A stretch of 64,000 nucleotides of DNA from Anaerobiospirillum thomasii (lineage in GTDB: Bacteria; Pseudomonadota; Gammaproteobacteria; Enterobacterales; Succinivibrionaceae), in assembly GCF_900445255.1 (NCBI RefSeq), contig NZ_UAPU01000005.1, positions 135,001-199,000 of the forward strand, written 5' to 3'. Positions 1 to 64,000 of this stretch are shown here, piece after piece. Within the stretch, counting starts at the first letter, position 1. Each line of letters starts with the position of its first letter. A model generated the notes under the pieces. That model saw only the letters and a program-made list of their open reading frames with translations, searched no databases and was not told the origin of the DNA. The position numbers and the translations under genes are program-made.

Positions 1-1373
<1,373 letters not shown>

Positions 1374-1455
1374 ACAACCCCGGAGGGCATGGACATTTAA
1401 AGACCTCTTTATACTCAAGAGTTAAATCAGTTTGTTATAAGTTTTTTACAGAATT
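1374..1455 (+). other. 23S-5S intergenic spacer
   Basis: Short AT-rich spacer within the rRNA transcript. No tRNA gene is visible in it. Confidence 0.8.
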
Positions 1456-1575
1456 TGTCTGGCGACCATAGTGCTGTAGAACCACCTGTTCCCTTTCCGA
1501 ACACAGAAGTGAAATGCAGTTACGCCGATGGTAGTGCAACGTACGATTGTGCGAGAGTAGGTCATCGCCAGGCTA
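1456..1575 (+). rRNA. rrf: 5S ribosomal RNA
   Basis: About 120 bases that align along their whole length with gammaproteobacterial 5S rRNA. The core CCGAACACAGAAGTGAAA and the loop GCCGATGGTAGT are conserved, and the terminal helix pairs TGTCTGGCG at the 5' end with CGCCAGGCTA at the 3' end. Ends may be off by one or two bases. Confidence 0.96.
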
Positions 1576-1586
1576 ACCTTTTAAAA

Positions 1587-1620
1587 GAAGCCATCTCATC
1601 TGAGGTGGCTTTTTTGTTTT
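1587..1620 (+). terminator. Terminator of the rRNA operon
   Basis: A ten-base-pair hairpin, AGCCATCTCA / TGAGGTGGCT with one G-U pair and a two-base loop, is followed by a run of T. It lies 12 bases behind the 5S gene, as expected for an intrinsic terminator of the rrn transcript. Confidence 0.9.
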
Positions 1621-1716
1621 CTGCAACATTACTTTTTAAAGTATTAATTTTTAATTTTGTCCCATTATTGATTTTTATGTCCCAATAATTTATTATCTGA
1701 TAAAAGAGGGGATATC

Positions 1717-2775
1717 ATGAAAAAGCAGTCTATCTTAAATCTCATTCGTTATTACAGTGATAATAATGACATAGGTTTTAAAAAACAAGCTTATGCAATT
1801 GCAGATGAGTTTTCAAAAAATGGTGATGTAGAACTTGCCCAATATATCATGACATTACTCTCTACAACAGGTGTTTTAGTACCTCAATCAACCGATGAGG
1901 AGATTGTATTATCATCTTTTTTTGAAAAGATTAAACCATCATCTGACTCTCTTTTTTTTCCAGATAGCTTAATTCAGGATTTACTGGGAGTTGTAAATGC
2001 TGTTAAAAGAAATATTGGCATACATAAGTTTCTTTTTCACGGAGCCCCTGGTACAGGTAAGACTCAAGGTGTCCAACATTTAGCAAAACTCTTGCGGCGT
2101 GAAACTTACACTATAAATTTCACTAATATTTTAGATTGTAAACTAGGGCAGACTCAAAAAAATATTCAAACTGTATTTAAAGAGATCAATTGCTTCCCTC
2201 AACCTAATAAAATAGTTGTTCTTTTTGATGAAATTGATGCCCTTGCTATGGATAGAATAAATGCAAATGATTTACGTGAAATGGGTAGGGTTACCTCCAC
2301 TTTATTAAAAAATTTTGATACTTTAAATGAGGACATTGTATTAATCGCAACAACTAATTTATTTTCTAATCTAGATAAAGCTTTGATTCGTCGTTTCGAC
2401 TCTACAATTGATTTTAATAGTTACACAAAAGAAGACTTAATAGAAATTGCACAGAGGTTTTTAGATTTTTATTTATCAAAAATAAAGGTATCTAATAAGA
2501 ATATTAGAGTCTTTCGAAAAATTTTGAACTTGTATAGCAAGATACCATATCCAGGTGAGTTAAAAAATGTTATTAAAACAGCAATTGCATTTAGTGATCC
2601 TGATGATGGATATGACTACCTTCGTCGTCTTTATTATGCGGTATGTAATGAAAAGCCAGATAATATAAAAAAATTACAGGAACAATGTTTTACTGTAAGA
2701 GAAATTGAAATTCTAAGCACCAAATCAAAAAGTTCAGTTTCTAGAGAATTAAGGAGTATGCTAGCAAATGCATAA
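1717..2775 (+). CDS. AAA+ ATPase of an IetAS-type defence pair (IetA-like)
   Basis: A 352-residue AAA+ ATPase. An N-terminal helical part of about 100 residues precedes Walker A (GAPGTGKT, residues 109-116) and Walker B (VVLFDEID, about 167-174). A sensor-1 region (ATTN) and an arginine-finger stretch (ALIRRFD) follow, the standard layout of classic AAA proteins. The start has a GAGGGGAT ribosome site upstream. The stop overlaps the start of the subtilase gene by eight bases, so the two are translationally coupled. AAA-ATPase plus subtilisin-like protease is the arrangement of IetA/IetS, first described for Agrobacterium plasmid incompatibility and later reported as an anti-phage system. A defence role here is inferred from that pairing. 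Base composition is more AT-rich than in the core genes, which suggests transfer. Confidence 0.85.
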   Translation: MKKQSILNLIRYYSDNNDIGFKKQAYAIADEFSKNGDVELAQYIMTLLSTTGVLVPQSTDEEIVLSSFFEKIKPSSDSLFFPDSLIQDLLGVVNAVKRNIGIHKFLFHGAPGTGKTQGVQHLAKLLRRETYTINFTNILDCKLGQTQKNIQTVFKEINCFPQPNKIVVLFDEIDALAMDRINANDLREMGRVTSTLLKNFDTLNEDIVLIATTNLFSNLDKALIRRFDSTIDFNSYTKEDLIEIAQRFLDFYLSKIKVSNKNIRVFRKILNLYSKIPYPGELKNVIKTAIAFSDPDDGYDYLRRLYYAVCNEKPDNIKKLQEQCFTVREIEILSTKSKSSVSRELRSMLANA

Positions 2776-5035
2776 TATATTGCAGTTAAAAGGTGATCTA
2801 TCAGCAAAGCCAAACGCATCAAAGCCAGGACCTTTGACCATGAAAAAAGGTCAAACTGTATGTGCTTCGCATTTAGACAAGCTCTCAGCTGACATTGCTG
2901 GCGTTATATCTTATTGGAACACCAAGCAGTCTGTGCTACGAGACGTGTTCATAACTGCTTACCACAACCGAATTGTTCCTAAAAGTAGTAGATTAAGATG
3001 TCTTTTCTCTAGTAATTCAGCGGACAACCCATCTAATTATATGTGTGGAGCCAAGTTTAAGAAGATTGGGGATAAAATGTGTCACGTTTTTACATATTAT
3101 GTTCCTATAAATATTCTAACCAAGGCTCAGAACCTACTTCTTAGAGTAGCACAGATTATAAGAGAAAATTTTGATAGTGGAGTTATAACTTCTGATGAGT
3201 TTAACTCTATAAGTAATAATAGTTTAAAAATTGATATGCAGGATATCTCAAAAAGTACATTTTTAAAAGTACTGCTTGATGTAACCTGTATAGATATTTT
3301 TACAGTAGAAGAAGGCTCTATGCTTACTGCTGAGGATGTACTAGTTACCATTTATAAAACAGAAGTAGGAATTAAAGAACTTCTATCCAATTTAAAAATA
3401 AATATTTTAGATGATAAAATTTTTAACGATACAACTTGTAAGTTATCTCAGAGAGAATACTCCAAACTTGTAGAAAGTGCACCATATTTAATTGCAATGA
3501 GTATATCTGATTTCGTCAGATTGACAGATGACTATCTGGCAGATCAATCAAATGAAGATCAGATTCAACAAATCCCGTCACCGACAAATGAGCCTATAAT
3601 AGGAGTGATTGATACACAATTTAATAAAGAAGTATATTTTAGTGAATGGGTAGAGTATATAAACTTGCTTGATCCAAATGTAGCATTATCCGAGAAAGAT
3701 TATATTCACGGTACAGCAGTCTCTTCTATAATTGTAGATGGTCCAAAAGGAAATAAAGACTATGAAGATAATTGCGGTAGGTTTAGAGTAAAGCACTTTG
3801 GTGTTGCGGTTTCAAATGGATTTAGTTCCTTTTCTGTGTTAAAGCATATTCGCAAGATAGTAGAAGAAAATAGTCATATTAAGGTTTGGAATTTGTCATT
3901 AGGATCAGTTGATGAAATACATGAAAATTATATTTCTCCAGAGGGGGCAGAGTTAGATAAAATACAAAATGAATTTGATGTTATTTTCATTGTAGCTGGA
4001 ACAAATCAAACAGATGCTATGCAAAAGAGAATTGGAGCTCCAGCTGATTCTTTAAACTCTATAGTTGTCAATTCTGTAAACTCTAAGGGACAGTGTGCAT
4101 CATACACAAGGACAGGACCTGTTCTTTCTTTTTTTTATAAGCCTGATGTAAGTTATTATGGAGGAGAAAGTGTTTCAGAACGAAAACCAATGGTTGTTTG
4201 CTACAATAATTTGGGAGCTGTAACAAGAGTTGGAACTTCATTTGCTGCACCATGGATAGCAAGAAAAGTAGCATTCTTGATTTATAAAATGGGTTTATCT
4301 CGCGAGTTAGCTAAAGCACTTATTATTGATTCTGCTGCACAATGGAGCAGGAAAGATGATATAAGCTTTAGTAAAGGCTATGGAGTTGTTCCTAAAAAAA
4401 TTGAAGAAATTGTTCAAACAAGAAACGATGAGATACGATTTCTTATTTCAGGAAGAGCTGAGGAGTATACAACATATAACTATAATTTGCCTGTACCTTT
4501 TGAAGGAAATGGTCACCCATTTTATTCAAGATTAACATTAGTATATTTTCCTGAGTGTAATAGAAATCAAGGAGTAGACTATACCACTACAGAACTTGAT
4601 ATTAATTTTGGAAGGGTAAAGCATAATGTTTATAATGGTTCAATGAAAGTCGATATTGTATCAATAAATGGAAATCCTCAAAATGGTGATGGGGCTGAAA
4701 AATTATATGAAGAGGAAGCTAGAACTCTTTATAGAAAATGGGATAATGTAAAATTTATCTGTGAAGAGATAAAAAAAATAAAAAAACCAAAGAAAAAATA
4801 TACTGAACATGGATCTTGGGGTATTAAAATCACATCTAAAGAGCGAAATTCTAGCAAGGAAAAGCATCCATTAAATTTTGGGCTTGTTATAACTTTAAGA
4901 GAAATGAATGGTAAGGACAGATATCATGATTTTATTCAGCTCTGTCAGTCACGAGGATGGCTTGTTAATGAACTCAACATTGATAATCAACTTAATATTT
5001 ACGCTCAATCTCAAATTGAAATTGACTTGGAATAG
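2768..5035 (+). CDS. Subtilisin-like serine protease of an IetAS-type pair (IetS-like)
   Basis: A 755-residue protein with an S8 (subtilase) domain in its centre. The three catalytic motifs are present in order: Asp282 in GVIDTQF, His314 in IHGTAVSS and Ser491 in GTSFAAPW. About 270 residues of unrecognised sequence precede the protease domain and about 200 follow it, with a lysine-rich stretch near residues 670-690. No signal peptide is seen, so the enzyme is probably cytoplasmic and controlled by the coupled ATPase. The long N- and C-terminal parts may be sensor or substrate domains. Protease assignment is firm; the defence role follows from the ATPase partner. Confidence 0.85.
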   Translation: MHNILQLKGDLSAKPNASKPGPLTMKKGQTVCASHLDKLSADIAGVISYWNTKQSVLRDVFITAYHNRIVPKSSRLRCLFSSNSADNPSNYMCGAKFKKIGDKMCHVFTYYVPINILTKAQNLLLRVAQIIRENFDSGVITSDEFNSISNNSLKIDMQDISKSTFLKVLLDVTCIDIFTVEEGSMLTAEDVLVTIYKTEVGIKELLSNLKINILDDKIFNDTTCKLSQREYSKLVESAPYLIAMSISDFVRLTDDYLADQSNEDQIQQIPSPTNEPIIGVIDTQFNKEVYFSEWVEYINLLDPNVALSEKDYIHGTAVSSIIVDGPKGNKDYEDNCGRFRVKHFGVAVSNGFSSFSVLKHIRKIVEENSHIKVWNLSLGSVDEIHENYISPEGAELDKIQNEFDVIFIVAGTNQTDAMQKRIGAPADSLNSIVVNSVNSKGQCASYTRTGPVLSFFYKPDVSYYGGESVSERKPMVVCYNNLGAVTRVGTSFAAPWIARKVAFLIYKMGLSRELAKALIIDSAAQWSRKDDISFSKGYGVVPKKIEEIVQTRNDEIRFLISGRAEEYTTYNYNLPVPFEGNGHPFYSRLTLVYFPECNRNQGVDYTTTELDINFGRVKHNVYNGSMKVDIVSINGNPQNGDGAEKLYEEEARTLYRKWDNVKFICEEIKKIKKPKKKYTEHGSWGIKITSKERNSSKEKHPLNFGLVITLREMNGKDRYHDFIQLCQSRGWLVNELNIDNQLNIYAQSQIEIDLE

Positions 5036-5081
5036 ATTTGTCTTTTTACAAGTTTTTCATGGTTAAATTAAATGATACACT

Positions 5082-5090
5082 GATATCAAT
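5082..5090. repeat. Left target-site duplication of the ISAs1-like element
   Basis: GATATCAAT directly outside the left inverted repeat; it matches GATATCAGT outside the right end in 8 of 9 bases. Confidence 0.6.
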
Positions 5091-7050
5091 TATGGCGAAA
5101 TTATAAGAATGTGTCACATCACATTTAATTTCAGCCGATTATTAAAAATATGAGTCTACCTCATATGTAGTTCTTTAAAAATTTATCAAACCACTATTTT
5201 TTGTCCAATAGATGTCCAAAAGCCGACTTTATTGGTGATTGGGATATATTTAGGGATATGGCTTTACCACTGAGCAGCAGTGGTTGATGTTGTGTATGGA
5301 CTTATTCAGAGTGTCCAAAGAACTCAATCAGACGATGCAGAGTATAATCAAGAGGTCTGCTTCTGAATTTTTCAGCAATACTCTTAAAGGTAGGTGGGCG
5401 TCCTGAGTTATCGGTATTAGCGCTATTCCTTATAAAGGAGTGGATGTTGTGCACTATTTTATTTATGCCCACATGGTTGGCAATTAAATTATCGTTGCAT
5501 GACTGTAGGTCGTCCTGGGCTAAAGAGCCACAGTCAAGGTGTCCATGATGGTAAGTCTCAATTGCCCAGTACTCATCAATACTCCGCGCAATCTGATGTA
5601 GTGTTGATTCTTCACCATACTGCAGAGAGCTTATATAGTATCGGGTGTTAGATGTGCTGCTAACCTCTTTACCATTAATGATTTTTGATGTCGCCTTGGT
5701 ATACATCACGATAGTGTTGATATTAGCGTATAAGCCTCTGACCTCATCGCTAAGAAGAGAGCCGTCCAATATGGATATCTCAATCTTTTCTTTGCGAGAG
5801 TGCCCTGTTTCTTGCCTACTTACAGTTAAAGCATCCTTAGCCAGCGATGAGGAAAATATCTCAGATAACGCCGCATTTAGCTTTTTCCTGATATTCTTTT
5901 TGATTGGCAGAAGATAATCGCAACCTTTCTGAGTTATAAGCTTTGCAATATATGGCGTGCTGTTAAGAGCATCAGCCATAATTACCGCATCTTTTATTTC
6001 AGTGGTCGAGAACATCTGAATAAAGGCAAGGCCTTCGTTATTTTTCTTGTTCGTCAGATAGTAGTCTAAGGCCAGCTTTTCAGTGCAGTTATATAGAGTA
6101 ACAGCAATCTTCTTTTTCCTGCGACTCTGCTCTCCTTTAACAAACGTGCTTATCAGCTCCTGTCCATCAAAGGCTAGAGTATTTTTTATTGGAAGTACAA
6201 TTCTTTCACTGTTTTTAGCCTCTTCTGGCGTATTCATGGCTTTTGTTACAGCGCGAGGTATTACACCAAAGAACTCAGTAAAAAACTTACTCATTTGCTC
6301 CTGATCAACCATACGTAAAACTCTGTTTACACTGGCAGGAGACAAAGAATGTTCAGGATCAGGCATACCATCGATTAGTGCGTGTAGCTGAAGATAATTT
6401 TGATTATAAAATTCAGCAATCTCATTTGCATCGGTTCGCCCCTGCAATTTTGCAAACAGTATGACACACAACACAACGTCCAAGGTATAGACCAGAGAGT
6501 TTTCACTTCGTGTATCTATAAAGAGCCTTCTGATTTTTTGCTGAAAATTAAGAATTTGATCGAGCTTTGATGATTTAAGTCTCTTAAGCATTTTTTGCAA
6601 GGACAAAAATTCAATCTCAATGTCATCTTCAAGCTTCTCTATTTCATAATCAATATCAAATTGATTTTTAGAGAATTTATTAAGAGTCTGATTAATACGC
6701 CTATTTCTGTATTTTTCTTCAAAGGACAATGATGCCTTAGGTATAGCAGATCTGGAACGCGATCTCGCTACAACATCTTGTAATCCCTGTGAAACCTGAA
6801 ATACAGTCATAAAAACCAAAACGAAAGTTAAACTTTCATTATTTGATCAGAATCACGAAAATAGCACAAGCTATTTTATTGAAGTTTGATCCTTAGCTCA
6901 CAAAAATATTTAAAATGAGATTTATAGCAAAAAACCAATAGTGGTTAGATAGATTTTTAAAGAGCTACATAATCAGGGTAGACCTGATTAAATTTTAACT
7001 ATGGCCTTATTATAAAATGTGATGTGACACATTCCCGTAATTTCGCCATA
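5091..7050 (-). mobile_element. Complete ISAs1-family insertion sequence, about 1.96 kb
   Basis: The element carries one transposase gene between imperfect inverted ends. The outer ends read TATGGCGAAATTA on both sides, followed after three variable bases by GAATGTGTCACATCACATTT. Weaker mirrored similarity, for example TGTAGYTCTTTAAAAATYTAT, continues about 120 bases inward on each side. A near-perfect nine-base direct repeat flanks the element. It sits just behind the subtilase gene, between that gene and a transposase remnant. Both ends and the gene look intact, so the element could still be active. It is longer than usual for ISAs1 members. Confidence 0.8.
5302..6810 (-). CDS. ISAs1-family DDE transposase
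   Basis: About 502 residues from the ATG at 6810; an upstream TTG in frame is less likely. After a charged helical N-terminal extension of about 100 residues comes an ISAs1-type associated domain (DTRSENSLVYTLDVVLCVIL). A DDE catalytic core follows, with motifs LAFDGQEL (first Asp), VIMADAL (second Asp) and YWAIETYHHGHLD (Glu), and the C-terminal part ends with the N-x2-ANHVGINKI segment typical of the family. ISAs1 transposases are usually near 370-430 residues, so the extra length is mostly N-terminal. No frameshift or stop is seen. Confidence 0.88.
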   Translation of the reverse strand: MTVFQVSQGLQDVVARSRSRSAIPKASLSFEEKYRNRRINQTLNKFSKNQFDIDYEIEKLEDDIEIEFLSLQKMLKRLKSSKLDQILNFQQKIRRLFIDTRSENSLVYTLDVVLCVILFAKLQGRTDANEIAEFYNQNYLQLHALIDGMPDPEHSLSPASVNRVLRMVDQEQMSKFFTEFFGVIPRAVTKAMNTPEEAKNSERIVLPIKNTLAFDGQELISTFVKGEQSRRKKKIAVTLYNCTEKLALDYYLTNKKNNEGLAFIQMFSTTEIKDAVIMADALNSTPYIAKLITQKGCDYLLPIKKNIRKKLNAALSEIFSSSLAKDALTVSRQETGHSRKEKIEISILDGSLLSDEVRGLYANINTIVMYTKATSKIINGKEVSSTSNTRYYISSLQYGEESTLHQIARSIDEYWAIETYHHGHLDCGSLAQDDLQSCNDNLIANHVGINKIVHNIHSFIRNSANTDNSGRPPTFKSIAEKFRSRPLDYTLHRLIEFFGHSE

Positions 7051-7059
7051 GATATCAGT
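7051..7059. repeat. Right target-site duplication of the ISAs1-like element
   Basis: GATATCAGT directly outside the right inverted repeat. The core GATATC is itself a palindrome. Confidence 0.6.
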
Positions 7060-7184
7060 TTCACTGGATATTTAGTCGTATTTATATCATCGCAAGTTTT
7101 TTGTGTTATAAACATAAAGATATTATTTAGTAAAGCAACGCTTATAAATGTATTTTTGAACTACATTAAGTTAAATATATTATT

Positions 7185-7847
7185 ACAACTGACAATACTA
7201 AAGGCTTTATACACCTTTATTATGACTCTCTTAAGTATCCTGAAGCACTTGCCACCTTGCAACTGGCTGTAAAACATGAAAAAGAACTGATAGATAAGGC
7301 CAAAACTAGTGGCATACATCTTAGTAAGGCGCAGGTTGCTAAAATGACAAAGTTTCATGATGCTCAAATAGATGCACAGAAGGCTATAGGCTAGACATTT
7401 ACCTATAATCCTGATAAGTTTTCAAGGGCTAAAAGTCTTATAGGCTGGTTTGTTCTGTTTACTTGTAATGAAGATATAGATAGCGAGCAGGCATTGAAGA
7501 TATATAGCATGAAGGACTCTGTAGAAAAGATATTTGATGCTTTAAAACATGATCTTGACTGTAAGCGACTTAAGACCCATAGATCAGACACATCTAACGG
7601 TAAGCTCTTTGTTATATTTATAGCTCTTATTTTGCACACATGTGCAAGTAAGGCATTGAGAGCTCTTAAAAATGATGAACCTAATCGCTTTAGAAAATTG
7701 ACTTACAAAGGTCTTATAGATGAACTTGATGATATTACCATTGAGAAAAAAGGTGATAAGTTTACCCTGTCCAAGGCTTTAACTTTTACACAAAAAGAGA
7801 TCCTGAAGGCTTTAGACGTTGATCTGTCACAATTTGAATTGGTATAG
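7185..7847 (+). pseudogene. Remnant of an IS4/IS1634-like transposase (C-terminal part)
   Basis: One reading frame continues through an in-frame TAG at 7392-7394. Before the stop it reads like the middle of an IS1634-type transposase (GFIHLYYDSLKYPEAL...). After it comes the C-terminal DDE region with SLIGWFVLFTCNEDID, YSMKDSVEKIFDALKHDL and GKLFVIFIALIL, where Glu of VEKIF is the probable third catalytic residue. The first catalytic half is absent. The same C-terminal pattern (GKFFILFIALVI) occurs in the complete IS1634-like transposase further along the window, so this is an older, decayed relative. Confidence 0.75.
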
Positions 7848-8038
7848 GGCTGTATACAGCACTATATATTGAATTTAGGTTAAAAGCCAGATACATTAAT
7901 CAATTTCTATCACACAATCAGAATAATTTCCTTACCTATTTTAAAGTATAAGCCTATGATAATGAAGATTGGAGTGATCCACTCAGGCCGTTGTTTCGTA
8001 TTTTTAATCATAAGAATAAAAAATAGTTAAGGAGATAT

Positions 8039-10012
8039 ATGTCAGATCACAACTCAAATCTCATCGATCGTCCAAAATCTGGCGATGAGGCAGATCTATT
8101 AGGTGTTAATCGCTATATAAAAGCACTTTCCAATTTTTTAAGTCATGCCAGCATGCCTACTACTATAGCCATTCAAGGTGAATGGGGCAGTGGTAAGACC
8201 TCAGTAATTAATTCTCTTCTCTACGAACTTTGTGATACTGCAAAAGCTCCGGATAAAAACAAGGTATTTCATGGAATATTCCTTAATATGTGGGAGTATT
8301 CACTACTGCGCACCCCTGAGGAGTCAATTGAGTCAATTATTCGCGGTTTGCTAAAACAGGTATCGCTTTTTATCGAGTTACACGATCGCTCCAATCCTGC
8401 CGTTGATGCCCTTAAGAAAATCTCCAAGTCACGTCTGTTTAAAGCTGCTCTGACCGGTGGTAAGGTAGCAACCTCACTAGCAGGGGCTAGTGCTGTTAAT
8501 TTTGCAGTCGATAAGATAGGTGAAATGTTAAATGGAGAAAGTGAGGAAGAAGAATTTAATCCGGCCGAATTTCGTGAGCAGGTTGCAAGATCTATAGATG
8601 AGTGTCTGCGTTTAGATCGCGAGGATGGAGATCAAAATAAGCGTGGTTTTATGATCTTTGTTGATGATCTTGATCGCATCAATCCAGAGTCAGCAGTTCA
8701 GATCCTTGAGATGCTTAAGAACTTCTTTGAGGTTAACTGCTGTATTTTTGTTCTGGCCATTGACTATAATGTTGTTGTTAAGGGACTTAAGGCAAAGCTT
8801 GGTAATAAAGATGAAAATGATGAGCGTGCATATCGTTCATTCTTTGACAAGATTATTCAGATGCCTTTTACAATGCCTACAGAGCGCTACAAAGTTGGCG
8901 ATTACATTGGTGCATCACTCAAAAAGATTGGCTATTGCTCTGAGGAAGATCTGCATGTTAAGGTAATTGACAAGGAAGGTGAGGAAAATGATCGCACCTA
9001 CATACAGGCAGTAGCTGAAATTACAGCTAATAGTACAGGTAGTAATCCTCGCTCAATCAAACGCCTGCTTAATACTCTTTCCTTGCTGCAATATATGTAT
9101 GAGCAGGATAGTGCTGACAGTGAAAATTTCAATTCATCAGCCAAGACTTATGTAGAGCAAGTCATCAATTATGCATTTGTCTGCATACAGATTGCATATC
9201 CAGAGGTATACAGACTTCTTGCTAAAGAGCCAGTTTATACAAGATGGGATCGCGATACGGCTGATGAATTTAAGATAAATAGCTTTGATACTTTCTACAC
9301 ATCCTGGTGCAAGAGTAATGATCATGAAGAAGATGCTCCAAATGAAAAGCTCTATCAGGCCATTATAACTGCCTATTGCAGGCAGGGCTCTACCTGGCTG
9401 CAAAATAGAGTAAGCTCCATCATTAATATCCTAGTTATGATAGAGGAACTCTGTTCTCTAAATAAAAAAGATTTTGATCTAATCATTCCTGCAATTATTG
9501 ATATGTCATCTGTTACAGCTGTCAACACAGAGGATGATAAGAAGGTTAAAGTCACACTTACCAAGGGTCGTCAGACCTTGCTAGACTTCTGGGTCAAGTT
9601 CCAGGATACTGCGTTTGAAAATGAAGAGTTTGCTCAGCTGTTTAGAAGACGTAAGCCACCAACCGATTACTGGCTGAACTTCTTTACAGGTAATGGCAGC
9701 TGTAAGATCAGCGTGTCTAACTCACTGCAAAAGGGTGAGGTATGTATATACGTAAGTATTTCAAGCCGTGAGATTTTCAATCTTACCTTAGAGCACAAGG
9801 ATGAGATTCTAGCTCAGGTTGGCGAGCCATTTCAGTGGGTATCATTTGATGATGTTTCAGCCTCTGGCGGAAAGGGAAAGACTGCCTTTATTCGCATTTA
9901 TGTGAAAAAAGATCTTAATAATCGTGATGCCTGGTATGAGGCCTCACAATGGATTGCAGCCACCATGGTTTCAATGCGCAAGGCTCTTTCTCCATACATT
10001 GACAAGAAATAG
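8039..10012 (+). CDS. KAP-family P-loop NTPase with DUF4268-like C-terminus
   Basis: A 657-residue protein. Walker A is GEWGSGKT (residues 47-54). A moderately hydrophobic stretch lies near residues 140-170, where KAP proteins often carry an insert. Walker B is FMIFVDDLDR near residues 204-213. This is the KAP (Kidins220/ARMS, PifA) signature; bacterial members include phage-exclusion proteins. The last 150 residues (TLLDFWVKF ... PPTDYWLNFF ... VGEPFQWVSFDD ... WIAATM) resemble DUF4268, a domain found at the C-terminus of restriction-like proteins. Start codon is supported by AAGGAGATAT. It stands alone, with a terminator behind it. NTPase assignment is firm; DUF4268 and the defence role are inferences. 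Confidence 0.8.
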   Translation: MSDHNSNLIDRPKSGDEADLLGVNRYIKALSNFLSHASMPTTIAIQGEWGSGKTSVINSLLYELCDTAKAPDKNKVFHGIFLNMWEYSLLRTPEESIESIIRGLLKQVSLFIELHDRSNPAVDALKKISKSRLFKAALTGGKVATSLAGASAVNFAVDKIGEMLNGESEEEEFNPAEFREQVARSIDECLRLDREDGDQNKRGFMIFVDDLDRINPESAVQILEMLKNFFEVNCCIFVLAIDYNVVVKGLKAKLGNKDENDERAYRSFFDKIIQMPFTMPTERYKVGDYIGASLKKIGYCSEEDLHVKVIDKEGEENDRTYIQAVAEITANSTGSNPRSIKRLLNTLSLLQYMYEQDSADSENFNSSAKTYVEQVINYAFVCIQIAYPEVYRLLAKEPVYTRWDRDTADEFKINSFDTFYTSWCKSNDHEEDAPNEKLYQAIITAYCRQGSTWLQNRVSSIINILVMIEELCSLNKKDFDLIIPAIIDMSSVTAVNTEDDKKVKVTLTKGRQTLLDFWVKFQDTAFENEEFAQLFRRRKPPTDYWLNFFTGNGSCKISVSNSLQKGEVCIYVSISSREIFNLTLEHKDEILAQVGEPFQWVSFDDVSASGGKGKTAFIRIYVKKDLNNRDAWYEASQWIAATMVSMRKALSPYIDKK

Positions 10013-10073
10013 TTAAGAAAATAAAGCTGCACATCTACAAATTGGCAGCTAATTGACTGCTATTTACACTGAC

Positions 10074-10102
10074 AAAATGCAGGGCCTGGCTCTGCATTTT
10101 TC
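10074..10102 (+). terminator. Terminator behind the KAP gene
   Basis: Hairpin AAAATGCAG / CTGCATTTT with a nine-base loop and a T run, 62 bases behind the KAP stop codon. Confidence 0.8.
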
Positions 10103-10454
10103 AACTGCGCCTGTCAGTTTTCTTTTATATTAGGTAAAACTGCTATACATCAAAGTTAAAGTCTTTAGAGAGCTTATTGTGTCAGCACTATATCAAGTAT
10201 GTACAAGGCACAAGGTAAAACCTGCACACAAAAACTGCTTGCAGTGATGATATTTATGATCCTTTACATTTAAACAACTATTTTTAGATACATCAATTTT
10301 CTCATGTCTTAATAAATACAGATTTTTCATGAGTTTTCAAAGCTGTATACAGAGTGATAAAGATTGATGCTATCTGTCATCTGCTTGCATATTTATCACT
10401 ATCAGAGGCTGTAGCTTTGCTATAATAGGTGCAGTTATTATCAGAGGTTTTAAG
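10103..10454. other. Intergenic region before rlmKL
   Basis: About 350 bases with no convincing gene or RNA. A TATAAT at 10421-10426 is the best promoter candidate for rlmKL (about 29 bases before the start), but no good -35 box is seen. Confidence 0.5.
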
Positions 10455-12923
10455 ATGTTAAAGTTTTTTGCGTCATGTCCTTTAGGCCTTGAGGGGCTGT
10501 TATTTAATGAAATTGTAAGTCTTAATATAGCCAAGGCCAAAGAGACAACAGCAGGTGTCTCATTTGAAGGCACTATGGAAGATGGCATGAGATTATGCCT
10601 GTACTCCCATTTTGCCTCACGTATTTTACTTACCTTATCCACCTTTAACTGTGAGGATGATACCGATCTGTATCTTGGCGCCAACGGTATTGCCTGGGAA
10701 AATTACTTTACATCAGATAAAACTATCTCTGTTGAGTTTTCAGGTACCAATGACAAACTGCGCAATACACAGTACTCAGCTTTAAAGATTAAAGATGCCA
10801 TCTGTGACAGACTGGTCAAAGCCTATGGCAGCCGTCCTGATGTAGATAAGCACAACTCTGATGTACGTATTTATGCCCACCTTCTAAAATACGGTGAGGC
10901 CACCATTACTTTAGATTTAAGCGGCTCTCCTTTACATCAAAGAGAGTATCACCGCGGTACAGGTATTGCTCCTTTAAAGGAAAATCTGGCAGCTGCCATG
11001 GTGGTAAGAGCAGGTTATGACAATTTTAACTTTATAGATCCAATGTGCGGCTCAGGTACACTGCTTTTAGAGGCCGCTCTGTATGCTACAGATACAGCCC
11101 CGGGCCTTAAACGCAGTCGCTTTGGCTTTTTACATCTTAAAGATTTTGATGAGAACAAATGGCAGGAAATGCTCTTTGAGGCCAAGGTCAGATCAAACAG
11201 AGGCCTTAAAAGCGCTCTTGAGAAAAATATCTGCATACATGGCTTTGATGCTGACTCAAATATGGTATCAATTGCGCAGCAGAATGCTAAAAAGGCAGGC
11301 TTTGGTGATCTTATAAAAGTTTCAGCCTGCTCAGTTGCAAAGATGTACAATCCTTTTGACAATGATCTGCATGTCACCTTAGTTACCAATCCGCCATATG
11401 GTCAGAGAATGGGTAACTTCAATGAGCTTATTGCTCTTTACAGCGATCTTGGTCTTAAGATCAAGCAGAATTTCAAAGGCTCAAGAGCTGCCATTATCTC
11501 AACCTCAACAGACTTGCTCTCATGTCTGCGTCTGTCATATGACAAGAGCTACAAGCTCTATAACGGCTCGCTTTTATGTCAGTTAAGAGTATTTGAAATT
11601 GATGACAGCCGCGATATGGCAGGATCAGAGGGTTCAGCAAAAGATGAAATTGCTGTAGATTTTGCCAACCGTCTTGTCAAAAATCTAAAGACACTGAACA
11701 AGTGGGCTGAGGGTGTCAATACTGATGCCTATCGTGTCTATGATGCCGATCTGCCAGATTATCAGGCCTGTATTGATAAATACGGTCCATACTATGTAAT
11801 TCAGGAGTATGCAGCTCCATCATCTGTCTCTGCCAATATTGCAAGACGCCGTGTGCTTGATATGATTGCCGCCACCATAAGAGTGACAGGCTCTGATGGT
11901 GAACATGTGGTGCTAAAAGAGCGTGAAAGACAAAGAGGTAGCAGTCAGTATGAAAAATCTCAACAGCAAAAGCATGACTTTTTTAGTGTGCATGAGGGCA
12001 GCATCAACTACAGAGTCAATGTACATGACTACCTTGATACAGGACTGTTTTTAGATGCAAGGCCTATACGTGAAAAAATCAAGGCCTTAGCCTCTGGCAA
12101 GGATTTTTTAAATCTCTTTGCCTATACAGCATCTGCCTCTGTGGCTGCCGCCATGGGCGGTGCTTTGAGCACTGTATCTGTTGATATGAGCCGCACCTAT
12201 CTTGAGTGGGGTATGGAGAACTTCAGGCAGAACAATATTGATCTTGCCTCCCATGATTTTGTGCAGGCTGACTGTCTTGCCTATATTTCAAATCCTACAG
12301 ATAAGAAGTACGATTTAATCTATATAGATCCGCCAACCTTCTCAAACTCCAAGCGTATGGAGTCAACCTTTGAGGTGCAGCGTGATCATGTGGCTCTTTT
12401 ATCCAACCTTACAGGTCATCTAAAAGATGGCGGCAGTATTATTTTCTGCACCAACAAGCGCAATTTCAATATTGACGGTAAGAAGCTTGCCCTCTATGGC
12501 CTTGAGTTTGAGGATATTTCAAAGGCTACCATTCCACGAGATTTTATGCGCAGACAGCAGATTCACTCCTGCTATATTCTTGCCTTTGATGAGTCTAAAA
12601 AGCAGCTTGATCCTGTGCCTATTGTTGAGCAGAAGGCTGTTCCTAAGTGGTCTGGATCTGTTAAAAAGAGCAGTTATAGCAGCTCATCTTTTGACAGAAA
12701 CTCAGATAGAGGCTCTGACCGAGGCTTTAACAGAGATAACAAAGATAGAGACTTTAACTCACGCAGCAGCGCCTATGGCGGCAGACAGAACAGATCAAAG
12801 GGCTTTAAGGTAGGCTCCATGACCTTTAATAAAGATGGCAGAATCAATTCTGATTCACGCTCTGACAGATCTGAGCGTCGTCCTGCCCGCAAGGCACGCG
12901 TCTGGGGCCCTGTTGACAGTTAG
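10455..12923 (+). CDS. rlmL: Bifunctional 23S rRNA methyltransferase RlmKL
   Basis: Methylates 23S rRNA at G2445 (m2G) and G2069 (m7G) during large-subunit assembly. The N-terminal THUMP region is followed by the first Rossmann methyltransferase (IDPMCGSGTLLLEAAL, then the catalytic NPPYGQRMG near residue 312). The second methyltransferase has LNLFAYTASASVAA and IDPPTFSNSKRM near residues 620-632. E. coli RlmKL has 702 residues; this one has 822. The extra part is a C-terminal tail from about residue 715, rich in Ser, Arg, Asp, Gly and Asn and probably disordered. First gene of a tight run with uup (nine bases away), rnm and ydfG. Confidence 0.95.
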   Translation: MLKFFASCPLGLEGLLFNEIVSLNIAKAKETTAGVSFEGTMEDGMRLCLYSHFASRILLTLSTFNCEDDTDLYLGANGIAWENYFTSDKTISVEFSGTNDKLRNTQYSALKIKDAICDRLVKAYGSRPDVDKHNSDVRIYAHLLKYGEATITLDLSGSPLHQREYHRGTGIAPLKENLAAAMVVRAGYDNFNFIDPMCGSGTLLLEAALYATDTAPGLKRSRFGFLHLKDFDENKWQEMLFEAKVRSNRGLKSALEKNICIHGFDADSNMVSIAQQNAKKAGFGDLIKVSACSVAKMYNPFDNDLHVTLVTNPPYGQRMGNFNELIALYSDLGLKIKQNFKGSRAAIISTSTDLLSCLRLSYDKSYKLYNGSLLCQLRVFEIDDSRDMAGSEGSAKDEIAVDFANRLVKNLKTLNKWAEGVNTDAYRVYDADLPDYQACIDKYGPYYVIQEYAAPSSVSANIARRRVLDMIAATIRVTGSDGEHVVLKERERQRGSSQYEKSQQQKHDFFSVHEGSINYRVNVHDYLDTGLFLDARPIREKIKALASGKDFLNLFAYTASASVAAAMGGALSTVSVDMSRTYLEWGMENFRQNNIDLASHDFVQADCLAYISNPTDKKYDLIYIDPPTFSNSKRMESTFEVQRDHVALLSNLTGHLKDGGSIIFCTNKRNFNIDGKKLALYGLEFEDISKATIPRDFMRRQQIHSCYILAFDESKKQLDPVPIVEQKAVPKWSGSVKKSSYSSSSFDRNSDRGSDRGFNRDNKDRDFNSRSSAYGGRQNRSKGFKVGSMTFNKDGRINSDSRSDRSERRPARKARVWGPVDS

Positions 12924-12932
12924 GATAGACAG

Positions 12933-14813
12933 ATGGCTTTAATTACTTTAAATGAGGCAAGCCTGGCCTTTGGCGATGAGGCCTTGCTTGACAAGGCTGA
13001 TTTTGCCCTTGAGGAAAATGAGCGCGTCTGCCTTGTAGGACGCAATGGTACAGGCAAATCATCACTTTTAAAACTCTTATGCGGCATCAATACCTTAGAT
13101 GACGGGCGCATGATTGTAAGACAGGGGCTTAATATTGCCCGTCTTGAGCAGGATCCGCCTGATCTAAAGCAGGGCTGTGCCTACAATATGGTAGCCATGG
13201 CCTTAGGTGAGTGCGGAGAGCATTTAAATAATGTCTTTAACGGCACAGATACAAACGGTGAGTCAGCAGCCTATCTTGAAAAGCATGATATGTGGTACAA
13301 GGATGGAGTTATAAGAAAGGTTTTAAATAAACTCTCCATAGATGTTGCCACACCACTTGAGTCCTTATCCGGCGGCTGGATGAGAAAGGCGGCTTTAGCC
13401 CGTGCCTTGTCATTGGAGCCTGAGGTTTTGCTTTTAGATGAGCCTACCAACCATCTTGATATTGAGACTATTGCCTTTTTGGAGCAGTATTTAAAAGGCT
13501 TTAACGGAGCTATTGTCTTTATCTCCCATGACCGAGCCTTTACGGACTCTCTTGCCACACGCATTGTCGAGCTTGACCGAGGCAAGCTTTATTCATACCC
13601 AGGCCGCTTTGATAAATATATTGAGCTTAGGGATGAAAGACTGCGCAAAGAGGAGCTCTATCGCAAGGAGTTTGACCGTGTGCTTGCTGAGGAGGAGGCC
13701 TGGATCAGACGAGGCGTTAAAGCCCGTCTTGCGCGCAATGAAGGTCGTGTGCGCGATTTAAAGCAGCTGCGTGAGGAGCGTGCCGCCCGTCGTGACAGAC
13801 AAGGTCGCGTCAAGATGCAGGTAAGTGAGGCTGAAAAGTCTGGCAATATAGTCTTTGAGCTTAGCGGCATCAGTGTTGACTATGAAGGCACAAGAATTAT
13901 TGATAATTTTGCAGCTACTGTCATGCGCTCTGACAGAATTGGTATTGTAGGTCCAAATGGTGCTGGCAAAACCACATTGATTAAGGTGCTTTTAGGGCAG
14001 CTAAAGCCTGATGAGGGCAAGGTTAAAGTAGGCTCAAATGTTATCTATCAGTATTTTGATCAGTATCATGAGACACTAGAGCTTGATAAGAGTGTAGCTG
14101 ACAATGTGGCCGAGGGCCGTCAGGATATTACCCTTGGTAACAAGACTTTACATGTTATATCCTATCTTAAGGACTTTTTATTTACAGCCCGCCGTGCGCT
14201 CTCTCCTGCCTCTGTTCTCTCAGGCGGTGAGAAAAACCGTCTGATGCTGGCGCGCATGTTCTGCAGACCATGCAATGTGCTTATTTTAGATGAGCCTACC
14301 AACGATCTTGATCTTGAGACTTTAGAGCTTTTAGAGGATCTTATTGCCTCATTTAAAGGCACAGTTATAGTCATAAGTCATGACAGACGCTTTATTGACA
14401 AGGTGGCCACCGAGACCTGGGTCTTTGATGGTAAAGGGCATATTGAAACTATTGTTGGCGGCTGGTCTGATGTGCTTGCCTACTACAGACGTGTCGAGCT
14501 TGAAAATGCCTCAAAAAATACTGCTGTAACTAAAACTTCTGTCAAAGAGGGTAAAGAGGGCAAACGTGCAGCTCCTGCTGTAAATGATAAAAAAGGCTTA
14601 TCTTTTACACAAAAACATGAATTAGAGCAGCTTCCTGATAAAATTGATGAGCTTGAGCAGGCTCTTTCGCAGCTTGATGAGAAGATTGCCGATCCTGCCT
14701 TGTATCAGGATGGCAGCGACAAGGTTAAGGAAGTTATGCAAAAGCGTGATGAGCTGCAGTCTGCGCTTGATGATCTGTATAGTAAATGGGAGGAGCTTAG
14801 TGCTCTTGAGTAG
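12933..14813 (+). CDS. uup: ABC-F ATPase Uup
   Basis: A soluble ABC-F protein with two nucleotide-binding domains and no membrane segments. Domain 1 has Walker A GRNGTGKSS near residues 36-44, signature LSGGWMRKA and Walker B LLLDEPTNHLD. Domain 2 has GPNGAGKTT near residue 345, signature LSGGEKNR and LILDEPTNDLD. The C-terminal 85 residues form the coiled coil typical of Uup (ELEQLPDKIDELEQAL). Uup acts at the ribosome and affects transposon excision in E. coli. It follows rlmKL by nine bases and precedes rnm by eight, so one transcript is likely. Confidence 0.93.
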   Translation: MALITLNEASLAFGDEALLDKADFALEENERVCLVGRNGTGKSSLLKLLCGINTLDDGRMIVRQGLNIARLEQDPPDLKQGCAYNMVAMALGECGEHLNNVFNGTDTNGESAAYLEKHDMWYKDGVIRKVLNKLSIDVATPLESLSGGWMRKAALARALSLEPEVLLLDEPTNHLDIETIAFLEQYLKGFNGAIVFISHDRAFTDSLATRIVELDRGKLYSYPGRFDKYIELRDERLRKEELYRKEFDRVLAEEEAWIRRGVKARLARNEGRVRDLKQLREERAARRDRQGRVKMQVSEAEKSGNIVFELSGISVDYEGTRIIDNFAATVMRSDRIGIVGPNGAGKTTLIKVLLGQLKPDEGKVKVGSNVIYQYFDQYHETLELDKSVADNVAEGRQDITLGNKTLHVISYLKDFLFTARRALSPASVLSGGEKNRLMLARMFCRPCNVLILDEPTNDLDLETLELLEDLIASFKGTVIVISHDRRFIDKVATETWVFDGKGHIETIVGGWSDVLAYYRRVELENASKNTAVTKTSVKEGKEGKRAAPAVNDKKGLSFTQKHELEQLPDKIDELEQALSQLDEKIADPALYQDGSDKVKEVMQKRDELQSALDDLYSKWEELSALE

Positions 14814-14821
14814 AGATAAAT

Positions 14822-15673
14822 ATGCGCGAGAAAATTGATCTGCATTGTCATACCAATATATCAGATGGTGCTCTAAGTCCTGAGCAGATAGTCTCAAGAG
14901 CCATAGGTTATGGTTTAAGTCATCTGGCTATAACCGATCATGATACAGTAGGAGCCTATGACAGAGCCTGCGTGCAGGCACAGGGCAGCGACCTTACTGT
15001 AATACCTGGTATTGAGATTTCAACAACTTTTAACAGCGTGCAGATTCATATTGTAGGTCTGTTTTTAGATACAAAAAATCAAAAGCTTTTAGATCTAATT
15101 AAAAGGCAGCGTGTACAGCGTGAAGAGAGGGCTGCGCTTATAGGGCACAAGCTTGAGAAGCTGGGCTTTAAGGATGCTCTTTTAAAAACTCAGGCCATGG
15201 CCGGAGATAACGCTGTTATCACCCGTGGCAATTATGCAAGATATCTCTTTTCAACTGGACTTTTTGCTACGCAGGATGAGGCTTTTAACAAATACCTTAA
15301 AAAGGGTGGCAGAGCCTATGTCAACACACAGTGGATAAGTGTGGAGGAGGCCTGCTCAATTATTGTTCACTCAGGCGGTGTGGCTGTGCTTGCCCATCCT
15401 AAGCGCTATACTATGACTAACAGCAAACTGCGTCTTTTAATTGAGCATTTTAAAGAGGCAGGAGGTATGGCCCTTGAAGTGTCATCCTCACAGCAAAGTC
15501 CTGCTGACAGAGACTATTTGGCCTCATTGTGTGAGCGCTATGAGATGTATGGCAGCGTAGGCTCTGACTTTCACAGTGAAGGGCCATGGCGCGATCTTGG
15601 ACTTAATTTAAAACTGCCTGAGAAGGTAAAGCCCGTATGGACACTGCCACAGGCACAGGCCTTTGGCTTTTAA
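14822..15673 (+). CDS. rnm: PHP-domain 5'-3' exoribonuclease RNase AM (YciV/TrpH)
   Basis: A 283-residue PHP phosphoesterase. Metal-binding motifs are visible: DLHCHTNISDG at the N-terminus, AITDHDTVGAY near residue 40, a conserved GIEIS, AVLAHPKRY and GSDFHSEG near the C-terminus. E. coli RNase AM removes nucleotides from RNA 5' ends and matures rRNA 5' ends. The start lies eight bases behind uup. The neighbour ydfG follows in the same direction, and yciO, the partner of yciV in E. coli, lies just beyond it on the other strand. Confidence 0.92.
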   Translation: MREKIDLHCHTNISDGALSPEQIVSRAIGYGLSHLAITDHDTVGAYDRACVQAQGSDLTVIPGIEISTTFNSVQIHIVGLFLDTKNQKLLDLIKRQRVQREERAALIGHKLEKLGFKDALLKTQAMAGDNAVITRGNYARYLFSTGLFATQDEAFNKYLKKGGRAYVNTQWISVEEACSIIVHSGGVAVLAHPKRYTMTNSKLRLLIEHFKEAGGMALEVSSSQQSPADRDYLASLCERYEMYGSVGSDFHSEGPWRDLGLNLKLPEKVKPVWTLPQAQAFGF

Positions 15674-15691
15674 AATATAAAAGAGGTTTTT

Positions 15692-16462
15692 ATGTTATAT
15701 TCAACAGCTTTGGTAACAGGAGCATCTGCAGGTTTTGGCAGAGCTATATGTAAGTCACTTGTCAAAGATGGTTTAAAGGTCATAGCCTGTGCCCGTCGCG
15801 AGGATAAACTGCAGTCCCTGCGCGATGAGCTTGGTGAGGCTCTTTTACCTGTGGTGCTTGATGTAACAGATAATGAGGCCATTGACAGGGTACTGTCCTC
15901 ACTGCCTGATGGCTTTAAAGATATTGATGTGCTTGTCAACAATGCTGGTCTGGCTCTTGGTCTTAACAAGATACAGGATAGCACCATGTCTGATATGCAG
16001 ATTATGCTTGATACCAATATCAAGGGTCTGGTGGCTATGACAGCTGCTGTAAGTAAATCAATGATGGCAAGAAACAAGGGCTTTATTATCAATCTGGGCT
16101 CCATTGCAGGAGACTGGCCATATACAGGCGGCAATATCTATGGTGCCAGCAAGGCCTTTGTAGCTCAGTTTAGCCGCAATCTAAGAACAGATTTTCACGG
16201 CAGCGCCATAAAGGTCTGCTGCATCAAGCCAGGTCTGTGCTCTGATACTGAATTTTCCTATGTTCGCTTTGCAGGTGATGAGGGTAGAGTCAAGGCTACC
16301 TATGACAATGTTGAGGCTATAACTCCTGAGGATATTGCCTCATTAGTCTCCTACCTTGTGTCACTGCCACGTCATGTCAATATCAATGATATTGAGATGA
16401 TGCCTGTAGCTCAGTGCTATGCAGGACCTGCTGTAGTCAAGGGCGATATATTTACTAAATAA
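15692..16462 (+). CDS. ydfG: NADP-dependent short-chain dehydrogenase YdfG
   Basis: A 256-residue SDR enzyme. It has the nucleotide-binding motif TGASAGFG, the NNAG motif (VLVNNAGLALG) and the catalytic YGASK tetrad segment (GGNIYGASKAF). It matches E. coli YdfG nearly to the end (HVNINDIEMMPV). YdfG reduces 3-hydroxy-acid semialdehydes such as malonic semialdehyde and serine-derived 2-aminomalonate semialdehyde. AGAGG lies upstream of the ATG. Last gene of the rlmKL run. Confidence 0.9.
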   Translation: MLYSTALVTGASAGFGRAICKSLVKDGLKVIACARREDKLQSLRDELGEALLPVVLDVTDNEAIDRVLSSLPDGFKDIDVLVNNAGLALGLNKIQDSTMSDMQIMLDTNIKGLVAMTAAVSKSMMARNKGFIINLGSIAGDWPYTGGNIYGASKAFVAQFSRNLRTDFHGSAIKVCCIKPGLCSDTEFSYVRFAGDEGRVKATYDNVEAITPEDIASLVSYLVSLPRHVNINDIEMMPVAQCYAGPAVVKGDIFTK

Positions 16463-16478
16463 AGGATAGTTATAAAGA

Positions 16479-16504
16479 CTCAAGGCCACTTAAGTGGCCT
16501 TGAG
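16479..16504. terminator. Bidirectional terminator between ydfG and yciO
   Basis: A perfect eleven-base-pair hairpin, CTCAAGGCCAC / GTGGCCTTGAG with loop TTAA, between two convergent genes. T tracts are weak on both sides. Confidence 0.75.
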
Positions 16505-16512
16505 AGTAAGAG

Positions 16513-17139
16513 CTATTCTTCAAATGGGGCAGGATCACCACCACCTACACGACGGATAAGAGGCACACCATCCTCAAAGCGTATAACAGTGGTAGGCTCT
16601 GTGGTAAGCACTCCGCCATCGACAATGACATCAACAAGCGATCCTATCTTGTCATTGATCTCCACAGGATCATTCTCAGCCTCTTCACAGTCTGGCATAA
16701 TAAGAGAGCAGCTCATCAAAGGCTCTCCAACCTCCTCCATTAAAGCCTCAATAATGGCACCTCTAGGTACGCGTATACCAATAGTTTTTCTTTTTTCATT
16801 CATTAAACGGCGCGGTACTTCCTTGGTGGCCGGCAGAATAAAGGTATAGGCACCTGGTGTATTGTGCTTTAACAGACGAAATTCATTGTTGCCGATTTTT
16901 GCAAATGTTGATAATTCAGACAGATCGCGGCAAAGCAGGGTAAAGTTGTGATTTTTTGAAATCTTTCTTATGGCAATAATACGCTCCATGGCGCTTTTAT
17001 CGCCTAGTGTGCAGCACAGAGCATAGGCTGAATCTGTTGGAATCACAGCTACACCGCCGTTTAGAATAATCTCGCTGGCCTGTTTTATAAAACGGCTCTG
17101 CGGATTGTCAGGATGTATACTGATAAATTTAGCACTCAT
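16513..17139 (-). CDS. yciO: YciO-type Sua5/YrdC-domain protein
   Basis: A 208-residue YrdC-fold protein. It follows E. coli YciO closely: SIHPDNPQSRFIKQA at the start, PTDSAYALCC, the KTIGIRVPRG segment and CSLIMP. The family relates to threonylcarbamoyl-AMP synthase (t6A tRNA modification), though YciO is thought to be a side paralogue of TsaC. It stands on the minus strand, convergent with the rlmKL operon. Confidence 0.9.
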   Translation of the reverse strand: MSAKFISIHPDNPQSRFIKQASEIILNGGVAVIPTDSAYALCCTLGDKSAMERIIAIRKISKNHNFTLLCRDLSELSTFAKIGNNEFRLLKHNTPGAYTFILPATKEVPRRLMNEKRKTIGIRVPRGAIIEALMEEVGEPLMSCSLIMPDCEEAENDPVEINDKIGSLVDVIVDGGVLTTEPTTVIRFEDGVPLIRRVGGGDPAPFEE

Positions 17140-17192
17140 ATAAATTCCATGTTTTAAAAGTATGCCAGCATCTAGCTATGGCACATAAAAAT

Positions 17193-17219
17193 AGAGCCGG
17201 AATTACAGCTTCCGGCCCT
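17193..17219 (-). terminator. Terminator behind trhP
   Basis: Hairpin GCCGGAA / TTCCGGC with a seven-base loop, just behind the trhP stop. On the minus strand it is followed by TCTATTTTT. Confidence 0.65.
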
Positions 17220-17235
17220 TTATTATAGTATAAAC

Positions 17236-18495
17236 TTACTGTTTGTGCTCGTATTCTCTGTCAACACGCAGCAGTGTGCAAGTCTGCAGATTTAGCTTTT
17301 TATCACACTCAAGACTTACATAATAGCCATCACCAGGAGCCACCTCCATTGGATTGCCATTCTTGTCGCACAAGGTAGCTGCATTGACATCAATTCTGCC
17401 CTGTGGAGTATAGATTATAAGTTTTGATTTTGACTCAAAACGGTTTTTAACCTTGATAAAGATCCTGCCGTTCTCCTGTTTGTCAACCTCACCTACAATC
17501 TGCCAGGCACCAGGATTTGGAGAGTTGGTCTCATACTCCTGGGTCTCATCAGGACGATGCGGCTCTAAAAGACCTGTGGTGTAGGAGCGGGCAGGGATTG
17601 AGTTTACAATCTCATAAGACTCATGAGGGATCTCACCGCCATCTGCAATTGAGTCAATGGCAATTCTGTAGGCACGTGACATGGCGCCTGCGTAAAATGG
17701 CGATCTGGAGCGGCCCTCAATCTTTAGAGAGTCAACACCTATTTCCATAAGGCGTTTGATAAGAGGCAGGGCGCACAGATCCTTTGAGTTTAAAAGATAT
17801 GAGCCATGCTCATCCTCCTCAATTGGCATCCACTCGCCTTTTCTTTGTGAAGTCTCTTCAATCTCGGCAGTTATGGAGCGTACATTAAAGCCCCAGCGGC
17901 AGGCATTGTTGCAGGTGCCGACATTGGCATCGCGGCGCGAGAGCATGCCAGAGATTAAACAGCGTCCTGATACGGCTATACATAAGGCGCCGTGCACAAA
18001 GACCTCAAGCTCCATGTCAGGACACTCATTGCGTATCATCTCAATTTCATTTAAAGACAGCTCACGGGCTAAAATTACACGCTCAACACCGATTTTCTGC
18101 CAGAATTTGACAGTGCCTGAGTTTACGCAGTTGGCCTGTACTGACAGGTGCACAGGAATTTCAGGATGTCTTTCACGGGCCTCCATTATAAGACCAGGAT
18201 CGGCCATAATAAAGGCATCAGGCTTTAGTGTCGCCACCTTGTCAAGATCAGGGGTAAAGGCCTTGGTTCTGCGTACATGAGGAATAACATTAAGAACAGC
18301 AAAGAATTTCTTGCCATGCTCATGGACAAGATTAATGCCTCTTTGAAAATCCTCTCTTTCAAAACCGTTGCCGCGTACGCGCAGTGACCAGCGGGGAATA
18401 CCGGCATAGATGGCATCAGCACCATAGGCAAGTGCCATCTGTAGATGTTTGTAGCTACCTGCCGGTGCTAATAGTTCAGGCTTTTTCACAATCAA
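17236..18495 (-). CDS. trhP: tRNA 5-hydroxyuridine modification protein TrhP (YegQ, U32 family)
   Basis: A 419-residue U32-family protein. It shows KPELLAPAGSYKHLQMAL, the ADPGLIM segment, LSVQANCVNSGTVKFW, EVFVHGALC and the U32 cysteine signature GTCNNACRW, all collinear with E. coli YegQ. TrhP hydroxylates wobble uridine U34 in tRNA using prephenate, with an iron-sulfur cluster held by the conserved cysteines. It is about 30 residues shorter than E. coli YegQ; the loss is in the middle, after the cysteine motif. The gene overlaps the end of rdgC by 20 bases, so the two are co-transcribed. Confidence 0.9.
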   Translation of the reverse strand: MIVKKPELLAPAGSYKHLQMALAYGADAIYAGIPRWSLRVRGNGFEREDFQRGINLVHEHGKKFFAVLNVIPHVRRTKAFTPDLDKVATLKPDAFIMADPGLIMEARERHPEIPVHLSVQANCVNSGTVKFWQKIGVERVILARELSLNEIEMIRNECPDMELEVFVHGALCIAVSGRCLISGMLSRRDANVGTCNNACRWGFNVRSITAEIEETSQRKGEWMPIEEDEHGSYLLNSKDLCALPLIKRLMEIGVDSLKIEGRSRSPFYAGAMSRAYRIAIDSIADGGEIPHESYEIVNSIPARSYTTGLLEPHRPDETQEYETNSPNPGAWQIVGEVDKQENGRIFIKVKNRFESKSKLIIYTPQGRIDVNAATLCDKNGNPMEVAPGDGYYVSLECDKKLNLQTCTLLRVDREYEHKQ

Positions 18496-19399
18496 AAATC
18501 TCTACAATTGAATCAATAAGTGAAGTTAAAATGTCAGATTGCAGAATAAGGTGCGACTGCATGTCAGCAATGGCATCCTCACTCTTTTCAGGCAGATTCT
18601 TTTCAAGATACTGATCTTCAGGGCGCATACGCTTGAATGAAAGATCGGATCCTAAAACAAAACTGATGCTGTCCTCAAAGGTCAGCTGAATATCGGTTAT
18701 AACCTTGCCAGCTTCAATATGATTTAATACCTCATCAGAGGTTAAAAGCTCACGGCTGACTTTAACCACGCCGCCTTCATCATCACCGCTCTTTAAGGTG
18801 GCATCGCCGCCTAAAACAAAGATCTGAGGCAGAGCTGCATCCTTGACCCAGGATGTCATTCTGTCTTCAATTACACAGCGTGGCTGAAAGGAGCGGGCCG
18901 GGAAGGTTCCAGCAAAGGCCTCGCGCAGCATGGCTATGGCCTTTTCACTTCTTTTTGCTGATGAGGCTGCTACTGCCACATAGCCTTTATCTGAGTTGAC
19001 ATAGACTAAAAGATCGCGTCTTGTGGCAAAGGCTACAGCTAAAAGTCTATTGACAAGAGCTGTCTTAATAGTTGAAATTTCATTTTTTCTAAGTTCACGA
19101 CCAAGGCTTGCCTCTTTCTCCTCAATCTCATTTTCAAGCTCATTTTTAATCACAGAGCTTGGCAGCAGTTTGCTCTCTTCTGTAATATTAAAGAAATGGT
19201 GATTGCCATAGGAGTAGGTATAGACATCAGCATAGCGGCCGAAAATAGGAGAAAAGCCTAGGGTGGCAAGCTCCTGTGCCTGACATGGCTTGAAGGCCTT
19301 TTGTGCAATGGTCTGTTCTAAAAGCTCATCGTTTCTTAAAATCTTTTTATGTTCATCACTTAGCTCAACGGTGTAAATACGAGCATTTTTAAACCACAT
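18476..19399 (-). CDS. rdgC: Recombination-associated protein RdgC
   Basis: A 307-residue protein matching RdgC from the first residues (MWFKNARIYTV) through GFSPIFGRY and FATRRDLLVYVNSD to the C-terminus. RdgC is a ring-shaped DNA-binding protein that restrains RecA-mediated recombination. Found widely in beta- and gammaproteobacteria, so it supports the taxonomic call. First gene of a two-gene unit with trhP. Confidence 0.92.
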   Translation of the reverse strand: MWFKNARIYTVELSDEHKKILRNDELLEQTIAQKAFKPCQAQELATLGFSPIFGRYADVYTYSYGNHHFFNITEESKLLPSSVIKNELENEIEEKEASLGRELRKNEISTIKTALVNRLLAVAFATRRDLLVYVNSDKGYVAVAASSAKRSEKAIAMLREAFAGTFPARSFQPRCVIEDRMTSWVKDAALPQIFVLGGDATLKSGDDEGGVVKVSRELLTSDEVLNHIEAGKVITDIQLTFEDSISFVLGSDLSFKRMRPEDQYLEKNLPEKSEDAIADMQSHLILQSDILTSLIDSIVEIFDCEKA

Positions 19400-19597
19400 A
19401 ATCTCACCTAATCATTTAAAAATAAACGCGTGTATTTTATCAAATATTCTAAGATCTTAATGTTTATGATTAAGAATAATTATTAATGCAGGCACAATCT
19501 TTTAAAAAAGGGCATGACCACAGAGCAAAAAGGGTGGCTGCTTTTATAAAAAAAGATAATAAAGATCTGTTATTAAAGATAAAAGGTGTCAAAGACA

Positions 19598-19625
19598 ATA
19601 TCATGCCTGACATGAGGCATGATAT
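19598..19625 (-). terminator. Hairpin behind the SotB-like gene
   Basis: Perfect eleven-base-pair stem ATATCATGCCT / AGGCATGATAT with a six-base loop, ending four bases from the stop codon. Only a weak T tract follows on the minus strand. Confidence 0.6.
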
Positions 19626-19628
19626 GGC

Positions 19629-20792
19629 TCAGATAATTCTGCCAAGTTTCAGGGCAGCGTAGAGTGTGGCTGCAAGGGCAATGATACCGCCTACATAGCC
19701 TATATAGTCAATGGCCATATAGGTACTTACAGCACCGCCAAATAATGTGCCGCAGCCAATACCTAAATTGAAGATGCCAGAGAACACTGACATGGCAATA
19801 GCTGTGCTCTCCTGTGAGGACTGTTTTATAATCTCAGCCTGCAGTGCCACATTAAAGGCTGTAGCACTCATACCCCATATGGCAGCTATGACAATAACAC
19901 CTGCAAAGCTTATGGTGGAGGCATGTAATAAGATAAGTGATATGGCAATAAGTGCTGTTGAGCCTGTAATAAAAGCCTGAGGCTTTTTATCATACAGGCG
20001 CGTGAAGAGCATACTGCCGACAATACCAAAGACACCAAAGATAATAAGACTTGAGGTTACAGCATCATCAGATAATAAAGCCACCTGCTTTAAATAAGGC
20101 TCAATATAGCTGTAGCTTGTAAAGTATGAGGTCGATACAGCCAGAGTTAAGATATAAATGCCAATAAGAGCTCTGCTCTTTAAAAGCTCTGGCAGTTTCT
20201 TTAAAGAGAAGGTACTTCTGTTCTCAAGCTTTGGAAAGACAAAGGACAGATAGACAATAATAAGAAAAGACAGTATTCCCACGCAGATAAAGGTCATTCT
20301 CCAGCCAAGTGACAGACCAATGATACGACCTAAAGGCAGACCGAAAATCACGGCCACACTTGAGCCTGTAACTATCATACTAAGGGCAAAGGCCTTGTGT
20401 TCAGGGGCTATGGCGCGCACAGCCATAGGGGCTGCAATGGACCAGAAGATGGCATGCGAGCAGGCTACACCTATACGCGAGAGCAAAAGCACCATAAATG
20501 ATGGGGCCATGGCTGAGGCAATCTGACTTGCACAAAAAACGCCTATGACTATAAGCAGGAGCTTTTTAAACTCCATTTTGCACACAAGCAACATCAGTGG
20601 CAGTGACATAAGTGTCACCACCCAGGCATAGATAGAGATCATACTGCCGGCTAATGCCTCTGACATGGTAAAGTCTCTGGCAATATCTGTCAAAAGGGCT
20701 ACAGGCATGAACTCTGAGGTATTGAAGATAAAGGCAGAGCAGGTCATGCCAAGTACTGGCAGCCATTCTTTTAAGGTTATTTTTGCACTCAT
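19629..20792 (-). CDS. sotB: MFS exporter of the SotB (sugar/drug efflux) type
   Basis: A 387-residue major-facilitator protein with about 12 hydrophobic segments. It resembles E. coli SotB throughout: AFIFNTSEFMPVALL in the first helix, YAWVVTLMSLPLML, SRIGVACSHAIFWSI, LPLGRIIG and FSGIFNLGIGCG. SotB exports arabinose, IPTG and related compounds, but transport specificity in this branch (DHA1) shifts easily, so the substrate is uncertain. It is a single gene; a long leader region separates it from gyrA on the other strand. Confidence 0.8.
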   Translation of the reverse strand: MSAKITLKEWLPVLGMTCSAFIFNTSEFMPVALLTDIARDFTMSEALAGSMISIYAWVVTLMSLPLMLLVCKMEFKKLLLIVIGVFCASQIASAMAPSFMVLLLSRIGVACSHAIFWSIAAPMAVRAIAPEHKAFALSMIVTGSSVAVIFGLPLGRIIGLSLGWRMTFICVGILSFLIIVYLSFVFPKLENRSTFSLKKLPELLKSRALIGIYILTLAVSTSYFTSYSYIEPYLKQVALLSDDAVTSSLIIFGVFGIVGSMLFTRLYDKKPQAFITGSTALIAISLILLHASTISFAGVIVIAAIWGMSATAFNVALQAEIIKQSSQESTAIAMSVFSGIFNLGIGCGTLFGGAVSTYMAIDYIGYVGGIIALAATLYAALKLGRII

Positions 20793-21333
20793 TTTTGTTT
20801 TCTAGCTGTAATTGATTGCTAAAGTGGTGTACAGGATCTGTTGTGGCCAAGGTTAGCTGTGTCTGTGTTTTCAAGGCTTACAGGCTGCATCATAGCCTCC
20901 GTACAGCGCCCGTGAATTTTATCAATAAATGTTGATCTGTATCATAAAAAGCAGATTAACAAAATTTAAGATGTTGATATTAAGAGTAAAAAATTTTTTC
21001 ATGTAATGTGCACAAAAATTGTTCTGTAATGTGCACAAAAACAGATCTGAGTGTGCAAAAAATCAAAGGTAGTTTTTGGAGCTTTAAATCATACCTTGAG
21101 CTTGGAGCTTTTAATACAGGGTATAAACCATGCTGTGCAGATACAACATTGTCGTACAGTCTCAAGGTCCTAGGCCTCTTTTGGAAGAATTTTTAAACCA
21201 AGAGGCTCAATAATGGTAAAACTTTAAAAAAAGGGCCTTAAATGATATAATTATACAATTGTGTCAGGTATTTATAGCATTAGGTTCTGACGCCTTTTTT
21301 ATAACGAATAATATTGTTACAAGGTAGATTTTA
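20793..21333. other. Divergent intergenic region between sotB and gyrA
   Basis: About 540 bases without a convincing gene. It holds a pair of 17-base direct repeats (annotated separately) and AT-rich stretches. TATAAT at 21246-21251 is a possible -10 box for gyrA. Confidence 0.5.
21002..21041 (+). repeat. Two direct copies of TGTAATGTGCACAAAAA
   Basis: Identical 17-base copies start at 21002 and 21025 (23 bases apart, about two helix turns). A partial third copy, GTGTGCAAAAAA, starts at 21051. Each contains the palindrome GTGCAC. This looks like a cooperative protein-binding site upstream of gyrA; the protein is unknown. Confidence 0.6.
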
Positions 21334-24300
21334 ATGGTTGACAAGACCAATGATGATTCTTTAGACAACAAGGATCTTAATACAGCTTCAACACAAGAGA
21401 GCATTGATAATAAAAACGCCGAAGATAGCATGGCATCTGATACTGAGGTTGTGGCAGAGGTACTGACAGATGGTGATGATACCATTGCAGATCAAAACAG
21501 CTCTGTTAACAGCAAGATGCCTACAGTAAAGCTTGAAGATGAGATAAAAAAATCGTTTATTGATTACGCCATGAGCGTAATTGTCGACAGAGCTCTGCCA
21601 GATGTACGTGACGGTTTGAAACCTGTACACCGCCGTGTGCTTTATGATATGTACGATCTTAAGATCTGGTACAGCGGTCAGACTAAAAAATCAGCCCGTG
21701 TTGTAGGTGACGTAATAGGTAGATTCCACCCGCACGGTGATGCTGCCGTATATGAAACCATTGTGCGTATGACACAGTGGTTCTCCATGCGCGCTCCTTT
21801 GATTTTCGGTCAGGGTAATTTTGGCAATATCGATGGTGACGGTGCCGCCGCCATGCGTTATACCGAAATCAAGATGACCAAGATTGCAGAGATGATGCTG
21901 CAGGATATTGACAAGGAAACTGTTGATTCATATCCAAACTATGACGGCAATGAACAGATACCAGAAGTGCTGCCGACCCGTTTTCCAAATCTTTTAGTCA
22001 ACGGCGCCTCAGGTATTGCCGTGGGTATGGCCACCAATATTCCTCCGCACAATCTGTCCGAGGTTATTGACGGCTCTATTGCGCTTTTGGACAATCCTGA
22101 TTTAAGCCTTGATGAGATCATGCGCTATATTCCAGGCCCTGATTTCCCAACAGGCGGCTTTATTGTCGGCAATTCAGGCATTAAAGAGGCCTATGCCACA
22201 GGCCGTGGCCGCTGCATTATGCGTGCCCGCACTCATGTGGAGGAGGACAAGTCAGGTCGCAAGACCATCTACGTCGATGAAATTCCATTTGTGGTCAACA
22301 AGAGCGCCATTGTCAAGCAGATAGCCGATCTGGTACATGAAAAGAAGATTGAAGGTATTGCCGAGGTCAATGATCTCTCTGACAAGGACAATCTTGTAAG
22401 AATAGCCATAGATCTAAAACGTGATGCCTATGCCGAGGCTGTGCTTAACAATCTTTTTGACAAGACACAGCTGCAGACTTCATTTGCCATGAATATGATT
22501 GCACTTGTGGGCAATCATCCAAAGCTTCTGTCATTAAAGGAAATTTTATCTGAATTTGTCTCCTTCAGACGCGAGGTGGTAACACGCAGAACTGTGTACA
22601 TGCTCCGTCAGGACAGACGCAAGGCCTTTTTAAATGAGGGTCTTATCGTTGCCAAGGCCAATATCAACAAGATTGTGGATATGATTACATCATCAGCCAA
22701 CGCTGAGGATGCAAGACACAAACTTATGTCAGAGCCATGGGATGGTGCCCTGATAGGTTCATTGATAGTAAGAGCAGCCGATGGTTCAAATATCTGTATG
22801 CCATCTGGTATTGAGGTCACAGCAGGACTGCATGATGGCAAATACTATCTGTCAGAAGAGCAGGCCCGTGCTATTTTAGCCATGCAGCTGCAAAGACTTA
22901 CCCATCTGGCATCTGATGAAATTCAGGCTGATTACAAGGCTTTAATTGAAAATATCAAGGGCTATCTTGAGATTTTAAATAATCCTGTACGCATGAATGA
23001 AGTTATACGCGATGAGCTTATTGAGGTTAAGAATACCTATGGCGACAAGCGCCGCTCTGACTTTATTGAAGATTATGGCAAGAGATCAAAGGGCGATTTT
23101 ATTGCCAAGCAGGATGTGGTGATTACACTCTCAGGCGAGGGTTATATCAAATATCAGGATATCTCATCCTATGAGGCGGCAAGAAACAGAGGTGGCAAGG
23201 GCCGTGCTGCAGCCAAGCTCAAAGATGAGGATTACATCAGCAATATTGTAGTTGCCAATACCCATGATCATTTAATCTGCTTCACCTCTCACGGCAGAGC
23301 CTTCTCCACACTGGTCTTTGATCTGCCAACCTCAGAGAACAGAACCTGGAGAGGTCGTCCTATACAGAATCTCTTTGAGATTGAAGAGGGCGAGAAGATT
23401 ACAGCACTGCTGCCAATCTCAGAGTTTGATGAAAGCCGCTTTATCTTTATGGCCACACAAAACGGTATGGTCAAAAAGACAAGACTTAGCGAGTATAGAA
23501 ACTTTATAAAACGCTCCAACGGTCAGGCCATCAAGGCTATAAATCTTGCACAGGGCGATGAGCTTATTGGTGCACAGATCTCAACTGGCGATGATGACAT
23601 CTTCCTCTTTACCACTCACAACAGAGCCATTCACTTTATTGAGCTGTACAAAGGCTCAGCTGCAAGCGAGGATGAGACCGAAAGTGAAGAGATGGAGACA
23701 GATGCATCTGATAATGTAATTGAAAGCGAGGCTGAGAGCAGCGAGAGCGAGAGCTCAGAGGGCGATAATGGCGATGATATTGAAGCAGAGCTTGTCTCAT
23801 CTCCGCGTGTAGGCTCAGGTGTAAGACCATCTGGCCGAGCATCAGGCGGTATACGTGGTATAAGACTGCGCGATGGTGCCAAGGTTGTAGCTCTTATCGT
23901 GGTCAACCGCTTTGAAAATCCTGATCCAAAGGTCATTATTGCCACAGCCAACGGATATGCCAAGCGCATGCACTTAAATGCCATTACCATCAAGAACCGT
24001 GCCGGTATAGGTATTAAGAGTATGGGGCAGTTTGAGCGTAACGGCCTGTGCATAGGTGCAGTTCTTGCCCATGACAATGGCGAGTTTATGCTCATTACCG
24101 ATCAGGGACAGCTGTTACGTGTGGGCATTGACAGCATACCTTTAGCCTCAAAAGCTGCAGGTGGTGTTATTGCCATGCGTCCTTATGAGGGCGAGAGCGT
24201 CATTGCGCTGCAGTCCATTGATGAGGATGTGGTAGCTGCATCAAATAAAGTCAGTGAAGGTCGTGCCAAAGACAAACAGGATCTTGATGATCTAGAGGCT

Positions 24301-24402
24301 GTTTTTAACAATTTAGCGCAGGATGATGCCCTTAATGCTACTTTGAGCACAGAAAATGACGATAAAGTAAATAATAATGATGGCATGAACGATGCCGAGT
24401 AA
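21334..24402 (+). CDS. gyrA: DNA gyrase subunit A
   Basis: The breakage-reunion subunit of gyrase. It has FIDYAMSVIVDRALPDVRDGLKPVHRRVLY, the catalytic tyrosine in AAAMRYTE (about residue 176), and the GyrA-box-like NRGGKGR at the start of the wrapping domain. GQGNFGNIDGDGAAAMRY marks it as GyrA, not ParC. It has 1022 residues against 875 in E. coli. The extra length is a 54-residue acidic N-terminal extension, an acidic insert of about 55 residues inside the C-terminal wrapping domain (about 775-830) and a longer acidic tail. Positions equal to E. coli Ser83 and Asp87 are Ala137 and Glu141. serC, fadD and rnd follow on the same strand. Confidence 0.96.
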   Translation: MVDKTNDDSLDNKDLNTASTQESIDNKNAEDSMASDTEVVAEVLTDGDDTIADQNSSVNSKMPTVKLEDEIKKSFIDYAMSVIVDRALPDVRDGLKPVHRRVLYDMYDLKIWYSGQTKKSARVVGDVIGRFHPHGDAAVYETIVRMTQWFSMRAPLIFGQGNFGNIDGDGAAAMRYTEIKMTKIAEMMLQDIDKETVDSYPNYDGNEQIPEVLPTRFPNLLVNGASGIAVGMATNIPPHNLSEVIDGSIALLDNPDLSLDEIMRYIPGPDFPTGGFIVGNSGIKEAYATGRGRCIMRARTHVEEDKSGRKTIYVDEIPFVVNKSAIVKQIADLVHEKKIEGIAEVNDLSDKDNLVRIAIDLKRDAYAEAVLNNLFDKTQLQTSFAMNMIALVGNHPKLLSLKEILSEFVSFRREVVTRRTVYMLRQDRRKAFLNEGLIVAKANINKIVDMITSSANAEDARHKLMSEPWDGALIGSLIVRAADGSNICMPSGIEVTAGLHDGKYYLSEEQARAILAMQLQRLTHLASDEIQADYKALIENIKGYLEILNNPVRMNEVIRDELIEVKNTYGDKRRSDFIEDYGKRSKGDFIAKQDVVITLSGEGYIKYQDISSYEAARNRGGKGRAAAKLKDEDYISNIVVANTHDHLICFTSHGRAFSTLVFDLPTSENRTWRGRPIQNLFEIEEGEKITALLPISEFDESRFIFMATQNGMVKKTRLSEYRNFIKRSNGQAIKAINLAQGDELIGAQISTGDDDIFLFTTHNRAIHFIELYKGSAASEDETESEEMETDASDNVIESEAESSESESSEGDNGDDIEAELVSSPRVGSGVRPSGRASGGIRGIRLRDGAKVVALIVVNRFENPDPKVIIATANGYAKRMHLNAITIKNRAGIGIKSMGQFERNGLCIGAVLAHDNGEFMLITDQGQLLRVGIDSIPLASKAAGGVIAMRPYEGESVIALQSIDEDVVAASNKVSEGRAKDKQDLDDLEAVFNNLAQDDALNATLSTENDDKVNNNDGMNDAE

Positions 24403-24404
24403 TT

Positions 24405-24411
24405 TAGGAGA
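24405..24411 (+). promoter_or_regulatory. Ribosome binding site that fixes the serC start
   Basis: TAGGAGA eight bases before ATG 24419. It argues against the in-frame ATG at 24392, which lies inside gyrA and lacks such a site. Confidence 0.7.
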
Positions 24412-24418
24412 TATTAAA

Positions 24419-25507
24419 ATGGCTAAGGCATGGAACTATAATGCAGGTCCTTCAATGATTCCTGTCAGTGTCATGGAAAAGGCACAAAAGGAATTTACCG
24501 ACTATAACGGCCTGGGACTTGGTATTGTGGAAATGTCACATCGTTCTGCTGAATATGATGCTGTGGCAAAAAATGCAGAAAAACTGCTGCGTGAGCTTTT
24601 AAACATACCTGATAACTACAAGGTGCTCTTTGAGCAGGGCGGCGGTCGTGGTCAGTTTGCAGCCATCTGTTTAAATCTGCTGCCAGAGGGTGGCAAGGCT
24701 GATTACTTTGTAACAGGCCACTGGTCAAGATGTGCCTATAAAGAGTGTGCAGAAAAATACGGCGAGGCCATACTGCACGAGTGCACCGAGGTTGATGACA
24801 ATGGTCAGTATTTTATCAACTACGATAAAATGCAGGTTACAGAGGGTTCAAGCTATGCCTATCTGTGCTATAACGAGACTGTAAACGGTCTTGAGCTCAA
24901 CCGTCTGCCAGATACAGGTGATGTACCGCTTGTTATTGATATGTCATCCAACATCCTGACCCGCAGCATTGATGTTTCAAAGTTTGGCGTCATTATGTTC
25001 GGCGCTCAGAAAAACGTAGGTCCATCTGGTCTTACTGTCACCATTGTGCGTGAGGATTTACTTGGCTCTGCCAGAAAGTACTGCCCTTCAGTCTTTGACT
25101 GGAGTGTGCTGGCTAAATTTGACTCAATGTACAACACTCCTACCACCTTCTCATGGTATATGGCAGGTCTTGCATTTGAGTGGATTAAAGAGCAGGGCGG
25201 TGTGGCTGAGCTTGAAAGACGCAATATTGAAAAGTCCAATCTGCTTTATGACTATGTTGACAATCAGGATTTCTACTCATGTCCTATAAGACGTGAGGAC
25301 AGATCACGTGTCAACTGTGTCTTTACTTTAAAGGATGAGTCTTTAAATCAGGAATTTTTAGCCAGAGCTAAGGAGCTTAACCTCATTGGTCTTAAAGGCC
25401 ACAAGGTTTTAGGCGGTATGCGCGCTAGCATCTACAATGCCATGCCGCTTGAGGGCGTTGAGGTTTTAGTCTCGTTCCTGAAGTCTTTTGCCAAAGAGCA
25501 CAGCTAA
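24419..25507 (+). CDS. serC: Phosphoserine aminotransferase
   Basis: A 362-residue PLP enzyme of serine and pyridoxal-phosphate synthesis that converts 3-phosphohydroxypyruvate to phosphoserine. It shows WNYNAGPSMIP, FEQGGGRGQFAA, DMSSNILTR and the PLP-lysine motif GAQKNVGPSGLT, and ends with KVLGGMRASIYNAMPLEGV, all as in E. coli SerC. The start is the ATG behind TAGGAG, 16 bases after gyrA. The gyrA-serC order is a familiar gammaproteobacterial arrangement. Confidence 0.95.
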   Translation: MAKAWNYNAGPSMIPVSVMEKAQKEFTDYNGLGLGIVEMSHRSAEYDAVAKNAEKLLRELLNIPDNYKVLFEQGGGRGQFAAICLNLLPEGGKADYFVTGHWSRCAYKECAEKYGEAILHECTEVDDNGQYFINYDKMQVTEGSSYAYLCYNETVNGLELNRLPDTGDVPLVIDMSSNILTRSIDVSKFGVIMFGAQKNVGPSGLTVTIVREDLLGSARKYCPSVFDWSVLAKFDSMYNTPTTFSWYMAGLAFEWIKEQGGVAELERRNIEKSNLLYDYVDNQDFYSCPIRREDRSRVNCVFTLKDESLNQEFLARAKELNLIGLKGHKVLGGMRASIYNAMPLEGVEVLVSFLKSFAKEHS

Positions 25508-25516
25508 GGGGATTTT

Positions 25517-27214
25517 ATGAGTAAAAAAGACAGGCCATGGCATGCAAGTTATCCTTCTGATGTACCTACGCAGGTGGACTGTCATCCTTTTGAAAATTTA
25601 ACCGATCTCTTTGATTATGCGGTGCGCAAATATGCACACCGCAAGGCATATATGAACATGAATGAGAGCCTGACCTATGAGGAGCTCTCAAATGATGTCG
25701 AGCATTTTGCCTCCTTCTTGCAGCATTACTGGCATATGAAAAAAGGCGATAAGCTTGCCATAATGCTGCCAAATCTCATGCAGTATCCTATAGTGGTCTT
25801 TGGTGCTTTAAAAGCAGGTCTTAGTGTGGTCAATGTCAATCCACTCTATACCCCGCGTGAGCTGCAGACTATTTTGGTTGACTCCGGGGCTACTGCCATT
25901 GTGGTTATTTCAAACTATGCTTTTAATCTGCAGAGCATAATTGCCAAAACTCAGATAAAATATGTACTTGTCACCAATGTGGGCGATGCCTTTGGCTTTA
26001 TCAAAGGTCATATTGTCAACTTTGTGGTGCGTTTTATCAAAAAAATGGTGCCAAGCTATGGCTTTGGTGATATTGTCACCTTTAAACATGCTTTGCATAT
26101 AGGCTCACTAAAAGAGCCTGAGCCTGTCTTTGTCAAATACAATGACATTGCCTTTTTACAGTATACAGGCGGCACTACTGGCAAGCCTAAGGGAGCTATG
26201 CTCTCCCATGGCAATCTTATTTCCAATATTGCGCAGGCCTATGGTATGTACGGACCTGTGCTCAGGCAGGGTGAGGAGACTATTGTTACAGCCATTCCTC
26301 TGTATCATGTCTTTGCCCTTACTATAAACTGCCTGTTATTTACCTATATAGGCGCCACCAATATACTTATCACCGATCCGCGCGATACACGCTCCTTTAT
26401 AAAAGATCTGGCGCGCAATGCCGACAGGATAAGCTGTATTACAGGCGTCAATACTCTGTTTAATCTACTTATAAATAATAAGGAATTTACCTCATTAAAG
26501 TTTTCACAGCTGCGTCTGGTGGTAGGCGGCGGTGCTCAGGTGCAGTCGGGAGTGGCACAGCGCTTTTATGATCTTACAGGACATCATATATTAGAAGGCT
26601 ATGGCCTTACCGAGTGTTCACCTCTGGTGGCCGTGTGTCCGTACACTACCGATCACTACACAGGATCTATAGGTCTTCCTATACCATCTACAGATGTGCG
26701 TATTGTTGATGCTGACGGTAATGACATCTGGGAGATAAATAAATCAGGAGAGCTTTTAATCAAAGGCCCGCAGGTTATGCAGGGCTATTACAATAATCAA
26801 AGTGCCACAGATAATGTCATGGATAACGGCTATGTTAGAACAGGCGATATTGCTGTATGGCTTGAAGGTGGCTATATCAGGATTATTGACAGAATCAAGG
26901 ATATGATTTTAGTCTCTGGCTTTAATGTTTTTCCATCAGAGATTGAAGATGTGGTAAGTAAAAATCCTAAAGTCCTTGAATGTGCCGCCATAGGTATAGC
27001 CTCTGAAACTACAGGTGAGGCTGTAAGACTGGTGGTGGTAAGAAAAGATCCAAAACTTACGGCACAGGAGATTATTGATTACTGCCGTGAGTATCTGACT
27101 CCTTATAAAATCCCTCACAGCATCATCTTTACAGATACTTTGCCAAAATCTGCCATAGGCAAGGTACTGCGACGTAAACTGCGCGAGAATTTTGCTAATG
27201 CAAGGACAAATTGA
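25517..27214 (+). CDS. fadD: Long-chain fatty acid-CoA ligase
   Basis: A 565-residue acyl-adenylate enzyme. The AMP-binding motif is YTGGTTGKPKGAMLSH, followed by GYGLTECSP and YVRTGDIA, IIDRIKDMILVSGFNVFPSEIE and the C-terminal lysine in KSAIGKVLRRKLRE. It activates long-chain fatty acids with ATP and CoA at the inner membrane. It sits nine bases behind serC and overlaps rnd; the fadD-rnd pair is conserved in E. coli. In a fermentative anaerobe it may serve to incorporate host or diet fatty acids more than for beta-oxidation (inference). Confidence 0.92.
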   Translation: MSKKDRPWHASYPSDVPTQVDCHPFENLTDLFDYAVRKYAHRKAYMNMNESLTYEELSNDVEHFASFLQHYWHMKKGDKLAIMLPNLMQYPIVVFGALKAGLSVVNVNPLYTPRELQTILVDSGATAIVVISNYAFNLQSIIAKTQIKYVLVTNVGDAFGFIKGHIVNFVVRFIKKMVPSYGFGDIVTFKHALHIGSLKEPEPVFVKYNDIAFLQYTGGTTGKPKGAMLSHGNLISNIAQAYGMYGPVLRQGEETIVTAIPLYHVFALTINCLLFTYIGATNILITDPRDTRSFIKDLARNADRISCITGVNTLFNLLINNKEFTSLKFSQLRLVVGGGAQVQSGVAQRFYDLTGHHILEGYGLTECSPLVAVCPYTTDHYTGSIGLPIPSTDVRIVDADGNDIWEINKSGELLIKGPQVMQGYYNNQSATDNVMDNGYVRTGDIAVWLEGGYIRIIDRIKDMILVSGFNVFPSEIEDVVSKNPKVLECAAIGIASETTGEAVRLVVVRKDPKLTAQEIIDYCREYLTPYKIPHSIIFTDTLPKSAIGKVLRRKLRENFANARTN

Positions 27215-28337
27215 TTACACCTTTATAGATGAAGAACAAGCTCTGCACAATCTTGTAACTGTAATAAAATCTTTAACTGCCGACGATTACATTGCTATAG
27301 ATACTGAATTTATACGTGTCAGAACCTATTATCCTGTTTTTGCTCTGCTGCAGCTAAAGTGCAGGGATAGGATTTATATTGTTGATCCAAAGGCTTTGTG
27401 TATAAAACAGCTGCTTGAGGCAATAAATAATACTAAAGCCTATATTCTTATGTTCTCATGCGATGAGGATCTGGAGATCTTATATCAGGCAAGCGCTGAC
27501 TTTAATCTTGAAAAATGCCTGCCTGAGAGAATATATGATGTTCAGCTGCTGTGTGCTTTTGAGAGCACCTACTACAAGCCAGGTCTGTTTAAACTTATCA
27601 ATGAGGTTTTAAATATAGATACGGCAGGTGACTGCTCACTGACCAACTGGGAGCTGCGCCCGCTTAGCGATTCACAGCTTTGCTATGCTGCCTGTGATGT
27701 GGCCTATTTATATGAGCTTTTTACCATCTTAAAGGAGAGGGTAGGGGCTAGAAAATTTGCCTGGTTTGAAAGTGAGATGGCTCATGTCATAAGTGATAAT
27801 ACACAGAAAATTGAGCCTGATATGCTCTACAGAGCAATAGCCGGAGCCGGAGCTTTGAGCAAAGATAGTCTTTTGCGCCTGCAGTATCTGTGCAAAAAGC
27901 GCTATGAGATTGCCATAGAGCACAATATAGCGCTCAATCAGCTTATAACCTCAAAAGCCCTGTGCACAATAGCTCAGAGTCTGCCACGCAATAATAAGGA
28001 TCTGCTAAAGGCAGGAGTTAAATACGGCTGTCTTAAAGAGCATGGCGCTGTTATTTTAAAGCTTGTGGATGAGGCTATGTCTTTAAAAACCAAGGCAGAT
28101 CTAATCCCGCCTTTTGACAGTTTTATGCACAATGGCGCGCATAAGGTCTATATAAAAAGACTTAAGGATTATCTAAAAACTGTGGCTGTAAAAGAGGGGA
28201 TAGCAGGAGAGCTTTTGTACTCAAAACGCTATATTCAGGATTTCTTTTTACCAAGAAATGATGGGCAGGCCATGCTTGAGAGTTCATGGCGTGCTCTGTG
28301 CTGTAAAAAGCTCGATGGCTTTAAATTCAAATCATAA
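27198..28337 (+). CDS. rnd: Ribonuclease D
   Basis: A 379-residue 3'-5' exoribonuclease of tRNA 3'-end maturation. The DEDD motifs are visible: AIDTEFIRVRTYYP, the SCDEDLEILY segment and CYAACDVAYLYEL near residue 160. HRDC-like helices follow. ATG 27198 is chosen over an upstream TTG; either way the gene starts inside the end of fadD and is translationally coupled to it. Last gene of the gyrA run. Confidence 0.93.
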   Translation: MQGQIDYTFIDEEQALHNLVTVIKSLTADDYIAIDTEFIRVRTYYPVFALLQLKCRDRIYIVDPKALCIKQLLEAINNTKAYILMFSCDEDLEILYQASADFNLEKCLPERIYDVQLLCAFESTYYKPGLFKLINEVLNIDTAGDCSLTNWELRPLSDSQLCYAACDVAYLYELFTILKERVGARKFAWFESEMAHVISDNTQKIEPDMLYRAIAGAGALSKDSLLRLQYLCKKRYEIAIEHNIALNQLITSKALCTIAQSLPRNNKDLLKAGVKYGCLKEHGAVILKLVDEAMSLKTKADLIPPFDSFMHNGAHKVYIKRLKDYLKTVAVKEGIAGELLYSKRYIQDFFLPRNDGQAMLESSWRALCCKKLDGFKFKS

Positions 28338-28366
28338 GTAAAAGGCCTGATCCTCTTTAAATACAT

Positions 28367-28403
28367 TGACCTTAAATCAGTTCAAATTCTGATTTAAAGG
28401 TCA
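28367..28403. terminator. Bidirectional terminator between rnd and the first AAA/PD-(D/E)XK gene
   Basis: Long hairpin TGACCTTAAATCAG / CTGATTTAAAGGTCA with one bulge and an eight-base loop, placed between convergent genes and touching the stop of the minus-strand gene. Confidence 0.65.
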
Positions 28404-30221
28404 TTGCCCTTTGGCCATATTGCCAAGAGATGCTATCTCACAGTATTTTCTACAAAAGCCAATGCCTATGCCGTATACCTGTGTATACTGTGTATCAAAA
28501 AGATCGGCATATCTTTTTTTAATAATCTGCTCTGTGGCCTCATTAGCTGTCCTAAGGCATAGATCTTCATCGCCAGCGCGCTTAAACTCCAGGATTACAG
28601 CTCTTTTATGCATAAAATCTTTAAGTATAATATCGCTATAGCCAAGACCACTTTCACTCTCATCTAACATAGTAATACCACAATCGGTTACAGCCTCTAT
28701 CAAAAGACCCTGCATAAAACCATGATAGTATTGCTCATGACCTGAGTGCCTAATACTTATATAGGTTTTTAATACTGTATTGATAATATCCTGAGCCTTG
28801 GCAATATCATTACACAGTAATGCATCTAAAAGATTATAACCCTGTGCACTCCAGGTTGCATCGTCCTCTGAATATAAAACACCAAGCCTGTTTTCAAAGG
28901 CCTTTCTTACCTCATAATTTGGTATTTTAACTCTGACATTGCCTCTTAGTGCTGAGTCATCAGCTAAGGTAACATAACCTGTCTGCAGCAGCATAGTGCT
29001 AAAGGCATTAAATTTCAGACCACTTTTAATATCAGGATAAACAGTAAATTCAGATAGCTCTATGTCAATAGATTTGCCATCCATTAAGTCCTGTAATTTA
29101 TCAATATTACCTTGCTTTTTAGCCTCAATTGAGTTTTTAGTATACAGAGTAATAATGTCATTGCCTGAGGTGTTGACCCAGAAGGCCTCAGGTTCATTGC
29201 TGCCATTTTGTTTTAATGCGGCACAATACTTCATTAAAGACCATGGGCAGTAGATATTATCATTGCCAAATCTATAGCCGTTATACCACTTTTTAATCTC
29301 GTCTCTTTTAGACTCTTCTCCAAAGTCGCAAAGGATTTTATCAGTCTCCTCCTGCGTAAAGCCAAAGAAGGATGAGTAAAGCTCATCGGTTACATTAAAG
29401 GTGGTAAAGTTATTAGCATCAGTAAAGACACTTTGATGAGCTATCCTTAGACATCCTGTGACAATGCCCTTGTACAGCCAGGGATCAGGATCCTGTTTAA
29501 AGGTATTAACACTTATATCACGGATAATGCCAAGCATTTCATCATAGTAAGGCTCTTTGGCTACAACTGCCTTTTGCAATGGCACATCATACTCATCTAT
29601 AAGGATTAAAACTTGTCTGTCATACTCTGTATAGAGCATATCAGCTAGTGTTGGTATGAAGGTTCCACAATAAGATATTGCTGTATCAAGCAAAGCATCA
29701 TTTTGTAATTTACCCTTGTTATTAAAACAAAAATTGTAAATGCTTAAAAAAAGATCCTTTTGCGCCTGAGGTATTTTTTTACTATCAGCAAGAAAGAGAA
29801 AATATTTATACAGCAGTGCTATCTTAGTAAGAATTTTATCAACGGCATGATGAAAACATAGGCCCTCAACACCTCTAAAAGAGACATAGATAACAGGCAA
29901 CTGTCCCATAACCTTATCGCGCAGCTCTTTATACTCATCCTGAGCTACAGCAAGATTACGGCCATTGTCTATAAAGAGCTTTTGCTGATAGGTAATATCC
30001 CCTGGATTTTTATAGTCAAGCTCACAAAAGGCCTTTATCATGGACATATTTAAGGTTTTTCCAAAGCGGCGAGGTCTTGTGAATAAAGTGTTTTTATCAC
30101 CTCTGTTTATAAAGAGATCATTAAGATAATATGTCTTATCAACATAATAGCCATTATTTAAAATATGACTGGCAAAGTCCTCTTCACCAGATAAGACAAC
30201 TGTGCCATTGTTTTTAATCAT
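28401..30221 (-). CDS. AAA-ATPase-like / PD-(D/E)XK nuclease protein, copy 1
   Basis: A 606-residue protein of the AAA-ATPase-like (PF09820) plus PD-(D/E)XK (PF08011) family. The N-terminal ATPase has an unusual Walker A, TRPRRFGKT (residues 48-56), and Walker B LILIDEYDVPL near 220. The C-terminal nuclease core reads GYSDIIL ... AVILEFKRA near 545-567, with Asp and Glu-x-Lys in place. The family is abundant in gut bacteria and its function is unproven; mobile or defence roles have been suggested. AAGGGATG precedes the start. Its C-terminal two thirds nearly equal copy 2, while its centre (about residues 107-260) nearly equals copy 3, so the gene is a mosaic. Confidence 0.85.
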   Translation of the reverse strand: MIKNNGTVVLSGEEDFASHILNNGYYVDKTYYLNDLFINRGDKNTLFTRPRRFGKTLNMSMIKAFCELDYKNPGDITYQQKLFIDNGRNLAVAQDEYKELRDKVMGQLPVIYVSFRGVEGLCFHHAVDKILTKIALLYKYFLFLADSKKIPQAQKDLFLSIYNFCFNNKGKLQNDALLDTAISYCGTFIPTLADMLYTEYDRQVLILIDEYDVPLQKAVVAKEPYYDEMLGIIRDISVNTFKQDPDPWLYKGIVTGCLRIAHQSVFTDANNFTTFNVTDELYSSFFGFTQEETDKILCDFGEESKRDEIKKWYNGYRFGNDNIYCPWSLMKYCAALKQNGSNEPEAFWVNTSGNDIITLYTKNSIEAKKQGNIDKLQDLMDGKSIDIELSEFTVYPDIKSGLKFNAFSTMLLQTGYVTLADDSALRGNVRVKIPNYEVRKAFENRLGVLYSEDDATWSAQGYNLLDALLCNDIAKAQDIINTVLKTYISIRHSGHEQYYHGFMQGLLIEAVTDCGITMLDESESGLGYSDIILKDFMHKRAVILEFKRAGDEDLCLRTANEATEQIIKKRYADLFDTQYTQVYGIGIGFCRKYCEIASLGNMAKGQ

Positions 30222-30429
30222 AATACATCCCTTTATCCTGATTCTTTATAGCAGCTCTTGTATAAAGATGCGTACTTTATCCAATCTTACTTTACAATCA
30301 ATATGACACATGATCATACATACATAAAAAAGCTAATTGTCTATGTGAGCAAATATATAGTTTGCATCACTGTATAAGGTTTTATGAGTTTGACAGCCAG
30401 ATGAAATCTTCATCTTTCAACATTGCTCA

Positions 30430-32256
30430 CTAAATTGTATCCTGCTTTGCAATATTGCCAAGTGATGCTATCTCACAGTATTTTCTACAAAAGCCAATAC
30501 CTATGCCGTATACCTGTGTATACTGTGTATCAAAAAGATCGGCATATCTTTTTTTAATAATCTGCTCTGAGGCCTCATTAGCTGTCCTAAGGCATAGATC
30601 TTCATCGCCAGCGCGCTTAAACTCCAGGATTACAGCTCTTTTATGCATAAAATCTTTAAGTATAATATCGCTATAGCCAAGACCACTTTCACTCTCATCT
30701 AACATAGTAATACCACAATCGGTTACAGCCTCTATCAAAAGACCCTGCATAAAACCATGATAGTATTGCTCATGACCTGAATGTCTAATGCTTATATAGG
30801 TTTTTAATACTGTATTGATAATATCCTGAGCCTTGGCAATATCATTACACAGTAATGCATCTAAAAGATTATAACCCTGTGCACTCCAGGTTGCATCGTC
30901 CTCTGAATATAAAACACCAAGCCTGTTTTCAAAGGCCTTTCTTACCTCATAATTTGGTATTTTAACTCTGACATTGCCTCTTAGTGCTGAGTCATCAGCT
31001 AAGGTAACATAACCTGTCTGCAGCAGCATAGTGCTAAAGGCATTAAATTTCAGACCACTTTTAATATCAGGATAAACAGTAAATTCAGATAGCTCTATGT
31101 CAATAGATTTGCCATCCATTAAGTCCTGTAATTTATCAATATTACCTTGCTTTTTAGCCTCAATTGAGTTTTTAGTATACAGAGTAATAATGTCATTGCC
31201 TGAGGTGTTGACCCAGAAGGCCTCAGGTTCATTGCTGCCATTTTGTTTTAATGCGGCACAATACTTCATTAAAGACCATGGGCAGTAGATATTATCATTG
31301 CCAAATCTATAGCCGTTATACCACTTTTTAATCTCGTCTCTTTTAGACTCTTCTCCAAAGTCGCAAAGGATTTTATCAGTCTCCTCCTGCGTAAAGCCAA
31401 AGAAGGATGAGTAAAGCTCATCGGTTACATTAAAGGTGGTAGAGTTATTAGCATCAGTAAAGACACTTTGATGAGCTATCCTTAGACATCCTGTGACAAT
31501 GCCCTTATACAGCCATGGATTACCCTGCTGTTTAAAGACAGATATGCTTATACTTCTTATGATGGAGAGCATTTCATCATAGTAAGGCTCTTTAGCCACA
31601 ACAGCCTTTTGCAGGGGTACGTCATACTCATCTATAAGAATTAATACCTGTCTTTTAAATTCTTTATGTAAAAGAAAAGCAAGAAAGCTTATAAAAGATT
31701 TACAGCTAGAAACAGCTTTATTTAAACTTTTACTCTCATCAAGATTATCTACTTCATCTGTACAAACGTTATAAATCTTTCTAAAACGTTTTTTATCGTT
31801 ATCCGAGAGTATGCTACTTTCTTCTAAAAATAAGAAGTTATCATAAACCTCGTATATTATATTCAAAAACTCCTCTATGGCCTCTTTAAAACAAAGACCT
31901 TCAATACCTTTAAAAGAGACATAGATAACAGGCAGCTGCCCCATAACTTTATCGCGCAGCTCTTTGTACTCATCCAGTGCCACTGCAAAGTTACGGCCAT
32001 TATCTATAAAGAGTTTTTGCTGATAGGTTGTATCCCCTGGGTTTTGATAGTCAAGCTCACAAAAGGCCTTAATCATGGACATATTTAAGGTTTTTCCAAA
32101 GCGACGAGGTCTTGTGAATAAAGTGTTTTTATCACCTCTGTTCATAAAGAGATCATTAAGATAATATGTCTTATCAACATAATAGCCATTGTTTAAAATA
32201 TGATTGGCAAAGTCCTCTTCACCAGATAAGACAACTGTGCCATTGTTTTTAATCAT
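30430..32256 (-). CDS. AAA-ATPase-like / PD-(D/E)XK nuclease protein, copy 2
   Basis: About 608 residues from the ATG at 32256, which matches the start of copy 1; two further in-frame ATGs lie just upstream. Walker A TRPRRFGKT, Walker B LILIDEYDVPL and the nuclease motif VILEFKRA are intact. The first 105 residues and everything after about residue 245 are almost the same as copy 1. The stretch between (about 107-245: LCFKEAIEEFLNIIYEV ...) is different and unlike copies 1 and 3. The upstream leader (AAGGGATG, TTTATAGCAG) is also duplicated, so copies 1 and 2 are a tandem duplication with a replaced central segment. Confidence 0.85.
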   Translation of the reverse strand: MIKNNGTVVLSGEEDFANHILNNGYYVDKTYYLNDLFMNRGDKNTLFTRPRRFGKTLNMSMIKAFCELDYQNPGDTTYQQKLFIDNGRNFAVALDEYKELRDKVMGQLPVIYVSFKGIEGLCFKEAIEEFLNIIYEVYDNFLFLEESSILSDNDKKRFRKIYNVCTDEVDNLDESKSLNKAVSSCKSFISFLAFLLHKEFKRQVLILIDEYDVPLQKAVVAKEPYYDEMLSIIRSISISVFKQQGNPWLYKGIVTGCLRIAHQSVFTDANNSTTFNVTDELYSSFFGFTQEETDKILCDFGEESKRDEIKKWYNGYRFGNDNIYCPWSLMKYCAALKQNGSNEPEAFWVNTSGNDIITLYTKNSIEAKKQGNIDKLQDLMDGKSIDIELSEFTVYPDIKSGLKFNAFSTMLLQTGYVTLADDSALRGNVRVKIPNYEVRKAFENRLGVLYSEDDATWSAQGYNLLDALLCNDIAKAQDIINTVLKTYISIRHSGHEQYYHGFMQGLLIEAVTDCGITMLDESESGLGYSDIILKDFMHKRAVILEFKRAGDEDLCLRTANEASEQIIKKRYADLFDTQYTQVYGIGIGFCRKYCEIASLGNIAKQDTI

Positions 32257-32497
32257 CATACATCCCTTTATCATGATTATTTATAGCAGTTTTTGTGACT
32301 TTTTGTTCTTTGTCTAATCTTACTCTAAAATCATCAGGATACAAAGGCAGTAAGCTGCAAAAGATGGATAGAGATCAATAGCTTTATAAACTAAAAGCTC
32401 TTAAAAATTATGTGAAATGTCAGGGTTTATAGACACAGACGTCATTATATAAGAGGCTTAGCTGAATCTGTAAATTTATATATTACTAAAAAATGAA

Positions 32498-32526
32498 AAG
32501 GGGAATTGAATTATTCAATTCCCCTT
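32498..32526 (-). terminator. Terminator of sglT
   Basis: Perfect twelve-base-pair hairpin AAGGGGAATTGA / TCAATTCCCCTT with a five-base loop, 22 bases behind the sglT stop. On the minus strand CATTTTTTAG follows. Confidence 0.85.
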
Positions 32527-32547
32527 GATAACTATATTAAATTTTTC

Positions 32548-34170
32548 TTACCAGAACAGAGCATAAAGAGCTGCTGTAATGAGGAAGACAATGTAAGAAC
32601 CAATCTTAAATGAGGTTGAGGTTGCAAATACTTCCTTGGTAAGTGGAATACCCTTTGGATCATCGTCAGTCTCTGATGTAGCCAGTGATACGAAGATGAT
32701 GATGGCACAGGTTAGGATGAAGGTGTACATCATCTGATCAAGGAATGGCATTGAGATTGGCAGGAACTTGAGCATCAGGGCTACTGGAATTGAGGCCAGA
32801 ACACCGATGGTTGCACCCTTGGTGGAGGTCTTCTTCCAGAACAGACCTAACATAAATACAGCCAGAATACCTGGAGATACTAAGCCTGTGTACTCCTGAA
32901 TGAACTGGAAGGCCTGCTCGATGGCACCTAATAAAGGAGCTACGAAAATAGCTATACCTAAAGCAACGATAGCTGTTAAACGGCCGATGTTTACAAGTTT
33001 GCTGTCCGAGGCGCCTTTATTGATGTACTCTTTGTAGATATCAAGAGTAAAGATGGTGGCAGTTGAGTTAAGCATTGAGGCTAATGATGACACAATAGCT
33101 GCGGCCAGAGCTGCAAATACAAGACCCTTGACTCCGGCTGGCAGGAACTGTGTCAGCCATGGATAGGCTCTGTCAGCTGTAGCTGAGGTTGGCAGGAAGT
33201 TCTGAGCCTGCTCACCAAGCTGAGCCATAAGTGCCGGATCATTGGTGATAACGAAGGCTGCAATACCTGGAATTACCACAATAAATGGAATGATAAGCTT
33301 TAAGTAGCCTGCAAAAACAAGACCTTTTTGAGCCTCGTCAACTGACTTTGAGGCAAAGGTTCTTTGAATGATGTACTGATTAAAGCCCCAGTAGTAGAGG
33401 TTGGCAACCCACAGACCACCGATAAGTACGGCAATACCAGGCAGATTTATAAACTGTGGATTTGACTGATCTAAAATCATGTCAAAGTGGTCAGGTGATC
33501 TTTCAAATAAGGTGTTAAGACCTGCAAAGAAGCCTGCATCCTGTCCTACAAATGAGACTGCAAGATAGGTAGTGGCAAAACCGCCTACAACAAGTACGGC
33601 AACCTGAATAACGTCAGTCCATACTACAGCAGACAGACCACCGTATACAGAGTAGACCAGGGCAAAGAGAGCAAGACCAATGATTGAGTAGAGCATTGGA
33701 ATACCAAGAATGGTCTCAAGTGCCAGACCGCCTAAGTATAATACTGAGGCCAGGTTTACAAAGATGTACAGACAGATCCAGAATACGGCAAGAATTGTCT
33801 TTAAAGTCTTGTTATAACGCTTTTCAACGAATTCTGGGATAGTATAGATGCCCTTTTCAATAAAGATAGGGAGGAAATATTTACCGACCAGGATCAGGGT
33901 AATGGCTGCCATCCACTCATAGGATGCAATACCAAGACCGATTGAGTAGCCAGAGCCTGACATACCAATGAACTGCTCGGCTGAAATGTTAGCGGCAATA
34001 AGTGAGGCACCAACAGCCCACCATGGCAGTGACTTGCCTGCGAGTAAGTAGCCTTCGGTACTCTGTTTGTTTTTACGTGAAACTGCAAGTCCAACGCCGA
34101 TAATGATTAATACATATAAAGCAAAAATCATATAATCGATGGTTGACAGGCCGTGAGTCATCGTCTCCAT
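32548..34170 (-). CDS. sglT: Sodium/galactose (glucose) symporter of the vSGLT type
   Basis: A 540-residue SSS-family transporter, very close to the structurally known Vibrio parahaemolyticus vSGLT. It has GKSLPWWAVGASLIAANISAEQ with the sugar-site Asn and Gln, the ASYEWM segment, YWGFNQYIIQRT with the gating tyrosine, and SSLASMLNSTATIF in the sodium-site helix. About 13-14 membrane segments are expected. It imports galactose or glucose with sodium. The start has GAGGTG upstream. A GalR-like operator and a CRP-like site lie 100-150 bases before it, which suggests induction by galactose and catabolite control. Confidence 0.93.
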   Translation of the reverse strand: METMTHGLSTIDYMIFALYVLIIIGVGLAVSRKNKQSTEGYLLAGKSLPWWAVGASLIAANISAEQFIGMSGSGYSIGLGIASYEWMAAITLILVGKYFLPIFIEKGIYTIPEFVEKRYNKTLKTILAVFWICLYIFVNLASVLYLGGLALETILGIPMLYSIIGLALFALVYSVYGGLSAVVWTDVIQVAVLVVGGFATTYLAVSFVGQDAGFFAGLNTLFERSPDHFDMILDQSNPQFINLPGIAVLIGGLWVANLYYWGFNQYIIQRTFASKSVDEAQKGLVFAGYLKLIIPFIVVIPGIAAFVITNDPALMAQLGEQAQNFLPTSATADRAYPWLTQFLPAGVKGLVFAALAAAIVSSLASMLNSTATIFTLDIYKEYINKGASDSKLVNIGRLTAIVALGIAIFVAPLLGAIEQAFQFIQEYTGLVSPGILAVFMLGLFWKKTSTKGATIGVLASIPVALMLKFLPISMPFLDQMMYTFILTCAIIIFVSLATSETDDDPKGIPLTKEVFATSTSFKIGSYIVFLITAALYALFW

Positions 34171-34272
34171 CTAATACACCTCATAAATTACTTGTTTTTT
34201 TAATGTTAAGACTGGTAAAAACTTTGCAAAATTCTCACAAAGTTTTTATATTTTAACAGATTGAATTTAAAA

Positions 34273-34288
34273 ATGTAAACGCTTACAT
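34273..34288 (-). promoter_or_regulatory. LacI/GalR-type operator upstream of sglT
   Basis: ATGTAAACGCTTACAT is a near-perfect palindrome with the central CG typical of LacI-family sites. It fits the E. coli GalR consensus GTGTAANCGNTTACAC except at the outermost bases. It lies about 100 bases before the start of a sodium/galactose symporter, which supports a GalR-like repressor. The regulator gene is not in the window. Confidence 0.7.
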
Positions 34289-34300
34289 GGTATTTGTAAT

Positions 34301-34322
34301 AATTATGATATATATCACATTT
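34301..34322 (-). promoter_or_regulatory. CRP-like site upstream of sglT
   Basis: AATTATGATATATATCACATTT keeps one perfect CRP half-site (ATCACATTT) and a weak other half (AATTATGAT), with the right spacing. It lies just beyond the GalR-like operator relative to the gene, a common layout for sugar transporters. Confidence 0.5.
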
Positions 34323-34474
34323 TTTGTAAAGGTATGGCTTATATATCAGCTTTGCAAACAGTATAACAGATCGTGGAAACAGGTGTTTTGACCACGCTCA
34401 TGTCTTTGAAAATGAAACTTTTTTATTAATAATCTAACAATTAGAGCATTAAATTAGTTCGTGTTTTAGCTTTT

Positions 34475-34480
34475 TTTAAA
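34475..34480. repeat. Left target-site duplication of the IS1634-like element
   Basis: TTTAAA outside the left inverted repeat, identical to TTTAAA outside the right one at 36489-36494. It is a palindrome, so the exact end of the element could shift by a few bases. Confidence 0.65.
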
Positions 34481-36488
34481 CCTAAAGTCCCATGATTTGT
34501 GTTACAACTAAATTTGTTATTTTTTCACTCTAACTTTTGTTTTTTTTCTTTTGACCTTTAGATTTAAGTATGATTTTTTTACTATAAGCCCATCCGGATC
34601 TACTATTGCTGCCAGCAAAGATTTTGCAAACTTGGTTGGAGCATTAACCTGATGTAAGTAATCAAGATTTTTCTCAACCTGACCTGATTCAAGTATTGCG
34701 ATCTCGCTTTCTCTAAACTCAACTTTAATATTGTTCAAAGTCTCAACGGCATATTTATAAGATTTATTATTAGAGCGCAGAAAGCCTCTAATGCGTTGCA
34801 TAATGGTTCTTTTTATAACCAAAGCTATGAAGAGAATAAAGAATTTGCCGTCTAAGGAGCTCTGGTTGTGAATGCCCAACGGCAGGCCGTTAAGGTCATT
34901 TTTTAAAATATCAAAGTTAGCCTCATCAATTTCACGCCTTCTATAATATTCCAAAGCATTCTGTGCTGTATAGTTAGCTTCAGGCTCTGAAAATAAGGCA
35001 AAAGTACCAAGACGATTAACATATTTTTGAGCTATAGCTTCATCAAGAACTAATTTTCTACCTCGGCCTTTTCCTTGATACACAAAGCAGTTTTTTACAT
35101 CTGCCATTATACAGGCTCCTGATGGAAGCTCTTTGGTATCGGCAATAGCTCTCTTACACTCCTCAAGGGATGAAAAGAAATCTGCCATCTTATTGGCACG
35201 CCTTTGAACGCTTTGGTATAAATGCAGTTTGAGTTTTACATCGTTCCAGATAAAGTCCTCAGTGTAGCAATATAAGGTCTCGCACTCACCACTGCGCGTC
35301 TTTAAAGTTATGGTATTGGTTATAGATTGCTCTTTAGTAGCAATAGAGCTCAGATATTCGTCAACAGCCTTTATAGTTCCAGGAACACCTACAATAAATT
35401 TTAATTTAAGCTCTTTAAGGTGTCTGAGATTATCAAGCGTTGTCATACCTCTGTCCATAACGAGAGTAATATTCTCTGGGAGGTTGCGATCTAGCGCTGT
35501 ATCAATAATATTCTTGAGATTGGCTTTGTCGGTAAGACTTCCTGAATAATGATCAAAAAAGACAGGTATGCCAGTACGCTCATTGCTAAATAAGGCATAG
35601 TTTACAAGTGGCAGATTTTCTACAGTTCCATGTGTGTAGCCATACTCTGCCTCTCTCATAAGTTTTGCTTTTGAAGTAAAGGCAGTTACATCATAAGCCA
35701 GACAGTCGCTTCCTGATGCATAAGGGATCCATAACTTGAAGAAATCACGCAGTTTTTTGGTATCAAGATTGCGCATTAGGTAAGATGCAGCCTGCGATGT
35801 TACTCCTTGTGCATCATTGAAAGCGTTAAAGGTAGTAGACAGCTCTTCAAGTGCTTCAAGCGATGTTCTGCCAGATGCGTATACTGTTGCTATAAAGCAC
35901 ATAGAGTCAACAAGTCTTGAATCTTTAAAGGCTTCTATGAGTTTATCGTATAACCCTGACTGAAGGAGTGCTATATAGGCAATGGCCGGAAACGCTGGAT
36001 ATATTACAGCACCTGGTGCGTATTCAAAAGATGTGTGCTTCCCTGGCAGACCAACTTTAGCGTAATTAGCCTCAGGTAGTGCAAGATTTCTTAGTTTGTA
36101 ATAGTTTTCATTTGGGTGCATTTGTGTGTCAGTACGCTCGCCATTTACAGGTACCCCGATGATGCGACGCTTGCGATTGCTCTTTCTTGAGCCATCATCA
36201 TCTTTCCAAGGCTCTATAAATTCACAAATGTATAAATCAGGGCCTCTTTGGCGAAAGTATACATTAGATACTGGAATATCAACCGTTTTGTCTAAATAAA
36301 TCATTTTTACACCGCCCAGTTGTAACACAGTAAGCACACAATTTATATAAGAATAATAGAACAATAGCCTTAAAAAATCAAGGTTAAATTGATAAAAATA
36401 AGCTTTAATTACAATGGGATATGAACAGATGCGAGGGTGTTAGAAGTAGAAGTGCTATAAGTTGTAACACAAATCATTGGATTTTAGG
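34481..36488 (-). mobile_element. Complete IS1634-like insertion sequence, about 2.0 kb
   Basis: One transposase gene lies between 29-base inverted repeats (34481-34509 and 36460-36488) that match in 27 positions. Both ends begin CCTAAARTCC and go on ATGATTTGTGTTACAACT. A six-base AT-rich target duplication flanks the element, as known for IS1634 members. No inactivating change is visible, so it may be active. It sits between sglT and the HNH gene. Confidence 0.88.
34517..36304 (-). CDS. IS1634-family (IS4-like) DDE transposase
   Basis: About 595 residues from the ATG at 36304, preceded by GGGCGGTG; an earlier in-frame start would add 20 residues that reach into the inverted repeat region. 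DDE motifs can be followed: ASGSDCLAYDVTAFTS (first Asp), NITLVMDRGMTTLDNL (second Asp) and YYRRREIDEANFDILKNDL (Glu). The C-terminal GKFFILFIALVI segment also appears in the broken transposase at the start of the window. The reading frame is intact. Confidence 0.85.
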   Translation of the reverse strand: MIYLDKTVDIPVSNVYFRQRGPDLYICEFIEPWKDDDGSRKSNRKRRIIGVPVNGERTDTQMHPNENYYKLRNLALPEANYAKVGLPGKHTSFEYAPGAVIYPAFPAIAYIALLQSGLYDKLIEAFKDSRLVDSMCFIATVYASGRTSLEALEELSTTFNAFNDAQGVTSQAASYLMRNLDTKKLRDFFKLWIPYASGSDCLAYDVTAFTSKAKLMREAEYGYTHGTVENLPLVNYALFSNERTGIPVFFDHYSGSLTDKANLKNIIDTALDRNLPENITLVMDRGMTTLDNLRHLKELKLKFIVGVPGTIKAVDEYLSSIATKEQSITNTITLKTRSGECETLYCYTEDFIWNDVKLKLHLYQSVQRRANKMADFFSSLEECKRAIADTKELPSGACIMADVKNCFVYQGKGRGRKLVLDEAIAQKYVNRLGTFALFSEPEANYTAQNALEYYRRREIDEANFDILKNDLNGLPLGIHNQSSLDGKFFILFIALVIKRTIMQRIRGFLRSNNKSYKYAVETLNNIKVEFRESEIAILESGQVEKNLDYLHQVNAPTKFAKSLLAAIVDPDGLIVKKSYLNLKVKRKKTKVRVKK

Positions 36489-36613
36489 TTTAAATAAAGT
36501 GGTTTACATTGGACTATATTTTGGCTATTTTTTGAAATAGGGACATGTTTTTTGAGCACAGAGTGCATGTATACATACCCTCTTAAACAGTTTAATAAGT
36601 AAGGATTTGCTAT

Positions 36614-37597
36614 ATGCCACTTGAGTTAAAACAGATAGTAATTTGTAAGGTAAGTTTAAGATGGTATGAGATCTTAAACAGGCAGTATGAAATACTTGGA
36701 TCTACAGTGGTCAACTGCTGGAGAGCCACCAATGATGCCATAAGTGATGCTCTTTTGCATTTAGAGCCAGGCTCTATGGTCATGTTTATGACAGAGAACA
36801 TGCACACTGACTTTAAATACAAGATAGTAGGCGGTGGCTTTTTTACAGGTTTTAGAAATTTAAAGCCAGATGATGCCTGGGATGTATACGGCACCAGAAA
36901 CGGCTGTCTTGATTATGAGCAGTTTTTAGACGCTGTAAAAGAAGAGTCAGGTTCAGCAGATGCCAATATCAATTCTCTGATTTTAAGCAATATATTCTTC
37001 TTTGATCCAAGAAAGTGTGTGCATGTGCCAGAGGAGCTGGTCACAGACTTTGATAAAGACTCACGCTTTGTCTTTAATATGACCGATCCTATAGCACAGT
37101 ATCTGCACTCGCTGGTCATGGTGGCAAGAAAACCTCTTGTAAATCAGGAAGGCCGTAATTTCCAGGGCATGTACTTTATGGCAGCCCACGCCAACTCAAG
37201 AGATCATCAGGCCGTTTTTGATGCCAAGGTCAATGCCGCCTATAATTTCTGCTGTGCAGTCACAGGCACCAGGGTCTCACCTGTGCTTGAGGTGGCCCAT
37301 ATCAAGCCATTTTTTGATACCAAGTTCCAGACAATACAGAATGGCATACTTTTAAGAAGTGATCTGCACAAACTCTTTTCAGCAGGTTTTATTACCTTAG
37401 ATTACAGAAGCATATCTGATATTAGAGTAAAAACCTCAAAACAGTATCAGTCAATCTTTGGCAATGAATATCAGTGCTTTGACGGAAAAAATATCAATCT
37501 GCCAGAGGATGTAAATTTAAGACCGCTGCATGAGTATATTACCTGGCACAATGAAAATCGCTTTGAGCACTGGAGACAGACCAGACATCTGTGCTAG
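36614..37597 (+). CDS. HNH endonuclease with PUA/EVE-like N-terminal part
   Basis: A 327-residue protein. The C-terminal HNH_2 domain is clear: AVTGTRVSPVLEVAHIKPF, then NGILLRSDLHKLFSAGFITLD, with the two His and Asn of the motif. The N-terminal half (PGSMVMFMTENM ... YKIVGGGFFTGF ... AWDVYGTRNGC) resembles the EVE/PUA-like domain that precedes HNH in restriction endonucleases for modified DNA; this is a pattern-based guess. TAAGGA precedes the start. Its last bases overlap the converging 3' end of a broken DNA glycosylase gene by about 60 bases. A modification-dependent restriction role is likely but unproven. Confidence 0.8.
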   Translation: MPLELKQIVICKVSLRWYEILNRQYEILGSTVVNCWRATNDAISDALLHLEPGSMVMFMTENMHTDFKYKIVGGGFFTGFRNLKPDDAWDVYGTRNGCLDYEQFLDAVKEESGSADANINSLILSNIFFFDPRKCVHVPEELVTDFDKDSRFVFNMTDPIAQYLHSLVMVARKPLVNQEGRNFQGMYFMAAHANSRDHQAVFDAKVNAAYNFCCAVTGTRVSPVLEVAHIKPFFDTKFQTIQNGILLRSDLHKLFSAGFITLDYRSISDIRVKTSKQYQSIFGNEYQCFDGKNINLPEDVNLRPLHEYITWHNENRFEHWRQTRHLC

Positions 37598-37880
37598 AGG
37601 ACAGTTCCCATAAATAAAAACAGGCTATGGTGGCACACTCCCCAAGTGACTCACCATAGGCCTTAAGCTGTGCATCTTTTACTGCCTTAATATCAAGATT
37701 TTTTAAAATGGCAAAGCCGCGTCTTATGCCAAAATCACTTTTTGCAAAAATACTTCTGTCCTGCAGATAAAACATAAAGATTATATCCACACTCCAGGGG
37801 CCTATGCCTTTATATGCCAAAAGTCTTTCTTTTAGCATATCTCTATTGATAAGATGCGGCATCTGCTCATTTGTCAGTGC
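37539..37880 (-). pseudogene. C-terminal fragment of an AlkA-type DNA glycosylase split by a transposon
   Basis: The minus-strand frame reads ALTNEQMPHLINRDM, then the helix-hairpin-helix LLAYKGIGPWSVDIIFMF, then the catalytic-Asp region AKSDFGIRRGF. This is the second half of an HhH-GPD glycosylase (3-methyladenine DNA glycosylase type, base-excision repair). The first half lies about 4 kb away on the same strand, beyond the transposon. The two halves join in frame as ...NDVNAL + TNEQMPHL..., giving a protein of about 227 residues. The gene is therefore disrupted by the insertion. Confidence 0.85.
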
Positions 37881-37890
37881 TCTATTAATC

Positions 37891-37983
37891 TGTCATTAAT
37901 TTAGCTCATATCTTTGTCGAGTTTTCTGCCTATCTTTTATTGATTCCTCTTGCTCTTCTTTAAAGTCACCACATTCTGCTCAC
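37891..37983 (-). repeat. Left-end transposase-site-like repeats
   Basis: On the minus strand the tip reads ATGAGCTAAATTAATGACAG, close to the right tip. Inward copies are GCAGAAAACTCGACAAAG and GCAGAATGTGGTGACTT. Fewer copies than on the right, an asymmetry also seen in Tn7-like elements. Confidence 0.6.
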
Positions 37984-38116
37984 TTTTTGTCAAAACCCAG
38001 TCTGGGCCTATTTTTTGTTAAAAATTTGGAAATAGAGGTTACCTTACGTTGAAAAATGCAGAAAAAGGTACAGATGCTTTGCTATGATTTAGGAAAAGAC
38101 AGTTTTAGAAATGCCA

Positions 38117-38160
38117 CGGGACACTACCCTTTAGATTAGAGCCCTAAAAATAGTGTCCCG
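38117..38160 (+). promoter_or_regulatory. Long hairpin before the first transposon gene
   Basis: Perfect ten-base inverted repeat CGGGACACTA / TAGTGTCCCG with a 24-base loop, ending 24 bases before the start codon. It could be an operator for self-repression or an RNA structure controlling translation; no T run follows. Confidence 0.55.
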
Positions 38161-38184
38161 CCCAAAAACGCACAAGGCGTCTTC

Positions 38185-38979
38185 ATGGCAATAATTGTAG
38201 CAGAAGAAGATACTCTTGTTAAAGAGGTATACAGAAAATCAAATAAAACCGGGAAGCGTGAGCTAGTACCAGTGCTTACGCTAAAGCCGGGCGTTGTGGT
38301 CAAATGCCGGTATTGCGGTCAGCCTATGATACGTTATGGTATAACCGGTTATAAAAAGCATATTGAAGACATTCGCCACGGAACTCCTACAAAGATCTTT
38401 CACCTGCAGATTCTAACCTGTCCCAATAAAGAAAAATGCCGTGACATAACATCAGGCAAAGATCCTCAAGGCAACAGCAATAAAGCAACCCATGTTCTGC
38501 TGCCTGATTATGCCTGCCCAGGTTTAAGAGTACAGTCAGACACAGCAGAAGATCTTGCCAAGGCCAATAAAGAGATACAGCATTTAAAGGGACAGTTTAA
38601 TCACACTAACCTGTCATGGCCCAGAATAGAGCTATATATCTCTCAGAGTAAGCTTTTACACAAGCTCAAAGAAGAGTACGTTAATTTTAGATATTTTGTC
38701 ATAAAAGCTCTTGGTCCCTTAGGAAAACACCTATCAATGCCCGTTGAAACGGTGCTATCTCATGCTCAAAATGTTTTTGAAACTTATAGTTTAAATTTTA
38801 ACAGGGCACCTGTTAAAACCAGAGGCAAAGCTTTTGATATACAAGGAAAAAACAAATTTAGAATTTTTGGTGTCTACTGTTGCTCGCAGTTTGTCAACGA
38901 CCCACCCATACACCTAAAACATAATTGGGTGATCTCCTGCAATAACATGATAATCAAAGAGCCAGATGACAGCTCTTAG
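38185..38979 (+). CDS. Transposon-encoded zinc-finger protein (DUF6431-like)
   Basis: A 264-residue protein. Two cysteine pairs, C41-R-Y-C44 and C79-x5-C85, point to a zinc-binding N-terminal domain. They are followed by THVLLPDYACPGLR, which resembles the HRLLPD pattern of DUF6431 proteins that accompany DDE transposases and AAA ATPases in other bacteria. The C-terminal half is helical, with no clear domain. The position, first in the transposon operon, suggests a role in target choice, end binding or regulation. DUF6431 membership is from memory of the pattern and is tentative. It is not a TniQ or TnsA homologue as far as can be seen. Confidence 0.65.
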   Translation: MAIIVAEEDTLVKEVYRKSNKTGKRELVPVLTLKPGVVVKCRYCGQPMIRYGITGYKKHIEDIRHGTPTKIFHLQILTCPNKEKCRDITSGKDPQGNSNKATHVLLPDYACPGLRVQSDTAEDLAKANKEIQHLKGQFNHTNLSWPRIELYISQSKLLHKLKEEYVNFRYFVIKALGPLGKHLSMPVETVLSHAQNVFETYSLNFNRAPVKTRGKAFDIQGKNKFRIFGVYCCSQFVNDPPIHLKHNWVISCNNMIIKEPDDSS

Positions 38980-39006
38980 TCATTTGTTTTATAGGAGATT
39001 CTATAA

Positions 39007-40560
39007 ATGACCAATATTAAACAAAGAATTAAAGATTTAAATGATGATCCAAAGAGTTACAGAATGAGGGTTATTGCGCCCATTGTGTCACTTAAGAAAG
39101 ATGCCAATGGGAAAAATTCGAAGAAGCGTGTGGCTATGATAAAACAGGTTGCAGCAGAGCAGTGCTTATCTGTGAGAACTATTGAGCGCTGGGTTGACCA
39201 ATATGAACAATTTGGTCTGCAAGGACTTGAGCCAAAGTATAAGAAGTTTCGCTCAGATATAAGGAGGTTCATCAGTTTTGAGAGTCTACTAGATGAAGCA
39301 ATAGTCTTGCGCAGGCAATGTCCTACCATTTCAGTAGTTGAGATCATTAAATGTCTGGAAGAAAAACACCAAAACATAAAGGGCATTATAAAGCGCTCTA
39401 CTTTACAGAGGCATTTACAGCAGAAAGGTTTTTCTCGTGGGGAGCTTTTAAGAGAGCGTGAAAAAGGAGGAACAGCATTTTTCGGAGCCTATCGTAAAAA
39501 GCTCCCTATGGAGCAGGTTCAGGCAGATATTAAAATAGCTGGAAAATCATTTTGTGTTAATGAGCAGGGCATGCCAGTAACCCCATATATCCATCTATGG
39601 ATGGACAATGCCTCACGCATGATCCTCGTGGCAACCATATCTGACACCCAGGATAACAGCCTGGTTCTGTCATCTTTTAGAGAGCTTGTTACAGGCTATG
39701 GTATTCCAATGAGCATTCTTACAGATCAGGGCTCTGTATATAAGAGCGCTGCAATGGAGCATTGCACCAGCACTTTAGGAGTTCCTCATAAGCGCTCAAA
39801 ACCATATAAACCTCAGAGCAAAGGGGCAATTGAACGTTTAAATGGTACTTTAGATAAAGTATTAAAGCAGCTTGAAGGTATGAATAATGTAAAGCTGAGT
39901 ATGGTTGAATTACTTGTAAAACAGTGGGTTGCAGAGTACAACGAAACACCACATTCAGCTCTAACCGAAAATATGGGAACAGATGCAGAGGTAACACTAT
40001 CCCCTAAAGAATATTTTTACAAATATATAGAGCCTGTAGCAAGACCTGTAGATGATATTGTGAATCTGGCCTTTACTATGGAGTACTCTCGTAAGGTCCT
40101 CAAGGATGGCGTCATACACATAAAAGGCCGTTATTACAAGTTGCCTGCAAATAGCGCCAAAAGTGGAGAGTATGTGGTCGTGCACTGCTCTTTAGTGGGC
40201 AATTCAGTGGAGCTTGTACAGGAGCTTACTGAGGAAGAAAAAAAAGAAAGCCTCTCACAGAGCATGTATAAATTTATACCGCTGTATGAGCGTGAAATCA
40301 AAGAGAATATTGACTTTACCGAACGTGCATCTGATAGATCAGAAGACATGCCTCAGTCTTTGCCTGATGAAATAAAGCCAACTATACAAAGGCTCGCCCG
40401 CAGGTTGTATAAGGATAGAGATCTTTATACCACAGAGAAGGATTTTGAAGAGCAACTAAGGAAAGAGCTATTCCACCAAGGCTCGGCCTCCTATAGCACA
40501 GAGCCAGGAAATAGCTCTTTATACAACAAAAGCTCAATCAAGACAGATGAGGATAAATAA
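39007..40560 (+). CDS. TniA/TnsB/MuA-like DDE transposase
   Basis: A 517-residue retroviral-integrase-superfamily transposase. An N-terminal helix-turn-helix region (EQCLSVRTIERWVDQYEQFGLQGL) precedes the rve core. The catalytic triad is Asp174 (VQADIKIAG), Asp240 (ILTDQGSVY) and Glu276 (SKGAIERLNG), a DDx35E spacing. The C-terminal beta-rich part (KVLKDGVIHIKGRYYKLP) matches the Mu transposase C-terminal domain. It starts 27 bases behind the zinc-protein gene and ends two bases before the ATPase gene. Confidence 0.88.
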   Translation: MTNIKQRIKDLNDDPKSYRMRVIAPIVSLKKDANGKNSKKRVAMIKQVAAEQCLSVRTIERWVDQYEQFGLQGLEPKYKKFRSDIRRFISFESLLDEAIVLRRQCPTISVVEIIKCLEEKHQNIKGIIKRSTLQRHLQQKGFSRGELLREREKGGTAFFGAYRKKLPMEQVQADIKIAGKSFCVNEQGMPVTPYIHLWMDNASRMILVATISDTQDNSLVLSSFRELVTGYGIPMSILTDQGSVYKSAAMEHCTSTLGVPHKRSKPYKPQSKGAIERLNGTLDKVLKQLEGMNNVKLSMVELLVKQWVAEYNETPHSALTENMGTDAEVTLSPKEYFYKYIEPVARPVDDIVNLAFTMEYSRKVLKDGVIHIKGRYYKLPANSAKSGEYVVVHCSLVGNSVELVQELTEEEKKESLSQSMYKFIPLYEREIKENIDFTERASDRSEDMPQSLPDEIKPTIQRLARRLYKDRDLYTTEKDFEEQLRKELFHQGSASYSTEPGNSSLYNKSSIKTDEDK

Positions 40561-40562
40561 TT

Positions 40563-41417
40563 ATGATAAGCACTGATTTGCTAGACTACTTTAAGATGGA
40601 ATATACCCCTTTTACAAATAATATTGACACTGGCTTTCTCTATCAGACAGACATTTTTAGAGGAGCATGCCTGAAGTTAAAAATGGCCATTGAGAACAAC
40701 TCATTTGCATTGCTGACCGGAGTCCCTGGTACAGGTAAAAGCACACTGCTGCGCTACTTTACATCTCAGCTTAATGAAGAAAAACATACAGTGATGTATG
40801 TATCACTGTCTAATGCCACACCCAGGTGGATGTATATTGCTCCATTAAATCAGATGGGTGTAAAGTCAAAGTATTATGTCAATGATGCGCGTCTGCAGCT
40901 GCACAGAGAGATTGAGACATTAAGAAAGACCCACGGTAAAAAGGTAATTCTGATATTTGATGAGGCCCACCTGCTGGCTAATAAGTACAGTAAATTCAGC
41001 CTGCTTGAGGAGATTAGATTTTTACTCAACGGTAACAGCTATGACAGCGGATCACCGCTTACACTGATACTCTCAGGCCAAAAAGAAATTCTGTCTGTGC
41101 TCAAGACAGATAAGTGCAAGGCTATAACTCAAAGGATTATGTATTTTAGTTCTACGCAGAATCTGACAAATGAGCAGGTTGGCAGTTATATAGGATCTCA
41201 TTTAAAGTGGTCAAGATGTCAAGATAATCCGTTTGAATATAGGGCCGTGGAAAAGATAGGCGATCTCTCAGGAGGAAATCCACGACTTATTAATAAGATC
41301 TGTATGCACGCTTTAAGCTATACATGCTTAAAGCGTGAAGAGAAGGTAACCGAAGCTACCGTAACTGAGGTTGCCAATAACGAGGTTATTGACCTAATTT
41401 TAAAGAATTTAAACTAG
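40563..41417 (+). CDS. TniB/TnsC/ExeA-like AAA+ ATPase of the transposon
   Basis: A 284-residue AAA+ protein. Walker A is GVPGTGKST (residues 53-61), Walker B VILIFDEAHLL near 128-138, followed by LILSGQKEIL and the sensor-2 region GDLSGGNPRLINKIC. ATPases of this type (TniB, TnsC, MuB) recruit the DDE transposase to target DNA and give target immunity. The gene directly follows the transposase. Its end is followed by a hairpin. Confidence 0.87.
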   Translation: MISTDLLDYFKMEYTPFTNNIDTGFLYQTDIFRGACLKLKMAIENNSFALLTGVPGTGKSTLLRYFTSQLNEEKHTVMYVSLSNATPRWMYIAPLNQMGVKSKYYVNDARLQLHREIETLRKTHGKKVILIFDEAHLLANKYSKFSLLEEIRFLLNGNSYDSGSPLTLILSGQKEILSVLKTDKCKAITQRIMYFSSTQNLTNEQVGSYIGSHLKWSRCQDNPFEYRAVEKIGDLSGGNPRLINKICMHALSYTCLKREEKVTEATVTEVANNEVIDLILKNLN

Positions 41418-41427
41418 TGTTAAATTG

Positions 41428-41458
41428 AGCTTATCCTGTGAAGCTTCCAGGATAAGCT
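41428..41458 (+). terminator. Hairpin behind the transposon ATPase gene
   Basis: Perfect eleven-base-pair stem AGCTTATCCTG / CAGGATAAGCT with a nine-base loop, 11 bases behind the stop. No T run, so termination is only likely. Confidence 0.6.
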
Positions 41459-41557
41459 GTGCCTACAATCATAAGCCACCTCTCCCAATAATACAAGCCA
41501 ATTGTCATCATTTTAATGAATATTAAGAAAATTTTTATAGTATTACGTCAGACTAAT

Positions 41558-41861
41558 TGGCAGGTGGTAAAAACATTATTGCAATCATATGGTTATGACA
41601 AAAAAGAGCAGTTATAGACAACATATTTGAGCAGGTGGTGACACTATTATTGTAGGCACAAACAAGACAAGATTACGACATAATTGTAAGCAATTAGTGG
41701 CAACATACTTTAAACAGATATTGCCGACAAACTCGAGCAAATGGAGACAACAATTTGAGGTCAAAAAGGCGACAGAAATAAAGCAGTTAGTGTCAACAAT
41801 AAAATAGCAGAAAAGCCATTAAATAAGGACATAATTATGAGCAATTTTAATGACAAACTAG
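41558..41861 (+). repeat. Right-end array of transposase-site-like repeats
   Basis: Seven degenerate copies begin with GCA at 41560, 41608, 41631, 41690, 41737, 41783 and 41841. The best ones read GCAATTAGTGGCAACAT, GCAGTTAGTGTCAACAA and GCAAATGGAGACAACAA; the last, GCAATTTTAATGACA, is at the tip. Spacing is 48, 23, 59, 47, 46 and 58 bases. Degeneracy and spacing fit binding sites of a TnsB/MuA-type transposase. Mirror copies occur at the left end (37930, 37979). Confidence 0.7.
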
Positions 41862-42212
41862 CAGAGCATTGACATCATTTAGATTATTATTTAAAAAATC
41901 ATGACATATATGCTCAATACACTCTCTTTTGACAAGGCTTAGTTTCAATGTGCCATTCTCTAAGGATTTGAGCATAAGTGTAGGATCTGACAGGGCCTTT
42001 TTATCAATTCTGCCAAGAAGAGTTTTTAAAGCGGCATTTGATAGCTGCTGTGATATTACAGTCTTAACCAGAGCCTCAAAAAAAGTATGATAGCACTGCC
42101 TGTCAGGTATAGAAAATCTCTCATAGAGCTGTTTATAATCCTGATCTTTCTCAATAAGCTTTAATACATCATCTTTATTTATTATAAAGAGATTTTCTAA
42201 GCTACCTTTCAT
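41862..42212 (-). pseudogene. N-terminal fragment of the split AlkA-type DNA glycosylase
   Basis: The minus-strand frame begins MKGSLENLFIINKDD and runs through YHTFFEALVKTVISQQLSNAALKTLLGRI, the conserved first half of an HhH-GPD glycosylase. It ends at ...NDVNAL, after which the frame enters the transposon end and stops within six codons (about 41847). The second half lies beyond the transposon. Without catalytic Asp and HhH this fragment cannot be an active glycosylase. Confidence 0.85.
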
Positions 42213-42524
42213 TGCTAAACCTTAATATTTAAAAGATTGAAGTGTTCTACCTCATTTTAGATAAAATCTCAAAGATGTACACGCCAATCTGTTACTTTAA
42301 ACATAAGCATACTTATCCTTATATAAAACACTCTTAGAGATCAAAAAATCTCATGTCTTTATGCAAGTATGATTTTTTTACAATATAGCCTTAAAGGTAT
42401 TGAAGCCTTTGTATTTTAATTGCGTGTCTTAAAATCTGTGATCTTGGGCAGATGCTGCTAGGCTGTTGCCATTGCATTTGCTGTGAGAATATTCTACAGT
42501 CAGAGAGGATAAGGAGTTTTTATT
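42213..42524. other. Intergenic region, nothing recognised
   Basis: About 310 AT-rich bases between divergent genes. No gene, RNA or clear repeat is seen. Confidence 0.5.
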
Positions 42525-43160
42525 ATGAAGATTGCAGTAATAGGGGCCAATACCAGACTTGGGCGGCTTATTGTCATTGAGGCAGAGCGCAGCGGTATTC
42601 AGGTTACCTCAATTGTCAATGATTATAAGGATTTAGTAGGCAACGGTCCGGTAAAGCTCTGCTCATATACCGATCTTGTCTACAGCGATATAAATAAATT
42701 CTATGCTCTTATCGATGCCACTTCATTTTTAGATATAGCCTCATTCAGCCTTGAGCGTCTGCCATGTCTGCATGTGTGCCATCTGCTGCAAAAGGAGAAT
42801 ATAAAGCTTTTGTGTGTAGGCTCGCCTGCACTCTTATATACAGATAAAAGCAAAACAGAGCTCTTTGGAGATAATGAGGATATTCAAAACTCCATCAGGG
42901 GCAGTGATGCTACGCGTCAGATCTTAACCTTAAAGCGCATGCGTGATTATAACAATGTTAACTGGTCTTTGTTATGTCCACCTATGCATCTTGATGAAAA
43001 GGGCTATGGCAAGGGGCGTTATGAGTTTAGTGATGATGTGCTGCCTCTTGATGTGACAGGGCGCAGTTCCATCTCGTATAAGGATCTGTCTTTGGCCTGT
43101 ATAGACTATTTAAAGCGCGGACCTAAAAGTCAAAGTGTCATCTCCGTGCGCTCTTTATGA
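42525..43160 (+). CDS. NAD(P)-binding Rossmann-fold protein (YwnB/NmrA-like)
   Basis: A 211-residue protein beginning MKIAVIGANTRLGRLIV, a Rossmann nucleotide-binding motif (GANTRLG in place of GATGxxG). It continues with ALIDATSF, LCVGSPALLY and VNWSLLCPP, the pattern of small atypical SDR proteins that act as NAD(P)H-dependent reductases or sensors. The substrate cannot be told. AAGGAG precedes the start. It is a single gene with a terminator behind it. Confidence 0.75.
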   Translation: MKIAVIGANTRLGRLIVIEAERSGIQVTSIVNDYKDLVGNGPVKLCSYTDLVYSDINKFYALIDATSFLDIASFSLERLPCLHVCHLLQKENIKLLCVGSPALLYTDKSKTELFGDNEDIQNSIRGSDATRQILTLKRMRDYNNVNWSLLCPPMHLDEKGYGKGRYEFSDDVLPLDVTGRSSISYKDLSLACIDYLKRGPKSQSVISVRSL

Positions 43161-43194
43161 AAAAAGCCCTTAAGTCTGACTTAAGGGCTTTTTA
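43160..43194. terminator. Bidirectional terminator
   Basis: Hairpin AAAAGCCCTTAA / TTAAGGGCTTTT with a seven-base loop and A/T tracts on both sides, between two convergent genes. Confidence 0.9.
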
Positions 43195-43209
43195 AACTGT
43201 TATGCCTGA

Positions 43210-44760
43210 TTAGGCACTTGCCAGCTTTTCTTTTTTAACATTTCTCAAATGCAGAGCTGATATAGTGGCAACCATAATCACAAATACAGTGATAAGTGAG
43301 ATGGAAAGATTGCCGGTAAAGCCTGCAACTATGTAGCCAATAAAGGCTGACAGGGCACAGATACTTGCATATGGTAGCTGTGTAGCTACGTGTTCAATGT
43401 GAACACAGCCGGCACCTGCTGATGAAAGAATAGTGGTATCTGAAATTGGTGAGGTGTGATCGCCAAAGACAGAGCCAGCAAGGGTAGCTGACAGAGTAAT
43501 GATGGTCAGAGAACCTGTAGGGTCAATAGCCTCGGCTACAGTTACCACGATAGGGATTAAGATACCAAAAGTACCCCAGGCTGTACCTGTTGAGAAGCTT
43601 AAGAAGCCTGCAATTACGAAAATAATAGCTGGCAGGAAGTTGCCTACTAAACCTGCATCATTTTCAACTAAGGTTGAAATAAAGACAGGGGTCTGAAGCA
43701 GATCACGGCATACACCTGATATAGCCCAGGCCAGAACCAGAATCATATTGGCAGGGATCATAGCCTGTACGCCCTTTAAAACGCCCTGCATAAACTGCTT
43801 GAGGGTTAAAAGACGTCTGCCTACGAAAAGTACAAAGGCTACACCTAAGGCTGCAAAAGAGCCTAAAACTAAAGCAGGGCCTGCTGAGGTATTACCAAAG
43901 GCGGCACCTAATGTGTGATAGGCAGGATCATCACCAAAATAACCGCCTACATATAAAAGTGAGAGGGTGGCACAGATCATAAGAGCAACAATAGGCACTA
44001 TCATATCAAGCACAGTACCTTTGGCTACAACATCAAAGTCCTCTTCAGATGTATCCTGCACACCGTTGAGATCACCCTTGGCGGCAGCCTGCTCTGCCTT
44101 GCGCATAGGGCCAAAATCAAAGTTACCAAGAGCTACTAAAATAACCATGGCTAAAGAGACCAGGGCATAAAAGTTCCAAGGCACGGTTGAGATAAAGGCC
44201 TCAATTTCACTTTCAAAGGCACCTGTATCCTTTAGGTTTGAGCCTACTGCTGCAGCCCATGAGGAGATAGGGGCGATAATACAGATAGGAGCAGCTGTGG
44301 CATCGATAATATAGGCAAGCTTGGCTCTTGAGATCTTATATTTATCAGTTACAGGGCGCATAACTGTGCCTACTGTCAGACAGTTAAAGTAGTCATCAAT
44401 AAAGATGAAGGCACCAAGAGCTGAGGTTGAAACCAAAGCTGTCTTTTTATTCTTGATCTTGGTGGCAGCCCAGTCACCGTAGGCTCTTGATCCGCCGGCC
44501 ATAGATATTACATAAACCAGGGCGCCGAGTAATGAGCAGAAGATAATAATATTAAAATCTACTTTGTTAACCATTACAGAAAAGGCATTTTCAATGGTTT
44601 TAACAGCAACAAAGTCACCGCCTATACCTATACTGTAGATTAATGTACCGGTCAGAATACCGATAATCAGAGATGAGAACACCTCTTTGGTAATTAAAGC
44701 CAGTCCTACCGCAATTACAGGAGGTAGAATAGACAGAATGCCTGCGTAATATGGCTCCAT
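43210..44760 (-). CDS. Na+/H+ antiporter of the NhaC type
   Basis: A 516-residue membrane protein with about 12 hydrophobic segments. It has the family's GAFIFIDDYFNCLTVGTVMRP motif with paired Asp in a membrane helix, and SSWAAAVGS, FSTGTAWGTFGILIP and GSVFGDHTSPISDTTILSSAGAG, all typical of the NhaC superfamily. It exchanges Na+ for protons or, in some relatives, carries malate/lactate or amino acids. The start has TGGAG upstream. Single gene. Confidence 0.83.
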   Translation of the reverse strand: MEPYYAGILSILPPVIAVGLALITKEVFSSLIIGILTGTLIYSIGIGGDFVAVKTIENAFSVMVNKVDFNIIIFCSLLGALVYVISMAGGSRAYGDWAATKIKNKKTALVSTSALGAFIFIDDYFNCLTVGTVMRPVTDKYKISRAKLAYIIDATAAPICIIAPISSWAAAVGSNLKDTGAFESEIEAFISTVPWNFYALVSLAMVILVALGNFDFGPMRKAEQAAAKGDLNGVQDTSEEDFDVVAKGTVLDMIVPIVALMICATLSLLYVGGYFGDDPAYHTLGAAFGNTSAGPALVLGSFAALGVAFVLFVGRRLLTLKQFMQGVLKGVQAMIPANMILVLAWAISGVCRDLLQTPVFISTLVENDAGLVGNFLPAIIFVIAGFLSFSTGTAWGTFGILIPIVVTVAEAIDPTGSLTIITLSATLAGSVFGDHTSPISDTTILSSAGAGCVHIEHVATQLPYASICALSAFIGYIVAGFTGNLSISLITVFVIMVATISALHLRNVKKEKLASA

Positions 44761-44857
44761 AGAAACTCCAGAATCTTTTATTGGGCACCAAATTGGTGCA
44801 AATGCATTTAAAATTGATTGGATTATAGCATATAAATAGGAGGATCGGGCAAAATAA

Positions 44858-44885
44858 GCGATGCTTTATCAAAATAAAGCATCGT
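44858..44885 (-). terminator. Terminator behind the SprA-like gene
   Basis: Perfect eleven-base-pair stem CGATGCTTTAT / ATAAAGCATCG with a four-base loop, 25 bases behind the stop of the minus-strand gene. CTTATTTTG follows on that strand. Confidence 0.8.
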
Positions 44886-44909
44886 TTTAGTGCGGAAAAT
44901 CAATGAAAG

Positions 44910-45785
44910 TTAAACGCCCATATAACCTTCAAGCTTTTTGCTTATGACAGCAGGGGCAGCTGGCTGATTGTCATTATTCTTTGGCTCATCAGTTGTGCTG
45001 CGCTTATTGGTGTGTTCATTGCCTTTTATGGTGTTATCAGTGTCTGCAGATGAGGATCTGTCAGAATCAGAAGATCCCTCCATAGCCTTTTGAGCTTCTT
45101 CCTGTGCCTGCTCACGCATCTGAGCGCGGGCTGCATTTTCCTTTTGCTGAGCTGAAGCTGCAACTGAGCGATCGGCAGATGATGGCTGAGCAGGGGCGAG
45201 GGCTGCTGCTCTTACCTTCTGCATCTTTTCAATGGTGGCCTTTGGATCTTTTTCCTCAGAGACATCGATATTTACATGACCGCCTGTAATATATCTTTTG
45301 CCGTCAGGTCCTGTTTCATACTCATATGATGGAGCAGAGGCAAGATGACCTCCTACAGACTTATGGGTATTTTCATGCAAACGCACTTCAGCCTCGCGCT
45401 GTTTCATGCCCTCAATCTGCTTGCGCTCTTCCTCTGTCAGCTCTTTAGTCTCACCAGGCTTTTTTTCACCTTCCTTGACATCCTTGGTAGTGGCAGTTTT
45501 ATCATCAGTGCTTTCATTGCCGTTTGCAGCATCTTTTGCCACAGGTGTGGCAGGTGCTGCCTCTTTGGAGTTAAGACCTAAGTAGGCTTTCAGAGCAGTG
45601 TGGCGGTTGTGTGAGAAGTGACTGTTATCCTTGTCAGAAGGTCTGTCCTTTTGCAGATCTACATTATCATTTTGCAGCTGCAGTGGCTTGGCGCTGACCT
45701 GCTGGGCAACAGCATTAAGATTCTGATACTGTTCCTGCGGCGCTATGCCATTATGTATCTGTGTTGGGCTGTTTACATTTATCAT
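44910..45785 (-). CDS. SprA-related putative metalloprotease
   Basis: About 291 residues from the ATG at 45785, chosen because AGGAG lies nine bases before it and too close to an upstream TTG. The conserved core is residues 130-205: MKQREAEVRLHENTHKSVGGH, YEYETGPDGKRYITGGHV, DPKATIEKMQKVRAAALAPAQPS, which matches the SprA-related family (PF12118). HENTH resembles a zinc-protease HExxH motif with Glu and second His in place. Flanking regions are low-complexity (Asp, Lys, Thr, Gln rich). No signal peptide is seen. The role in the cell is unknown; in Shewanella the family was linked to adhesion or surface functions. Confidence 0.75.
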   Translation of the reverse strand: MINVNSPTQIHNGIAPQEQYQNLNAVAQQVSAKPLQLQNDNVDLQKDRPSDKDNSHFSHNRHTALKAYLGLNSKEAAPATPVAKDAANGNESTDDKTATTKDVKEGEKKPGETKELTEEERKQIEGMKQREAEVRLHENTHKSVGGHLASAPSYEYETGPDGKRYITGGHVNIDVSEEKDPKATIEKMQKVRAAALAPAQPSSADRSVAASAQQKENAARAQMREQAQEEAQKAMEGSSDSDRSSSADTDNTIKGNEHTNKRSTTDEPKNNDNQPAAPAVISKKLEGYMGV

Positions 45786-46121
45786 AAGCAAGATCTCCTG
45801 TTAACTGATATTAACGGCAGATGAAGTCTAATCTTTACCCACAAAAGCATTTTTTATACCACTTTTTTTATAAGTTCTTTGTTTTTTAATCTTATTTTTT
45901 ACAAAGTCTAAAATTAAGTTAAAAACACTGTAAAAAGTAAGAAGCCAGGCTGTATGTAAAACAGTTATGCAAGAGCAGATGGCAGGAGAAAAATCATAGC
46001 AAAAGTGTATTTGCTCACGATTTAAAAGGTAAAGGCTCTTTTAAGATGAAGAGTGCGTGTGTGTTTAAGATGCAGCTTTGATGTAATCAAGGAAGGCAGT
46101 GGTCTTAAAGATGGCAGTAAA
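45786..46121. other. Intergenic region, nothing recognised
   Basis: About 335 AT-rich bases upstream of the SprA-like gene. No gene, RNA or strong promoter is seen. Confidence 0.5.
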
Positions 46122-46144
46122 AAGGGCATGCTGTGCATGCCCTT
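46117..46144 (-). terminator. Terminator of the potGHI operon
   Basis: Perfect ten-base-pair stem AAGGGCATGC / GCATGCCCTT with a three-base loop, 27 bases behind the potI stop. On the minus strand it runs into TTTTTAC. Confidence 0.85.
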
Positions 46145-46170
46145 AAAACCTTGCTGCTTACTGATAAAGT

Positions 46171-47043
46171 CTAGCCGTTAAAGTCCATAGCATTTTGCTC
46201 TGCTATAGTTTCTTTTTTGGCCTTGGCCGCATCTGCAGCCATTCTCTTTTGCTTTCTGACCATAGAGAGCCAGGCCAATGTTGTGGCAAGAGATACAATA
46301 AGCACAATAATAGTGGCCAGAGCATTAATCTCAGGTGACAGACCACGTCTTACGCTTGAGAAAATAAGCATAGGCAGTGTGGTTGAGTCAGGACCTGCAA
46401 TAAAGCTTGTAATTACCAGATCGTCCATGGACATACTAAAGGAGAGCAGGAAGGCTGCCACTTCTGCTGGCATGATGGCAGGCAGAATAATAGCAAAGAA
46501 TACCTTGATAGGACCTGCGCCCAGATCCATGGCGGCCTCTTCTATAGAGATATCAAGCTCTCTAAAGCGTGATCTTATAACCACTGTGGTATAGGCAGAA
46601 CAGAAGGTTACATGGGCAATCCATATGGCAAAAATGCCTCTGTCTGAAAACCATGGAATAACCTCGCCTAATGTTACAAAAAGCAGCAGCAGAGCAAGAC
46701 CTGTAATGACCTCAGGCAGTACCATAGGAGCTGTCATAAAGAGCACAAAGGCTGACTCGCCTTTAAACTTTCTGACACGCACGAGCACAAAGGCTGCCAG
46801 TGTGCCTATAATCACCGAGGCTGCAGCTGTCATTAAAGCTACAGTAATGGAGATTAAAACGGCCTGTCCAATCTGTGCATTGCTAAAGAGGGCTCTGTAC
46901 CATTTTAAAGAAAACTCTGTCCACACTGTTACCATCTTTGACTCATTGAATGAGTAGATAATAAGCGTAAAGATTGGCAGATATAAAAATGACAGAGCTA
47001 CAAACAAAACGCCAAAGCGCAGCAGTGATGATCTATTTCCCAT
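46171..47043 (-). CDS. potI: Putrescine ABC transporter permease PotI
   Basis: About 290 residues from the ATG at 47043, which has AGGAGAAG before it; an earlier in-frame start lies inside potH. Six membrane segments. It follows E. coli PotI: IYSFNESKMVTVW near the start, TAPMVLPEVITGLALLLLF, AHVTFCSAYTTVVI and the EAA loop EEAAMDLGAGPIKVFFAIILP that docks on the ATPase. The stop of potH overlaps the start by 11 bases. Imports putrescine with PotG and PotH. Confidence 0.88.
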   Translation of the reverse strand: MGNRSSLLRFGVLFVALSFLYLPIFTLIIYSFNESKMVTVWTEFSLKWYRALFSNAQIGQAVLISITVALMTAAASVIIGTLAAFVLVRVRKFKGESAFVLFMTAPMVLPEVITGLALLLLFVTLGEVIPWFSDRGIFAIWIAHVTFCSAYTTVVIRSRFRELDISIEEAAMDLGAGPIKVFFAIILPAIMPAEVAAFLLSFSMSMDDLVITSFIAGPDSTTLPMLIFSSVRRGLSPEINALATIIVLIVSLATTLAWLSMVRKQKRMAADAAKAKKETIAEQNAMDFNG

Positions 47044-48010
47044 AATTCTTCTCCTGCTCCTTACGCTCAAGCTTGTAGAACCAGACAATAGGTATTACAA
47101 GAATAATGAGCATGGTTATAGCAACAGCTGAGGCCAGTGGCCAGTCTCTGTTGTTAAAGAACTCCTGCCACAGAATACGGCCTATTAAAATAGAGCCCTT
47201 GCCTCCTAACAGCTCAGGGATTACATACTCGCCAAGAGCCGGGATGAAGACCAGGGTGGAGCCTGCCACAATACCTGATTTGGTCTGCGGCACCAGAGTT
47301 GAGAAAAAGGTCTTAAACGGTTTTGAGCCAAGATCGTAGGCTGCCTCGATAAGTGAGTAGTCAACCTTCATCAGGGCAGAGAACAGCGGTAGCACCATAT
47401 ATGGCAGATAGCAGTAGACAATACCGACATAGACAGCAAAGTCAGTCTGCAGCATGGCAATAGGACTGTCTATAATACCAAGGGCCATGAGCGTATCATT
47501 GATGATACCGTCCTTTTTCATAATGGTCATCCAGGCATAGATTCTCACTACAAATGAGGTCCAGCTTGGCATGATGACCAGCATAAACAGAACATTGCGC
47601 ATGGCAGGTTTGCTAGTGGCTAAAGCCCAGGCTAAAGGGTAACCTATAATAAGACATAAAAGGGTTGAGAAACCTGCCACCTCAACTGATTTTAGATATG
47701 AGCGCCAGTAGGTACCCTCAGGATCGGTGAAGATGGATGTATAGTTTTCAAGATGCAGAATAATCTGCATGGCACCTTCTTCAAAGGTCACAATAGGAGA
47801 GTATGGCGGAATGGCAATTTCCGTTACTGACAGCGATATCTTGAAGATAATCAGAAAAGGCAGTAGAAAGAAAAGTATCATCCACAGATATGGCACAAAA
47901 ATAAGCGCGTAGTCACGCCAGGTATTGGCATGTGTAGGATTTGACATAACTTTACTCTTCTGCTGAAAAGCACGTCTTATAAAGGTCATATTAACAACAT
48001 TAAAAGACAT
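47033..48010 (-). CDS. potH: Putrescine ABC transporter permease PotH
   Basis: A 325-residue permease with six membrane segments and a long N-terminus. It matches E. coli PotH in PYLWMILFFLLPFLIIFKISL, PSWTSFVVRIYAWM, YCYLPYMVLPLF, the EAA loop EAAYDLGSKPFKTFFSTLVP and GEYVIPELLGGKGSILIGRILWQEFFNNRDWP. AAGG precedes the start, nine bases behind potG. Forms the membrane channel with PotI. Confidence 0.9.
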   Translation of the reverse strand: MSFNVVNMTFIRRAFQQKSKVMSNPTHANTWRDYALIFVPYLWMILFFLLPFLIIFKISLSVTEIAIPPYSPIVTFEEGAMQIILHLENYTSIFTDPEGTYWRSYLKSVEVAGFSTLLCLIIGYPLAWALATSKPAMRNVLFMLVIMPSWTSFVVRIYAWMTIMKKDGIINDTLMALGIIDSPIAMLQTDFAVYVGIVYCYLPYMVLPLFSALMKVDYSLIEAAYDLGSKPFKTFFSTLVPQTKSGIVAGSTLVFIPALGEYVIPELLGGKGSILIGRILWQEFFNNRDWPLASAVAITMLIILVIPIVWFYKLERKEQEKNYGK

Positions 48011-48019
48011 AACAAAACC

Positions 48020-49219
48020 TTAAATGGTAAGAGCAATACAGGATTCAAAATCCCAGCTTAGATACACATGATCATCCCAGGTAGGCAGACCTTCTTTAAA
48101 TCTGTCCACATTTGGCAGTGTGGCTGCCACAATACGGCCACTTAGGAGCTTGACATAGTAGATGGAAATATCACCAAGATAGGCAATATTCTCTACAGTG
48201 CCTTCACACCAGTTGGTAAGCTCGGCAGGCTTTTTGTGGGAGATATAGATTTTCTCAGGACGAATGGCAATGGTAAGTGGCATGCCGTCGGCCAGATCTA
48301 TATCGTGTGAGAGTTCAATTGAGTGTACAAAGTCATTGGTCTTGATTAAAGACTGCTGGGCATTTGAGGTTAAAAGCACGCAGTCAAAGATATTTACAGA
48401 GCCGATAAATTCAGCGCAGAAACGGCAGTTTGGGTTTTCATAGATCTCACGTGGACCGCCTATCTGAACAAATTCACCTCTGTCCATAATGGCAATTCTG
48501 TCAGCCATGGTCATGGCTTCTTCCTGATCATGGGTTACCATAAGGCAGGTTACACCTACAGAATTGATAATATCCACAAGCTCAAGGCGCATCTGTTCAC
48601 GCAGCTTTTTATCAAGCGCACCCATAGGCTCATCTAGCAGCAGGACCTTTGGCTCTTTGGCAAGAGAGCGGGCCAGGGCCACACGCTGTCTTTGTCCGCC
48701 TGAGAGCTGATGGGGTTTTCTGTCCACATAATCTTCCATGTGCACAAGTGACAGCATTTTTTCAACACGGGCATCAATTTCCTTTTTAGGCATCTTGTCC
48801 TGTTTGAGGCCAAAGGCAATATTCTGTCTTACAGTCATATATGGGAAAAGAGCATATGACTGAAACATCATATTTACAGGTCTTTTATAAGGCGGAACCT
48901 TGGTAATTTCCTGACCGTCTAGCAGTATCTGACCGGAAGTTGGGGTTTCAAAACCGGCAAGCATACGTAAAAGCGTGGATTTACCGCAGCCTGATGAGCC
49001 AAGCAGTGCAAAGATCTCACCTTCATACAAGGTCAGATCCACATCATTAACTGCAGTGAAGGCTTCAAATGACTTGGTAATGGATTTAATCTGAAGAACA
49101 GGTTTTTTATTTCTTTGCTCAGGTGTTAATTTCTGACCTGGCAGTTCACCTGCCCTGTGATTTTGATTTTTTGAACATGCAGTCTGTGCAACTGCCATGC
49201 ACTCAGAAGTCTGTTCCAC
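48020..49219 (-). CDS. potG: Putrescine ABC transporter ATPase PotG
   Basis: A 399-residue ABC ATPase with Walker A GSSGCGKST, Q-loop MMFQSYALFPYMT, signature LSGGQRQRVALARSL, Walker B KVLLLDEPMGALD and H-loop VTHDQEEAM, followed by a TOBE domain (AIRPEKIYIS). The N-terminal 40-50 residues before VNDVDLTLY are a longer leader, as in PotG. The start is taken as GTG with AAGG upstream; an ATG seven codons later is an alternative. Powers the PotHI channel. The binding protein gene potF, next to these genes in E. coli, is not in this neighbourhood. Confidence 0.9.
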   Translation of the reverse strand: MEQTSECMAVAQTACSKNQNHRAGELPGQKLTPEQRNKKPVLQIKSITKSFEAFTAVNDVDLTLYEGEIFALLGSSGCGKSTLLRMLAGFETPTSGQILLDGQEITKVPPYKRPVNMMFQSYALFPYMTVRQNIAFGLKQDKMPKKEIDARVEKMLSLVHMEDYVDRKPHQLSGGQRQRVALARSLAKEPKVLLLDEPMGALDKKLREQMRLELVDIINSVGVTCLMVTHDQEEAMTMADRIAIMDRGEFVQIGGPREIYENPNCRFCAEFIGSVNIFDCVLLTSNAQQSLIKTNDFVHSIELSHDIDLADGMPLTIAIRPEKIYISHKKPAELTNWCEGTVENIAYLGDISIYYVKLLSGRIVAATLPNVDRFKEGLPTWDDHVYLSWDFESCIALTI

Positions 49220-49524
49220 TGGTGCCTTATCTCCAAAAACGCTGTATTAAATACAATGTGAAAAAGGGATTCCCATAAATATGAGAGTTATTTATATTTT
49301 TTGCGTATATTAAATGATTTGACAGAAAATAAAAGTCTTTTTTGTTAAATTTAGACCTAATCTTCTTGATATATTTAAAAGATCTTATAAATCAGTATGT
49401 TGTGTGCTGAGTTTTTACAGGCAAACGTTTGTTTTTATGGAGATGCAGGGAGCTTTAAGACAGGCTTTTAGCTTTATAAAAGATGATTTTTTGTCACAGG
49501 CCTGTAAAGAGGTGCTCTAAAAAG
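49220..49524. other. Intergenic region upstream of potG
   Basis: About 300 AT-rich bases, the presumed promoter region of potGHI. No gene or clear operator is seen. Confidence 0.5.
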
Positions 49525-49546
49525 GGCATATATAAAAATATGCCCA
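49518..49546 (-). terminator. Terminator of the first DUF805 gene
   Basis: Hairpin GGGCATAT / ATATGCCC with a six-base loop, followed on the minus strand by TTTTTAG. Confidence 0.8.
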
Positions 49547-49579
49547 TAAATAGCATATTCTAAAGGGTGCAGAGTGTGG

Positions 49580-50218
49580 CTATTTGCCAAGAGAGCTGTA
49601 GTCTTTAACCTCAGATGCACTATAGTCTGTTGTCTTTCCATCTCCTGTAAAAGAGCTCATAGAGCTCTGATCTGTAAAATCATTACTCTGATTTGTGTCG
49701 TTCTTATTTATAGGCTCATCAGGCACAGTATTATTATAAGAGTTTGATTTAGCGTCCAAATCCTCATTGACACTCTCATCTGCATCTCTTTGGGTCCTGC
49801 CTGTCTGTTGTGTGTAGCAGCCGTGATTAAAATCATCATCCTGCAGTGCAAATGGATGGGGGCCAAAACGATTGGCATATGGGCTTGAGCGGCGTGCGCA
49901 TAAAACTAAAAGCGCCAGGGCACCAAGGCTTGAGAGCAGCAGCAAAAACAGCCACAGACCAGAGAGGTTGCTGTCATGCAGACGTCTTGATGTAACAGCC
50001 ATCAGTGGAATAAATAAAAAGATGACTATGCCCACTATCACGTTATTTACGATATTGCCTGAAAAAAAGTTGGAGGCATAGATGCTAAAGATGGACATGC
50101 CAATAAAGGAGAGTACATAAAAGAGAAAAAAGAACCAGAACTCTTTGCGGCAGGCTCTGCCTTTAAAGTTAAAATATTTTTTGCTAAGACATATCTCAAT
50201 TGCTTCTATAAATGTCAT
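49580..50218 (-). CDS. DUF805 membrane protein, paralogue 1
   Basis: A 212-residue inner-membrane protein of the YhaH/YhaI type. The DUF805 pattern is KYFNFKGRACRKEFWFFFLF (GRaxRxEFW), three to four hydrophobic segments, and VTSRRLHDSNLSGLWLFL (RRLHD). After the last membrane segment comes NRFGP and a C-terminal tail of about 85 residues rich in Asp, Asn, Ser and Thr, probably disordered. GAGGG precedes the start. Function of the family is unknown. Confidence 0.85.
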   Translation of the reverse strand: MTFIEAIEICLSKKYFNFKGRACRKEFWFFFLFYVLSFIGMSIFSIYASNFFSGNIVNNVIVGIVIFLFIPLMAVTSRRLHDSNLSGLWLFLLLLSSLGALALLVLCARRSSPYANRFGPHPFALQDDDFNHGCYTQQTGRTQRDADESVNEDLDAKSNSYNNTVPDEPINKNDTNQSNDFTDQSSMSSFTGDGKTTDYSASEVKDYSSLGK

Positions 50219-50473
50219 AAACCCTCAGGCTCCTTTAGGGTGCTTTTGTTGTTTATAAGTTATCTTTAAGTAAAGTAGCAGATAAAGCTGCCATTAGTTT
50301 AAAGCATACTCTTATCCTAGAGTGTGAATAAAGACAGGCATTAAGACATAGCTTGGCTCACTATTTAATTTAGAGCCATAACTTTGTGCACAGCCTTTTA
50401 GTATAGGCAGCCTTTTAATATAAATTTAACAATAACTATAGATAATTTTAAATAAATTGGCAATAAAAGGCCT

Positions 50474-50830
50474 GTGAGTACATGCTGTAAAATTATGTTA
50501 TATATAATAAAGATTATTACAATGATGTGTTTTTTAAGCTATCGCAAGGATATTGTAGTGCATGATGTCTACCGTGGCTTTGATAATGGCATCTATATGC
50601 TTATCAATACTGACAGGCAGAATATGCTAGGCAAAAGTAAGGAGGTGCAGGGCACCAAACTGGTAAAACTGCCCGATCCTGCAAAACTTGAGGCTGGCAG
50701 GATAAATACAGGTGTGACCCTCCTTGATGAGTTTTTTAATAACAAAGCAGTAAGAGAAGATTTTTATCCAAAGCTATATTCAATGTTAAATGAGCATTTT
50801 GATGGAGTGCCGTTTGACTTTAGCTTGTAG
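50474..50830 (+). CDS. Hypothetical protein, 118 residues
   Basis: Not recognised. The frame opens with GTG (AAAGG upstream) and a hydrophobic run CCKIMLYIIKIITMMCFL that could be a membrane anchor; an internal ATG pair at 50522 would remove most of it. The rest is soluble (DVYRGFDNGIYMLINTD, LLDEFFNNKAVREDFYPKL) and looks like folded protein. A terminator follows. It sits alone between DUF805 genes on the opposite strand. Confidence 0.55.
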   Translation: MSTCCKIMLYIIKIITMMCFLSYRKDIVVHDVYRGFDNGIYMLINTDRQNMLGKSKEVQGTKLVKLPDPAKLEAGRINTGVTLLDEFFNNKAVREDFYPKLYSMLNEHFDGVPFDFSL

Positions 50831-50909
50831 ATTAATAAGCGGCCTTTTTGTGTATAAGTGTTGTTGTTCTCCATACTCTTGCAATACTATATAGAAAAAG
50901 GCTTACACC

Positions 50910-50957
50910 AAGCTGCATATTTTAATATTAGTCTATTAACGTGTGCAGCTTTTTTAT
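50910..50957 (+). terminator. Terminator behind the 118-residue gene
   Basis: Stem AAGCTGCA / TGCAGCTT with a 26-base loop, followed by TTTTTATTTA. Confidence 0.55.
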
Positions 50958-51043
50958 TTATAAAAAGCCAGGATTATATAACATATGAACTGATTAAAGA
51001 TGGGTGATAGGAGCGCTTGATATTAAGAGTACAGATTTTTTTA

Positions 51044-51100
51044 AGTGACTTAGCCATCATCTCCATTTATAAAAGTCATGGGGATTGTGGCTAAATCACT
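51044..51100. other. Long hairpin behind the second DUF805 gene
   Basis: AGTGACTTAGCCA pairs with TGGCTAAATCACT (one mismatch), with further pairing inside (ATCTCCAT / ATGGGGAT). No T run on the minus strand follows, so it may be a weak terminator or an RNA-stability element. Confidence 0.5.
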
Positions 51101-51115
51101 ATGCAATAAAAGCTT

Positions 51116-51676
51116 TTATCTTGGAAGGTTGTCTACAGTGCCATTATCAAGTCTGTCCTGAGAGGCTCCATCTAGTCTTGCAGCACCAGCACTGGCAGTA
51201 TTCTCATCATGATTTTGTGATCTGTCATATTTAAAATCACGGTAGGTATTGTATTCATTTTCATGAACATCCTCACCATAGCGGTTTGGACCCCTGGTGC
51301 CTGGCAGGGCGGCTATGATTAAAATGGCAATAATACCAAAGGTTGGCAGTAGCAGGAGTAAAAGCCACCAGGCTGACATATCTCTGTCATGCAGACGTCT
51401 TGATAGTACGGCAAACTCTGGGATGATAAGCAAAAATACTGTCAGAGCACAGAGAATTACAAAAATTATGCCAAAGACAAAGCCTGCAGCCGGCAACCCC
51501 ATGGCGGTAAACAGAGCCAGAAACGATAGATATACAATAGTTAAAATGCCGCCCAGGACAAAATCGAGTATGACAAGAAAGAGCTGGAACCACCAGAATT
51601 CAGAGCGGGTGGCACGGCCTTTCAAGGTTGCAAATTTTGAAAAAAGACAGGTTCTGACAGCCTGAGTAAATTCCAT
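51116..51676 (-). CDS. DUF805 membrane protein, paralogue 2
   Basis: A 186-residue DUF805 protein: FATLKGRATRSEFWWFQLF, several hydrophobic segments and LSRRLHDRDMSAWWLLLLL. The charged C-terminal tail (about 45 residues, Asn/Asp rich) follows GPNRYGEDV. It lies 32 bases behind the third DUF805 gene on the same strand, so the two are probably one transcript. Confidence 0.85.
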   Translation of the reverse strand: MEFTQAVRTCLFSKFATLKGRATRSEFWWFQLFLVILDFVLGGILTIVYLSFLALFTAMGLPAAGFVFGIIFVILCALTVFLLIIPEFAVLSRRLHDRDMSAWWLLLLLLPTFGIIAILIIAALPGTRGPNRYGEDVHENEYNTYRDFKYDRSQNHDENTASAGAARLDGASQDRLDNGTVDNLPR

Positions 51677-51708
51677 AATTTATGTTCCCATTCAATAATG
51701 TTGAAAAA

Positions 51709-52146
51709 TCAAAGTTCTGTGATATTTTCAGTATCACCAAAGCGATTGGCGCCGTATGTGCCCTCAAAAATACAAATTATAAAGAGTGCCAGTACTCCAA
51801 ATGATGGTATGAGCATAAGCAGCAGCCACCAGGCAGACATATCTCTGTCATGCAGGCGCCTTGCGGTTACAGCAAGAAAAGGAATAAAAAGGGCAAAGAG
51901 TGCCAGTACAGCAACAAGCATTAAAATACCGCCGACAATAAGACCTGCAGCTGGCAGTATGACTGCTATAGACATGGAGAAAAGGTAGATAAGAGATATA
52001 AACACTCCGGCTGCCAGGTTTACCAGCAGCAAAAATAAAATAAACAGCCAGAACTCCTTAGGATCGGCTCTGCCCTGGAACGAAGCATATTTGTGCCACA
52101 GACAGGTGTGTATAACCTGTTCAAACTCTTTTAGAAACTGCACCAT
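51709..52146 (-). CDS. DUF805 membrane protein, paralogue 3
   Basis: A 145-residue DUF805 protein without the long tail of its neighbours. It has KYASFQGRADPKEFWLFILF, four hydrophobic segments and VTARRLHDRDMSAWWLLLMLIPSFG. The stretch RRLHDRDMSAWWLLL is the same in this gene and the next, which indicates a recent duplication. GGAG precedes the start. Confidence 0.85.
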   Translation of the reverse strand: MVQFLKEFEQVIHTCLWHKYASFQGRADPKEFWLFILFLLLVNLAAGVFISLIYLFSMSIAVILPAAGLIVGGILMLVAVLALFALFIPFLAVTARRLHDRDMSAWWLLLMLIPSFGVLALFIICIFEGTYGANRFGDTENITEL

Positions 52147-52263
52147 GTACTCCTTTTGTTTTTATAATGGCACATGTGAATATTATAATACAAAAATGCT
52201 ACAGCTGGATTTGCACCTTAAAGTGAATTACAATTTTACAATCTATTTCTTAGGAAACCTGAC

Positions 52264-53454
52264 ATGGAAAGCTTTGATTTGTGTAATACCACCCGTCTTA
52301 TCTATGGACGCGGCAGGGAAAACGACGTAGGACAGATTGTAAAAAATCATGGTGGCCGCAAGGTGCTTATACATTATGGCCGTCACAATGCACAAAAATC
52401 AGGACTGCTTGAGCGTATCAAACGCTCCTTTGACCGTGTAGGTATTGAGTTTTATGAGCTTGGCAATGTCGTGGTCAATCCCCGTGCCATGAAAGTCTAT
52501 GAAGGTATTGAGCTGTGTCGTGAGCGCGAGATTGATTTTATCCTGGCAATTGGCGGCAGCTCTGTAATTGACAGTGCCAAAGCCATAGCCGGCGGTGTCT
52601 TTTATGATGGTGATTTTTGGGATATTTTCACAAAGAAAAAACATATATACAGATCGCTGCCAATAGGTGCCGTACTGACCATGCCGGCAGCAGGCTCTGA
52701 GTGCAGTGTACATACAATTATAACTAAAGATATAGATGGCACCTTAGTCAAGCAGCATGCCAAATCTGAGGCCTTTGTGCCTGTCTTTGCCATTTTAAAT
52801 CCTGAGCTGACACGCTCTTTAGCTCCAATTGATATGGGCTATGTATGCGTGGATATGTTCTGTCATGTACTCTCGCGCTACTTTTCAAATACACAGGATG
52901 CGCCTTTGACAGATATGATCTGTGAGTCCATATTAAAGACTATTGTGGATAATATGCTTATTGTCTTTGAAGATCCTGACAATTATGAGGCAAGAGCCAA
53001 TCTGATGTGGGCCGGTACCATTGCCCACAGTGATCTCTATGGAGCAGGACGGCAGCAGGACTGGTCTACACATATTATAGAAAGAGCCATATCCACGCTT
53101 TTTGACACAGTGCATGGCGCAGGGCTTGCTGTGGTACTGCCAGCCTATCTTGAATTTGTTAAAAATCATGATCTGACGCGTATGGCACAGTTTGCAAGCC
53201 GCGTATTCAATGTTTCATGCAATTTTGAAAATCTGGCTCAGACTGCAGGCGAGGGAATAAGTCGCCTGAGAGATTTTCTGCACTCATGCTCTATGCCGCA
53301 GTCACTTGGTGATCTTAATATAGACAGTGTGCATATAAGTGAAATTGTTAAAAATATTGATTTTGAGGGCAATGAGACTATAGGCACCTACAGAGAGCTA
53401 AATCGTATAGACTGCTCTGCCATTTTAACTTTAGCCAATAATTTTGGCAGATAA
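52264..53454 (+). CDS. Iron-containing alcohol dehydrogenase homologue (YqhD/BdhA type)
   Basis: A 396-residue group III alcohol dehydrogenase fold. It has the NAD(P) motif AIGGSSVIDSAKAIA, PAAGSECS, and metal ligands Asp197 and His201 (VDMFCH), His270 (DWSTH) and His284 (TVHGAG). The family usually has another His four residues after the third ligand (HELSA/HPLGA), thought to take part in catalysis; here it is Arg274. So metal binding looks possible but catalysis may differ. Sequence around NYEARANLMWAGT is close to YqhD. AGGA precedes the start. Confidence 0.82.
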   Translation: MESFDLCNTTRLIYGRGRENDVGQIVKNHGGRKVLIHYGRHNAQKSGLLERIKRSFDRVGIEFYELGNVVVNPRAMKVYEGIELCREREIDFILAIGGSSVIDSAKAIAGGVFYDGDFWDIFTKKKHIYRSLPIGAVLTMPAAGSECSVHTIITKDIDGTLVKQHAKSEAFVPVFAILNPELTRSLAPIDMGYVCVDMFCHVLSRYFSNTQDAPLTDMICESILKTIVDNMLIVFEDPDNYEARANLMWAGTIAHSDLYGAGRQQDWSTHIIERAISTLFDTVHGAGLAVVLPAYLEFVKNHDLTRMAQFASRVFNVSCNFENLAQTAGEGISRLRDFLHSCSMPQSLGDLNIDSVHISEIVKNIDFEGNETIGTYRELNRIDCSAILTLANNFGR

Positions 53455-53471
53455 TTTATAAAAAGGCTTAT

Positions 53472-53496
53472 CCTGCCCAATACAGATAAGGGCAGG
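53472..53496. terminator. Hairpin between convergent genes
   Basis: CCTGCCC / GGGCAGG with an eleven-base loop, between the ADH-like gene and the M20-like gene. T tracts are weak. Confidence 0.55.
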
Positions 53497-53509
53497 TATT
53501 AATCAGATC

Positions 53510-55849
53510 TTATTCTTTATTGGCCATATCATAAAGATTGCCAACAGCAGCTGAGCTGTTTTTACTCTCAGATGCTATCTCATCTTTTTTAACACTATCT
53601 GTACCATCTTTATCAGGGCTTAGCGTGTCACTGTCTGACAGGTCTGTACTCTTTGCTGTATCTTTAACTGCATCTTTAGTATCTGCAGTCTCATCATGGC
53701 TAGTGCTGTCATTGCTCTGATCCAGATCTTTTGAGTCTGCAACACTGTCAGTTATAGACAGATCATGGCTTTTTGCATCATGAATATTATCTGTAATCTG
53801 TACAGCTTTTAAAGATGTGTCATTTTCATCAGCATTTGTCTTATTATCAAATCCACTGTTGTCACAATCTTTAGAGTCTGTACTGCCACTGCCATGTAAG
53901 CTTGCAGGTTCATTATCAGTCTCTTGTGAGCCATCAGTACTCTTATCTTTTGTATCAGACTTAAGATCAGAGGTCTGACTATCTTCAGGCTGTCTATTGT
54001 CTGTCTTGTCTAAAGAGTCAGTGTTAGTTTCATCTTTTTGGTGTGCTGCATCTGCAGTTACATCTTTAGCTGCAGCTGATGGCATGGATTTACTGTTTTG
54101 ATCAGAGACAACAGTATCCTTTGTAGTCACAGCAGTGTCCTCAACAGCAGCTTTCTTTCTAAAGAGCTTTTTAACAGGGGAGAGCAGGCTTTCAGTGAGC
54201 GCGCTTATACCTGATATGGATGATTTTTTAGAGGCAACTGTCTCTGAGCTTATTTTGCTGTCAAAGACAATTGAGCTTATAAAATCAACAATATACATAC
54301 CCATGGAGCTGTGCACACGCTCTGTAGGATAGGAGCAGTCATTGCCTTTTAAGGCCAGGGTAATGGATGGTATGTTGAAAAAGTAATAGTTTTCAATAGA
54401 TAAAGGTGAAATTGGTTTTATTTGCTGCAGAGAGCGATCAAGGGCAATAGGATGCAGGAAATTGGCATCGGTGTGGGTAAAGGTGCTCTCTGAAAGGCAG
54501 ATGCCTGGATATCTGTCTTTGAGGGAATTTACAACCTTATCTAAAATCAGCATAGTGTCTCTGTCTTTTTGAGAGTAGTTTTGTATATTCTGCTGCGGGA
54601 TAAAGTCATTGTGGACATAAATAATAATTGATGGTTGTGGCAGGCGGGCCAGATCATTTAATCTGTCAATAATGGCATGATTAATCTGCTCGCTGCCAAG
54701 TCCGTCACGGCGGCACTTTTCAGACAGGGCATCAATAGCCGAATGCAGATCTCCTTTATAAACCTTGGAGGCTCTTTTAAACAGATCCTCAAAAGTTATA
54801 ACTTCAGCATCTAAAACCTCAGGTATAAATTCCTTTTTCTCAATGGAGCTTAAAAGATTCTGTCTGTCATCTAAAAGATCAGAGCACTCTTCAATAGAGC
54901 GGGCGCAGATTTCTTTAAACTCATCAATGGCATCATTGAAGTCAAGATTGAAAAACGGCAGGGAAAAGCTTATCTGAATGGAATCAGGAGAGCTTAAGGA
55001 TGCACATTGTCTGTAATTTATGTTATTGAAAATAGGCAGCTGCACTTTTGATGATATATGCTGCAACACGCGCGGATTTAACTCAATATTCTTGCACAGT
55101 ATGGAAGTTAAAAGCGAGGAGCTAAAGCCTGAGAACGGGGAGTTTGGAGAGGAGCCGCGTCCTAGAATATAAAAGCCTATGGTTAAAAGACCGCTGTTGC
55201 TTGTATAGATCTCAAGTCTGTCATTATGCTCAAGTCTGTCATCGCAGGGCCTGGTGCTAAGTGATAAAAGAGGATTTAAATTTCTTCTTTTAATTAAAAG
55301 ATCAAGGTATTCAAGTGAACTTTTAATGCCTCTGTTGTCAATAAGTGAATTTGACAGGCATAAAAAGATGATATTGACGTTAAGCTCATCCTGTATTTCA
55401 GAGAGTTCCTTAACCATGGCTATCATGGTGGCCAGGCTGTATTTGCACTGCAGTACACCAAGGCCGAACATATAATCATGTGGATTGTATTTAAGGCCGG
55501 CGCTTAACTCAATTATTCTCTCTTTTAAATCATCGGCCTTAAAGGCATAGGGTTTGTACTGTGCAAAGCGCTCAGCTGAGAGGGTGTCGACATTGGCCAC
55601 AAGAATAATAGTGTCATTGACAGGCTTTTTCTTATTCTCCACAAAGGCCAGAATAGAATTGTTTTTCTGATCGTCGTGGGGAATATATAAAAGATCCTTG
55701 CTATAGCGCTTAAAGTATGAAAAATCGCTAAGGCCATCATAGATAGCCTTTATAATTACGCTCTCACCCTTTGAGTTGCTGATACTTGGTATGGATACCA
55801 GCCAGTTGGTAAGCAGATCTATTTCTTCTTTGATATTGCCTTTTATCAC
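53510..55849 (-). CDS. RocB-like M20 peptidase homologue without metal ligands, with long disordered tail
   Basis: A 779-residue protein. Residues 1 to about 560 follow the RocB branch of M20 peptidases: LTNWLVSIPSISNSKGES, IILVANVDTLS, DYMFGLGVLQCKYSLATMIA, and TERVHSSMG near the end of the domain. The metal-site motifs are altered: GHxDT reads ANVDT (His lost), GRGxxDMK reads GLGVLQCK (Asp lost), and the DEE motif is absent. The last 200 residues are Ser, Asp, Thr and Lys rich and low in complexity. The start is GTG, 14 bases behind mepM. It is probably not an active peptidase; a binding or scaffold role is inferred. Confidence 0.72.
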   Translation of the reverse strand: MIKGNIKEEIDLLTNWLVSIPSISNSKGESVIIKAIYDGLSDFSYFKRYSKDLLYIPHDDQKNNSILAFVENKKKPVNDTIILVANVDTLSAERFAQYKPYAFKADDLKERIIELSAGLKYNPHDYMFGLGVLQCKYSLATMIAMVKELSEIQDELNVNIIFLCLSNSLIDNRGIKSSLEYLDLLIKRRNLNPLLSLSTRPCDDRLEHNDRLEIYTSNSGLLTIGFYILGRGSSPNSPFSGFSSSLLTSILCKNIELNPRVLQHISSKVQLPIFNNINYRQCASLSSPDSIQISFSLPFFNLDFNDAIDEFKEICARSIEECSDLLDDRQNLLSSIEKKEFIPEVLDAEVITFEDLFKRASKVYKGDLHSAIDALSEKCRRDGLGSEQINHAIIDRLNDLARLPQPSIIIYVHNDFIPQQNIQNYSQKDRDTMLILDKVVNSLKDRYPGICLSESTFTHTDANFLHPIALDRSLQQIKPISPLSIENYYFFNIPSITLALKGNDCSYPTERVHSSMGMYIVDFISSIVFDSKISSETVASKKSSISGISALTESLLSPVKKLFRKKAAVEDTAVTTKDTVVSDQNSKSMPSAAAKDVTADAAHQKDETNTDSLDKTDNRQPEDSQTSDLKSDTKDKSTDGSQETDNEPASLHGSGSTDSKDCDNSGFDNKTNADENDTSLKAVQITDNIHDAKSHDLSITDSVADSKDLDQSNDSTSHDETADTKDAVKDTAKSTDLSDSDTLSPDKDGTDSVKKDEIASESKNSSAAVGNLYDMANKE

Positions 55850-55863
55850 TTGATATCTATCTT

Positions 55864-57558
55864 TTAGTTGGTGCTTTTGGCAAGTGAGTCCTTATAGAGA
55901 TCGCTCTTAAAGGCCTGCACATTGTTATTAAACTTTTCCTTTTGACGCAATGCCAGCTGTGGATGATTTGATTTTGGCAGATCAATCTTCAACGGATTAA
56001 CAGCCCTGTCATTGATACGTATCTCATAGTGCAGATGCGGACCTGAGGTACGGCCTGTATTGCCTGTTTTGGCAATGACCTGACCTACAGTAACTTTCTG
56101 ACCGCGTCTGGCCTCCATTTTGGATAAATGCATATAAACGGTTGAATAATCACCCTGATGACGGATAATCATATAATAGCCTGCCGCTCTCTGATAGCCT
56201 GCAAAGGTGACTACACCATCAGCAGGAGCATAGACAGGAGTGCCGATGCTGGCCTTAAAGTCAACACCCTTGTGCGGTGCTATGCGTCTTGTCACAGGGT
56301 GACGGCGCTGTGGATTGAAATGTGAGGTGATTTCAATCTTGCCGGCAAGAGGGAAGCGTCTGAAGACACCAATAGATGGTGTATAGCCTTTTTCCTCATA
56401 CAGTATGCCATCAGAAGGATTGCGATAGAGCACAGTGGTGCCCTGCTTTTGGGATTTTATCTCAAAGGCATTGATTAAAGCCTGTGTGCCTATACCGTTG
56501 AACAGCACTCTAAAGCTGTCGCCTGTATTGACTTTGGCAAGATTAAGCTTGCCCTTTGAGTATTTTTCGATAGTTTCAATCTCTGTAGGAGTAAGCCCAG
56601 CTCTGTGGGCGGCCTTTTTAAAGCTCTCACCTTTTTGCACAGAGGCTATGACCAGGCGCGGACGCTTTGGATTGTGATTGAGGTTTTTAAGTCGTTCCTG
56701 CTCTTTTTTAATGGCAAGCTGTCTTTGCTCTTCACGCAGCTCACGCTCTTTTTGTGCAGCTACGGCAAGAGGCATGGTATCAGCGTTTTTAAAGGTCTTT
56801 ATCAGATCTTTACTGTCCACATGTGTATTTAATGCCTCGTAGACAACGCTAAATCCGTCATTGGCGTGCATACGGGTAAAGCGCACCTGAGTGTTATCAT
56901 CAAGAGGCTTGACCACTTCCATTACAATATTTTTATTATCAACTAAAAAGTGTATGCTCTCACCTATTCTAAGCTGCAGATCGTTTTTCTTGGCCACAGC
57001 TGTAAGCTTGTTTAAAGTGGCATAAGGCAGACTTAAATAGCTAAAAATTTGAGAGAGGGTATCGCCAGACTGCACAGTTTGTGTATACCACATGCCTTTA
57101 GGACGTGGCAGTGCATTTTTCTTGGCATCGCCTGGCTTTTTATCAGATACGGCAGCAACAACCTGGGCAGGCTGTGACACTTCCTTTACAGGCTCATCAA
57201 TCTGTGGAGCTGTAGCAGGGGCTGTGGCTGTAACTATAGGATCCTTACTGTCAAAGAGGGCAGATGGCAGATCGTAATCTTCATAGTTTTCCTTGGAGTT
57301 ATCTGCAGTTTTGGCAGATGAGATATCAGCTATGATTTTATTGTCATCTGATTCAAGATATTCCTGACTGGCAAGATTAATGGTCCCAGACAGATCTGGG
57401 CTGAATAGGTGCATAGGCAGCACCAGAGCTACTGACACTATAATTGTTGTACTTATTGCAAAGATATGTTTGGGAGATACTATAAACTTGCTTTGTGTAT
57501 CGGCAGCGCAAACAAAATCTTCCTGTCTAATCTGACGTGAATATCTAACCTTGACCAT
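55864..57558 (-). CDS. mepM: Peptidoglycan DD-endopeptidase MepM-like (M23)
   Basis: A 564-residue envelope protein. One membrane segment near residues 30-52 anchors it with the bulk in the periplasm. An OapA/LysM-like part (TVQSGDTLSQIFSYLSL) and a second LysM-like part (VQKGESFKKAAHRAGL) follow. The C-terminal M23 domain has HKGVDFKAS (His and Asp ligands) and GPHLHYE (HxH), so it should be an active zinc endopeptidase that cuts cross-links for wall growth. It resembles E. coli MepM (440 residues) with a longer linker. The RocB-like gene follows 14 bases behind. Confidence 0.88.
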   Translation of the reverse strand: MVKVRYSRQIRQEDFVCAADTQSKFIVSPKHIFAISTTIIVSVALVLPMHLFSPDLSGTINLASQEYLESDDNKIIADISSAKTADNSKENYEDYDLPSALFDSKDPIVTATAPATAPQIDEPVKEVSQPAQVVAAVSDKKPGDAKKNALPRPKGMWYTQTVQSGDTLSQIFSYLSLPYATLNKLTAVAKKNDLQLRIGESIHFLVDNKNIVMEVVKPLDDNTQVRFTRMHANDGFSVVYEALNTHVDSKDLIKTFKNADTMPLAVAAQKERELREEQRQLAIKKEQERLKNLNHNPKRPRLVIASVQKGESFKKAAHRAGLTPTEIETIEKYSKGKLNLAKVNTGDSFRVLFNGIGTQALINAFEIKSQKQGTTVLYRNPSDGILYEEKGYTPSIGVFRRFPLAGKIEITSHFNPQRRHPVTRRIAPHKGVDFKASIGTPVYAPADGVVTFAGYQRAAGYYMIIRHQGDYSTVYMHLSKMEARRGQKVTVGQVIAKTGNTGRTSGPHLHYEIRINDRAVNPLKIDLPKSNHPQLALRQKEKFNNNVQAFKSDLYKDSLAKSTN

Positions 57559-57920
57559 AATGGCTTAAAATTTTAACACAATAGGGATCTATTATTAACC
57601 CAAAATTAAAAATAAAGAAAAATCATGCATTAGACACCTATATGATACTTTTGTTCACTTTTTTACAAAATTTTTTAAAAGACGAGTTTTATGATTACGA
57701 GATGCGCCATGGATTTTGGGAAGTGGTTATAAGGCAGATGCGCTCAGTATTATACATACGCTGATTGATTTTAGCTTCTCCTATAGATGCCTCCTATGGT
57801 GGCATCTAAAATATGTGTATAAGCATGTCTGCCTTGTATCTCTATAGATTGTAAGTAAAATCACTTGATCATGGATTATAGTATTGTTTCACCTCATATC
57901 TGTCACTAATACAACACTTC
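57559..57920. other. Intergenic region between mepM and the third AAA/PD-(D/E)XK gene
   Basis: About 360 AT-rich bases with the mepM promoter somewhere near its low end. A hairpin TAGATGCC / GGCATCTA (57784-57808, nine-base loop) is the only structure noted; it has no T run. Confidence 0.5.
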
Positions 57921-59753
57921 TTATTCAGATCCGCTCTTCTTTGCAATATTGCCAAGGGATTCAATCTTACATGTTTTCTTGAAAAAGCCAATGCCAATGC
58001 CATATACCTGTGTATATTGTTCACTAAAAAGGCAGGCATATTTCTTTTCTATGATTTGCTCTGTGGCCTCTTTTGCTGCTTTTAGACAGTTATCTGCATT
58101 TACTCTAGCTCGTTTAAACTCTAAAATAACAGCTTTATCATTAACAGAATCTTTAAAGATTAAATCACTATAACCAAGACCGCTTTCATTCTCATCTAGG
58201 ACAGTGATATTTTTACTTCTGGCAGCACTAATTAAAAGCCCCTGCATCAAGCCATGATAGTATTGCTCAGAGCCTGAGTGTCTTATACTTATATAGGTTC
58301 CAAGGACTGAGTTTATAATGGCCTGAGCTTTGTCAATATCATTGCCCATCAGTGCATCTAAAAGCTTAAAGCCCTCATCTTTCCAGCTATCATTGTCATT
58401 AGAATAAAAGAAAGATAATTTGGTCTCAAAGGCTTGCCTTACCTCATAGTTTGGTATTTTAACGCTAACCATTCCTTTGAGTTTTGAATTTTCATCAAAG
58501 GTGACATAGCCTGTTTGCAGCATCATGGTACAAAAGGTATCAAAGCTCATACCTTGTTTAATATCAGGATAAACACTAAATTCAGAGAGTTTTATTAAAA
58601 CCAAATTACCATCCATTAAATCCTGTAGCTTTTGTGTAGTGTCTGCATCATTGGCCTCAATTGAGTTTTTAGTGTACAGAGTGATAATGTCATTGCCAGA
58701 GGTGTTGACCCAATAGGCCTCAGGCTCCTCGCTACCATCAGTTACTGATAAACAGTACTCCATTAAAGACCATGGGCAGTAGACATAATCATGGCCAAAT
58801 CTATAGCCGTTATACCACTTTTTAATCTCATCTCTTTTAGACTCTACCCCAAAGTCACATAGAATTTTATCAGTCTGCTCCTGCGTAAAGCCAAAGAACG
58901 AGGAATAGAGCTTAGAGTTAACATTAAAGGTGGTAAAGTTATTAGCATCAGTAAAGACACTTTGATGGGCAATTTTTAAGCAGCCTGTAATAATACCCTT
59001 ATACAGCCAGGCATCAGGATCTTGTTTAAAGGTATTAACACTTATATCACGGATAATGCCAAGCATTTTCTCATAGTAAGGCTCTTGGGCCACAACAGCC
59101 TTTTGTAATGGGACATCATACTCATCTATAAGGATTAAAACCTGTCTGCCAAACTCTGTATAGAGCATATCAGCTAGTGTTGGTATGAAGGTTCCACAAT
59201 AGGATATTGCCTTATCAAGCAAAGCGTCATTTTTTAATTCACCTTTGTGTTTGAAACAAAAATTGTAAATGCTTAAAAAAAGATCCTTTTGCGCCTGAGG
59301 TATTTTTTTACTATCAGCAAGAAACAGAAAATATTTATACAGCAGTGCTATCTTAGTAATAATTTTATCAACGGCATGATGAAAACATAGGCCCTCAACA
59401 CCTCTAAAGGAGACATAGATAACAGGCACCTGTCCCATAACCTTATCACGCAGCTCTTTATACTCATCCTGAGAGACTGCAAGATTACGGCCATTGTCTA
59501 TAAAGAGTTTTTGCTGATAGGTTGTATCCCCAGGATTTTTATAGTCAAGCTCACAAAAGGCCTTTATCATGGACATATTTAAAGTTTTTCCAAAGCGACG
59601 GGGTCTTGTGAATAAGGCATTTTCAACCTCATCAGAGCTTTCAAGGAGATTTTTTAAGTATGAGGTTTTATCTACATAATATGCATTGGTAGTAATAATT
59701 TTTTCAAAGCTCTCACATCCTGGTAATACTTTTGGCTTTGCGTGTGTGTTCAT
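57921..59753 (-). CDS. AAA-ATPase-like / PD-(D/E)XK nuclease protein, copy 3
   Basis: A 610-residue paralogue of copies 1 and 2. Walker A TRPRRFGKT, Walker B LILIDEYDVPL and the nuclease motif GYSDLIF ... VILEFKRA are intact. The N-terminal 45 residues (PKVLPGCESFEKIITTNAYY) and the C-terminal half differ from the other copies. The centre (LCFHHAVDKI ... DPDAWLYKG) is nearly the same as in copy 1, also at the DNA level. Single gene between mepM and an accessory patch. Confidence 0.85.
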   Translation of the reverse strand: MNTHAKPKVLPGCESFEKIITTNAYYVDKTSYLKNLLESSDEVENALFTRPRRFGKTLNMSMIKAFCELDYKNPGDTTYQQKLFIDNGRNLAVSQDEYKELRDKVMGQVPVIYVSFRGVEGLCFHHAVDKIITKIALLYKYFLFLADSKKIPQAQKDLFLSIYNFCFKHKGELKNDALLDKAISYCGTFIPTLADMLYTEFGRQVLILIDEYDVPLQKAVVAQEPYYEKMLGIIRDISVNTFKQDPDAWLYKGIITGCLKIAHQSVFTDANNFTTFNVNSKLYSSFFGFTQEQTDKILCDFGVESKRDEIKKWYNGYRFGHDYVYCPWSLMEYCLSVTDGSEEPEAYWVNTSGNDIITLYTKNSIEANDADTTQKLQDLMDGNLVLIKLSEFSVYPDIKQGMSFDTFCTMMLQTGYVTFDENSKLKGMVSVKIPNYEVRQAFETKLSFFYSNDNDSWKDEGFKLLDALMGNDIDKAQAIINSVLGTYISIRHSGSEQYYHGLMQGLLISAARSKNITVLDENESGLGYSDLIFKDSVNDKAVILEFKRARVNADNCLKAAKEATEQIIEKKYACLFSEQYTQVYGIGIGFFKKTCKIESLGNIAKKSGSE

Positions 59754-60040
59754 AATAAAATCCCATTGGTTCCAAGATTTATATGTAATACCTTTGTATG
59801 CAATTTCATGACTTTAGTGCATCCATGTGAGCACTTTAACCTTATAATACTAGCATTATTTATAAATTAGAATACATACTGTCAATGCTTGTAAATGTAA
59901 CTCACAAGAGTCTATCACCCACAAAATAAATTTTAATTTTGCCTCAGTTACAAAAGTCATTACATATTAGCCTGACTGACAGGTCAGTTGACAAAAGGCT
60001 AAGTTGTCAGTGGGCGTTTAGATCCTGCACATATGAATAT
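59754..60040. other. Intergenic region with a palindrome
   Basis: About 290 AT-rich bases. It contains the palindrome-like ACTGACAGGTCAGT at 59975-59988 (one mismatch), of the form bound by TetR-family repressors; no such regulator is nearby. Otherwise nothing recognised. Confidence 0.4.
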
Positions 60041-60420
60041 TTAATTAAAAGTTTCCCAAAAATCTGTACTATTAAGTAGATTCAACATCTTACCCTGACA
60101 TGAATAAAGATTGTTTCTTAATACTAAGCCGTGTAAATAATAACATATTTGAGCGCCTGTAAACTCTTTCTTGGCCTTTCTATTTGGTTTGGACTCAGGC
60201 GCAATCTCTTGTGATGTCTCTTCTGTTGTCTCTTTAGAAGTTCTGCCAGCTTTTGCTTTTCTAAGCTTTTCAGAGGCCTGTTTGTTTGTGCAAAGACCTA
60301 GTTTTATTAAAGCCTCAAAGCTTGATTTAATACCAACTTCCCAGTACCCATCGTCAAGATCAGGTATAACTTCAGCAGGTGCATCAGCTCTTCTTCATAC
60401 AGCATTGAGATCTTCCATAA
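60041..60420 (-). pseudogene. Decayed reading frame of unknown origin
   Basis: On the minus strand one frame reads EEHDVLNGKIYGDLMEDLNAV, a stop codon, then RRADAPAEVIPDLDDGYWEVG and on to KKEFTGAQICYYLHGLVLRNN before a final stop. It looks like real protein interrupted by a nonsense change, with a Lys/Arg/Thr/Glu-rich linker in the middle. The family is not recognised; a mobile-element origin is a guess from the surroundings. Confidence 0.45.
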
Positions 60421-60540
60421 GATCTCCGTATATTTTACCATTGAGTACATCATGTTCCTCAAGCTTGTTTATAATCCTTTTGAAGATCCTGCAGAAGCAA
60501 TTGATTTGATCTCAACGATATTTGATGCTGAAGTTTAGCA

Positions 60541-60890
60541 GATGCTCGATAACTTACGATTGTCAAACGCTGCAAAGCTGAAAGATCAGCTTTCTGCCAA
60601 CGATGAAAAGTTTCAGACTGACATGCTAGAAGTTGCAAGCCGTAAGGTTGCAGCAGAAGAGTGTATCAAAGAAGCTGCAGGGAAAACTTTAAGTCTCGCA
60701 GAACAGTTTGGTTTGAAGATGCACAGATTGCGCTTGTCAATGCACGAGTCAGAAACGTTGAAGAAGCTACTGAAAATGATAAGCAACGATTGCTTTTCAG
60801 GTATGAGAGTGATTTGTCTGCTGCGAATGACAAAATTAAGAAACTTGAAACGATCTAAAGTGCGAGAATGAAAAACAAACTCAAGAAGAA
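60541..60890 (+). pseudogene. Frameshifted coiled-coil protein fragment
   Basis: The plus strand codes for helical, coiled-coil sequence in two successive frames. The first has AAKLKDQLSANDEKFQTDMLEVASRKVAAEEC. The second has WFEDAQIALVNARVRNVEEATENDKQ and ESDLSAANDKIKKLET. A third frame (ENEKQTQEE) leads without stop into the Fic-like gene. Two frameshifts would join all parts. The pattern recalls plasmid KfrA-type coiled-coil proteins, but this is tentative. Codon use differs from the surrounding genes. Confidence 0.5.
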
Positions 60891-61652
60891 ATGTCTAACG
60901 CATTAAATGGTGTTTTTTGGGATAGGGAAGCGTTGCAATTGAACATCCCGTTTCAGAAAACGGTAGATGAAGCGCTTCGGGTATTCGATAAGAATCTTCC
61001 TTTGATTGCGTGTCATACTATATCAACGCTTGAACATATTCCTTTGACTTTTGCTCAATCAGTGACGATTTCACACGGTTATTCTGTAAGTGATCTTTCA
61101 ATACGAGATTTAAATCGTGTTGACAATTATTTCTCCGGGATGAGGACTCTGACTGAAATGATCAGAGTTGGTCAATTTGGTCTTAATAAATATACTGCCT
61201 GCGTCTTGCACGGACTCACTGGCAAGGGCGAGGCTAAAAATTATGGTCAGTTTCGGAATGGCTCTGTAGGCTTGTATAAAGTCATGTATTCCCCTCCAGA
61301 AGCTTTGCATTTGCCGGAAATTGCACAGAGGGGGGGGGCTTATCTTAGCAATGAAATTGCAGACCCGAAAGAAAGGGCGATTGGTGTTTTTCTTTTCATG
61401 GCAAGAAATCAGTTCTTCTTTGATGTGAATAGGCGAACAGCATCTTTGATGATGAATGGCGTTTTGCTATCTCATGGTTATGCGCCTTTAAGCTTCCTAG
61501 CAAACTCATCTGAGAATTTTGATAAGGTTTTGACTGATTTCTACGAATCAGGTGATGCAAATCCAATGATGAGATATTTTGAAAATCAAATTTCTCAGTT
61601 GTTTGAAGAACCTAAGACAAGCATCCCAGAATCGAAGAAGCTGGAGCTTTAA
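60891..61652 (+). CDS. Fic-domain-like protein without catalytic His
   Basis: A 253-residue protein that fits the Fic fold: an N-terminal region with GYSVSDLSIRDLNRVDNY, then the active-site loop QFFFDVNRRTASLMMNGVLLSHGY. The loop corresponds to HPFxDGNGRxxR, but the His position is lost (NQFF) and DGN reads DVN. AMP transfer by the usual mechanism is therefore unlikely. Similar QFFFDGNKRT loops occur in 'cell filamentation' homologues of gammaproteobacteria, so the loss may be a family trait. The sequence before it may be part of the same original gene. GC-richer codon use than its neighbours suggests transfer. Confidence 0.65.
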   Translation: MSNALNGVFWDREALQLNIPFQKTVDEALRVFDKNLPLIACHTISTLEHIPLTFAQSVTISHGYSVSDLSIRDLNRVDNYFSGMRTLTEMIRVGQFGLNKYTACVLHGLTGKGEAKNYGQFRNGSVGLYKVMYSPPEALHLPEIAQRGGAYLSNEIADPKERAIGVFLFMARNQFFFDVNRRTASLMMNGVLLSHGYAPLSFLANSSENFDKVLTDFYESGDANPMMRYFENQISQLFEEPKTSIPESKKLEL

Positions 61653-61654
61653 TC

Positions 61655-61695
61655 AGATACGCAAGGCGGAGAATTACTCCTCGCGTATCTTTATT
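61655..61695 (+). terminator. Terminator of the Fic-like gene
   Basis: AGATACGC pairs with GCGTATCT, with an inner GGAG / CTCC stem, followed by TTATT. It begins three bases behind the stop codon. Confidence 0.75.
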
Positions 61696-61734
61696 AAGTA
61701 CACCCTAAACCTATATGTTGCATAAAAATTTAGG

Positions 61735-61998
61735 CTATAGGGATAGCACTATTATGGTTTCAGCGGCAAGAATGACAATAAGCTGCACATAAAGCTTAAG
61801 ACCTGTCATATCCACAGGTGTGCCTATAGCCAGATAGTCTGCAAAAACGCTTTTTCTGCTTAGAAAAAGTCGGGCCTGTGATCTTTTAAAATGCATATCT
61901 CGTCTGTTTCCAAGCCACAGTCTAAAGGCAATAGTTGAACACAGCCACAAAACCAGAATAAAAACAAACTTATACAGGGTAAAAGATAAATTAAACAT
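61735..61998 (-). CDS. Small membrane protein, 87 residues
   Basis: Two hydrophobic segments (LYKFVFILVLWLCSTIAFRLWL and LYVQLIVILAAETIIVLSL) flank a basic loop with RRDMHFKRSQ. No family is recognised. It lies alone, divergent from the SLC13 gene. The start is ATG without a strong ribosome site, so the call is moderate. Confidence 0.5.
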   Translation of the reverse strand: MFNLSFTLYKFVFILVLWLCSTIAFRLWLGNRRDMHFKRSQARLFLSRKSVFADYLAIGTPVDMTGLKLYVQLIVILAAETIIVLSL

Positions 61999-62167
61999 GG
62001 TAAAAGTGTTATATTGTCATTGATATACAAGAGATCTTTTAATCTCCTGTCTATCCTAAGCCTTCATAAATCAGGGCTTGATAATAGCAAAAACCATAGC
62101 CTGTGCTGTGGCCAGTATGTCAGTGCTGTTTATATTAGCACACTTTGCTTTAGATTAAGGATGCTGT

Positions 62168-63436
62168 ATGGATAATGCAACGATAACCCTAATTGTGTTA
62201 GGAGTAGTGGCCTTTTTGTTCATCACCGAGCTCATTCCGCTGGCAGTGACATCTATAGGTGCTACAGTGACTTTAGGCTTTCTTGGAATCTTGGCACCAA
62301 ATCAGGTGTTTTCAGGTCTGTCCAATTCAACAGTGGTTCTCTTTGCAGGTATGTTCGTAGTAGGCGCGGCCATGCTTGAATCGGGCCTGGCGCAGGCTAT
62401 TGGCAACTGGGTGGTCAACAAGGTAGGTACCAATGAAGTGCCACTTTTAGCTGCCATGATGCTTGTCACTATTATTATGTCGGCCTTTGCCTCAAATACA
62501 GGTACTGTGGCCTGTCTTATGCCTGTTATTATAGGTATCTGTGCCGCAGGTAGAATTCCGGCCTCGCCTTTGCTCATGGGTCTTGCTGTTGCTGCCAATG
62601 CCGGCGGTACCATAACCATGGTAGGCACTCCACCTAATATTATTGCAGCAGGTGCGCTTGAGAGTGCCAATATTGAGCCTTTTGGCTTTTTTGAATTTGG
62701 TCTTATAGGTATTCCTGTATCTATTGTAGCTGTTGTATATATGCTGCTGTTAGGCCGCAAGCTTATTCCTGCCCATAATGCAGATGTCGGCTCAATTGAT
62801 GCAACAGCAGGCATGTCAGGCAGCCCTAAAGCCAGACTTATCTGTGTTGGAATTTTAAGCTATGTAATTTTAGGTATCTGTTTTGGTATACCTGGTCTTA
62901 CCACAGAAATGGTGGCTATATCTGGTGCTCTTTTATGTGTGCTCTTTGGCTGTCTTACCGAAAGACAGGCCTACAACAGTATTGACTGGGTCACCATATT
63001 CCTCTTTGCAGGTATGCTGCCACTTGCCAAGGCCCTCGAGACTACAGGCGCAGGGGCCCTTATTGCCCATAAGGTTGTGTCACTGATGGGATCAGAACCA
63101 TCTCCATATCTGTTTATGACTGTGCTCTTCTGTCTCTCCTGCGGTCTGACTCAGTTTATGTCAAATACAGCCGCTGCCGCTCTTTTATGTCCAATTGGTA
63201 TCTCAATTGCAAATGAAATGGGTGCATCTCCATATCCTGTGCTTATGGCCATTGCCATTGCCGCCTCCTGTGCCTATACCACACCTGTGGCCACACCGCC
63301 AAACACCCTGGTTATGGGTCCTGGTAAATTCAAGTTTAAAGACTATATAGTAGTGGGTACTCCTCTTGTGGTTTTATCCATGATTGTATGTATAGCCATC
63401 ATTCCTCTGTTCTGGCCATTCTTCCCAGAGGTCTGA
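62168..63436 (+). CDS. SLC13/DASS-type anion symporter
   Basis: A 422-residue membrane protein with about 11 hydrophobic segments. It carries two inverted copies of the family's substrate/sodium motif: SNSTVVLFAGMFVVG with GGTITMVGTPPN in the first half, and FMSNTAAAALLCP with ATPPNTLVMGPG in the second. Such proteins import dicarboxylates, citrate or sulfate with sodium. For an organism that makes succinate a dicarboxylate substrate is attractive, but it cannot be read from the sequence. AAGGA precedes the start. Confidence 0.82.
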   Translation: MDNATITLIVLGVVAFLFITELIPLAVTSIGATVTLGFLGILAPNQVFSGLSNSTVVLFAGMFVVGAAMLESGLAQAIGNWVVNKVGTNEVPLLAAMMLVTIIMSAFASNTGTVACLMPVIIGICAAGRIPASPLLMGLAVAANAGGTITMVGTPPNIIAAGALESANIEPFGFFEFGLIGIPVSIVAVVYMLLLGRKLIPAHNADVGSIDATAGMSGSPKARLICVGILSYVILGICFGIPGLTTEMVAISGALLCVLFGCLTERQAYNSIDWVTIFLFAGMLPLAKALETTGAGALIAHKVVSLMGSEPSPYLFMTVLFCLSCGLTQFMSNTAAAALLCPIGISIANEMGASPYPVLMAIAIAASCAYTTPVATPPNTLVMGPGKFKFKDYIVVGTPLVVLSMIVCIAIIPLFWPFFPEV

Positions 63437-63457
63437 TAAGCATTTTTACTTACAAAA

Positions 63458-63485
63458 AGCGCCACCTTTAAGGTGGCGTTTTTTC
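63458..63485 (+). terminator. Terminator of the SLC13-type gene
   Basis: GC-rich hairpin CGCCACCTT / AAGGTGGCG followed by TTTTTTCT, 23 bases behind the stop codon. Confidence 0.9.
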
Positions 63486-63590
63486 TGCATTTGTATACAT
63501 ATGTATATATTTAAAATCAAAGTTTTATTAAAACTGTGTGGCAGTGCATATTTGCCTTACTGTGTCTTTTAAACTTAACTAAGGCTTTGT

Positions 63591-63596
63591 TATAAT
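63591..63596 (+). promoter_or_regulatory. Possible -10 box of the SHMT-like gene
   Basis: TATAAT 35 bases before the start codon. The -35 region is weak, so this is a candidate only. Confidence 0.35.
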
Positions 63597-63631
63597 GAAA
63601 AAAGTTAGTTTATTTGATAGGGAGAAATGCT

Positions 63632-64000
63632 ATGAATCCGCTCAATGTCATAAGAGGTTTTGATCCTGACTTATATACTTATTTTGAAAACGAGCTGGAG
63701 CATCAGCGCCTGTCTTTATCATTTATCCCGGATGAGAACAGCACCTCACCTTTGTGTGCGGCCATTATGGGTAGTGTGCTTGTCAACTCAAGCCGCAATA
63801 TTTCCGCCTCTCGTCTTGTAGGACTTGAGTCTTTGACAGCCAACCGTCTGTGCAATCTTTTTGGTGCCGAGCATGCCAATGTCAGAACCATTACCATTGA
63901 AGCAGCCTCACGTGTAGTCTTTCAGGCTTTAACCAAGCGTGGCGATGTGGTCATGTCACTTGATCTGCGCAAAAAAGAGCACTGCAATTCAGAGAACCTT
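63632..64000 (+). CDS. SHMT-like protein, N-terminal part (cut by window end)
   Basis: The first 123 residues align with serine hydroxymethyltransferase: DPDLYTYFENELEHQR, then a segment equal to IASENFTSP, then GSVLVN, then LFGAEHANV, and GDVVMSLDL. Key residues differ: IASEN reads IPDEN, and the YAEGYPGRRYYGG loop with its active-site Tyr and Glu reads SSRNISASRLVGLE. The PLP lysine lies outside the window. So this is a paralogue unlikely to do normal glycine-serine exchange, or a decaying copy. GGGAG precedes the start. Confidence 0.7.
   Translation, partial: MNPLNVIRGFDPDLYTYFENELEHQRLSLSFIPDENSTSPLCAAIMGSVLVNSSRNISASRLVGLESLTANRLCNLFGAEHANVRTITIEAASRVVFQALTKRGDVVMSLDLRKKEHCNSENL

What the first reader, a model, noticed from the sequence alone, without database searches (positions are those of the whole stretch)
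1717..5035. IetAS-type ATPase/subtilase pair directly behind an rRNA operon
The sequence shows an intact AAA+ ATPase and an S8 protease with a full Asp/His/Ser triad, overlapping by eight bases. This gene pair matches IetA/IetS, known from plasmid incompatibility and reported as an anti-phage system. The protease has about 270 N-terminal and 200 C-terminal residues of unknown function that may sense infection. It begins about 100 bases behind the rrn terminator.
Basis: partly seen in the sequence, partly recalled or inferred. Interest (0 to 1): 0.6.

Follow-up and report, generated by a model that had tools for sequence, protein, structure and literature searches.

The report
Protease-ATPase defence pair with own switch
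A bacterium carries a two-gene antiviral-type system, a protein-cutting enzyme and an ATP-driven partner; the partner appears to carry a DNA-binding tail that fits a repeated DNA sign sitting across the pair's own promoter, a sign kept in distant bacteria, which suggests how such a dangerous protease is kept off.

Summary
In detail: ietA 1717-2775 and ietS 2768-5035 overlap by 8 nt, with intact AAA+ and S8 catalytic residues, 101 nt behind the rrn terminator. The pair belongs to the IetAS family (PADLOC hits, profile matches over nearly full length), but to a divergent clade far below NCBI's IteA/IteS cut-offs. Relatives are mostly Clostridia, the tree suggests repeated transfer, and near neighbours match many more defence models than far ones.

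New here: (1) IetA seems to end in a helix-turn-helix. (2) A direct repeat, TGTCCCA-n13/14-TGTCCCA, brackets the -35 box of ietA: found in 83 of 90 distinct upstream regions (shuffles 0.04 on average; other genes 1 of 1,079), and once, exactly, in the host genome. Three IetAs with a diverged tail lack it. So IetA is probably antitoxin and autorepressor in one. (3) In the predicted fold, IetS 187-265 superposes on a subtilisin propeptide and about 555-712 on the C-terminal domain of KP-43-like proteases.

Best model: an autorepressed toxin-antitoxin-like protease, freed when infection disturbs IetA. Binding, toxicity and trigger are inferred. Known family; I saw no report of the switch, but the founding paper was not available. 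New variant of a known kind.

The parts
1658..1684 (+). Putative IetA operator: direct repeats TGTCCCA at 1658-1664 and 1678-1684 (period 20)
   Evidence: Like pairs in 83 of 90 distinct ietA upstream regions vs 0.04 in shuffles and 1 of 1,079 regions of other genes; only exact site in the host genome
1668..1696 (+). Promoter-like: -35 TTGATT 1668-1673, 17-nt spacer, -10 TATTAT 1691-1696
   Evidence: 9 of 12 matches; such matches are no rarer in shuffles of the region; a -35-like hexamer (4 of 6 or better) between the half-sites in 79 of 83 loci, a -10-like one after it in 58 of 83 (no shuffle control)
1717..2775 (+). ietA: AAA+ ATPase, 352 aa
   Evidence: Pfam AAA, PADLOC IetA 2.1e-37, AF2 model pLDDT 85.9
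2665..2769 (+). Helix-turn-helix-like tail of IetA, residues 317-351
   Evidence: Three helices in the model; weak HTH matches of other family members in Pfam; aligned by hhalign to the tail of classical IteA
2768..5035 (+). ietS: S8 subtilase, 755 aa
   Evidence: Pfam S8, PADLOC IetS 6.7e-71, triad D282/H314/S491 invariant
2768..3325 (+). IetS N-terminal region, residues 1-186, no assigned fold
   Evidence: Alignable within the clade and, with low confidence, to classical IteS; no Pfam match at its cut-off
3326..3562 (+). Propeptide-like domain of IetS, residues 187-265
   Evidence: VIA-align to pro-subtilisin E 3whi_A, Z 24.2, rmsd 3.8, 316 aligned, model 187..550; not seen by sequence
3587..4387 (+). 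Subtilisin catalytic domain, about residues 274-540
4430..4903 (+). C-terminal beta domain, about residues 555-712
   Evidence: VIA-align to SubHal 5fax_A and KP-43 1wmd, Z 26, model 274..710; that this part of those proteases is a beta-jelly-roll is recalled

Best explanation
A divergent, horizontally moving clade of the IetAS family. IetS is an intracellular subtilase and the toxic effector, probably held in check by a propeptide-like domain in cis and by IetA in trans. IetA is an AAA+ ATPase antitoxin that also represses the operon: its C-terminal HTH binds two TGTCCCA direct repeats, one just upstream of the -35 box and one in the spacer between -35 and -10, and so shuts out RNA polymerase. 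When an infecting phage or a competing replicon engages or depletes IetA, the promoter is derepressed and IetS is freed, proteins are cut and the cell stops before the phage is finished. Shown by sequence: genes, motifs, family kinship, the conserved repeat and its place, and its absence where the tail has diverged. Inferred: binding of IetA to the repeat, repression, toxicity of this IetS, the trigger and abortive infection.
For: Family: PADLOC IetA 2.1e-37 and IetS 6.7e-71; hhalign to four classical pairs: IetS probability 100 over 644 columns, IetA 99.9 over 330 columns including the tail. Operator: 83 of 90 distinct regions, shuffles 0.04, other genes 1 of 1,079; -35-like hexamer between the halves in 79 of 83; the 40 nt before it are near background identity, 0.345 against 0.318, which suggests selection on the repeat. 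Dedicated: one exact site in the own genome; in 40 other host genomes 29 exact sites (26 genomes; 14 have none), 25 of them identical to strings upstream of ietA, against 5 for the reversed pattern. Tail and operator go together: L040, L042 and L043, with a diverged tail, have neither a pair nor an exact half-site in 200 nt. Homologues: SGI1 S025 (SgiT) is toxic to E. coli and S026 (SgiA) prevents it (PMC5006074, passages); phage replication proteins are said to activate ietAS (PMC10732053, one passage). Defence neighbours.
Against: No binding or infection data. Pfam HTH matches are weak (best 2e-4, of other members) and the window's own tail has none. L087, L117 and L122 keep the tail but have only one clear half-site; L008 keeps it with a doubtful site; L008, L071, L081 and L102 have no exact half-site although they keep the tail. 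Five classical upstream regions show no similar repeat. The propeptide reading rests on a predicted structure only (negative). SGI1 sgiAT under its own promoter gave no post-segregational killing, and its authors suggest positive activation (PMC5006074).
Confidence: 0.6

Rival explanations
1. A mobile-element maintenance (addiction/incompatibility) module that happens to sit on the chromosome; antiphage action is secondary or absent.
For: The founders were found as stabilisers of a Ti plasmid (title of Yamamoto 2009, seen in a reference list) and of SGI1 (PMC5006074). Full-length relatives occur on Macrococcus and Carnobacterium plasmids. An autoregulated operon suits an addiction module.
Against: Genes next to relatives in genome contigs match many defence models; plasmid genes were not counted, so this is one-sided. 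In the host genome the pair sits between an rrn operon and core-like genes.
Confidence: 0.2
2. The TGTCCCA repeat is bound by another regulator, and IetA's tail serves only oligomerisation or contact with IetS.
For: No binding data; tail matches to HTH models are weak; one viral contig (L317) has a like site with no ietAS in the 2,484 bases held of its 35.9 kb.
Against: Exact sites are about one per genome and mostly at ietA, in records titled as several phyla, which a host regulator with a regulon would hardly give; absence goes with tail divergence.
Confidence: 0.15
3. A protein-quality-control pair: IetA unfolds substrates and feeds them to IetS, as an ATP-dependent protease with a housekeeping role.
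For: IetA's AAA+ module resembles proteasomal ATPases, FtsH, Vps4 and NVL.
Against: Patchy presence (9 of 56 family genomes, own included), scattered tree, defence neighbours; a homologous ATPase acts as antitoxin (PMC5006074).
Confidence: 0.05

Closest known systems
IetAS of Agrobacterium pTiC58 and the antiphage IteA/IteS of NCBIfam
   Same: Gene order, AAA+ plus S8 subtilase; homology over almost the full length to four classical pairs; classical IteA tails also look HTH-like by eye
   Different: 20-25% identity in the profile alignments; NCBIfam scores 109.9 of 510 and 181 of 900 bits; a TGTCCCA-like repeat was not seen upstream of five classical ietA genes. The pTiC58 pair itself was not fetched
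SgiAT of Salmonella genomic island 1
   Same: AAA+ antitoxin and subtilisin-like toxin in one operon (PMC5006074, passages)
   Different: Its authors suggest that it needs positive activation; here the layout predicts autorepression. Its sequence was not compared here
ProN-Tk-SP, pro-subtilisin E, KP-43 and SubHal subtilases
   Same: Propeptide-like, catalytic and C-terminal beta parts in the same order in the model
   Different: Those are secreted proteases (recalled); IetS has an extra N-terminal region of about 186 residues and an AAA+ partner
Type II toxin-antitoxin operons with DNA-binding antitoxins (for example MazEF; recalled, one title seen)
   Same: Antitoxin gene first, antitoxin with a putative DNA-binding domain, repeat over the operon's promoter
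   Different: Antitoxin is an AAA+ ATPase and the toxin a large serine protease

Membership tests
IetAS (PADLOC) | IetA and IetS profile matches in adjacent genes | tested here: met
   PDLC02196 2.1e-37, PDLC02197 6.7e-71
IetAS (PADLOC) | Homology over the whole protein, not only the AAA+ and S8 cores | tested here: met
   hhalign IetS columns 31-730 of 752, IetA 44-384 of 387; confidence is low in parts of the IetS N-terminus
IteA/IteS (NCBIfam NF042959, NF042956) | Score above the curated equivalog cut-off | tested here: not met
   109.9 vs 510 and 181 vs 900 bits
IetAS | Intact catalytic residues of both proteins | tested here: met
IetAS | IetS toxic, IetA neutralises it | not testable with these tools
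   Reported for SgiAT (PMC5006074, passages)
IetAS | Protects against phage | not testable with these tools
   PMC11878078 reports an association with resistance and failed to obtain the ietAS lysogen (passages); NCBI names the models anti-phage; direct protection in the 2020 screen is recalled
Autoregulated toxin-antitoxin operon | DNA-binding domain in the antitoxin | tested here: inconclusive
   Three-helix tail in the model, weak HTH matches for part of 52 members, none for the window's own; no fold search of the tail alone
Autoregulated toxin-antitoxin operon | Conserved operator-like repeat over the operon promoter | tested here: met
   that it is bound was not tested

The most novel reading that the evidence does not exclude
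IetA is a promoter-bound AAA+ guard: a ring whose HTH tails sit on two same-face direct repeats over its own -35 box, so that one protein counts both its own level and the presence of foreign replication or transcription machinery. Remodelling or titration of this complex is the trigger that both derepresses the operon and frees the protease; the same switch would explain incompatibility, as a second replicon with the operator would draw IetA away. This would be a DNA-anchored AAA+ antitoxin class, conserved with its operator across phyla.
Probability: 0.25. Interest if true: 0.78.

Novelty: new variant of a known kind. Interest (0 to 1): 0.55.

Why it matters
[quoted passage not shown] A widely conserved repeat tied to a DNA-binding-like tail of the AAA+ partner gives a concrete, cheap test (gel shift, reporter) and could link two facts that stood apart: plasmid incompatibility and antiphage defence. 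The Clostridia-rich clade also widens the range of the system and gives a sequence sign by which diverged members can be found.

Tried and rejected
Empty-site test at rrn/rlmKL: fetched 14 rlmKL stretches of relatives. No rRNA in the 13 given to Rfam nor in the 14 by blastn; the same-genus genome has a flagellin-like reading frame upstream, by eye. Several stretches end close to rlmKL. No empty site could be defined.

The strict pattern with -35 gave one contig, L317, with no ietAS in the 2,484 bases held. blastn of one 56-base operator region found one poor plasmid match and no phage match, a weak search for AT-rich DNA. So the titration idea has no direct support.

Classical IetA operators: five upstream regions, no exact 8-mer direct repeat except an AT-rich one in L046; inconclusive.

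Propeptide by sequence: 27 members against Pfam and a profile against PDB sequences, no inhibitor family.

A fifth or more of the VIA rows span only 262-701 of IetS and 61-312 of IetA.

Class-wide PADLOC search: 104 of 369 genomes ring, and so do 5 of 14 control genomes; most hits are short matches of low score to S8 proteins, so it was not used for prevalence. Of 15 loci L011-L028 whose ATPase was printed, 14 lack an HTH-like tail by eye (L013 has one) and may be another ATPase-subtilase system.

Full report
OBSERVATION. The two genes are there as described: 1717-2775 (352 aa) and 2768-5035 (755 aa), 8-nt overlap. The end of an rrn operon precedes them with a hairpin at 1584-1615. The key catalytic residues are intact and invariant in the clade alignments.

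SURROUNDINGS. Between 5S (ends 1573) and rlmKL (10455-12923) lie about 8.9 kb: ietAS, an ISAs1-family transposase (5302-6819, minus strand; above its NCBIfam cut-off) inside inverted repeats 5091-5129/7012-7050, a short ORF like the end of an IS1634 transposase (7494-7847; below its cut-off) and a KAP-family NTPase with DUF4268 (8039-10012) that also matches PifA, QatA and candidate defence models. Genes that look like core genes follow.

FAMILY. PADLOC calls the pair IetA (2.1e-37) and IetS (6.7e-71). NCBIfam's IteA and IteS models match with 109.9 of 510 and 181 of 900 bits. Comparison of the clade profiles with four classical pairs (L187 and L188 annotated iteS, L188 also iteA) gives probability 100 over 644 columns for IetS and 99.9 over 330 columns for IetA, at 20 and 25% identity. 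In the tree of 95 IetS rows the four classical rows are split from the other 91 by a very long branch (long-branch and composition warnings apply). So it is a member of the family in the wide sense, in a divergent clade.

DISTRIBUTION. 9 of 56 genomes of the host family match, own included: eight over nearly the full length, one (G022) as a 55-residue remnant; the other genome of the genus does not. In genome contigs 379 stretches encode a relative; the best 80 were kept, mostly titled Clostridia or Lachnospiraceae, many from gut samples by their titles, with single records titled Sumerlaeota, Verrucomicrobia, Alphaproteobacteria, Mollicutes, Gastranaerophilales and Methanobrevibacter (several are bins, which may hold foreign contigs). 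Copies of the host family fall in at least four places of the tree: window with L002, L057 nested among Lachnospiraceae, L004 as sister of a mostly Lachnospiraceae group, L005 with L006. This speaks for repeated transfer. Relatives at 41-42% lie on Macrococcus and Carnobacterium plasmids, and in a Mesomycoplasma hyorhinis record next to methyltransferase and helicase genes; two short unannotated phage-collection scaffolds hold relatives too, and a classical pair sits in a record annotated with Rac prophage genes.

NEIGHBOURS. From loci L048-L126 (without six partial or duplicate ones) I listed 255 genes, up to two on each side of the pair, and 109 genes more than 7 kb away. I scanned 114 of the 255 (every second one, the end of that list cut, one large protein dropped) and 107 of the 109. 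At E 1e-15 the near set matches 149 PADLOC models, among the 25 shown DolA and DolB, CBASS-type cyclase, DpdF, PtuA, AbiLi, TIR-NLR, PsyrT and methyltransferases; the far set matches four, AbiLi and Vsr among them. Models are redundant, so this is no gene count, but the contrast is strong. The Pfam scans of both sets show many ordinary genes too. In seven loci of the host family 34 neighbours match 39 models, some of them general ATPase or methylase models.

TAIL OF IetA. The model (mean pLDDT 85.9) ends in three helices, 317-322, 327-334 and 338-351, the layout of a helix-turn-helix. Of 52 tails scanned at E 0.1, up to 16 match a given HTH-type family of Pfam, best 2e-4; the window's own tail matches none. 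hhalign carries the alignment with classical IteA through this tail, and five classical tails look alike by eye. This is fair but not strong evidence for DNA binding.

OPERATOR. Upstream of ietA lies TGTCCCA-n13-TGTCCCA (1658-1684). I collected 94 upstream regions, 90 distinct. Both half-sites (at most one mismatch each; period 20 in 64, 21 in 19; both exact in 51) occur in 83 of 90; 50 rounds of dinucleotide shuffles of all 90 gave 0.04 on average, at most 1; 1 of 1,079 upstream regions of other genes in the same loci has a pair. Misses: L087, L117, L122, L133, L040, L042, L043. For L133 the start had been set too far upstream; with a better start a pair with one mismatch is visible by eye, not counted in the 83. 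L008's match has two mismatches at -135 and may be chance. A -35-like hexamer (4 of 6 or better) lies between the halves in 79 of 83 and a -10-like one follows in 58 of 83 (no shuffle control for this); in the 59 regions of period 20 aligned, TTGACA and TATAAT are the majority letters at these places. In the window -35 is 1668-1673 and -10 1691-1696. The second half-site is thus inside the promoter spacer, as for a repressor. The 40 nt before the operator are near background identity (0.345 against 0.318), so the repeat is not just a relic of recent descent.

ABOUT ONE SITE PER GENOME. In the host genome the exact pattern occurs once, at ietA. In the 56 genomes of the family seven exact matches occur: six at ietA in five genomes (two overlap in G051) and one in G004, which has no IetS match, without a -35. 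In 40 of the 80 other host genomes, 29 exact sites occur in 26 genomes; 14 genomes have none, as their half-sites carry mismatches. 25 of the 29 strings are identical to strings found upstream of ietA; the other four have no -35 between the halves; the reversed pattern as control gives 5. This points to autoregulation, not to a regulon.

CONCORDANCE. In 87 of 90 distinct loci the tail keeps the R of FTxR and K/R-S at the turn. The three with a diverged tail (Macrococcus L040 and L042, Mesomycoplasma L043) have no pair and no exact TGTCCCA in 200 nt. These are about two independent cases; they support, but do not prove, that the tail reads the repeat. Against: L087, L117 and L122 have a good tail and one clear half-site only; L008, L071, L081 and L102 have a good tail and no exact half-site, though L071, L081 and L102 have a well-placed pair with one mismatch in each half.

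PROTEASE. The model of IetS (pLDDT 87.8, pTM 0.90) aligns over 187-550 with unprocessed pro-subtilisin E (3whi_A, Z 24.2, rmsd 3.8, 316 aligned of 355; rows of mature subtilisins align about 240-250) and over 274-710 with SubHal and KP-43 (Z 26). So part of the 'unknown' N-terminus looks like an inhibitory propeptide and the C-terminus like the beta domain of those proteases. Sequence searches do not see the propeptide. Residues 1-186 remain unassigned.

LITERATURE. SGI1 S025 (IetS homologue) is toxic to E. coli in less than 30 min and S026 (IetA homologue) prevents it (PMC5006074, passages). One introduction says that phage replication proteins activate ietAS (PMC10732053, one passage); a review table groups ietAS with such phage proteins (PMC10286901, one passage). 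PMC11878078 says the mechanism is unknown (passages). In the searches that I could run (listings) and the passages read I saw no report of an operator or HTH of IetA; the founding paper of 2009 is not held, so this is no proof of novelty.

VERDICT. Known family, divergent clade, with a regulatory switch that seems new and is directly testable.

Noticed in passing
window 8039-10012: KAP-family NTPase fused to DUF4268, matching PifA, QatA and PDC-S20/PDC-S11 models; a second defence candidate in the same stretch.
   Followed up: partly
window 5091-7050: ISAs1-family element with two nested pairs of long inverted repeats (39 nt outer, 35 nt inner, about 90% complementary).
   Followed up: no
L040 and L042, upstream of ietA: Where the tail has diverged (Macrococcus), an ATATC(A)...TGATAT inverted repeat lies near the place of the operator, by eye; perhaps a replaced operator.
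   Followed up: no
L011, L012, L014-L017, L019-L022, L024, L025, L027, L028: ATPase-subtilase pairs of the wider class whose ATPase has a different N-terminus and no HTH-like tail by eye; maybe a separate system caught by the IetS models.
   Followed up: partly
L099:10037-12100: IetS relative without the first 47 residues and without a detected ietA although 10 kb upstream is held; broken or orphan copy.
   Followed up: no
L009 (G022:C52:21671-21835): A match to only residues 700-754 of IetS: perhaps a remnant of a lost pair in the host family.
   Followed up: no
L005, upstream of ietA (G051:C1:69487-69535): Three exact TGTCCCA half-sites in a row with period 21.
   Followed up: no
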